From a virus, in the IMG/VR virus record IMGVR_UViG_3300007735_000607, positions 1-31,560 of that record: 31,560 nt of DNA. The stretch is one strand, 5' to 3'. Shown piece by piece: positions 1 through 31,560 of the stretch. The notes beneath the pieces are model-generated. The model saw only the letters and a list, made by a program, of their open reading frames with translations, did no database searches and had not been told where the DNA came from. Both the position numbers and the translations under genes were made by a program. Every line of letters begins with the position of its first letter. Position 1 is the stretch's first letter.

Positions 1-2
1 CA

Positions 3-404
3 GTGGAAACTTTACCCGAGGACTGCGTGGGATTCGTGTATCAAATCACTAATAATGTATCTGGGCGCAAATACATTGGCAAAAAACTTGCAAAATTTTC
101 AAAAACATCTACCAAAACAGTAAAACTTAAAAACGGCACAAAGAAAAAGAAAAAAATTCGCAGTAAAATCGACAGCGATTGGCAAACATATTATGGCTCA
201 AGTCCCGAATTAAGTAAGGATGTAGAACAGCTAGGCACAGAACAATTTACAAGAGAAATTCTATTTTATTGTAAATCAAAGGCAGAGTGTAGTTACATCG
301 AAGCTAGGGAACAATTCTCAAGGCGTGTTTTGGAATCAACAGATTATTATAACGGACACATACAGGTCCGTGTACATGGCTCCCACATCAGAAATAAAAT
401 TTAA
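3..404 (+). CDS. GIY-YIG (Seg-like) homing endonuclease, possibly 5'-truncated
   Basis: Predicted free-standing GIY-YIG nuclease of the type scattered through T4-like genomes. Residues 10-13 (GFVY) and 24-26 (YIG) form the two signature strands. A basic lysine-rich stretch lies at 42-56, followed by W60...YYGSS. E100 in YIEAREQF and N117 in YYNGHI fit the conserved catalytic Glu and Asn of the family. The 133-residue length is close to a complete single-domain nuclease. The first available start is a GTG at base 3, but the frame stays open to the window edge, so the true start may lie outside. No separate DNA-binding domain follows; the gene ends and a hairpin-rich non-coding stretch begins. 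It probably cuts DNA to promote its own spread, which is inference from the family. Confidence 0.8.
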   Translation: METLPEDCVGFVYQITNNVSGRKYIGKKLAKFSKTSTKTVKLKNGTKKKKKIRSKIDSDWQTYYGSSPELSKDVEQLGTEQFTREILFYCKSKAECSYIEAREQFSRRVLESTDYYNGHIQVRVHGSHIRNKI

Positions 405-800
405 TTAGACGGTTTACAGCTTACGCAGGCTAATTTCATGCGTACATGACAACAGGACCTAGGGTCGCTGGGACGTAAATCTTTTGCCGTCAAAAGTACT
501 TAACCACTACCCGCAAGGATGAGGACTGCTAATTGCCGCAGTTTGGTTATTTGAATAGGAATAAAAGGCTAAAAAGACGTAGCAGTGATGCTACACGGTT
601 TGTATGTATGTTAGCGTATAGATACAAGCCCGCCGTTGTAAAGACGGAGCTCGAGGTACCGGACAACCGCCTCTGTAATGCTCTAACGCTAAGTGACTTG
701 CCGAACTCGGATGAAGCTTCTTTGCCCTGTGCGGGCAAAGTGTGACCATTAAATCTGGATGAAACTTAATATCGCTTCGCTCTAATGTCTGTGTTTAATA
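405..800 (+). other. Hairpin-rich non-coding region, candidate structured RNA or mobile-element tail
   Basis: No convincing gene lies here; the small overlapping open frames on both strands look accidental. The stretch holds many perfect stems: 421-425/474-478 enclosing stems 436-440/445-449 and 456-459/463-466; 481-486/491-496 with a 4-base loop; 524-529/538-543 with one G.U pair; 579-584/589-594 with a GUGA (GNRA-type) loop; a 7-bp long-range pairing 611-617/686-692; and an 8-bp stem 720-727/733-740. This density is unlike the other intergenic gaps, and the region directly follows the GIY-YIG gene. It could be a structured RNA, an intron-like remnant or part of a homing cassette. I could not match it to group I or group II intron core elements. 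Strand is assigned only by the upstream gene. Confidence 0.4.
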
Positions 801-829
801 AAATATCACTGAGTGAAACGACAGTGATA
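792..829 (-). terminator. Rho-independent-type terminator of the gp26 minus-strand operon
   Basis: On the minus strand an 8-bp stem (804-811 with 822-829, 10-base loop) is followed by the U-rich run TTTTATTAAA. It lies just beyond the stop codon of the 848-1066 gene. A second perfect 8-bp hairpin (829-836/841-848, loop GCTA) abuts it and touches that stop codon. On the plus strand no T run follows, so it would act mainly on minus-strand transcripts. Confidence 0.6.
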
Positions 830-847
830 GATGTGCGCTAGCACATC

Positions 848-1066
848 TTAAAAGAATGGAAGTCCTGTAGTTTTAGTAGTTTCTAAGTTTTCTTTTACTA
901 ATTCATTGATCGCTTTTCGATCAGCAAAACTCATAGTGAATCCTTCTTCTAGGGAAACACTGCCCCTCATATGCCAAATAAGTTTTAATATATTGTTACG
1001 TAAGGCTTTTGAGTTTTTATCGTAGGATTCAATGAACTCCTCGATATCTTCATTTTTCATACTCAA
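848..1066 (-). CDS. Small T4-like baseplate-hub-associated protein (gp51-like candidate)
   Basis: A 72-residue helical protein without membrane segments. Its C-terminus, ENLETTKTTGLPFF, matches a tail I recognise from small proteins encoded beside gp26 in T4-like marine phages. By position it may be the counterpart of the gp51 hub-assembly catalyst or of a tape-measure chaperone. T4 gp51 is about 249 residues, so this would be a very short relative and the assignment is mainly positional. The start codon overlaps the stop of gp26 as ATGA (1063-1066), so translation is probably coupled. It is the last gene of a two-gene minus-strand operon ending at the terminator at 792-829. Confidence 0.5.
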   Translation of the reverse strand: MSMKNEDIEEFIESYDKNSKALRNNILKLIWHMRGSVSLEEGFTMSFADRKAINELVKENLETTKTTGLPFF

Positions 1067-1905
1067 AAGCCTTGAGCGAAAAAATTTGATTGCTCGAATA
1101 CTAATGGTGTTACATAGGGCTTGGCACAGTCATCGTGTTCGCACTGCACTGAAATCTTTTTAACTGGACTTTCTGCAGCCATGGCCTCAAGTTTATTTTT
1201 TACTGCGTCCCACACTGTTCTGTTACAGTTAGTGAAAAAATCATTGATGTGATCACGATCTTCTACAGTTACACCGTCATCTGTTTTGATAGCGGCCACA
1301 CTTTTTGTTACCTGCTCCACAGTTAAAGCCAGTAATTTTTTAAACATTTGATTAAATCGTGTGCTACGTTCTTCCTCATCCAGAGTTTCGTCATTGACTA
1401 CATCTACTATACGCTGTTGTTCGAAGTTGTTAACGCTGGCTTTGTTTAATTGATGATAATTCTGGGGCTGCAGAAAAATTTCTAGTCCTTCTATTTTTAT
1501 AGTAGTGTCATAGTCCGGACAAGTTATTTTGCCACTGATTGCACCTAGATCCGCGGCATGTTCATTTTTTCTAGTGCAATGGGGACAAACTGTGACGAAT
1601 TCCATTTCGTTGCCGTAGGTAGCTTGTCTAATAGCTATTAATACTGCATCTAAGTCCACTGTGGGCATGGCCCAAGCATTTTTGATAGCGGGTACACAGC
1701 TTTGAATAACATCTACAGTGCTTTGTCCATTAAGTAAAGCGTCTGGAGTCAGCAATGTTAGTTCGTCTTTGGCAGTCATGGGATAAACTGGCAGTTCTTT
1801 GGTAGCTGGCATTTCCAGTGTACCGGGAGGATACCAGCGGCCCTGACTAGGTAGTCTTAGATAAATTTGAGGTTGGCGAAAGTGTTTGGCTAAGGGATTT
1901 ACCAT
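1063..1905 (-). CDS. gp26: Baseplate hub subunit gp26
   Basis: T4-type gp26-family protein (280 residues; T4 gp26 is about 208), needed to build the baseplate hub. The N-terminal block with LPSQGRWYPPG (residues 19-29), the MTAKDEL and LLNGQSTVDVIQSCV segments (43-71) and KNAWAMPTVDLDAVLIAIR (75-93) are typical of the family. CPHC at 107-110, the cysteine at 129 and the C-E-H-D-D-C segment near 255-260 could bind a metal. It overlaps the following 72-residue gene by four bases. It is transcribed away from the tape-measure candidate at 1963, so the two share a 57-base divergent intergenic region. Start ATG at 1905; a late-promoter-like ATAAGTA lies 26 bases upstream. Confidence 0.85.
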   Translation of the reverse strand: MVNPLAKHFRQPQIYLRLPSQGRWYPPGTLEMPATKELPVYPMTAKDELTLLTPDALLNGQSTVDVIQSCVPAIKNAWAMPTVDLDAVLIAIRQATYGNEMEFVTVCPHCTRKNEHAADLGAISGKITCPDYDTTIKIEGLEIFLQPQNYHQLNKASVNNFEQQRIVDVVNDETLDEEERSTRFNQMFKKLLALTVEQVTKSVAAIKTDDGVTVEDRDHINDFFTNCNRTVWDAVKNKLEAMAAESPVKKISVQCEHDDCAKPYVTPLVFEQSNFFAQGF

Positions 1906-1917
1906 ATTTGAAAGTCC

Positions 1918-1924
1918 ATAAATA
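1918..1924 (+). promoter_or_regulatory. Late promoter core ATAAATA (tape measure candidate)
   Basis: Exact ATAAATA, matching the 3' seven bases of the T4 late consensus TATAAATA, 38 bases before the ATG at 1963. It lies in the divergent gp26/tape-measure intergenic region. Confidence 0.7.
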
Positions 1925-1930
1925 TATTAA

Positions 1931-1937
1931 TACTTAT
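1931..1937 (-). promoter_or_regulatory. Possible variant late promoter ATAAGTA (gp26)
   Basis: On the minus strand ATAAGTA differs from the late core ATAAATA by one base and ends 26 bases before the gp26 start, a spacing shared by confirmed-looking late promoters here. A similar CTAAGTA precedes the minus-strand gene at 27323. The mismatch keeps confidence low. Confidence 0.35.
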
Positions 1938-1962
1938 CTGGAAAAACCCCGGTTTCTAAAAT

Positions 1963-3993
1963 ATGGCTGAAGAAAATATTACAAATGCACTGAATAACAT
2001 AGATCGTGCTGGTGGTGCGGCCCAACAACTAGCAGAGTTATTGCAGGCCGCAAGTCGCAGTACAGCTAGGAATACTACAGCCACAGACATAGCACGTGAA
2101 AGTGCTAGAGAACTAGAGCGTGCTCAAGCCAGTGTGCGACAGGGTATGCTGGGCATGGTAGGGGTATTGGGGGGTCTGGCCGGTTCTTTGGTAGCAGTGG
2201 GTGCTAGCGCCTATACCGCAGACAAAGCATTTACTGCTATGACGCCCACCTTAGATGCCGTGGGCACAGCTCTTAAAGGCACGTTTGATGCCTTGGGCAA
2301 AATGGGCAGTGGGTTTACTGCATTTGGATTTAGTTTTGGTCGAGCCAGCGAAGGCGCCGCGGCGGCCGCAACTCTATACGTAGACGTTCTGCAGGGAGCA
2401 TTGAAATTCCAACTTGAAGCCGCACAGAGCACAGCAGATCAATTTCTAGCACTTACAAATGCAGGCGCTACATTTGGCGGTGGACTTACTGAATTACAAG
2501 AAATCCTCAGGGGACAAGTAGTTCCACTGAGAGATGGTACAAAAGGGTTTTCAGGTTTAGGACTGCCCTTGCAGGAATTTACAAAAATAGTTACTTCCAA
2601 CGTAGAAGCACTGTCAAAAATGCCGCAGGACATTAGATCCAATGGATTGGCGCTAGCGACCATGACTAAAAATCTTTATTATAATAACAAAGGATTGGCA
2701 GCACTCTACGGATCCGTAACTGATTTAAGCAAAGGCACTGCGGCCTTTCTAAGTCTGCAGACTCAATTAGGGGTTAACGTTTCTGCGATCATGGCCGCAG
2801 ATGACGCCAGAACAGACAAACTTGAAGCCAGTGCCAAAGAATTTTTACTACGTCAAAAAGAACTGTCAGCAATTACAGGTCAAAATGCAGAAACACTGCG
2901 CAGGGAAGAAGAAGGACGTCGTAAACAAATAGACTATAATTTAAAATTGGGTAGGTTAGGTGACGTAGCCAAAGAAAATGTGCAGGAAGGCATGACTCTG
3001 GCTGGTAAAATATTTGGAGATGCTGGTGCAAAATACGCAGAGGAATATTTTGCCACAGGCGGTAAAGTTTATACCAAAGAAGCATTGACTTATCAAGCAG
3101 TGAATCAAGAAGCCGCACAAGCCATTGAGGGTATGCTGTCTGGAATCAATGAAAGCAGAGATGCTTTTAGAGAAAATGCCAGCAAAACGTTCAAGCAGGC
3201 CGCCCCGGCCCTGGAAGCCTATGCCAAGGACATGGAAGAATATGCCAGCATTAATCGTGCAGCCAATAATTCAGTTCTTAAAGGTATGACTGACACTGCC
3301 AGTGCCATTCAACAGGCACTGCCGTTTATTAATAATCTTAGTGGTGTATTCGAACAACTTAAAATAGACCGGGATAAAATTAAAGCAGGCCTAGATGAAC
3401 CCATGCAAGTGTTTGTTGAAGCCAACAAATCAATGTTAGCCACTAGAATGGAAATGGATACCATTGTTATTGGAAACATGGCCAAGATGAATGAAGTGGT
3501 AAAAGCTCTTTATGAAACACAGCTAGCATTTGTTAAAGCTCAGCCTGACGCAATCGAAGCATTTAATAAAATTAAAACTGCTGGGTCCGATGCTAATGCA
3601 GTGATCCAAGAATTCGCAAGAAAATTAGCAGATCTAATGGGCTTTACTAACCCTGCAGGACCAGCTGGCGAAGCTTCTACTAGTCCAACAAATCCAGCTT
3701 TTGGCAATACAGGTGGCGGAGCAGCCACAGGTATACCTCGATTGAATCCCGGCGATGTAGCACCAAATCCTAGTCCATTCAGCGGAAGAAATCCTCAGTT
3801 ACAGCCCGAACCTGATTCAGGCGCAGGCAATCCACGAACCACTCCACCCGCCGGTGATAGGCGTAGTCAAACACAGTCTGACAACAGAGAAGTCGTAGCT
3901 GTATTATCTACATTACCTACCAAAATTGATGCTGAACGTATGAACAGAGATGTTTTGGATGCATTATCTAAGTTAACCAGCGCCATGGCATAA
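1963..3993 (+). CDS. Probable tail tape measure protein (gp29 counterpart)
   Basis: A 676-residue Ala/Gly-rich, largely helical protein. Residues 1-60 look coiled-coil. A strongly hydrophobic Gly/Ala/Val/Leu segment at about 60-85 is followed by further Gly/Ala helices. The middle (about 280-480) is charged and helical, and the last 130 residues are rich in Pro/Gly/Ser/Thr with a short helical end. Such composition is typical of tape measure proteins, which fix tail length and leave through the tube. At roughly 0.15 nm per residue it would fit a tail of about 100 nm, like T4 (gp29, 590 residues). It lies beside hub genes gp26 and the gp51-like gene, as gp29 does in T4. No catalytic motif is visible. 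Assignment rests on composition, size and neighbours; another internal virion protein remains possible. Confidence 0.55.
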   Translation: MAEENITNALNNIDRAGGAAQQLAELLQAASRSTARNTTATDIARESARELERAQASVRQGMLGMVGVLGGLAGSLVAVGASAYTADKAFTAMTPTLDAVGTALKGTFDALGKMGSGFTAFGFSFGRASEGAAAAATLYVDVLQGALKFQLEAAQSTADQFLALTNAGATFGGGLTELQEILRGQVVPLRDGTKGFSGLGLPLQEFTKIVTSNVEALSKMPQDIRSNGLALATMTKNLYYNNKGLAALYGSVTDLSKGTAAFLSLQTQLGVNVSAIMAADDARTDKLEASAKEFLLRQKELSAITGQNAETLRREEEGRRKQIDYNLKLGRLGDVAKENVQEGMTLAGKIFGDAGAKYAEEYFATGGKVYTKEALTYQAVNQEAAQAIEGMLSGINESRDAFRENASKTFKQAAPALEAYAKDMEEYASINRAANNSVLKGMTDTASAIQQALPFINNLSGVFEQLKIDRDKIKAGLDEPMQVFVEANKSMLATRMEMDTIVIGNMAKMNEVVKALYETQLAFVKAQPDAIEAFNKIKTAGSDANAVIQEFARKLADLMGFTNPAGPAGEASTSPTNPAFGNTGGGAATGIPRLNPGDVAPNPSPFSGRNPQLQPEPDSGAGNPRTTPPAGDRRSQTQSDNREVVAVLSTLPTKIDAERMNRDVLDALSKLTSAMA

Positions 3994-3996
3994 CAG

Positions 3997-4003
3997 CTAA
4001 ATA
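3997..4003 (+). promoter_or_regulatory. Late promoter core CTAAATA (gp20)
   Basis: CTAAATA immediately after the 1963-3993 stop codon. The predicted start (six bases after the core) is about base 4009, giving a leader of about 15 bases before the gp20 ATG at 4024. Confidence 0.7.
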
Positions 4004-4023
4004 TCTAACTACCGAGATTTTAA

Positions 4024-5748
4024 ATGAGTTGGAAAAAATATTTTCGTACTGCAAACGTGGCAGGTTCAGTTAGTCCGATAAATGGATCTAATCAGCCACA
4101 GTTTAGCTATAAAAACTACCAAAGCAGTTTACCTGAAGTTTATATTGGGCATCCTAATCGTGTTGAACGTTATAATCAATATGAACAAATGGACATGGAT
4201 TCTGAAGTAAATGCGGCTTTGGATATTCTAGCTGAATTTAGTACACAGGCCAACGAGGAAAATGGCACAGCATTTCAGTTTTACTGGAAAGAAAAGCCCA
4301 CAGACAACGAAATCAAAATCATTCGTGAACAGTTAAACCAATGGGTTAACTTAAACGAATTAAACAAAAGAATGTTTAAAATTTTCCGTAATACAATTAA
4401 GTACGGAGATCAAGTGTTTATTAGAGATCCAGAAACATTTAAACTGTTTTGGGTTGAGATGAGTAAAGTTGTTAAAGTTATTGTCAATGAAGCTGACGGC
4501 AAAAAACCTGAGCAGTATGTAGTCAAAGATTTGGCACCCAACTTTCAAAACTTAACAGCCACACAGGTCAATACCTCAGACGTTAGTGTAAATCATCCAC
4601 AGGTTGGCGGCCCCAGTGGCGCTTACATACAACCCAAAACTCCTTACAGTGGTGGCACACGTTTTAGCCATGCGCAAAACGAACAAACAGTGAACGCAGA
4701 ACATATTGTACATTTGAGTTTAACAGAAGGCCTGGACTTTAGTTGGCCTTTTGGTAACAGTGTACTGGAAAACGTTTTCAAAGTATTCAAGCAAAAAGAA
4801 CTGCTAGAAGACGCTATCATTATCTATCGTGTGCAACGTGCGCCAGAACGTCGTGTATTCAAAATTGACGTAGGTAACATGCCCAGCCACATGGCCATGG
4901 CCTTTGTTGAGCGTATCAAAAACGAAGTACATCAGCGTAGAATTCCTACACAAACTGGTGGCGGTCAGAACATGATGGACGCTACTTATAATCCATTGAG
5001 TACCAATGAAGACTTTTTCTTCCCTGTTACAGCAGATGGCCGCGGATCCAGTGTAGAACCCTTGCCTGGGGGTCAGAACCTAGGTGAAATCACAGACTTA
5101 CACTTCTTTACTAACAAATTATTTAGGGGTCTGCGTATTCCCAGTAGCTATTTGCCCACAGGATTAGACGACGGAACCAGTAACAGCAACACTTTCAGTG
5201 ACGGTAGAGTAGGCACAGCACTGATTCAAGAATGGCGTTTTAATCAGTACTGTATGCGATTACAGCGCATGATTGTTGAAAAGTTGGATCAAGAATTCAA
5301 GATGTTCTTGCGCTGGAGGGGCATTAACATAGACAGCAACCTGTTTGAACTTGAACTAAACGAGCCTCAAAATTTTGCCAGCTATAGACAAGCAGAAGTT
5401 GATGCCGCAAGAATTACTAGTTTCACACAAATGGAAGCATATCCGTATTTGAGTAAACGATTCTTACTAACTCGTTTCTTGGGATTAACTGAAGAAGAAA
5501 TGAGTGATAACGAACGTATGTGGGCAGAAGAACAAGGCGATGTGGACAAAGCGCCTCCGGGTGAAGCAGGATTACGTAGTGTTGGTATAAGTCCCGGAGG
5601 CCTAGATTCAGAAATAGAAGCAGCCGCGCCTCCCACCGGTGAGGAAGGTGCTATACCTGCTCCAGGCGGTGCTTTTATAGCGCCATCTGCAGGGCCAGGC
5701 GCACCAGCCGCAGGTGCCCCAGCCGCAGGTGGCCCCCCAGTATTATAA
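4024..5748 (+). CDS. gp20: Portal vertex protein gp20
   Basis: Dodecameric portal through which DNA enters and leaves the head, and starting point for capsid assembly. The 574-residue length compares with about 524 in T4. Characteristic segments are the N-terminal RVERYNQYEQMDMDSEVNAALDILAE region (about 47-72), KYGDQVFI (about 121-128), and the central IIYRVQRAPERRVFKIDVGNMP block (about 265-290). SSYLPTGLDDGTSNSNTFSDGRVGT and the downstream helices form the conserved C-terminal half. The last 45 residues are a Pro/Ala/Gly-rich low-complexity tail absent from T4 gp20. It heads the conserved head operon, with its own late promoter at 3997. Start ATG is at 4024 with only a weak purine-rich leader. 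Confidence 0.95.
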   Translation: MSWKKYFRTANVAGSVSPINGSNQPQFSYKNYQSSLPEVYIGHPNRVERYNQYEQMDMDSEVNAALDILAEFSTQANEENGTAFQFYWKEKPTDNEIKIIREQLNQWVNLNELNKRMFKIFRNTIKYGDQVFIRDPETFKLFWVEMSKVVKVIVNEADGKKPEQYVVKDLAPNFQNLTATQVNTSDVSVNHPQVGGPSGAYIQPKTPYSGGTRFSHAQNEQTVNAEHIVHLSLTEGLDFSWPFGNSVLENVFKVFKQKELLEDAIIIYRVQRAPERRVFKIDVGNMPSHMAMAFVERIKNEVHQRRIPTQTGGGQNMMDATYNPLSTNEDFFFPVTADGRGSSVEPLPGGQNLGEITDLHFFTNKLFRGLRIPSSYLPTGLDDGTSNSNTFSDGRVGTALIQEWRFNQYCMRLQRMIVEKLDQEFKMFLRWRGINIDSNLFELELNEPQNFASYRQAEVDAARITSFTQMEAYPYLSKRFLLTRFLGLTEEEMSDNERMWAEEQGDVDKAPPGEAGLRSVGISPGGLDSEIEAAAPPTGEEGAIPAPGGAFIAPSAGPGAPAAGAPAAGGPPVL

Positions 5749-5756
5749 CCAAATTG

Positions 5757-5763
5757 GTAAATA
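5757..5763 (+). promoter_or_regulatory. Late promoter core GTAAATA placed for a leaderless start
   Basis: GTAAATA ends exactly six bases before the A of the ATG at 5769. T4 late RNA starts six bases after the final A of the core, so the transcript would begin at the start codon. The 5' part overlaps a small inverted repeat (ACCAA/TTGGT) just after the gp20 stop. Confidence 0.55.
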
Positions 5764-5768
5764 GTTTT

Positions 5769-5999
5769 ATGCAATTAAACGAGCTTTACGAACCCACTCC
5801 TGCAGGTTATCGTTCTGAAAAAGAAGATAATAGCGCATATAAAATCCAAGATAACCGCGGAAGATCTAGTCGTTTGACATTGGATAAACTAAATCGCTTA
5901 CGTATAATGAATGATACACGTAAGTTAGAACACGAAAAAAAGCTGGAAAAAGTTGCAGATCAATACAAGATTCCTGCACAAGCTGCCGCTGGTCTATAA
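5769..5999 (+). CDS. Small basic head protein in the gp67 position
   Basis: A 76-residue protein starting MQLNELYEPTPAGYRSEK, with a charged helix from about 38 to 70. In T4 the gene between portal gp20 and core gp68 encodes the gp67 prohead core protein (80 residues, acidic). This one matches in size and place but is basic rather than acidic, so it may be a functional replacement or an unrelated core protein. A longer reading from a TTG at 5754 is possible, but that codon lies upstream of the late-promoter core at 5757-5763. The ATG at 5769 coincides with the predicted transcription start. Confidence 0.6.
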   Translation: MQLNELYEPTPAGYRSEKEDNSAYKIQDNRGRSSRLTLDKLNRLRIMNDTRKLEHEKKLEKVADQYKIPAQAAAGL

Positions 6000-6054
6000 T
6001 TATTAGACTCAAATCATTCAAAAACTGCATATTTTACCCTAAAAAATAATAATA

Positions 6055-6074
6055 TCTGTAAATAATATTACAGA
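6055..6074 (+). promoter_or_regulatory. Late promoter GTAAATA inside a 7-bp inverted repeat
   Basis: The core GTAAATA (6058-6064) lies within a perfect inverted repeat, arms 6055-6061 and 6068-6074, loop ATAATA. It is 38 bases before the ATG at 6103, and the leader contains AAAGGA as a good ribosome binding site. Confidence 0.65.
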
Positions 6075-6102
6075 ATTACGTACATTTTTAAAGGACACAA
6101 AT

Positions 6103-7083
6103 ATGAACAAGTACGAGCAACTTATTGAATTCATTCTCAATGAGCAGGAAGATAAAGCTAAAGCACTGTTCCATGAAATCGTAGTGGAAACAAGCCGCGG
6201 TATTTACGAGAATCTCATTGATGAGGACGACCTATCCGAAGTTGGCGGAAACCAAGTAGAAGATCTAGTAGACGAAATCACCATGGACGAAGAAGGCATG
6301 GCCGAAGACGACGAGCTAGGTATGGATGACATGGGCGACGACGATGACGGCATGGGCGATGACATGGACATGGACATGGACATGGACGGCGATGATCATC
6401 ACGCAGACGTTGGTGGTGAAGAAGAATTAGAAGACCGTGTAATGGATCTTGAAGATGCATTAGATGAACTAAAAGCTGAATTTGATGCACTTATGGGCTC
6501 AGCCGGTGGCGAAGAAGGCGGCGAAGAAGATTTCGGTGCTGACGACGAAGGCGTTGAAGACATGATGGAAGCAGATGACGAAGAAGATCTAGAAGAATCT
6601 GCAGACGAAGACGACGATGAAATGGACGAAAGTGTTCAAGAAGCTAAAATGTCTAAGAAAGACAAAATGCTCAAGGACAAAAAAGAGCCAAAGAAAATGA
6701 CTGAGGCTGAATGGATCCGTGAATACGTTGAAAAAATCGGTGAGTACCCAGGGGATCAAAAAAGCCCAACAGGCAAAAATGCTGGCGCTGGTACTGGTGA
6801 CAACGAACAACAAGGTGAAACAAACACTAAGTCTGTAGTTGCTGGTAAGAACGATATGGGTGGTACAACTGCTAACATTGCTAAAGGTGGTACAGAATCC
6901 GACCCAGACAACAAACCTGTTCCACAACCAAACAACCAATATACAAAAGGCAAAGGCAATTTGCCACATGCAGGACAGTTTAAGAACGTCCCAGGCGCAA
7001 AAGGCGACAGCTTCAAGTCTAAAGCTCCTTCCGCTAAAACTGGCGAAGAAGGCGGCATCAACAAGAAAAGCATTGAAAGTTAA
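6103..7083 (+). CDS. Acidic prohead core protein, gp68-like
   Basis: A 326-residue protein with a conserved-looking N-terminus (residues 1-40, with KAKALFHEIVVETSRGIYE) of the type found in prohead core proteins between gp20 and gp21 in marine T4-like phages. Residues 40-175 are extremely acidic, with Asp/Glu/Gly/Met runs including an alternating Met-Asp tract near 88-96. A short basic segment (about 182-200) follows, then a Gly/Asn/Lys-rich low-complexity tail. Such acidic internal proteins fill the prohead core and are degraded by gp21. Several L/I-x-E sites near the N-terminus (for example residues 7-9 and 12-14) fit gp21 cleavage. It is much longer than T4 gp68 (about 141 residues), so family membership rests on the N-terminus and position. 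Confidence 0.7.
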   Translation: MNKYEQLIEFILNEQEDKAKALFHEIVVETSRGIYENLIDEDDLSEVGGNQVEDLVDEITMDEEGMAEDDELGMDDMGDDDDGMGDDMDMDMDMDGDDHHADVGGEEELEDRVMDLEDALDELKAEFDALMGSAGGEEGGEEDFGADDEGVEDMMEADDEEDLEESADEDDDEMDESVQEAKMSKKDKMLKDKKEPKKMTEAEWIREYVEKIGEYPGDQKSPTGKNAGAGTGDNEQQGETNTKSVVAGKNDMGGTTANIAKGGTESDPDNKPVPQPNNQYTKGKGNLPHAGQFKNVPGAKGDSFKSKAPSAKTGEEGGINKKSIES

Positions 7084-7089
7084 TCTGCC

Positions 7090-7725
7090 GTGCGTGGTTT
7101 AATACAGGAACACTTATCATTTGACAATGCCAGAATGGAAGTTCTGGCAGAGTCGAACTCTGAAGGTAAGAAAAGCCTGTACATGAAAGGCATTTTCATC
7201 CAAGGTGGTGTAAAGAACGCTAACCAGCGTGTTTATCCTACGGATGAAATTGGCGGAGCAGTCGATGCAATTAACAAACAAATCCGTGATGGTTATAGCG
7301 TTTTAGGCGAACTAGACCATCCCGATGATTTAAAAATTAACTTAGATCGTGTGTGCCATATGATCACAGACATGTGGATGGATGGCCCCAACGGTTACGG
7401 TAAACTAAAAATTCTTCCTACGCCCATGGGACAGTTGGTAACAACTATGCTGGAAAGCGGTGTGAAGTTAGGTGTTTCGAGCAGAGGTAGCGGTAACGTT
7501 AATGAAAGCTCAGGACATGTCAGTGACTTTGAAATTGTCACTGTTGATATAGTTGCACAACCTAGTGCTCCTAACGCTTATCCTAAGGCAGTTTATGAAG
7601 GCCTTATGAACATGCGCCATGGACATAGAGTTATCGAGATGGCACAAGATGCCGGTGCAAATCAAAAAGTACAGAAGTTTTTGGCTGAGGAAGTAAAACG
7701 TCTCATCAAAGACTTAAAAATTTAA
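7090..7725 (+). CDS. gp21: Prohead core protease gp21
   Basis: Serine-type prohead maturation protease (211 residues; T4 gp21 is 212). It cuts core and capsid proteins after L/I-x-E. The catalytic His is H77 in GELDHP, the nucleophile is S130 or S131 in GVSSRG, and the Asp is likely D153 in TVDIVAQPSAP. The VYP and DMWMDGPNGYGKLKIL segments match the family. LAE tripeptides at 19-21 and 198-200 sit near both ends and could be self-processing sites. The start is a GTG at 7090, six bases after the gp68-like stop; no ATG gives the expected N-terminus. It is co-transcribed with gp22 and gp23. Confidence 0.93.
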   Translation: MRGLIQEHLSFDNARMEVLAESNSEGKKSLYMKGIFIQGGVKNANQRVYPTDEIGGAVDAINKQIRDGYSVLGELDHPDDLKINLDRVCHMITDMWMDGPNGYGKLKILPTPMGQLVTTMLESGVKLGVSSRGSGNVNESSGHVSDFEIVTVDIVAQPSAPNAYPKAVYEGLMNMRHGHRVIEMAQDAGANQKVQKFLAEEVKRLIKDLKI

Positions 7726-7738
7726 GGGGAAATGATCC

Positions 7739-8842
7739 ATGTTTGATGCTATCAAACCATTAGTTGACAGTGGAATCATTAACGAAGACACCAAGCAGGC
7801 AATCAATGAAGCTTGGGAAGCTAAGTTAAATGAAGCACGTGAAGAGATTCGGGCAGAAATGCGCGATGAATTCGCACAACGCTATGAACACGATAAAGGT
7901 GTAATGGTCGAAGCTCTTGATAGAATGGTAACAGAAAGTCTCCAATCAGAAATTCGCGAGTTCGCGGAAGAAAAGCAACAGTTGGCAGCTGACCGTGTGC
8001 GTTATAACCAACGCATGAAAGAAGCCGCACAACGCTTTGATCAATTCCTAGTAGGAAAACTAGCAGAAGAAATCAAAGAACTGCGCAGTGATCGCAAACT
8101 AACACAAGAAGCTACACAGCGTCTTGAAAAGTTTGTTATCAAAGCTCTTGCTGAAGAAATCCAAGAATTTGCCAAAGACAAGAAAGACGTAGTAGAAACT
8201 AAAGTTCGTTTAGTTCGTGAAGCTCAAAGTAAACTAGAGCAACTACAACGTCAATTCGTTGCTAAGAGTTCTGAACTTGTAAAAGAATCTGTTGCTAAGA
8301 AGTTAGAGTCTGAAATGACTCAATTAAAAGAAGACATCCAAATTGCTCGTGAGAACATGTTTGGTCGTAGAATTTTCGAAGCTTTCGCTGGAGAGTTTAG
8401 TTTAACACACTTAAACGAAAACCAAGAAATTTCAAAACTACGTCAAGCAATTGAGCAAAAGGATCAATTGATTGCAGAAGCAAAATCTATTGCTATGCAA
8501 AAAGCTTCTTTAGTTGAATCTAAAGACCGTGAGCTACGAATCATTAAAGAATCACAAGAGCGCCAAGCCACTCTTAATGAGTTGCTAAAGCCTCTAAACA
8601 AAGAAAAGCAAGCCGTTATGGTTAGCTTATTAGAAGGAGTGCAGACCAATAAATTACAGTCTGCATACGAAAAGTATTTGCCAGCTGTATTAAACAACAG
8701 CGCATCTGCCACAACAAAGGCTCCAAAGGCTCAGTTGTCAGAAAGCCGTGTAGAAGTAACTGGTGATAAATCTGCTAAGGTCAGCGCCGAACCTGATTAT
8801 AATAATGTAATCGAAATTAAGCGTTTAGCAGGGCTTAACTAA
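7739..8842 (+). CDS. gp22: Prohead core scaffold protein gp22
   Basis: Main internal scaffold around which gp23 assembles; it is normally degraded by gp21 during maturation. The protein is 367 residues (T4 gp22 is about 269), almost entirely charged helix with long coiled-coil stretches from about 18 to 310. It includes the MFGRRIFEAFAGEF segment (about 203-216) typical of gp22. The end (about 320-367) is Ala/Lys/Ser-rich and closes with a conserved-looking IEIKRLAGLN. Repeated LAEEI and related L-x-E sites (for example near 109-113) are plausible gp21 targets. A strong ribosome binding site (AAGGGGA) precedes the ATG at 7739. Confidence 0.92.
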   Translation: MFDAIKPLVDSGIINEDTKQAINEAWEAKLNEAREEIRAEMRDEFAQRYEHDKGVMVEALDRMVTESLQSEIREFAEEKQQLAADRVRYNQRMKEAAQRFDQFLVGKLAEEIKELRSDRKLTQEATQRLEKFVIKALAEEIQEFAKDKKDVVETKVRLVREAQSKLEQLQRQFVAKSSELVKESVAKKLESEMTQLKEDIQIARENMFGRRIFEAFAGEFSLTHLNENQEISKLRQAIEQKDQLIAEAKSIAMQKASLVESKDRELRIIKESQERQATLNELLKPLNKEKQAVMVSLLEGVQTNKLQSAYEKYLPAVLNNSASATTKAPKAQLSESRVEVTGDKSAKVSAEPDYNNVIEIKRLAGLN

Positions 8843-8863
8843 ACCCTAAGAAGGAAGAAGAAA

Positions 8864-10048
8864 ATGACACAAGCACTATTAGAAGGCCGCTGGGGCGAAA
8901 CTAAAGAAGCCCTGTTGGAAGGTCTAAACGGTTCTCGCAGAACCACAATGGGTGTGATCTTAGAAAACACTCGCAAGCACTTGGCTGAAAACGCAACAGC
9001 CGGCGCAACATCTGCAGGTAACGTAGCAACACTTAATCGTGTTATTCTACCAGTTATCCGTCGTGTTATGCCTACTGTTATCGCTAACGAAATCGTTGGT
9101 GTACAGCCTATGACTGGTCCAGTTGCACAGATTCACACATTGCGTGTACGCTATGCTGAAACTGCTACTGCAACAGCTCCAAGTCCATTCGACACAAGCA
9201 CAACTGCTGGTGACGAAGCACTAAGCCCATTCAAGATTGCCACAGCTTACTCTGGCAGCTTGACAACTGGCCGTGCTACAAGCACAGCCACATTAGAAGG
9301 CGTACCAGGCCGCAAGATCAACGTACAGATCTTAAAGCAAGTTGTTGAAGCCAAAACTCGTAAGTTGAGCGCTCGCTGGACTTTCGAAGCCGCACAAGAT
9401 GCACAATCTATGCATGGCCTAGACATTGAAGCAGAAATCATGGCTGCTTTAGCACAAGAAATCACAGTTGAAATCGACCAAGAGATCCTAGGTTCTCTAC
9501 GTTCATTGGCAGCTACAGATTTCGCATATGACCAAGCCGCTGTATCTGGTACAGCTACATTCGTTGGTGACGAGCATGCCGCATTAGCAGTTCTTATCAA
9601 CCGTGCAGCCAACTTGATCGCACAACGCACACGTCGTGGCGCAGGTAACTGGGCTGTTGTTTCTCCAGCATCGTTGACAGTATTGCAATCTGCAACTACT
9701 TCTGCTTTTGCTCGTACAACAGAAGGTACTTTCGAAGCACCTACAAACACTAAGTTTGTTGGTACACTAAACGGCGCAATGCGCATCTACGTTGACAGCT
9801 ATGCTAGCGATAGCCAAGCTGTTCTAGTAGGTTACAAAGGTTCTTCAGAGGCTGATGCCGCAGCATTCTACTGCCCATACATTCCTCTAATGAGCTCTGG
9901 TGTTGTTCTTGACCCAAGCACATTCGAACCAGTCGTAGGCTTTATGACTCGTTACGGATATGTTGAGTTAACAAACACAGCATCGTCTCTAGGTAACGCT
10001 GGTGACTACGTTAGCGAAATTTCTGTTGCTAACCTATCGTTCCAGTAA
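8864..10048 (+). CDS. gp23: Major capsid protein gp23
   Basis: HK97-fold major head protein of the T4 type. The stretch VIRRVMPTVIANEIVGVQPMTGPVAQIHTLRVRYA (about 64-98) aligns with the diagnostic T4 gp23 motif RRAIPNLIAFDICGVQPM. It is short: 394 residues against 521 in T4. The N-terminal delta domain is also short; L40-A41-E42 followed by N43 matches the gp21 cleavage rule and lies at the place equivalent to T4 E65. Further matches are at L5-L6-E7, L17-L18-E19 and I32-L33-E34. A strong ribosome binding site (AAGGAAG) precedes the ATG. The gene ends just before a strong terminator. Confidence 0.96.
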   Translation: MTQALLEGRWGETKEALLEGLNGSRRTTMGVILENTRKHLAENATAGATSAGNVATLNRVILPVIRRVMPTVIANEIVGVQPMTGPVAQIHTLRVRYAETATATAPSPFDTSTTAGDEALSPFKIATAYSGSLTTGRATSTATLEGVPGRKINVQILKQVVEAKTRKLSARWTFEAAQDAQSMHGLDIEAEIMAALAQEITVEIDQEILGSLRSLAATDFAYDQAAVSGTATFVGDEHAALAVLINRAANLIAQRTRRGAGNWAVVSPASLTVLQSATTSAFARTTEGTFEAPTNTKFVGTLNGAMRIYVDSYASDSQAVLVGYKGSSEADAAAFYCPYIPLMSSGVVLDPSTFEPVVGFMTRYGYVELTNTASSLGNAGDYVSEISVANLSFQ

Positions 10049-10088
10049 ACCGAAACGATTATTTCTCACTCGGGATGGGAAGACAATT

Positions 10089-10113
10089 TGGGGACTTCGG
10101 TCCCCATTTTGTT
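10089..10113 (+). terminator. Strong terminator after gp23
   Basis: A 7-bp GC-rich stem (10089-10095/10100-10106) with a TTCG tetraloop is followed by TTTTGTT. It closes the head operon before the next late promoter. Confidence 0.9.
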
Positions 10114-10119
10114 GGCTAT

Positions 10120-10135
10120 ACAATAAATACATTGT
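10120..10135 (+). promoter_or_regulatory. Late promoter ATAAATA within a small inverted repeat
   Basis: The core ATAAATA (10123-10129) overlaps an inverted repeat with arms ACAAT (10120-10124) and ATTGT (10131-10135). The predicted start is about base 10135, leaving a leader of about 65 bases before the ATG at 10200, the longest late leader here. The leader holds a possible weak hairpin (AGCG 10152-10155 with CGCT 10176-10179) and an AAAGGA ribosome binding site. Confidence 0.7.
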
Positions 10136-10199
10136 TCACATGAACTCTCGGAGCGCCACTTCGGGTAGCCTGGAACGCTAAAAATAAAGGAAAAATAAA

Positions 10200-10949
10200 A
10201 TGGCAAAATTAAAAATACAACACACAAGAACAGGCGCTGCCGGTTATGAAGCAGGTGCAACTATTGTTGAAGACAGTTATGTAAGCCCAACACTTATTAA
10301 CGGAAATCACATTGGTGGCACTGGCGGCGATAATGATCAAACAGTTCCCACTATCCGTGTTCGTTATCTTCGTGACACAGGCGGTGCTGTTGACACAGGT
10401 TATATCGTTGGTCAAAAAGGTATGCGTAAATTTGAAGTTAACAATACTTCAGACGCAAACACAACAGTGATTTCGTTAGTTAACAAACTGTCTACAGAAT
10501 TAACAGTGGCTAACACTGGTACAATCCTAGCAAACGTAGCAACTTATGCAGGTGCAAACGTAGCTAATATCGGTACAGGCGGCGGCGGTTACACAAATAA
10601 CCGTGCTTATGCTTATGTTACATGGACGGCAGCAAACGTTACTGGTTACAGTACCCCATCTACAGACCACCAAATGGCTGGCACAGGTTTGACAGGTAAC
10701 GTAACTGTGGTTGCAGTTAACAGCGCAACTAACGTAACTGTGGCAATCGCTACTCAAACTGTTACTACTGCACAAGCAGGCACAGTAACAGAAGGGTTCA
10801 ATGCCGCAAGAATTACCAACAAATTCGTATACGAATGGGATAATCAAAAGTGGAGATATTGGTTAGCCAATCCTTACAGCACTGGTAGTACACTAAGCAG
10901 TCAACCTGCTTGGCAAGGTGTTGTTTTCGTTCGCGTTGACAACAACTAA
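10200..10949 (+). CDS. Unknown virion-type protein, candidate head decoration protein
   Basis: A 249-residue Thr/Val/Ala/Gly/Asn-rich, probably all-beta protein without signal peptide or membrane segment. The N-terminus MAKLKIQHTRTGAAGYEAG is followed by a region (about 45-75) with VRYLRDTGGAVDTGYIVGQKGMRKFEV. A central low-complexity beta stretch covers 85-200, and aromatic residues cluster near the end (YEWDNQKWRYWLANPYS, about 219-235). It is a single-gene unit with its own late promoter and two flanking strong terminators, directly after gp23. That arrangement fits an abundant late structural protein such as a capsid decoration protein, but I recognise no family and function is inference. 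Confidence 0.75.
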   Translation: MAKLKIQHTRTGAAGYEAGATIVEDSYVSPTLINGNHIGGTGGDNDQTVPTIRVRYLRDTGGAVDTGYIVGQKGMRKFEVNNTSDANTTVISLVNKLSTELTVANTGTILANVATYAGANVANIGTGGGGYTNNRAYAYVTWTAANVTGYSTPSTDHQMAGTGLTGNVTVVAVNSATNVTVAIATQTVTTAQAGTVTEGFNAARITNKFVYEWDNQKWRYWLANPYSTGSTLSSQPAWQGVVFVRVDNN

Positions 10950-10969
10950 TTCAAATATTATTTTGATAC

Positions 10970-11000
10970 AAAAATGGGCTCCGGCCCATTTTTTGTCTTT
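10970..11000 (+). terminator. Terminator after the 10200 gene
   Basis: A 10-bp stem (10970-10979/10984-10993, loop TCCG) is followed by TGTCTTT. The A and T flanks of the stem would let it work to some extent in both directions. Confidence 0.9.
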
Positions 11001-11012
11001 ATTTTACCAAGC

Positions 11013-11019
11013 ATAAATA
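11013..11019 (+). promoter_or_regulatory. Late promoter core ATAAATA (fibre cluster start)
   Basis: ATAAATA ends 21 bases before the ATG at 11040 and directly follows a terminator. The predicted leader is about 15 bases. It would serve the four-gene run 11040-13419, which has no internal terminator that I can see. Confidence 0.75.
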
Positions 11020-11039
11020 TCATATAATTGGGATAAAGA

Positions 11040-11666
11040 ATGAGCGTTACCAAAAGAATAGGTACTGGTGATTATAATTTAACTACCAACGTTGCGGCTC
11101 AAAGCAATGTCGTGGTTACCACCGATACGTTTAAAATCATAGGCAACTTATATGTGCAGGGTAATTCGTCTGTTGTTAACGTAGCCAACATCAGTACAGC
11201 TGACCCGACAATTACATTAAATGCAAATGTAACTTCGCCATTTGCTGGTAATAGTGGTATCGAAATAAATCGTGGTACAGGCTATGCAACACCTGCTCTT
11301 TACTGGAATGAAACAACTGGAGCATGGCAAATTACTACAAATATTGCTAGCCCAGGCACTTATGCAAATATTGCAACTGCCGCGGCCGGAACAGGCACAG
11401 TTAGCGTAGGAACACAATATCAATTAGCTTATTACCAGACTGGTAGTTTAGTCAGCAATGTAGGAGCAAATTTAACTTGGACTGGAAATACTCAGCTTAC
11501 TATTACAGGTAATCTGAATGCAACAAACATCACATTGGGTACCGCTAATTTGACTACAGGGGCTGTTAACAGTGGCGGCACAGGAATTTATTTTAATAAT
11601 GCAAGCACAGCAGACGAGTTAGCCAGTAAATCTGCGGCAATCAAGTACAGCATTATCTTTGGTTAA
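11040..11666 (+). CDS. Tail fibre/adhesin-type structural protein
   Basis: A 208-residue Thr/Asn/Ala/Gly-rich beta protein. Residues 24-60 (VVVTTDTFKIIGNLYVQGNSSVVNV) and the following ADPTITLN segment resemble the fibre shaft modules of marine T4-like phages. A segment with GIEINRGTGYATPALYWNETTGAWQITTN (about 73-101) is a familiar fibre motif that also has a relative near the start of the 1377-residue fibre. The C-terminal 90 residues contain further beta-repeat sequence. No enzymatic motif is seen. It starts the fibre operon; a purine-rich GGGATAAAG precedes the ATG. Confidence 0.7.
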   Translation: MSVTKRIGTGDYNLTTNVAAQSNVVVTTDTFKIIGNLYVQGNSSVVNVANISTADPTITLNANVTSPFAGNSGIEINRGTGYATPALYWNETTGAWQITTNIASPGTYANIATAAAGTGTVSVGTQYQLAYYQTGSLVSNVGANLTWTGNTQLTITGNLNATNITLGTANLTTGAVNSGGTGIYFNNASTADELASKSAAIKYSIIFG

Positions 11667-11676
11667 GGAATATTAA

Positions 11677-11985
11677 ATGGCAATCAGAACATCAGCACTA
11701 GGAACAACGGCAGCAAACATATATGTAAGCAGTGGCAACAGTGCAATTACAACTATTCACATCTGTAATTACAGCTCAGTGGCACAGACAGTAAACGTAT
11801 ATATTGTGCCCAGCGGATTTACAGCCAACAGTCAGAATATCATTTATTCAAATTTAAGTGTTACAGCATATAACACACAGATTGTCTATGCTGAAAAGTT
11901 TATTTTAGGTAATAATGACAGTATACAGGCCAACGTCAGCAATGCTAGTACAACATCTGTAACAGTAAGTTCGATCGGAATCTAA
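11677..11985 (+). CDS. Small beta-rich structural protein of the fibre operon
   Basis: A 102-residue Ser/Asn/Thr/Ile/Val-rich protein predicted to be all beta. It contains IHICNYSSVAQTVNVYIVPSG (about 27-47) and a regular alternating strand pattern through the C-terminus, consistent with a single beta-sandwich domain. It lies 10 bases after the preceding fibre gene with an AAGGA ribosome binding site, and nearly abuts the next gene. I do not recognise a named family. Probably a virion component linked to the fibres or baseplate, inferred from position and composition. Confidence 0.6.
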   Translation: MAIRTSALGTTAANIYVSSGNSAITTIHICNYSSVAQTVNVYIVPSGFTANSQNIIYSNLSVTAYNTQIVYAEKFILGNNDSIQANVSNASTTSVTVSSIGI

Positions 11986-11987
11986 TA

Positions 11988-12413
11988 ATGGGACGCTTTC
12001 TTAAAAATCCAGAACTAGCACCTGGCGCACTGGCTGCAAAAATTCCAGTTGTTCCTAGCAGTGCCTATGGCGATAGCCCTGTTAACGGACTAATCAGATT
12101 CAATCAAGCCAGCACCAAAGTTGAATTATTTTATAATAATGTTTGGAATGAAATAGCTAAAATTGGTCGTGTGAATCTTGTACAAGATACGTTTACCACA
12201 GCCAATTCTACCACGCAGTACGGACCTATGACTTACAGTTATAGTTCAGGACAAGAAGCCAACGCAGTAGTTTATGTTGGCGGGGTAATGCAAGTACCAG
12301 GCACCAATTATCAATTCCAAGGTAATACCTATGTGTTGTTAAATCCCACTAACGGAACTAGCGGACAAACTATTACAGTTATCCATAATATAAACAGCAC
12401 TGATGCTGCCTAA
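11988..12413 (+). CDS. Fibre-associated structural protein
   Basis: A 141-residue protein. Its N-terminal half contains PVNGLIRFNQASTKVELFYNNVWNEI (about 31-56), like the short 'rendered as a plot of parameters' module seen in phage fibres (compare MFRFSTTQNLPEWYDGTAW in the 1377-residue fibre). The C-terminal half has VVYVGGVMQVPGTNYQFQGN...TITVIHN, also repeated in the fibres at 12424 and 13482 as V-x-x-NGV-x-Q-x-P-x-x-x-Y. It may therefore be a stand-alone version of a domain found inside the larger fibres. It starts two bases after the previous stop codon. Confidence 0.65.
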   Translation: MGRFLKNPELAPGALAAKIPVVPSSAYGDSPVNGLIRFNQASTKVELFYNNVWNEIAKIGRVNLVQDTFTTANSTTQYGPMTYSYSSGQEANAVVYVGGVMQVPGTNYQFQGNTYVLLNPTNGTSGQTITVIHNINSTDAA

Positions 12414-12423
12414 GAGGTAATAC

Positions 12424-13419
12424 ATGGCGATAGGAAAAATTTCCGGAGTCATGTTACAAAGCGATTTAACTCGCCAAGGACAGGACCTAAGTTTTGATGG
12501 AAATTTAATCTACTTAGATGTAGCTAATCGTCGTGTTGGCGTCAACACCATTACTCCCAATGTCAGCTTCAGTGTTAACGGCAACGTTAATGCTAATTAT
12601 TATTTAGGGTTAATTTCAACCTCCAGTCAACCTTTTATTACTAACGTTGGTACATTGATATCATTGGTGGTATCAGGCAATATTACCGGCGGTAATATAT
12701 CAACAAATGCAATTACAGGCACTGGTCTTGTTGTATCTGGGAACGTCACAGCCAATGGAATTAATGCTAATAGCATAGTTTCAAATAGTATAAGTTCTAG
12801 TGACGTAGTTATCACAGCCGCGAATTTAGGCAATTTGCGTATTTCGAATTCTACAATCACATCTATTCTTACTAGCGGGAACATAAATTTAGTTCCTACC
12901 GGAAACGGATTGGTTACAATGTCGGGCAACGCTGTGGCAATACCCAGCGGTAACACTGCAAGACAGCAGTCAGGAGTCCCTGCAGGTAGTTTACGATACA
13001 ATACAGATTTAACTTCACCAGAGTATTATACCGGTAATACCTGGATACCTGTAACAACTTCTGTGAGCTATCAAACTTTTACAGGTAATGGCGTAGGTGA
13101 CACATATCCGTTGAATCAATCGACTACTACTGGCGGTGTTTTGGTTAGTTTGAACGGTGTACAACAAACTCCAGGGGTAGCTTACACCGTAAGTAATAAC
13201 ACTATCACTTTTACAGAAATTCCTTTGAATACAGACGTCGTGGATGTCAGATTTATTGCTCCAGGGTCGACGTCGGGTCTTAATCTAATCGGTAATAATA
13301 CACCAGCCTCTAGTTCAAGTTACGGCATAGCCGGACAAGTTGCGTATAACTCTAATTTTGTATACATTTGTGTAGCCGCAAACACTTGGATCAGATCCAA
13401 TATAGTGTCATCGTTCTGA
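12424..13419 (+). CDS. Tail fibre-like protein
   Basis: A 331-residue beta-repeat protein. The N-terminus MAIGKISGVMLQSDLTRQGQDLSFDGNLIYLDVANRRVGVNT resembles the attachment end of fibres in T4-like marine phages (RQG-x-DL...NRVGI). Residues 50-165 are a Gly/Asn/Ile/Ser-rich shaft with repeated SGN and NIT units. At about 183-205 a RYNTDLTSPEYYTGNTWIPV module occurs, and at about 235-285 the VSLNGVQQTPGVAYTVSNNTITFTE module shared with the 11988 and 13482 proteins. The end (NFVYICVAANTWIRSN) is aromatic. It belongs to the operon from the late promoter at 11013, with a GAGG ribosome binding site. Confidence 0.75.
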   Translation: MAIGKISGVMLQSDLTRQGQDLSFDGNLIYLDVANRRVGVNTITPNVSFSVNGNVNANYYLGLISTSSQPFITNVGTLISLVVSGNITGGNISTNAITGTGLVVSGNVTANGINANSIVSNSISSSDVVITAANLGNLRISNSTITSILTSGNINLVPTGNGLVTMSGNAVAIPSGNTARQQSGVPAGSLRYNTDLTSPEYYTGNTWIPVTTSVSYQTFTGNGVGDTYPLNQSTTTGGVLVSLNGVQQTPGVAYTVSNNTITFTEIPLNTDVVDVRFIAPGSTSGLNLIGNNTPASSSSYGIAGQVAYNSNFVYICVAANTWIRSNIVSSF

Positions 13420-13445
13420 TCCTATAAAAACCACTTTTTTCTACT

Positions 13446-13470
13446 TTTGGTAAATAGTATTATAACCAAA
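13446..13470 (+). promoter_or_regulatory. Late promoter GTAAATA in an inverted-repeat loop (large fibre)
   Basis: The core GTAAATA (13450-13456) overlaps the 5' arm and loop of a perfect 6-bp inverted repeat (13446-13451/13465-13470). The predicted start is near 13462, about 20 bases before the ATG at 13482. No GC-rich terminator is visible between the preceding gene and this promoter. Confidence 0.65.
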
Positions 13471-13481
13471 GGTATTTCGGC

Positions 13482-16400
13482 ATGGCTATTACAAGAATTT
13501 TTAACAACCAGATCACTGACGCAACAATTACAAACGTCAAAATCGCTAGTGGAACGCTAACTGGCGATAAAATGAACAACAATTTGACGTTCAACAGTAA
13601 TCTTGTACTGAACGGAAACTTAACAGTAACAGGCAACGTTACAGCAGTTCAAAGTACAACTACACAGATCACTGATCCTTTATTAACTTTAGCTTTGGGT
13701 AACCCCGGCACATCCTATGACATGGGTGTTGTTTTAATTCGCGGATCGGGTGGTAACAGATTCATGGGATACAAAGAAAATGCCAATGCCTTTGTATTCA
13801 TTCAAACAACAGAAGATGGTCTAACTACAGGTAACATTGCTACCACAGCTTATAGTAACGTAATCTTTGGTAATGCCACAACTTTAGGTAGCACTACTTT
13901 AGGCGGATTTACAATCAGCGGAAACACACTAAGTTCTGCTGGCGCAATGACTATTCGCAGTGATGCAGGCACAGTCACTATCGCTAACACTTTGGTGGGT
14001 TCGGGCGCAGTTAACCTAGGTTCAACACTCAGCGTATTTGGCACAGCCACAGTCAACGCATTGACCAGTAACGGTGCTATCATTGGTACTACAGGTAGTT
14101 TTAGCAGTAACTTAACAGCCAGCGCATTAACTGTAAACACTAGTGCAGTAATTACAACAACACTACAGGCAGCGGGGGGTCTACAAAATACTCCAATCGG
14201 TAACGTGACACCAAGCACAGCATTGTTTACAACAGTGGGTGCAAGCGGAAACGTTACAGCTAACGCATTGACAGTAAACAACACAGCTACAATCGGTAGT
14301 ACACTAGGTGTAACAGGTAACATCAACGGAAATAGCGCAACACTAACAGGCAGTATAGTTACTACAGGTCCAGGTCAACACATAGGTGGACTACAAGCAA
14401 CGCCAATTGGTAATGCCACAGCAAGTACAGGTCAATTCACCACAGTAAGTGCCACAGGAAATATTACAGGCGCCGCATTAACCAGTAACGGCTCTATTAC
14501 CGCAGTAACCACAATCAGTGGTTTGGGCGGATTACAAGCAACACCAATTGGTAACGTAACACCAAGCAGTGGTTTATTTACAAACATTGGTACTAGCGGT
14601 AACGCTACTGTTAGCGCACTAACAGTAAATAACAGCGCCACAGTCGGTACAACATTGGGTGTAACTGGTAACGCAACTATTGGTAATGTCAGCACAGCAG
14701 CCATAGGAGCCAGTGGCATTGTTACTATCACTAATACTACAGACGCTACAGGTACTAGTTCTGGTGCATTGCAAGTATCAGGTGGCGCAAGTATTAATAA
14801 AAACTTGTACGTTGTTGGTAATATCTATGCTGGTAACATTATTGCTATTCAAGCAAACACATTGTCTGTTCAAGATCCGTTGTTATACTTGACTGCTAAC
14901 AGTGTATTCCCATACAACTACAGTATCGGTTTCTTCAGTCAGTATCAAGGTGGTACTGTTGCCAACGCTAATGCCAACATTTATCAACACACAGGTTTTG
15001 TAAGAGATAACACAGATGCAGTTTGGAAATTATTCAGTAACGTTGTTGCTGAACCTGGTATTACAGTAGACTTTACTAATGCACTATATGATGCAATTCG
15101 TGTAGGCAATACCACAGTAAGTGGAACTTTAAATGTTTCTGGAGCCACAACATATTCAGGTAATATCACTGTTAATGGTTTAACAGTTAATACCAGTGCG
15201 GTGATAGGTACTACATTACAGGCCGCAGGCGGTATACAAGCAACTCCAATCGGAAATGCCACAGCAAGTTCGGGTCAGTTTACTACAGTAAGTGCTACAG
15301 GTAATATAACTGGTGCTGGATTGACTAGTAATGGCTCAATTACAGCGGCAACAACTCTAAGTGCCGCTGGCGGCATACAAGCTACCCCGATTGGTAATGT
15401 AACACCAAGCAGTGGTCAGTTCACAACATTGAACGCCACTGGTAATGCCACAGTTGGTAACCTTAGTACCACAAATATAAATGCTACAAATGGTACATTT
15501 ACAAATAATGTATCAGTACAAGGAACATTAACAGCAACCAGCAACGTTGTTGCTAATACATCGGGTATTTTTTACGGAAATTCAATTACTGGTAATGGAG
15601 CTATATTTGCAGGTGTTCCTGGATTTACCAGTTTGGGCACTAACGTAGTAGTTCAATTCTCCGGCAATGTGAATTCTTATAGTCAAATTAACTTTGAAAA
15701 TACCAATAGTGGCAATTTGGCTAGTACAGACTATATTGCTACAGCGGACAACGGCACTGACAGTACATTCTTTGCTGACTTTGGTATTGCTAGTAGCACC
15801 CATAACGATCCTACATTCTTTGGTGACAGTGGGTCGTTCAATGATGCATATTTGTATGTGGTAGCCAACGGTGTTACCAGCGGCAGTACCAGTCGAGGTA
15901 ATTTGATATTAGGTTCCACTAACGGGGTCGTTAAAACTTTTGTTGGCAATACTGCACAATCAAGTGTAATCACTACACACAATGCAAGCCAATTTGCAGT
16001 TAACGTATCCACAGCATCAACAGGTTCTACTACTGGTGCCTTAGTAGTTAACGGCGGCGTAGGTGTAGCAGGAACATTAAACGTACAAACTGCGGCAAAC
16101 TTAGGTAACGTTACATTTAACAATACTACAATCAGCAGTAACGTTACAAACACAGGCCTAACAATTAATCCTAATGGCACAGGTACAACTACATTTAACA
16201 GCGGTCTAAACAACAGCAGAACTGTTATTCAAGGCACAACAGCTAACACATTTGTTGTCACAGGTTCACAGATTGGTGTCAATACAGCAACACCAACATC
16301 TGGCACGGTAGTAGACTTTAATACTAATAGCAGTATTATGCTACCAAAAGGTACTACAGCGGCAAGACCTGGTACTCCTGTGGCAGGTATGTTCCGTTTC

Positions 16401-17615
16401 AGTACAACACAGAACTTGCCAGAATGGTACGACGGTACTGCATGGGCTGTGCCTAGCACAAACTTTACTATTGTAACTGCTAATACTCAGACGGGTAATG
16501 GTAGTGCAACATCATTTACTATACCAGTAGCTAATGCTACAACAGCTGGAACCATGGTAAGTATCAACGGTGTGGTACAGGAACCTACCAGTGCTTATAG
16601 TATCAGCGGCAACGTAGTTACATTTACAGAAGCTCCTGCAAGTACAGATAGAATTGATTTCCGTGTATTCGTTACTACTACACAGGTTACAACTATCACA
16701 GACGCCGCAGGTACAACAGGCTTGTTCTATGACTTGCCTTCTGCCGGCAGTCAGATTACTACATTTAGAACTGCTGGCAGTGAATCGTTCAGTATTCAAG
16801 CTAACAGCGAAGCTAGATTTACTGGTAACGTAGTGCCAGGCGCTAACGTAACTTATAGTCTAGGGTCTAATACACGTCGTTGGAAAGATTTGTGGTTAAC
16901 CGGTACAACATTGTACATGGGTAATATTGTAATCAAAGAAACAGCAGGTAATACTATTGCTTTCTATGGCCCAGACGGTTCCACTCCAGCAACATTAAGT
17001 GCTAACGGCAGCTCATTGGTTGGGGTTGATGCTACAAGTATTACTTCGGGAACAAGTAACGTTAAAGTTTATTCTAGTTCAAATATTGCTGTCACTGTAG
17101 CAGGCACTGCCAACACAGTAGTGTTTAGTTCAACAGCTTTAACACACAGCGGTAGTATTTTACCAACTGCCAATGGAACTGCTAACATTGGTAGCACAGT
17201 ATTACAATATAACACAGTTCATGCCAAAGCAACTTCAGCACAATACGCTGACTTGGCAGAAAATTATTCCTCAGATGCCGTATATGAGCCAGGCACAGTG
17301 TTACATTTTGGTGGCTCGGCTGAAGTTACAGTATGCACTGAAGATATGTGCAGACGTGTAGCCGGCGTAGTTACAACCAATCCAGCTTACTTGATGAACA
17401 GCGGATTAACAGGAACAGTGGCCGCAATCGCACTACAAGGTCGTGTACCATGTCGAGTAACAGGCACAGTACGCAAAGGAGACATGATGGTCAGCGCAGG
17501 AAATGGCTTGGCCAGAGCTGAAGCAGATCCTACAGTGGGTAGCGTAATTGGTAAGTCATTACAGGATTTTGACGGGGATCGAGGTGTTATCGAAGTAGTT
17601 GTTGGAAGATTCTAA
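13482..17615 (+). CDS. Large tail fibre protein with shared C-terminal domain
   Basis: At 1377 residues this is the largest protein in the window. The N-terminus MAITRIFNNQITDATITNVKIASGTLTG is of the type seen in T4-like marine fibres. A shaft of imperfect repeats follows. The unit with TPIGN-x-T-x-S-x-x-x-FT occurs five times between about residues 235 and 660, each followed by glycine/threonine/alanine-rich strands. The RPGTPVAGMFRFSTTQNLPEWYDGTAW module lies at about 964-990 and the NGVVQEPTSAYSISGN module at about 1027-1042. RRWKDLWLTG (about 1128) precedes a C-terminal domain from about 1240 (TSAQYADLAENY...GVIEVVVGRF) that is nearly the same as in the next gene. That domain may be a folding or receptor-binding head; resemblance to self-cleaving chaperone domains is only suspected. 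Confidence 0.85.
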   Translation: MAITRIFNNQITDATITNVKIASGTLTGDKMNNNLTFNSNLVLNGNLTVTGNVTAVQSTTTQITDPLLTLALGNPGTSYDMGVVLIRGSGGNRFMGYKENANAFVFIQTTEDGLTTGNIATTAYSNVIFGNATTLGSTTLGGFTISGNTLSSAGAMTIRSDAGTVTIANTLVGSGAVNLGSTLSVFGTATVNALTSNGAIIGTTGSFSSNLTASALTVNTSAVITTTLQAAGGLQNTPIGNVTPSTALFTTVGASGNVTANALTVNNTATIGSTLGVTGNINGNSATLTGSIVTTGPGQHIGGLQATPIGNATASTGQFTTVSATGNITGAALTSNGSITAVTTISGLGGLQATPIGNVTPSSGLFTNIGTSGNATVSALTVNNSATVGTTLGVTGNATIGNVSTAAIGASGIVTITNTTDATGTSSGALQVSGGASINKNLYVVGNIYAGNIIAIQANTLSVQDPLLYLTANSVFPYNYSIGFFSQYQGGTVANANANIYQHTGFVRDNTDAVWKLFSNVVAEPGITVDFTNALYDAIRVGNTTVSGTLNVSGATTYSGNITVNGLTVNTSAVIGTTLQAAGGIQATPIGNATASSGQFTTVSATGNITGAGLTSNGSITAATTLSAAGGIQATPIGNVTPSSGQFTTLNATGNATVGNLSTTNINATNGTFTNNVSVQGTLTATSNVVANTSGIFYGNSITGNGAIFAGVPGFTSLGTNVVVQFSGNVNSYSQINFENTNSGNLASTDYIATADNGTDSTFFADFGIASSTHNDPTFFGDSGSFNDAYLYVVANGVTSGSTSRGNLILGSTNGVVKTFVGNTAQSSVITTHNASQFAVNVSTASTGSTTGALVVNGGVGVAGTLNVQTAANLGNVTFNNTTISSNVTNTGLTINPNGTGTTTFNSGLNNSRTVIQGTTANTFVVTGSQIGVNTATPTSGTVVDFNTNSSIMLPKGTTAARPGTPVAGMFRFSTTQNLPEWYDGTAWAVPSTNFTIVTANTQTGNGSATSFTIPVANATTAGTMVSINGVVQEPTSAYSISGNVVTFTEAPASTDRIDFRVFVTTTQVTTITDAAGTTGLFYDLPSAGSQITTFRTAGSESFSIQANSEARFTGNVVPGANVTYSLGSNTRRWKDLWLTGTTLYMGNIVIKETAGNTIAFYGPDGSTPATLSANGSSLVGVDATSITSGTSNVKVYSSSNIAVTVAGTANTVVFSSTALTHSGSILPTANGTANIGSTVLQYNTVHAKATSAQYADLAENYSSDAVYEPGTVLHFGGSAEVTVCTEDMCRRVAGVVTTNPAYLMNSGLTGTVAAIALQGRVPCRVTGTVRKGDMMVSAGNGLARAEADPTVGSVIGKSLQDFDGDRGVIEVVVGRF
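14170..15470 (+). repeat. Imperfect repeats inside the large fibre gene
   Basis: Five DNA copies of a unit encoding TPIGN-[VA]-T-[PA]-S begin near 14190, 14398, 14538, 15238 and 15379. The flanking sequence is also similar; copies two and four both run on into the SGQFTTVSATGNITG segment. Between copies, the spacing alternates and a distinct domain (about 14850-15110) interrupts the run. A sixth copy lies in the neighbouring gene near 18430. Confidence 0.8.
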
Positions 17616-17628
17616 CTTAACTACAGCC

Positions 17629-17660
17629 AAAATAAAGGGTCTTCGGACCCTTTATTTTTT
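17629..17660 (+). terminator. Terminator after the large fibre gene
   Basis: A perfect 13-bp stem (17629-17641/17646-17658) with a TTCG loop and a T run. The next late-promoter core begins two bases beyond it. Confidence 0.92.
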
Positions 17661-17661
17661 A

Positions 17662-17668
17662 ATAAATA
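17662..17668 (+). promoter_or_regulatory. Late promoter core ATAAATA (second fibre)
   Basis: ATAAATA overlaps the downstream edge of the preceding terminator and lies 24 bases before the ATG at 17692. Confidence 0.75.
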
Positions 17669-17691
17669 CTTATATTATTTGAGATACAACA

Positions 17692-18987
17692 ATGCCGCTG
17701 ACAAGACCGTCATTTAATAACCTTAACACTAACTTAGCTGCCTTTAGTGATTCCTTAACTATTACAAACTTTGGTAACGTAGCAAACAGAGATTTAGGTG
17801 AAGTATTTGACCGTAGTCAGAGCGGTGGCAGCAATGTAGCTATAATTTGGCGAGAAAGTATACAGGGTTTTAATTTAATATATACATCTGGCACAGGTAA
17901 GGAAACGGGAAACCTGACAGTCACAGGCAATGCCAATTTAACCATAGGCAATTTAATAGTTGCAGGGACCAACATTTTTTGGGCCAACGGTAGCGTATAT
18001 GGCGGCAGCGGGGGAAGCCCAGGTGGATCTAATACTCAAATACAATATAATTCCTCAGGTGCATTCGCCGGAGCCACTAGTTTCTTATATCAAGCTAATG
18101 GTCAAGTAATTGCCAATGCTGGTATAAGTTCTACTAGTACCACAACTGGTACTATGGTAGTAACAGGCGGCATAGGTGCAAGCGGAAACATCTACGCTGA
18201 TCAATTCTTTTCATTGAACAACGGTAACGGCACAAACTATAGAGTAGGCGATGATATTTCTCTAGGCGATATTAACCTTGCAAACACACTAGGTCTTCGT
18301 GGATTACAGGATCCATCACAAGCCTATATTGTTTTTGGTAATACCAATCAGTTATCATTAGGTCGCAGTGGGGCAGGGGCATTAACGTATCAAGGTGCAT
18401 TTACTGCACAAGGCGGCATCACAAATACTCCGATCGGTAACGCCACAGCCAGCTCGGCCACTTTTACCACTTTAGTTGCAACAAGCACTTCATCGTTGAA
18501 CGGCACTGTCAGCACAAACAATATTTTACCTTTTGGTAACGCTAATGCCAATATTGGTAGCACATCCTTGCAGTTTAACACAATATTTGCCAAAGCAACA
18601 TCTGCACAGTACGCTGACTTAGCAGAAAAATATATTGCAGATGCAGAATATACTCCTGGTATTGTGGTAATTTTTGGTGGGGATGCTGAAATTACAATTA
18701 GCACAGAATCGCATGATACAAGAGTAGCTGGTATTATATCCACGGACCCTGCATATCTTATGAACAGCGGAGCAGTAGGACTTGCGGTAGCTCTCACTGG
18801 TCGAGTGCCTTGTCTGGTCAAGGGTCCTGTGTATAAAGGCGATGTTTTGGTAACTAGCGTAATACCAGGTACAGCACAGAAAATAGATAACAGTATGTAC
18901 AAACCTGGTTCTATACTAGGCAAAGCGTTACAGAATAATTTAACTGACGAAGTCCATCTCATCGAAGTGGCAGTAGGCAGATTTTAA
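17692..18987 (+). CDS. Second tail fibre/adhesin with the same C-terminal domain
   Basis: A 431-residue fibre-type protein. N-terminal residues 1-70 (MPLTRPSFNNLNTNLAAFSDSL...) form a distinct attachment module. A short glycine-rich shaft follows, including a GGSGGSPGGS linker at about 104-113 and one TPIGNATASSATFTT unit near 244-258. The C-terminal domain from about residue 295 (TSAQYADLAEKYIADAEYTPG...LIEVAVGRF) is a close paralogue of the end of the 1377-residue fibre, with conserved RVAG-[VI]-[VI]-[ST]-T, PAYLMNSG, GRVPC and KGD. Both proteins would therefore present the same type of head on different shafts. It has its own late promoter at 17662. Confidence 0.8.
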   Translation: MPLTRPSFNNLNTNLAAFSDSLTITNFGNVANRDLGEVFDRSQSGGSNVAIIWRESIQGFNLIYTSGTGKETGNLTVTGNANLTIGNLIVAGTNIFWANGSVYGGSGGSPGGSNTQIQYNSSGAFAGATSFLYQANGQVIANAGISSTSTTTGTMVVTGGIGASGNIYADQFFSLNNGNGTNYRVGDDISLGDINLANTLGLRGLQDPSQAYIVFGNTNQLSLGRSGAGALTYQGAFTAQGGITNTPIGNATASSATFTTLVATSTSSLNGTVSTNNILPFGNANANIGSTSLQFNTIFAKATSAQYADLAEKYIADAEYTPGIVVIFGGDAEITISTESHDTRVAGIISTDPAYLMNSGAVGLAVALTGRVPCLVKGPVYKGDVLVTSVIPGTAQKIDNSMYKPGSILGKALQNNLTDEVHLIEVAVGRF

Positions 18988-18998
18988 TTGGATCAAAA

Positions 18999-19005
18999 AT
19001 AAATA
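18999..19005 (+). promoter_or_regulatory. Late promoter core ATAAATA (glycosyltransferase-like gene)
   Basis: ATAAATA lies 20 bases before the ATG at 19025. The predicted leader of about 14 bases carries AAGG. Confidence 0.7.
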
Positions 19006-19024
19006 TATAATAAGGTACTGCAAA

Positions 19025-19768
19025 ATGGAACGATTATTTAGAAGAGATTACCAAGGCGAATTTGTTATTCACGTGAACAATAGAATACGTGGCCGCGTTG
19101 AACAAATAAGAGAATGGATACCTAATACTATTACACACAGTCATACAGGTAGAGCACTAGTTATAGGTAACGGCACGAGCAGATTAACTAATCCTATCGA
19201 TTTAGGACTTTTAATTAATCACAAAGGCGGACTGCATGGCAGTATGAAATTATCTGTATATGGTTGCAATGCCTTATACCGAGAAACACAGCCACATTTT
19301 TTGGTGCTGAATAATAACCATGTGCTAGCCAAAGAAATTGCAGAATCTGGTTATGCAACAAATAACATTGTATTGACCACACAAAGAAATATATGGAATC
19401 ATCCGGATTTATTTCATTTAATTCCTTTTAATCCAAATTTTGATGCAGGATCGACGGCATTGTATCTTGCGGCATTCGATAAACACAATCACATTTATTT
19501 TTGGGGATTTGACGGACAAGATGATCCTACGCATAACAACAATGTTTATGCCGGAACTGCTGGGTACCCAGCAGTCACAGCACACGTCGACAGCACACGC
19601 TGGGTAGAAAATGCAAAAACTATTTTTGATACTTATAATAGCACAGAATTTATCCGTGTAATGCCCGGCGGCGGCGAACCTATACCCGAGGCATGGCGCT
19701 ATTGTTCAAACGTTAGACAAATTGGTTTTAAACAGTTTATCTCCGAATGCGATATCGGAGTTACTTGA
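19025..19768 (+). CDS. Glycosyltransferase-like (DUF115/Rossmann-type) protein
   Basis: A 247-residue soluble protein. GRALVIGNGTSR (42-53) looks like a nucleotide-sugar-binding Rossmann loop. VYGCNALYRE (78-87), FLVLNNNHVLAKEIAESGY (92-110) and HIYFWGFDGQDD (156-167) follow the pattern of DUF115-like or sialyltransferase-like proteins found beside phage fibre genes. A function in modifying a fibre or a host surface sugar is plausible but not shown. It has a late promoter, so it is probably made with the virion proteins. Its 3' end overlaps the convergent Nudix gene by eight bases. Confidence 0.5.
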   Translation: MERLFRRDYQGEFVIHVNNRIRGRVEQIREWIPNTITHSHTGRALVIGNGTSRLTNPIDLGLLINHKGGLHGSMKLSVYGCNALYRETQPHFLVLNNNHVLAKEIAESGYATNNIVLTTQRNIWNHPDLFHLIPFNPNFDAGSTALYLAAFDKHNHIYFWGFDGQDDPTHNNNVYAGTAGYPAVTAHVDSTRWVENAKTIFDTYNSTEFIRVMPGGGEPIPEAWRYCSNVRQIGFKQFISECDIGVT

Positions 19769-20192
19769 TAAGTTCAGTTTCCCGAATTTTTTCTAATGTT
19801 TCTTTAATTTTAAAAGTTTTATAAACACCTGGGTGTAACGGTTTTGGATAGTCGTCTAACTTGACCCAACAATAGCCTTTGTGTTCTGAATTTAAATCTG
19901 GTACGAACTCTTCGTCTACTTGTATCAAAAATGTATGATACTGAAAATTTCCGCGGCCACTTTGATATTGGTTTACACTGTGTATCTGAGCACCTTTGAT
20001 TTCGCCACCTAGCTCTTCCTTAATTTCTCTGTTTAAGGCTTCAAGTTCTAGTTCGCCGGGCTCTATTTTACCTCCAACAATACCCCATGTGTCGGGATAC
20101 CTACCCCCAGTGCGTAGTAAAAATAGATAGCGTTTGGTCGAAATACAATAAATTAATGCACCACAGCTGGATTTTAAAGTATCAGTTCCCAT
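19761..20192 (-). CDS. Nudix hydrolase
   Basis: A 143-residue Nudix-fold pyrophosphohydrolase. The full Nudix box G-x5-E-x7-REIKEELG spans residues 41-63 (E47, R55, E56, E59 and E60 are the metal-binding and catalytic positions). The WGIVGGKIEPGE context is typical of MutT-like enzymes that act on nucleoside polyphosphates or related pyrophosphates; the exact substrate cannot be told. T4 itself carries a Nudix enzyme (NudE). It is the last gene of the minus-strand run gp14-gp15-Nudix and overlaps gp15 by 19 bases, so it is likely expressed with late tail genes, which is unusual for a metabolic enzyme. Confidence 0.92.
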   Translation of the reverse strand: MGTDTLKSSCGALIYCISTKRYLFLLRTGGRYPDTWGIVGGKIEPGELELEALNREIKEELGGEIKGAQIHSVNQYQSGRGNFQYHTFLIQVDEEFVPDLNSEHKGYCWVKLDDYPKPLHPGVYKTFKIKETLEKIRETELIK

Positions 20193-21763
20193 TTTCCTGC
20201 TTCGTAAGGCCCTTCGTATGTTTTACTCCATGACCCATTATTAAACTTATACTGAATATTTGTAGTTAAGTTTGTTACATATTGTATAGAAGATTCAGCC
20301 TGACTGTCAAATGCTACAAACCAGAATTGTCCGTTATACTGAATGATATCATTGGCATGTGCAACTAAAGGTAGCCTGTTAATTCCCTGCCAGTTGTAAA
20401 CAGGCTGTTCTCCGGCAGCACCAATATAGTCATTGACCAGCAAATATCTTGTACCTGCTACAGCAGAATCTAGATCTTTGTTTGGCCTGTTGCGTTCGGG
20501 GTCGATAATTGCAGTTATTGGTTCTAGTGTATTAACCGGAATAGTATCTATATCCGCAGTCCACAACAAAACGTTGTCGTCTGCAGGGTGATAAGCCACA
20601 GTGCCTACTACTTCATTACCGTCATCTAATTCTAATTTTACTTGACTAGTACCGTTGGTCAGATTTCCGTAAACGTTAACAAGGTCTCTCCAGTTTTCAT
20701 TCACGCCAGTTTTATACGAGTAAAGTGTAAAACTAATCCTATCTCCAACGTTGGCAGTTACATTAGTGTTTGTAGTAACGGTGTCTCCGTTAATAGAAAT
20801 AACAGTGCAATTAGAATCAATATTGCTACCAGATAAACGCATACCGGTTTGTAATTCTGTGGTACTACTTAGAGTTATTATGGTATTTGCGGTAACGTTA
20901 CTAGCAATCTTTTTAACAACCTGCGATTCTATTGTGTTAACCACAGGATCGTTGTAGCGAACTAAACTTAATTGATTTCCTATCAATAATACACCATATT
21001 GTAACGGAGTAATATATTGTCTGCTTAACAATCGTGTGTCATTGTATATGGCATCTTCTAAATCATTTTCACTGCTAAACACGCTGGCAATGATTTTCTG
21101 TATAACGCCCATTTTCTTGATCAATGTTGGGCTACTGATCCAAATTGGCAGAGTAAAAGTCAGCGTAGCAATATCATTGGGTGCAGGGTCAACTCCTACA
21201 GGAATAGAGCGACTGGTCCATTGTATATCATTGAGTAAAACATAACTTAAACTAGTCCAATCGATATAATTATCTGTGCTTTGTATTTCTAATGCAGGAT
21301 TGAATAATGTGCAAATTTGTTCTATTAATTGAAGCTTTTGCTCTGTGTTACTGGTCCAAATATCCAGCTTCAGTGTCAAACTATAAGGTACAGGCATTAA
21401 TCTTTCCACACTCAGTGTATCTCCCTGCTGAGTGCTATAACCACCGGTATATGGGTCATAGGCTCTTTCGCGCAGTTGCATCTTACTAGTATATGTGGGG
21501 TTCTGTACACGTTCTCTGTCGTAGGTTAAGCCGCTGATATACACAGCCATGGCCGGTATACTATTCAAGTAGCTTTCGCTGCCTTGTTTTAAAATGCTGG
21601 ATACTTGTCTGCTACTGTCCCCATAGATAACAGGCACACGTTGTAGACTGGTAACTCCATTGCGATCCTTGCCAAATTCAACTTGAAAATTCGAAACCAT
21701 TCGAATAAATTGAACTATGAATCTGCGTATTTGTTGATCATAGAAAAATTGTTGTAAAGCCAT
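20174..21763 (-). CDS. gp15: Tail sheath stabiliser/terminator gp15, extended
   Basis: The first 230 residues match T4 gp15 (272 residues), which caps and stabilises the tail end: an N-terminal FFYDQQIRRFIVQFIRMVSNFQV (6-28), QRVPVIYGD (41-49), MPVPYSLTLKLDIWTSN (123-139), LIEQI..LFNP (146-156) and LTFTLPIWISSP (201-212). Here the protein is 529 residues. The extra 300 include a beta module at about 283-348 (TELQTGMRLSGSNI...NVGDRISFTLY) similar to one in gp14, and a Trp-rich end with DIIQYNGQFWFVAF and SWSKTYEGPYEAGKWELIL. Start ATG overlaps the gp14 stop by one base (TAATG). Confidence 0.88.
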   Translation of the reverse strand: MALQQFFYDQQIRRFIVQFIRMVSNFQVEFGKDRNGVTSLQRVPVIYGDSSRQVSSILKQGSESYLNSIPAMAVYISGLTYDRERVQNPTYTSKMQLRERAYDPYTGGYSTQQGDTLSVERLMPVPYSLTLKLDIWTSNTEQKLQLIEQICTLFNPALEIQSTDNYIDWTSLSYVLLNDIQWTSRSIPVGVDPAPNDIATLTFTLPIWISSPTLIKKMGVIQKIIASVFSSENDLEDAIYNDTRLLSRQYITPLQYGVLLIGNQLSLVRYNDPVVNTIESQVVKKIASNVTANTIITLSSTTELQTGMRLSGSNIDSNCTVISINGDTVTTNTNVTANVGDRISFTLYSYKTGVNENWRDLVNVYGNLTNGTSQVKLELDDGNEVVGTVAYHPADDNVLLWTADIDTIPVNTLEPITAIIDPERNRPNKDLDSAVAGTRYLLVNDYIGAAGEQPVYNWQGINRLPLVAHANDIIQYNGQFWFVAFDSQAESSIQYVTNLTTNIQYKFNNGSWSKTYEGPYEAGKWELIL

Positions 21764-23142
21764 TAGTTATCTGCTTTCGGTGTTAATGCCTTGCTTAGAC
21801 TTTGTCTAGTAGGTAATGTCTGGCCTTCAACGTTAGTGAATGTGCTGGAGTCATTGACAAATCTACTGCGCTGTGTCTGATTGTTTGGTCCTGGTGTCAG
21901 GTTAGTTCTTACGTTGTCTTCAATCTTTGTCCAGCGACGCCCGTCAAATCTGAAAAGCCTATTAGGCATATAGTCTGTGCGTAATACATAATCCCCAACG
22001 TTTGCTTGCCCAGGGAAGCTAGTACTAACAGTAACAGGCCATCCATTGGGTGTTGTTCCGTCGCCGCCCAAGTACGCAGGTATAGTAGTGTCCGGGGTAA
22101 CTACACCAGAATCCGCCAATGGAATAAACGTGCTATCTACACGTATGCTGGTATCGTCTACTCGTGTGCCTATAGGGTCACCTGGGTTGCCTAAGCTGGC
22201 GATGGGCTCTACGTAAAGCACATCGGTGTCGTAGCCGCTTTTGGGAACATCTACTTCTGCCTGCGCGATTACAGCATCATTGATTTGATTTAATAAATCG
22301 AAGTTAGTCATGAACTGTCCGATAGGCGTATCGTTGCTGTCGCTGGCCGCAATGTTATTTAGAATGTCTTTGTATTCTTGACTGTTAACCAAGGGAGTGG
22401 CTTTGATTCTAAGTAAGTGTGGCCACCAAGTTTGACTAAAACCTTCTGCGGCAAATGTAACATCCTGTATTACATAAAAGCGTTTTAATGCCGCAGGTAA
22501 GTCTGCGTTTAATGGATAGTAATCTTTTTTGTGTTGCAGTTCAATGACATCACCGCTCATTAATTTCCTGCCAACGGATGCTAGTGTATCATTTAAATGA
22601 AAAGTCAGCACAATGGTGTCCGAGCTCATCATCAAACCAAATTGGCTCAGATCCCAGTCATTGTCGTTGACCGTATAGATACCGCGCAGTACATAAACAC
22701 TGGTATCATATTTTCTATCTCTGTTTTCTAAGAACAGTAGATCCTGGATGTTTAATAAACTTTGATTGGTATAGTTGGGTTGACTGGGTTGATTCCAGTA
22801 AATGTTTACGGGTTGCCCACTGCTGATAGCGGAAGTAACGTTACTGGTCAATGTAATCGAGTTGGCACTTACGTTAGTACTGAAAATAGCAGTATTGCTA
22901 GCAATACCAATACCAGACACAGACTGACCCACTTCAAAAGTACTGACGTTAGCAAAGTATAGTGTCCTGGTATTGGCACTAGTATTGCTGGTAGTGACGT
23001 AAGCATTGGCCTGTGCTGTGGGGCCGAGATATTTGTGCAATAAAATGCCAGTACCGCCGATAGTGAATGTTTCACTGATTCGCTGGTCAAAAAATTTGTA
23101 ATCATTAGTGTGGTTGTCACGCCACATGCTTAGTCTTGGCAT
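21763..23142 (-). CDS. gp14: Neck protein gp14
   Basis: Connector/neck protein that seals the filled head and joins it to the tail (459 residues with the chosen start; T4 gp14 is 256). Core features are the N-terminal FFDQRISETFTIGGTGILLHKYLG (17-40), a conserved segment with LENRDRKYDTSVYVLRGIY (about 138-156), and GDVIELQHKKDYYPLN. A beta module interrupts at about 47-118. The C-terminal 130 residues include GWPVTVSTSFPGQANVGDYVLRTDYMPNRLFRFDGRRWTKIE. A longer frame begins at 23250, but the late-promoter core at 23162-23168 lies inside it, so the ATG at 23142 (MPRLSMW) is the likely start. It is translationally coupled to gp15. Confidence 0.83.
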   Translation of the reverse strand: MPRLSMWRDNHTNDYKFFDQRISETFTIGGTGILLHKYLGPTAQANAYVTTSNTSANTRTLYFANVSTFEVGQSVSGIGIASNTAIFSTNVSANSITLTSNVTSAISSGQPVNIYWNQPSQPNYTNQSLLNIQDLLFLENRDRKYDTSVYVLRGIYTVNDNDWDLSQFGLMMSSDTIVLTFHLNDTLASVGRKLMSGDVIELQHKKDYYPLNADLPAALKRFYVIQDVTFAAEGFSQTWWPHLLRIKATPLVNSQEYKDILNNIAASDSNDTPIGQFMTNFDLLNQINDAVIAQAEVDVPKSGYDTDVLYVEPIASLGNPGDPIGTRVDDTSIRVDSTFIPLADSGVVTPDTTIPAYLGGDGTTPNGWPVTVSTSFPGQANVGDYVLRTDYMPNRLFRFDGRRWTKIEDNVRTNLTPGPNNQTQRSRFVNDSSTFTNVEGQTLPTRQSLSKALTPKADN

Positions 23143-23161
23143 ACTAGGTTCCGATAATATG

Positions 23162-23168
23162 TATTTAT
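23162..23168 (-). promoter_or_regulatory. Late promoter core ATAAATA, minus strand (gp14 operon)
   Basis: ATAAATA on the minus strand ends 20 bases before the gp14 ATG at 23142. It stands back to back with a plus-strand sigma70 promoter whose -35 starts at 23173. Confidence 0.7.
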
Positions 23169-23172
23169 GGGT

Positions 23173-23201
23173 TTGACAATTAATGATTTTGGTTATATAA
23201 T
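23173..23201 (+). promoter_or_regulatory. Consensus sigma70 promoter P1, start at the ATG
   Basis: Perfect TTGACA (23173-23178), 17-base spacer and perfect TATAAT (23196-23201). The predicted start (seven bases after TATAAT) is 23208, one base before the ATG at 23209, so the mRNA would be leaderless. Confidence 0.85.
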
Positions 23202-23208
23202 ACACAGT

Positions 23209-23481
23209 ATGTTTGACACTCATGCCCAAAATCACGAAAAGGTAAAGCAATGTTTTACACAGCTTCAGTCCATGGATATAGTGGCCAAAAGTAAAATGTT
23301 CAAGTTTTACAGAAATGTCGGCAAAAAATGGGAAGAAATGGACAAAGAATTTGTAAACTGTAGACGTAGTCGTCGTGTAACACCAAAGTACACAGATTTA
23401 GAATCAGAGCTCAATGACTGTATACGAACTTTTGAGCAGTACAGCATCATAGCCACATTGATGTATGCCTTTGACAAATAA
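23209..23481 (+). CDS. Small hypothetical early protein A
   Basis: A 90-residue charged, mostly helical protein with no motif that I recognise. It contains KMFKFYRNVGKKWEEMDKEF (about 31-50), a basic patch CRRSRRVTPKY (about 52-62) and a helical end. An open frame extends upstream to 23167, but the sigma70 -10 box lies inside that extension, so the ATG at 23209 is chosen. No ribosome binding site exists between promoter and start. It is the first gene of a plus-strand island set between the minus-strand gp14 and the plus-strand gp13. Function unknown; early timing is inferred from the promoter. Confidence 0.6.
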   Translation: MFDTHAQNHEKVKQCFTQLQSMDIVAKSKMFKFYRNVGKKWEEMDKEFVNCRRSRRVTPKYTDLESELNDCIRTFEQYSIIATLMYAFDK

Positions 23482-23499
23482 TCAATTTGGTTGTATAAT
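23471..23499 (+). promoter_or_regulatory. Consensus sigma70 promoter P2, start at the ATG
   Basis: Perfect TTGACA (23471-23476), 17-base spacer and TATAAT (23494-23499). The predicted start is 23506, the A of the next ATG. The -35 box lies within the last codons of protein A. The spacer matches that of P1 at 13 of 17 positions. Confidence 0.85.
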
Positions 23500-23505
23500 T
23501 ACACA

Positions 23506-23748
23506 ATGTATAAGTTAATCAACAAATCAGGAGCAGAGCTCGACGGGTTTCCTACGCTGGCGTCTGCGTTGCAGGCCGCTAAGGCTGTGGAAATTTTTGT
23601 AACAATCCAGGGGCCTGAAAATTTTGAAGTTTGTGGGATTTTTGGGGTCGACAGCGTTAAAAATGGTAGATGTCCCGACGGAGTAGAGTACGACTGGAAT
23701 AAATCCTCACGCATCGGCCGTGTTCGAAAGGAATATCTCAATGACTAA
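23506..23748 (+). CDS. Small hypothetical early protein B
   Basis: An 80-residue protein (MYKLINKSGAELDGFPTLASA...) with an alternating strand-helix-strand pattern: KLINKSG at 3-9, the helix SALQAAKAVE near 20-29, FVTIQGPENFEVCGIFGV near 31-48, and a charged end. A compact alpha/beta domain is likely. I recognise no family. The frame could start upstream at a TTG at 23491, but that lies inside the promoter. It ends inside the start of protein C (8-base overlap). Leaderless expression from P2 is predicted. Confidence 0.6.
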   Translation: MYKLINKSGAELDGFPTLASALQAAKAVEIFVTIQGPENFEVCGIFGVDSVKNGRCPDGVEYDWNKSSRIGRVRKEYLND

Positions 23749-23971
23749 AGATTATTTGGGCAGGGAGCTGGCAGTAGACGATCACGTGATTTATATGTCA
23801 CAGAGTTATCGCAGACTGCGCCTAGCTAGAATTTATGCTTTTACGTCGACCGGTAAGCCCAGAATTCGGTGGGGCGACAAGGACTGGCAAACACTGCTAC
23901 AAACAGGCGACCAGCTAGTAAAAGTTGAAGGGCCCGAGCTCACTTATTTTCTACTAAATCAAAAGGATTAA
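23741..23971 (+). CDS. Small SH3-like-barrel hypothetical protein C
   Basis: A 76-residue protein with short strands: VDDHVIYMSQSYRRLRLARIYAFTSTGKPRIRWGD (about 12-46) follows the pattern of small SH3-barrel or KOW-like phage proteins. A GTG at 23720 would give a longer reading, but an AAAGGA ribosome binding site at 23727-23732 points to the ATG at 23741. It overlaps protein B by eight bases and is followed three bases later by the next gene, so it is probably transcribed from P2. Function unknown. Confidence 0.6.
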   Translation: MTKDYLGRELAVDDHVIYMSQSYRRLRLARIYAFTSTGKPRIRWGDKDWQTLLQTGDQLVKVEGPELTYFLLNQKD

Positions 23972-23974
23972 ACA

Positions 23975-25132
23975 ATGGCCACAGTTGCAGGTATTAAGAT
24001 TAAAACCAAAGCGCCTCGCGCCGCCCGTGTCGCGTTTGCTGACGAAAAGTATACAGGCAGTGAGCCCGATTGGCCCGCCGAATCCGCAGACTGGGATAAC
24101 GAGAAATTCGATAACCGTTTGCGCAAAAGTTTCTATTACTACAATTATTACTACAGTCAAAAGGACTGTAAAAAGTATGTGGTAGAGTGGCTACAAAAGA
24201 ACAGCAAACTCAGCACAGAAGAAGTCAAAGCATTTAATCGTGCCGGCGATCGACTACTGCCCATGACTGTTTGCAGTCTTATTATGGCACATCGCAATGG
24301 TATGCCTTTCCGGGGCCGCCACATTGAGTTCATTATCGAAAGTGTGCAGGATGTTATTAGCAAAGCAGAGCCCGAGGAAGTAGAAATCATTGCTACCCCT
24401 GAACAGGCGGCATACAAGCCCACTATTCAGGATCGGTTGGCTGAACGTACCAGCGAACTGCTGGGAGAGCTTGAAGGACACTACGACGAAATTGATACTA
24501 GCACCGTAAAGTTCTATGACTTTTTAGTGGCAAATAACGTGGTACAAAGCCAGCTAGGAAAGTACGAAACACTGTTTGGTAACAGAAAAGCAGAGTTGGA
24601 ACTTGCACAAAGCAAGAAAGACGATCAAGTCAAAGAAGGTTACAGCCACCTTAAGACAGCAGATTTTAAGAAGCGTATTAAGTGGATCGACGATTTACTG
24701 GCCGCTGTTGAGCAGTATCGCGGAGTTAAAAAGGCAACAAAGAAAGCTCGTGTTAAAAAGGCGCCCAGCAAGGAAAAGTTGGTTGCTAAACTTAAATACG
24801 CAAAAACTGATGCAGGACTTAAAATTGTGTCAATCAATCCCGCAGACATTATTGGATCCAGCGAACTGTGGATATACAATATCAAAACTCGTAAGCTGGG
24901 CAAGTATGTAGCCGCAAGCTATCAAACACTGGGCATTAAAGGAACTAGCATTACAGGCTTTGATGTCGACAAATCTGTAAGCAAAACCCTGCGCAAGCCC
25001 GACGAAAAGTTAAAAGAGTTTGCTAAAGCAGGTAAAGTACAGCTACGCAAGTTCCTGGAAGATATTCGCGCCACAGAAGCTCGATTAAACGGGCGTATAA
25101 GCACAGACATTGTGCTACTCAAAGTAGCCTAA
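23975..25132 (+). CDS. Conserved T4-like hypothetical protein
   Basis: A 385-residue, largely helical basic protein. The N-terminal part has WDNEKFDNRLRKSFYYYNYYYSQKDCKKYVVEWLQ (about 41-75), a pattern I associate with conserved unnamed proteins of T4-like marine phages. The central part (about 135-250) is charged helix, a lysine-rich segment KKATKKARVKKAPSKEK covers about 250-266, and a beta-rich end (about 280-385) contains SELWIYNIKTRKLGKYVAA. Lysine richness suggests nucleic-acid binding, which is inference. AAAGGA precedes the ATG. It is the last gene of the probable early island, ending just before the terminator at 25140. Confidence 0.65.
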   Translation: MATVAGIKIKTKAPRAARVAFADEKYTGSEPDWPAESADWDNEKFDNRLRKSFYYYNYYYSQKDCKKYVVEWLQKNSKLSTEEVKAFNRAGDRLLPMTVCSLIMAHRNGMPFRGRHIEFIIESVQDVISKAEPEEVEIIATPEQAAYKPTIQDRLAERTSELLGELEGHYDEIDTSTVKFYDFLVANNVVQSQLGKYETLFGNRKAELELAQSKKDDQVKEGYSHLKTADFKKRIKWIDDLLAAVEQYRGVKKATKKARVKKAPSKEKLVAKLKYAKTDAGLKIVSINPADIIGSSELWIYNIKTRKLGKYVAASYQTLGIKGTSITGFDVDKSVSKTLRKPDEKLKEFAKAGKVQLRKFLEDIRATEARLNGRISTDIVLLKVA

Positions 25133-25139
25133 CTGAACT

Positions 25140-25176
25140 AGTCCTATTAGCTAAATATGGTTAATAGGACTTTTTT
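25140..25176 (+). terminator. Terminator hairpin with an embedded late promoter and RBS (gp13)
   Basis: A perfect 10-bp stem (25140-25149/25162-25171) is followed by a run of six T. The loop holds the late core CTAAATA (25151-25157), and the 3' arm holds AGGA (25166-25169), the only ribosome binding site for the gp13 ATG at 25179. It ends the early island transcript and starts gp13. Confidence 0.85.
25151..25157 (+). promoter_or_regulatory. Late promoter core CTAAATA (gp13)
   Basis: The core lies in the terminator loop. The predicted start at 25163 falls in the 3' arm, so a late transcript lacks the 5' arm and cannot form the hairpin. Confidence 0.7.
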
Positions 25177-25178
25177 AT

Positions 25179-26348
25179 ATGGCTGACAACACAGTAATCC
25201 AACCCGACCTTAAAGGCGATTTTAGTATCAGGACCCAAAACCTAGGTGGTCCCGGTCCAATTAGCCAAGCCAGTGCAATAGCGGCAAACCCGCAAATTCA
25301 AACACTTAATCAACTACGCAACGACATGGTTGATTATATTCGTTTGCGTTTGGGTGATCAAATTGTTGATGTTGAATTAGACAAAGAACACTATGACCTT
25401 GCTATTAAACAAGCATTGACCAAATACAGACAAAAAGCACAGAACGCAGTGGAAGAAAGCTATGCGTTTTTGGACTTGATGCCTAATGTACAAGAATACA
25501 TATTGCCAAACTATATTATGGAAGTGCGCCAAATCTTTCGTAGGGGTATTGGTAGTGTGTCAGGAACAACAGCCAGTCAATTTGAACCATTTGCATCGGG
25601 TTATTTGAACACTTACATGTTGGTAGCAGGACGTGTGGGTGGGTTAACAAACTACGAACTTTTCACACAGTATCAAGAATTAGCCATGACCATGTTTGGC
25701 GGTTACATGAACTACACTTGGAATCGTGTAACTAAAAAGCTCACACTTGTGCGTAAAATTCCTTACGATAATTGGCAAGATATTCAACTAAACGCACTTA
25801 CTGCCAGTGGTACTACGCCTGGTAGTACTATTACTATTACACTAATTAAAGCACCACAGCAAACTATATATGTTGGCGATAGCGTATACTTGACCAACAC
25901 CGGTGTATCGGGATATGACAGCGAATATAGAGTTGTTAGCGTAAACAACACACAAACAATTTATACCGTGACAGCTAATCAAACTTTGGGTGCGGCCAGT
26001 GTAACAAGTCCTAAATTAGAAAAAGCACTGTTCCGCGTTCCGGATTATAATCCAGAGACTAACAACATGGAAAGCGTTTTGCTTTGGATTTATAACTACA
26101 AACCCGACAGTATGTTACTCAGCGATCCTCAGGTTTACCCATGGTTACAGGAATACGCATTGGCGTTCTGTAAAAGTATTCTAGGACAAGCTCGAGGCAA
26201 GTTTAGTACTATTGCTGGTCCACAAGGCGCAGGCCAGTTAAACGGTGCGGCTTTACTGGCAGAAGCTCAAACCGAAATGGAAAAATTGGAAGAAGATCTA
26301 AAAACTTATGTTGACGGGTCACAACCGTTGACATGGGTCATTGGATAA
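25179..26348 (+). CDS. gp13: Neck protein gp13
   Basis: Neck/connector protein that closes the packaged head with gp14 (389 residues; T4 gp13 is 309). Family features: LRLGDQIVDVELDKEHYDLAIKQALTKYRQ (about 56-85), AVEESYAFL, YILPNYIMEVRQIFRRGIG (about 107-125), and the C-terminal LQEYALAFCKSILGQARGKFSTIAGPQG...LNGAALLAEAQTEMEKLEEDL. A beta-rich stretch at about 205-285 (TITLIKAPQQTIYVGDSVYLTNTG...) looks inserted and resembles the module in gp14 and gp15. The gene is read from a late promoter inside the terminator of the preceding unit. Its last codons carry the -35 box of the kinase promoter. Confidence 0.9.
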   Translation: MADNTVIQPDLKGDFSIRTQNLGGPGPISQASAIAANPQIQTLNQLRNDMVDYIRLRLGDQIVDVELDKEHYDLAIKQALTKYRQKAQNAVEESYAFLDLMPNVQEYILPNYIMEVRQIFRRGIGSVSGTTASQFEPFASGYLNTYMLVAGRVGGLTNYELFTQYQELAMTMFGGYMNYTWNRVTKKLTLVRKIPYDNWQDIQLNALTASGTTPGSTITITLIKAPQQTIYVGDSVYLTNTGVSGYDSEYRVVSVNNTQTIYTVTANQTLGAASVTSPKLEKALFRVPDYNPETNNMESVLLWIYNYKPDSMLLSDPQVYPWLQEYALAFCKSILGQARGKFSTIAGPQGAGQLNGAALLAEAQTEMEKLEEDLKTYVDGSQPLTWVIG

Positions 26349-26356
26349 TGTAAAAT
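26328..26356 (+). promoter_or_regulatory. Near-consensus sigma70 promoter of the kinase gene
   Basis: TTGACA (26328-26333), 17-base spacer and TAAAAT (26351-26356, one mismatch). The predicted start at 26363 lies near the top of the 5' arm of the terminator hairpin at 26357-26376. Confidence 0.65.
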
Positions 26357-26380
26357 AAGGACTCTTAGGAGTCCTTTTTT
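26357..26380 (+). terminator. Terminator hairpin whose 3' arm contains the kinase RBS
   Basis: An 8-bp stem (26357-26364/26369-26376, loop TTAG) is followed by a T run that reaches the ATG at 26381. AGGAG (26367-26371) overlaps the loop and 3' arm and is the kinase ribosome binding site. The hairpin ends the gp13 transcript. Confidence 0.85.
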
Positions 26381-26992
26381 ATGATTATAGGCATTTGTGG
26401 TTTGATTGGCGCCGGCAAAGATACTGCCGCAGATTATTTGGTTAACTTTCATGAATTCAAAAGGGAAAGCTACGCGGGAACTCTTAAAGACGCTGTGGCC
26501 GCAGTATTCGGCTGGGACAGGGAACTGTTAGAAGGAAGAACTAAAGCGGCCCGCGAATGGCGGGAACAAATCGATCCATGGTGGAGTCAGCGTTTAGATA
26601 TGCCTAATTTGACCCCCAGACTTACTCTACAGCTTTGGGGCACAGAAGTTTGTAGAAAATCATTTCACGACGATATTTGGATTGCTAGTGTAGAAAATAA
26701 ACTGCGCACAACCAAAGATCATGTAGTAATCAGTGACTGTAGGTTTCCCAACGAAATTGCCAGCATACGTAGAGCCGGCGGCAGAATAATTAGAATAGTC
26801 AGGGGCCCTGATCCAGAATGGTACAACATCGCAGAGTCTGCTAACCGAGGCGATAAAAAAGCACGTGAATGGTTGGGACTTAATGGAATTCACGCCAGCG
26901 AATTCAGCTGGGCTGGCACTGAGTTTGACATGATCATAGACAACAACGGTTCAGTTGAAGATCTCTACGCACAGCTTAAAAATCTGGTGTAA
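26381..26992 (+). CDS. gp1: Deoxynucleoside monophosphate kinase (T4 gp1-like)
   Basis: A 203-residue P-loop kinase (T4 gp1 is 241 residues) that phosphorylates dNMPs to supply phage DNA synthesis. The Walker A motif GLIGAGKDT is at 7-15. YAGTLKDAVAAVFGWDRELLEG (about 31-52), LTLQLWGTEVCRKSFHDDIWI (about 81-101) and VVISDCRFPNE (about 115-125) match the T4-type dNMP kinase family. No late promoter precedes it; a sigma70-like promoter does, fitting an early or middle metabolic gene set within late genes. Its 3' end overlaps the convergent 26976-27323 gene by 17 bases. Confidence 0.9.
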   Translation: MIIGICGLIGAGKDTAADYLVNFHEFKRESYAGTLKDAVAAVFGWDRELLEGRTKAAREWREQIDPWWSQRLDMPNLTPRLTLQLWGTEVCRKSFHDDIWIASVENKLRTTKDHVVISDCRFPNEIASIRRAGGRIIRIVRGPDPEWYNIAESANRGDKKAREWLGLNGIHASEFSWAGTEFDMIIDNNGSVEDLYAQLKNLV

Positions 26993-27323
26993 GTGGACCT
27001 TCTCGCCATGGCAATTTAGAATTGCTGATTTCCACTCTACAGTTTAGACATACAGTCTTTAAATTCAAAGTAGAAGTGTTTTTAAGATTGCCGTCTACGT
27101 GATATACCGTCATTTGTTTTTCTAAATACTTCGCTCTGTAGCCACATTTCTCGCAGATCTGTTTTTTCCTATATCCTGCTTTGAACCACGGCGGCGGAAT
27201 AGGTTTTAGTTTTTTACCTTGCCTGTTGCAACTATTACAAATTTTTCTGTATCGTGTCTTTCCGTTGCTGATATAATTTACAGCAACTGGGTTTTGATTA
27301 CAAATAGGACAAACGGATCTCAT
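26976..27323 (-). CDS. Zinc-ribbon HNH-like protein
   Basis: A 115-residue protein with four C-x2-C pairs (C5/C8, C29/C32, C57/C60, C92/C95). YHVDGNLKNTSTLNLKTVCLNC (74-95) follows the pattern of HNH nucleases (H-x-DG-N-x-x-N...NL-x-x-LC). Near-identical layouts (VCDKCGF..., YHIDGNLNN..., LPWRAG) are conserved in T4-like marine phages with unknown role. A nuclease or a DNA-binding zinc protein are both possible. The frame begins at 27377, but the ATG at 27323 (MRSVCPIC) gives the usual N-terminus. A late-like CTAAGTA (27332-27338) lies nine bases upstream. Confidence 0.7.
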   Translation of the reverse strand: MRSVCPICNQNPVAVNYISNGKTRYRKICNSCNRQGKKLKPIPPPWFKAGYRKKQICEKCGYRAKYLEKQMTVYHVDGNLKNTSTLNLKTVCLNCRVEISNSKLPWREGPLTPDF

Positions 27324-27382
27324 AGCAATAATACTTAGTCTTTCGAAAGGCACACCAAACAGCTTATATTTTATCACTTTCG

Positions 27383-27389
27383 ATAAATA
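27383..27389 (+). promoter_or_regulatory. Late promoter core ATAAATA (gp18-gp19)
   Basis: ATAAATA lies 29 bases before the gp18 ATG at 27418 and sits in the short palindrome GATA-AA-TATC. The leader has GAGGAAG as ribosome binding site. Confidence 0.75.
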
Positions 27390-27417
27390 TCTTTATAGAT
27401 TTATGAGGAAGTGAAAC

Positions 27418-30400
27418 ATGGCATTAGTTTCTCCAGGCGTACAAGTCACAGTTATTGATCAAAGCAATTATGCACCTACAGCAGTAGGCAGCGTTGCTTA
27501 TGTTCTTTTAGCTACCGCACAAGATAAAGTGGCTCCGGGTGGTACTGCAATAGCATCAGGCACATTAGTAGAAAATGCAGGCAAAGTATATAATATTACT
27601 AGTCAGCGAGATTTAGTTACTACATTTGGAACTCCAAGATTTAGTACAACAGCTGGTGGCTCACCAATCAACGGTGACGAACAAAATGAATATGGTTTGT
27701 TGGCAGCTTATAGTGCATTGGGTGTCAGCAATACTATGTATATTCAGAGAGCTAACATTGATTTGGCTAGCTTGACGGGCACAACTACAAGACCATTGGC
27801 AAACCCCGATAACGGAAGTTATTGGTTAGACACAGCAACTACCAATTGGGGTATCTACGAATGGGATGCTAGTACACAGAGTTTTAATCAAAAGTCAGTG
27901 TCCGTGATTATAAGTAGCACGGATGTAGTTGGATCGGCTCCAAATGTGGCCTACGGTGCTATTGGAGATTATGCAGTAAACACTTTAATTACCAGCGGAA
28001 TTTATCCAACTAACCCAATATTCCAGAAACGCTATGATAATACTTGGCAGCTGGTTGGCAATGTCGGCTGGCAACAAGGTATTCCTACAATTACAGGTAG
28101 CGTTCAAAGTCCAATAATTAGTGCAAATTCTAATATTACTATAAACGGTACGAACGTTACAGTAGCAATTAGTTCAAACGTTACTACCGTTAATGCCGCA
28201 ATTAATTCTGCAAGTATTACCGGTGTTACCGCCAGAGTAAGTGCAGCCGGTCAACTTATTATCACAGCTACCCAGTCAGCCACAAACGGAGCAGTAGCAA
28301 TCAGCAACGGTAATAATACACCTTTAACAGATCTTGGTATTACCGCAGGCACTTATCTAGGCGCCGCAACTAAAGCAGATCCTTATTTTACAATTCCTGA
28401 TTGGCAAAGTGCTAACTTGGCCGCTAATATCGGTCGTCCAACAGGTTCTGTATGGCAAAAAGCCAGTGCATTAGGTAATGGCTTAAATGTTGTTATCAAA
28501 GAATTTAACGCTTCAACTGGTGGTTGGGATGTTAAAACAGTGCCAGACTATAAGTCTATTCCTGCCGCAAGCTATGGACTAGATCCTACAGGCGGTGGCC
28601 TAAATATACCTGAAGGTACCCTTGTATCTACTTACAACTTTAGTAATGGAAACAACGGAATTTTTGCAGATGTACTACAAAGAAGAAAAGTTGCAGGACC
28701 TTTGGTAATCACAGGTGCCACAACAACTCCGACCGCGGCCAATGTTGGTGCTAGTTTTACATTAGCAACCAGACCATCGACCACAAGTGCAAATACTACA
28801 ACATACACCGTTACAATTAGTACTGCAACAGTTAATGGTTTTATTAGCGCAGTTTCTGCCGCAAATATCCCTGACGTAACAGCTAGTTTGGATAGCACTG
28901 GCGCAGTGGTATTAACACACGAATTAGGCGGGGATGTGTTCTTAGTGGACGGCGCAGGAACTCCATTGGCCAACGTTGGTATCACAACATCGGCTACTAA
29001 TGTTTATGCAAGTCCAGTAACTGGTGATGCTACATTAATTGGTTCCAATTTTGAACCGTTAATTGTACAGGGATATAGTGTTGGACCTAGCCAGCCATTT
29101 GTTGCACCCGACAATGATACACTTTGGTATTATAATACACCAAGTCGTGTTGATATTTTAGTCAACACCGGAACTAGATGGGCGGGCTACGGAAACGTTG
29201 CCGCAGACATACGCGGTTACAATCTTACAAACACAAACAGCACAGGTCCTATCATTAGTCCGACTGCACCAACCCGACAAGATGACGGAACAAGTCTTGT
29301 TTATGGTGATCTTTGGCTAGATACCAGTGATTTAGAAAATTACCCTAAGTTATCAAGATGGCAAACAGTGTCTGGAATTGATCAATGGGTGTTAATCAGC
29401 AATACTGACACAGTAAGTCAGAACGGTATTATATTTGCAGATGCACGTTGGGCTACCAGCGGAACAGTAGATCCAGCACTGGATACTATTCCAACTATTA
29501 GCGTACTACGTCAAAGCAATTACGTCGACTTAGACGCTCCAGATCCTACTTTATATCCACGTGGTATCTTGTTGTTTAACACAAGAGCAAGTGGCTATAA
29601 TGTAAAACAATACAAGAGTAACTATTTTACTAGTGCCGCATATCCTAACGAAACACTGCCTGCAGAACAGGCTGCGTGGATCACTGTCAGCGGTTACAGC
29701 GAAACAGGCCTACCAAACTTTGGCAGAAAAGCACAGCGCGGTGTAGTAGTCAGTGCTCTTAAGAGTGCTATCGATAGTAGCACAGCACTACGCGAAGATC
29801 AAAATGTATTCAACTTGATCTGCTGCCCTGGTTACCCAGAACTTATACCAAACATGGTAGCACTAAATTCTGACAAAGATAACACAGCATTTGTGGTAGG
29901 AGATACTCCGCTACGTTTGTCTGCAACAGGAACAGCTATCCAGAATTGGGCTAACAACTCAGAGGGCTCTTCACAGACAGGGGAAACAGGATTGAATACT
30001 GTAAGCCCATATGTAGGCATGTACTATCCAAACGGACAAACAAATGACTTGAACGGTAACAATGTAGTTGTTCCAGCAAGTCACGCTGTATTGCGTAGTA
30101 TAATTAAGAGTGACAGCATTGCTTTCCCCTGGTTAGCACCTGCAGGCACACGTCGCGGCTTAATTGATAATTTAAGTGCAGTTGGCTACATCGACCAAGC
30201 CAGCGGACAATTTATTAATATTGGTGTAACACAAGGCCTTCGTGACGTTATGTACACTAATAAAATTAATCCGTTAACAAACTTACCGGGTACAGGATTG
30301 GTTATATACGGTCAAAAAACTCTAAGCGAAACACCTAGTGCATTAGATAGAGTTAACGTAGCAAGATTAGTTAACTACATTAGAAGTCAACTTAACATAC

Positions 30401-30699
30401 TGGCTCGTCCGTTCTTGTTTGAACCAAACGATCCTATTACACGTAACGGTATCAGCGCAACGGTTTCTAGTTTGTTAAATGACTTAGTAGCCAAACGTGG
30501 CGTTACAGATTACCTAGTGGTCTGTGATGGCACAAACAATACACCAGAGCGTATTGCTAGAAATGAATTGTACGTAGATGTTGCAATTCAGCCTACTAAA
30601 GATGTTGAATTTATCTACATCCCAATTAGATTGAAGAATCCTGGCGAGATACAGTCCGGCAATCTAGCTAGCGCATCAGCCGTAGGAACAGGAGCATAA
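27418..30699 (+). CDS. gp18: Tail sheath protein gp18, enlarged
   Basis: Contractile sheath subunit. The N-terminus MALVSPGVQVTVIDQSNYAPTAVGSVAYVLLATAQDK and the C-terminal third are typical: RDVMYTNKINPLTNLPGTGLVIYGQKTLS (about 941-970), VNVARLVNYIRSQLNILARPFLFEPND, and the final DVEFIYIPIRLKNPGEI. At 1093 residues it is far longer than T4 gp18 (659). The extra sequence lies between about 120 and 680. It includes two similar beta modules at about 228-318 and 428-535, resembling flagellin hook IN-type repeats, and several short Trp/Tyr modules (WLDTATTNWGIYEWDAS, SVWQKASALGNG, LWYYNTPSRVDILVNTGTRW, LWLDTSDLENYPKLSRWQ). These probably form surface domains on the tail. Confidence 0.95.
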   Translation: MALVSPGVQVTVIDQSNYAPTAVGSVAYVLLATAQDKVAPGGTAIASGTLVENAGKVYNITSQRDLVTTFGTPRFSTTAGGSPINGDEQNEYGLLAAYSALGVSNTMYIQRANIDLASLTGTTTRPLANPDNGSYWLDTATTNWGIYEWDASTQSFNQKSVSVIISSTDVVGSAPNVAYGAIGDYAVNTLITSGIYPTNPIFQKRYDNTWQLVGNVGWQQGIPTITGSVQSPIISANSNITINGTNVTVAISSNVTTVNAAINSASITGVTARVSAAGQLIITATQSATNGAVAISNGNNTPLTDLGITAGTYLGAATKADPYFTIPDWQSANLAANIGRPTGSVWQKASALGNGLNVVIKEFNASTGGWDVKTVPDYKSIPAASYGLDPTGGGLNIPEGTLVSTYNFSNGNNGIFADVLQRRKVAGPLVITGATTTPTAANVGASFTLATRPSTTSANTTTYTVTISTATVNGFISAVSAANIPDVTASLDSTGAVVLTHELGGDVFLVDGAGTPLANVGITTSATNVYASPVTGDATLIGSNFEPLIVQGYSVGPSQPFVAPDNDTLWYYNTPSRVDILVNTGTRWAGYGNVAADIRGYNLTNTNSTGPIISPTAPTRQDDGTSLVYGDLWLDTSDLENYPKLSRWQTVSGIDQWVLISNTDTVSQNGIIFADARWATSGTVDPALDTIPTISVLRQSNYVDLDAPDPTLYPRGILLFNTRASGYNVKQYKSNYFTSAAYPNETLPAEQAAWITVSGYSETGLPNFGRKAQRGVVVSALKSAIDSSTALREDQNVFNLICCPGYPELIPNMVALNSDKDNTAFVVGDTPLRLSATGTAIQNWANNSEGSSQTGETGLNTVSPYVGMYYPNGQTNDLNGNNVVVPASHAVLRSIIKSDSIAFPWLAPAGTRRGLIDNLSAVGYIDQASGQFINIGVTQGLRDVMYTNKINPLTNLPGTGLVIYGQKTLSETPSALDRVNVARLVNYIRSQLNILARPFLFEPNDPITRNGISATVSSLLNDLVAKRGVTDYLVVCDGTNNTPERIARNELYVDVAIQPTKDVEFIYIPIRLKNPGEIQSGNLASASAVGTGA

Positions 30700-30700
30700 T

Positions 30701-31324
30701 ATGGCAGTTTCATCATTAACAAGATTTACAGTACCACTAGGTGGCAACCAAAGTGCTACTACACAGGGTTTGCTTATGCCAAAACTCAAGTTTCGCTTTC
30801 GCGGAATATTTGAGAACTTTGGCGTATCAAATCCAAGAACAGAATTGACTAAACAGATCATGACATTTGCTCGTCCGCAGGTCACATTCGATCCAATCGA
30901 AGTTCCTGTGTACAACAGTAAAATTTATTTTGCTGGCAGACCAACATGGAACGCAGTATCTGTTTCGTTCCGTGATGACGCAGGTGGAAATGTAAGTCGC
31001 TTAATTGGCGAACAGTTACAGAAACAATACGACTTTATGGAACAAGCCAGTGCAAGTTCTGGTATTGACTATAAGTTTGTTAGTAGAATTGAAGTGCTGG
31101 ACGGTGCCAATGGCACAACAGAGCCCACAGTATTAGAAACATGGGAATTGTATGGTTGCTTCTTAACAGAAGTTAACTATAACGATTTGGACTATGCTAG
31201 CAACGATCCTGTGAGTATCACTTGTGCTATTCGTTACGATAACGCACTACAAACAACTACCCCTGGAGGAGTAGGAAACCCTGGAATTACTCAGTTTAAT
31301 CCAATTAATGCGATTACTGGTTAA
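30701..31324 (+). CDS. gp19: Tail tube protein gp19
   Basis: Inner tube subunit, 207 residues (T4 gp19 is 163). Motifs of the tube fold: FRFRGIFENFG (about 31-41), QIMTFARPQVTFDPIEVPVYNSKIYFAGRPTWNAVSVSFRDD (about 52-93), IGEQLQKQYDFMEQ and ETWELYGCFLTEVNYNDLDYASNDPVSITCAIRYDNA (about 146-182). It begins one base after the gp18 stop and is read from the gp18 late promoter. A strong terminator follows. The extra length is mainly a Gly/Thr/Asn/Pro-rich C-terminal tail. Confidence 0.93.
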   Translation: MAVSSLTRFTVPLGGNQSATTQGLLMPKLKFRFRGIFENFGVSNPRTELTKQIMTFARPQVTFDPIEVPVYNSKIYFAGRPTWNAVSVSFRDDAGGNVSRLIGEQLQKQYDFMEQASASSGIDYKFVSRIEVLDGANGTTEPTVLETWELYGCFLTEVNYNDLDYASNDPVSITCAIRYDNALQTTTPGGVGNPGITQFNPINAITG

Positions 31325-31341
31325 TTACAAGAAACTTTAAT

Positions 31342-31367
31342 AGCCCGCTTAGGCGGGCTTTTTTTTT
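31342..31367 (+). terminator. Terminator after gp19
   Basis: A 7-bp GC-rich stem (31342-31348/31353-31359, loop TTAG) is followed by a run of T to 31367. Confidence 0.93.
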
Positions 31368-31370
31368 CGA

Positions 31371-31377
31371 ATAAATA
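31371..31377 (+). promoter_or_regulatory. Late promoter core ATAAATA placed for a leaderless start
   Basis: ATAAATA ends exactly six bases before the A of the ATG at 31383, so predicted transcription and translation starts coincide. It sits in the palindrome AATA-AA-TATT. Confidence 0.6.
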
Positions 31378-31382
31378 TTTGT

Positions 31383-31560
31383 ATGGCCTCACTATACAAC
31401 GCAGATCTAAAACCCATTGGTAAGGGTGTAAAAACACATCCTTACGACCACGCCACAAAACTGTTCTTGGCCGACAATTATAGACTGGCACCTAAACAAT
31501 CATTTTTGTTCTATGTAGTAATGAATGTTAATACTACAGCATTTGACAGTATCAGTAGCG
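31383..31560 (+). CDS. Start of a tail protein, cut by the window end
   Basis: Fifty-nine codons are visible from the ATG at 31383. The N-terminus reads MASLYNADLKPIGKGVKTH and then HATKLFLADNYRLAPKQSFLFYVVMNVN, similar in style to tube-like proteins encoded next to gp19 in marine T4-like phages. A second tube-type protein or a tube-baseplate adaptor (gp48/gp54 role) are both possible; too little is visible to decide. It follows a terminator and has its own late promoter, with no leader for a ribosome binding site. Confidence 0.6.
   Translation, partial: MASLYNADLKPIGKGVKTHPYDHATKLFLADNYRLAPKQSFLFYVVMNVNTTAFDSISS

Follow-up and report, generated by a model that had tools for sequence, protein, structure and literature searches.

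In bacteriophage T4, genes e (lysozyme), soc and 49 carry a late promoter within a leader hairpin that masks the Shine-Dalgarno (SD) sequence (PMC3014915). The long early RNA of gene e folds and is poorly translated, its long form being repressed about 100-fold, while the late RNA is produced without the 5' strand of the helix (PMC3014915). In the leaders of I-TevI, I-TevII, I-TevIII, segB and Aeh1 mobE, a hairpin masks the ribosome-binding site (RBS) in early or middle RNA, and the late RNA lacks the arm (PMC2988022). A T4-like late promoter, ATAAATA, has also been described before structural genes of the Rak2-like phages CBB and GAP32, together with a gp55-like sigma factor (PMC5259590). No report of a promoter-in-hairpin switch in jumbo phages was found in the open-access literature; the leader described here, which precedes an essential virion neck gene, has the sequence hallmarks of one.

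The DNA that was analysed (31,560 nucleotides, hereafter the window) belongs to a T4-type jumbo phage, of which it is a 31.6-kb fragment. The portal protein gp20, the major head protein, a gp13-type neck protein, a deoxynucleoside monophosphate (dNMP) kinase, and the sheath and tube proteins were recognised in it; judged by gp13, its closest named phages are jumbo phages, among them Atu_ph07, XaC1, GAP32 and CBB. Open reading frame (ORF) starts were called mechanically, except in a few named phages. The gp13-type neck protein (head-tail adaptor Ad2; PHROG 211, E 3e-29) is encoded on the plus strand at 25179..26348; proteins annotated as neck proteins in Rak2-like phages are among its matches. 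Named neck proteins align to it in two pieces only, and its middle (25806-26000, about residues 210-269) resembles the PF12195 beta-barrel domain weakly, below cut-off; the protein likely carries an inserted domain in this region. Directly upstream, in an adjacency that is conserved, lies a plus-strand gene of PHROG 11903 (23975..25132). The initial annotation spoke of an "early island" upstream, a wording that is justified by two same-strand sigma70 (early) promoters upstream of gp13, TTGACA-17-TATAAT at 23173..23201 and a second at 23471..23499, both of which match the consensus at 12 of 12 positions. Between these promoters and 25140 the sequence holds no strong plus-strand terminator, and early or middle transcription could, at this level, read into gp13 from upstream. 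Among relatives with enough upstream DNA, 55 of 64 distinct cases have a sigma70 promoter (at least 10/12) upstream of gp13.

The gap between the early-island gene and gp13 measures 46 bases and contains AGTCCTATTA GCTAAATATGGT TAATAGGACT TTTTT ATATG; from 25140, the direct reading is AGTCCTATTAGCTAAATATGGTTAATAGGACTTTTTTATATGG. Here AGTCCTATTA (25140-25149) pairs with TAATAGGACT (25162-25171) through 10 bp, all perfect Watson-Crick, exactly to the base where the initial annotation had placed the stem. Folding predicts four further pairs (25150-25153 with 25158-25161, G-U included), which extend the helix to 14 bp with an AAUA loop and give a 5' arm at 25140..25153 and a 3' arm at 25158..25171, both on the plus strand and both backed by sequence, RNA folding and covariation. 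Between the arms lies TAAATA (25152..25157, plus strand), the -10 core of a T4-type late promoter, as part of a TATAAATA-like CTAAATA (25151-25157); the leading TA of the T4 late consensus GCTAAATA is missing. The earlier placement of CTAAATA in the loop is correct with respect to the 10-bp arms, but the four predicted pairs above them divide the motif between the upper stem and the loop. The gp13 SD, AGGA (25166..25169, plus strand), lies in the 3' arm, as had been proposed, nine bases before the ATG at 25179, and the 14 pairs are followed by six T (25171..25176, plus strand), in a pattern that resembles the tail of an intrinsic terminator. The hairpin is well beyond chance: the RNA of 25120-25200 folds at -26.4 kcal/mol (z -5.33), a value equalled by none of 200 shuffles. 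An Rfam search of 23000-27600 returned nothing above the gathering score, the sub-threshold Atu_C8 (E 0.14) being at chance level. By T4 spacing, late transcription is predicted to start at 25163 on the plus strand, six bases past TAAATA, and the spacing peak of TAAATA-N5-ATG discussed below lends this position indirect support.

An RNA starting at 25163 would be deprived of the 5' arm, and the computed cost of opening the RBS falls from 18.8 kcal/mol in read-through RNA to 1.7; across relatives the medians are 18.1 and 2.1 kcal/mol, all of these costs being thermodynamic predictions. The 14-bp stem over AGGA, its opening cost and its covariation all indicate that the longer transcript sequesters the SD in its helix. 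For the start site, the termination and the translational repression, we infer the following course. Early RNA from the promoters at 23173 and 23471 would cross the early gene (23975-25132) toward gp13 and fold the 14-bp hairpin at 25140-25171, which, together with the U-run, would end much of the early RNA in this phage, while any read-through RNA would have the gp13 SD locked in the 3' arm and would yield no gp13. At late times, the TAAATA between the arms would be used by RNA polymerase carrying a gp55-type late sigma factor, and the resulting RNA would begin near 25163, lack the 5' arm, expose AGGA and be translated. A gp55-type late sigma is encoded by a 338-kb relative, G001 (PHROG 12791, E 4e-64). 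That the gp13 leader is an RBS gated by the transcription start site is, in our judgment, highly probable.

Conservation was examined in 225 IMG/VR loci, which reduce to 75 distinct gp13 leaders with 55-84% amino acid identity. TAAATA is present in all 75, invariably between the arms where arms exist, and a strong arm-arm duplex is found in 69; over all 75, the mean duplex energy is -19.5 kcal/mol for a leader's own arms versus -11.4 when arms are swapped between relatives. The arms themselves have diverged extensively and still pair (GTCCTGTTAG/TTAACAGGAC; ACCCCGATAAC/GTTATCGGGGT; ATCCTATACAGG/CTGTATAGGAT; GTCCTACGAT/ATCGTAGGAC). Compensatory changes, which had been proposed as a means to check the stem, are abundant: in a 37-row alignment, both sides have altered in 10 of 14 pairs, 43 cells are compensated versus 13.4 +- 3.2 in shuffles (0 of 500 reaching that number), and the covariation score is 0.275, versus at most 0.116 for slid structures. 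Relatives keep AGGA, GGGA or GGGG as SD, mostly 7-9 nt from the ATG, and in every one of them the predicted late leader is 12-17 nt long. A fixed pattern, TAAATA-N9-AGGAC, sought in seven contigs, retrieved one unrelated site only; it is a poor probe, and not evidence, because the spacing is off by one in most relatives. The invariance of TAAATA between the arms, the covariation, the short leaders and the computed accessibility thus lend strong support to the logic suggested initially, in which the SD is masked in early RNA and free in late RNA.

Relatives without the pairing, which the initial annotation would have taken as evidence against the switch, do occur: six stemless leaders represent two changes on the gp13 tree, in which the stem was either lost or replaced. 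On one branch (L174 and L180) an extra short-chain-dehydrogenase-like gene (L174 1720-2406, at the same place in L180) stands between the early gene and gp13, beside the loss of the switch hairpin; the leader is unstructured, and a tRNA sought in this interval was found in neither. On the other (L122-L124, in records shared with L078, L066 and L073), there is a smaller hairpin whose 5' arm is the late -10 itself (AAATATGG...CCATATTT), with a predicted opening cost of 6.7-10.9 kcal/mol in read-through RNA versus 1.2-3.3 in late RNA. A strict scan had hinted that stemless lineages lost the early promoter; this was discarded, as L123, L077 and L078 keep TATAAT and a weak -35 before the early gene. 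Since the pairing was lost on two branches, the stem appears to be advantageous, and not indispensable.

In the more distant XaC1, GAP32 and Muenster, whose gp13 is about 36-40% identical, strong leader hairpins (-22 to -26 kcal/mol) have CTAAATA in or beside the 5' arm and the SD in the 3' arm, in a layout unlike that of the window, so that the device was either kept while its sequence was rebuilt or arose more than once. No strong hairpin was present at the gp13 leader of Atu_ph07, a Vibrio phage or PA5oct. The arrangement also recurs genome-wide, at further late genes, which the initial annotation missed. Among 137 late leaders of the window group, 21 form duplexes at or below -12 kcal/mol, versus 7.3 upon arm swapping (maximum 16 in 2000 permutations); this set pools orthologues from related contigs, uncorrected for kinship, and single genomes were tested free of such pooling. 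G001 has 11 duplexes at -12 versus 3.5; at -10, XaC1 has 23 versus 12.6 and GAP32 21 versus 13.7; T4 has 15 versus 8.5, with gene e and I-TevII among the matches. Muenster is not significant genome-wide at that cut-off, and weak overall (P 0.03-0.11). Late genes freed by at least 5 kcal/mol at the late +1 amount to 28% in G001 (controls 6%), 31% in XaC1 (3%), 20% in GAP32 (4%), 32% in T4 (7%) and 8% in Muenster (4%). The 11 late genes of the window, taken as a set, show no difference from controls (P 0.49), being too few to reveal one. Most late genes have no strong hairpin; promoter-straddling hairpins are commoner than chance in the late genes of the window group, XaC1, GAP32 and T4.

Within the window, weaker plus-strand straddling hairpins are seen at the late promoter of the tail sheath (27374..27417; TAAATA 27384-27389, ATG 27418) and before ORF 13482-17615 (13442..13481; TAAATA 13451-13456). 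Sheath leaders pair better with their own arms (-8.05) than with swapped ones (-6.72); they were dropped as strong switches, the predicted unlocking being small (median 6.8 to 4.3 kcal/mol). On the minus strand of G001, strong straddling hairpins were noted at TAAATA 24026 (L083), 180157 (L091) and 334027 (L098), and GATACCCCCAAGGTGC-TAAATA-CCTTGGGGGTATTTTTATG is an example from a late gene of this genome. It is also of interest that a gene of about 177-186 amino acids, present in three jumbo phages (TAAATA at XaC1 270476, GAP32 235878 and Muenster 262178, in record coordinates), has its late promoter between the arms of a terminator-like hairpin, the SD in the 3' arm and a U-run before the ATG.

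The presence of a U-run raises the question of whether the hairpin could be a plain intrinsic terminator of the early gene, with the SD in the 3' arm merely for want of space. The window does combine a GC-containing stem with a run of six T, and U-runs of at least four are found in 55% of gp13 leaders; in the larger genomes examined, the share among other late leaders is 4-15%, and among the T4 late leaders scanned it is nil. This enrichment indicates that termination is probably real where the run is present. However, only 39 of the 69 stem-bearing leaders have such a run, and in L057, L080 and L189 the helix continues through the spacer to near the ATG in its place, so that termination is not the conserved function. 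Furthermore, a terminator would not account for a promoter that always lies between the arms, and the straddling hairpins of T4 and of XaC1/GAP32 mostly lack U-runs. We therefore consider a plain terminator improbable. The "real terminator" that the initial annotation saw fused to the switch is a good pattern in the window, and does not extend to the 30 stem-bearing relatives devoid of a U-run; from sequence comparison, the conserved core appears to be SD masking, to which termination is added as an optional, lineage-dependent layer.

Two further explanations place the function of the repeat elsewhere. It could act as DNA, serving the late promoter as a binding site for a regulator or as a cruciform, with RNA pairing incidental. 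In some relatives it does flank the -10 core symmetrically, and in T4 the late promoter of I-TevI is covered by an operator to which I-TevI itself binds (PMC2988022). Yet pairing and SD persist in arms that diverge freely, G-U pairs are common, and in XaC1 and GAP32 the promoter is found inside the 5' arm and not in the loop, with no common DNA motif; this makes such a role very improbable, and the least credible of the alternatives. Only marginally more credible is an element of RNA processing or stability, such as a site where double-strand-specific cleavage of read-through RNA would free or protect the gp13 message: stems of 14-20 bp could be cut, but cleavage requires neither a promoter between the arms nor the fixed start-to-ATG distance of 12-17 nt. 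SD masking released by the late start remains the reading that we favour.

A mirrored form of the device, also missed initially, is found at the next gene, which encodes the dNMP kinase (26381..26992, plus strand) and is presumed to be early. Its sigma70 promoter (TTGACA-17-TAAAAT, 26328..26356, plus strand, 11/12) overlaps the 3' end of gp13 and abuts a hairpin, AAGGACTC-TTAG-GAGTCCTT (26357..26376, plus strand), which contains the SD AGGAG (26367-26371, plus strand), followed by U6 and the ATG. A predicted early start at about 26363 drops the 5' arm and lowers the RBS opening cost from 15.6 to 3.4 kcal/mol. A sigma70 promoter combined with an SD leader occurs in 48 distinct dNMP kinase leaders, and 38 of these are predicted to be unlocked by at least 5 kcal/mol. 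These hairpins are quite diverse in sequence (GCCCCGTAAGGGGC, GCTCCTAACGGGGC, AGCAACTCACGCAGGAGTTGTT, AATATAAGCTTACGGAGTTTATATT), and own arms give -9.1 versus -5.9 when swapped (P < 1/2000). Such a hairpin would keep late read-through from gp13 untranslated, in a reversal of the T4 case; no description of this early-promoter form was found in the open-access literature. Between the dNMP kinase and tail sheath genes, the minus strand holds an ORF (26976-27377) that resembles an HNH-type endonuclease by its cysteine/histidine pattern, judged by eye, and is possibly mobile.

The late motif also occurs in a second configuration. TAAATA is scarce in the window (23 sites versus 36.5 expected), most of its plus-strand sites being just before ORFs, and in related genomes it lies 15-30 bases before an ATG in 100 cases, versus 18-88 for control hexamers, the highest-scoring of which overlap the motif itself. 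TAAATA-N5-ATG is strongly over-represented, with 20 cases versus 0-3 for non-overlapping control hexamers (and 9 more at N7), and a late start with T4 spacing would coincide with the ATG at this distance. Examples are found in the window (31372-31383 and 5758-5769), in related contigs G001-G004 (L082-L115) and, in five contigs, at the gene after the tail tube (MASLYNAD...); XaC1, GAP32, Muenster and T4 have at most a few. Leaderless late mRNAs are thus probable in the window group, judging from these spacings. Leaderless early mRNAs are likewise probable: a sigma70 -10 followed by exactly six bases and ATG occurs 13 times in the window group and once in three Rak2-like genomes, and in the window the -10 lies six or seven bases from the ATG at 23494-23506 (TATAAT-N6-ATG) and 23196-23209. 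More than a dozen dNMP kinase leaders have their ATG exactly six bases past the -10 (leaderless-type leaders include L141, L143, L161, L188, L191, L194 and L262), so that relatives alternate between the leaderless type and the hairpin-gated SD type at this gene.

It is tempting to suggest that, in the window group, translation generally depends on a transcript having begun at the promoter of the gene itself, whether early or late, by means of two interchangeable devices: SD hairpins that straddle the start (late at gp13, sigma70 at the dNMP kinase), and leaderless starts in which the promoter sets +1 at the ATG. Read-through RNA, early or late, would then be silent. This generalization is tentative, and our assessment of it leans slightly toward doubt. 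Were it to hold, one strand could carry early and late genes intermingled with no need for strict terminators. If the gp13 reading is true, the timing of phage proteins would be set by the position of a promoter relative to leader structure, in addition to promoter class, and annotating such hairpins as simple terminators overlooks half of their function.

Every defining sequence-level feature of the T4 e/soc/49 logic that was tested was encountered at gp13, in agreement with the likeness drawn initially. As in T4 gene e, a T4-type late promoter lies upstream of the SD, within the region that encodes the 5' strand; as in the I-Tev leaders, a hairpin covers the RBS, and the late promoter is placed so that late RNA drops an arm. 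The I-Tev leaders serve selfish endonuclease genes, and no fused terminator has been described for them, whereas the gene here is structural. The work on CBB and GAP32 (PMC5259590) reported the same promoter, with promoters and terminators listed separately and the hairpin unmentioned. With Rho-independent terminators the window shares a GC-rich stem base followed by six U, whereas relatives often have the stem without the U-run. In contrast to T4 gene e, the gene concerned is an essential one for the virion neck, its leader is kept, with extensive covariation, across a whole jumbo-phage group, and an intrinsic terminator tail is added in about half of the relatives. A widespread group of jumbo phages has deeply kept, at one of its essential virion genes, a control device of which T4 offers a handful of examples; the jumbo-phage form differs from this precedent in target gene, in depth of conservation, in the terminator fused to it in many members, and in its sigma70 mirror.
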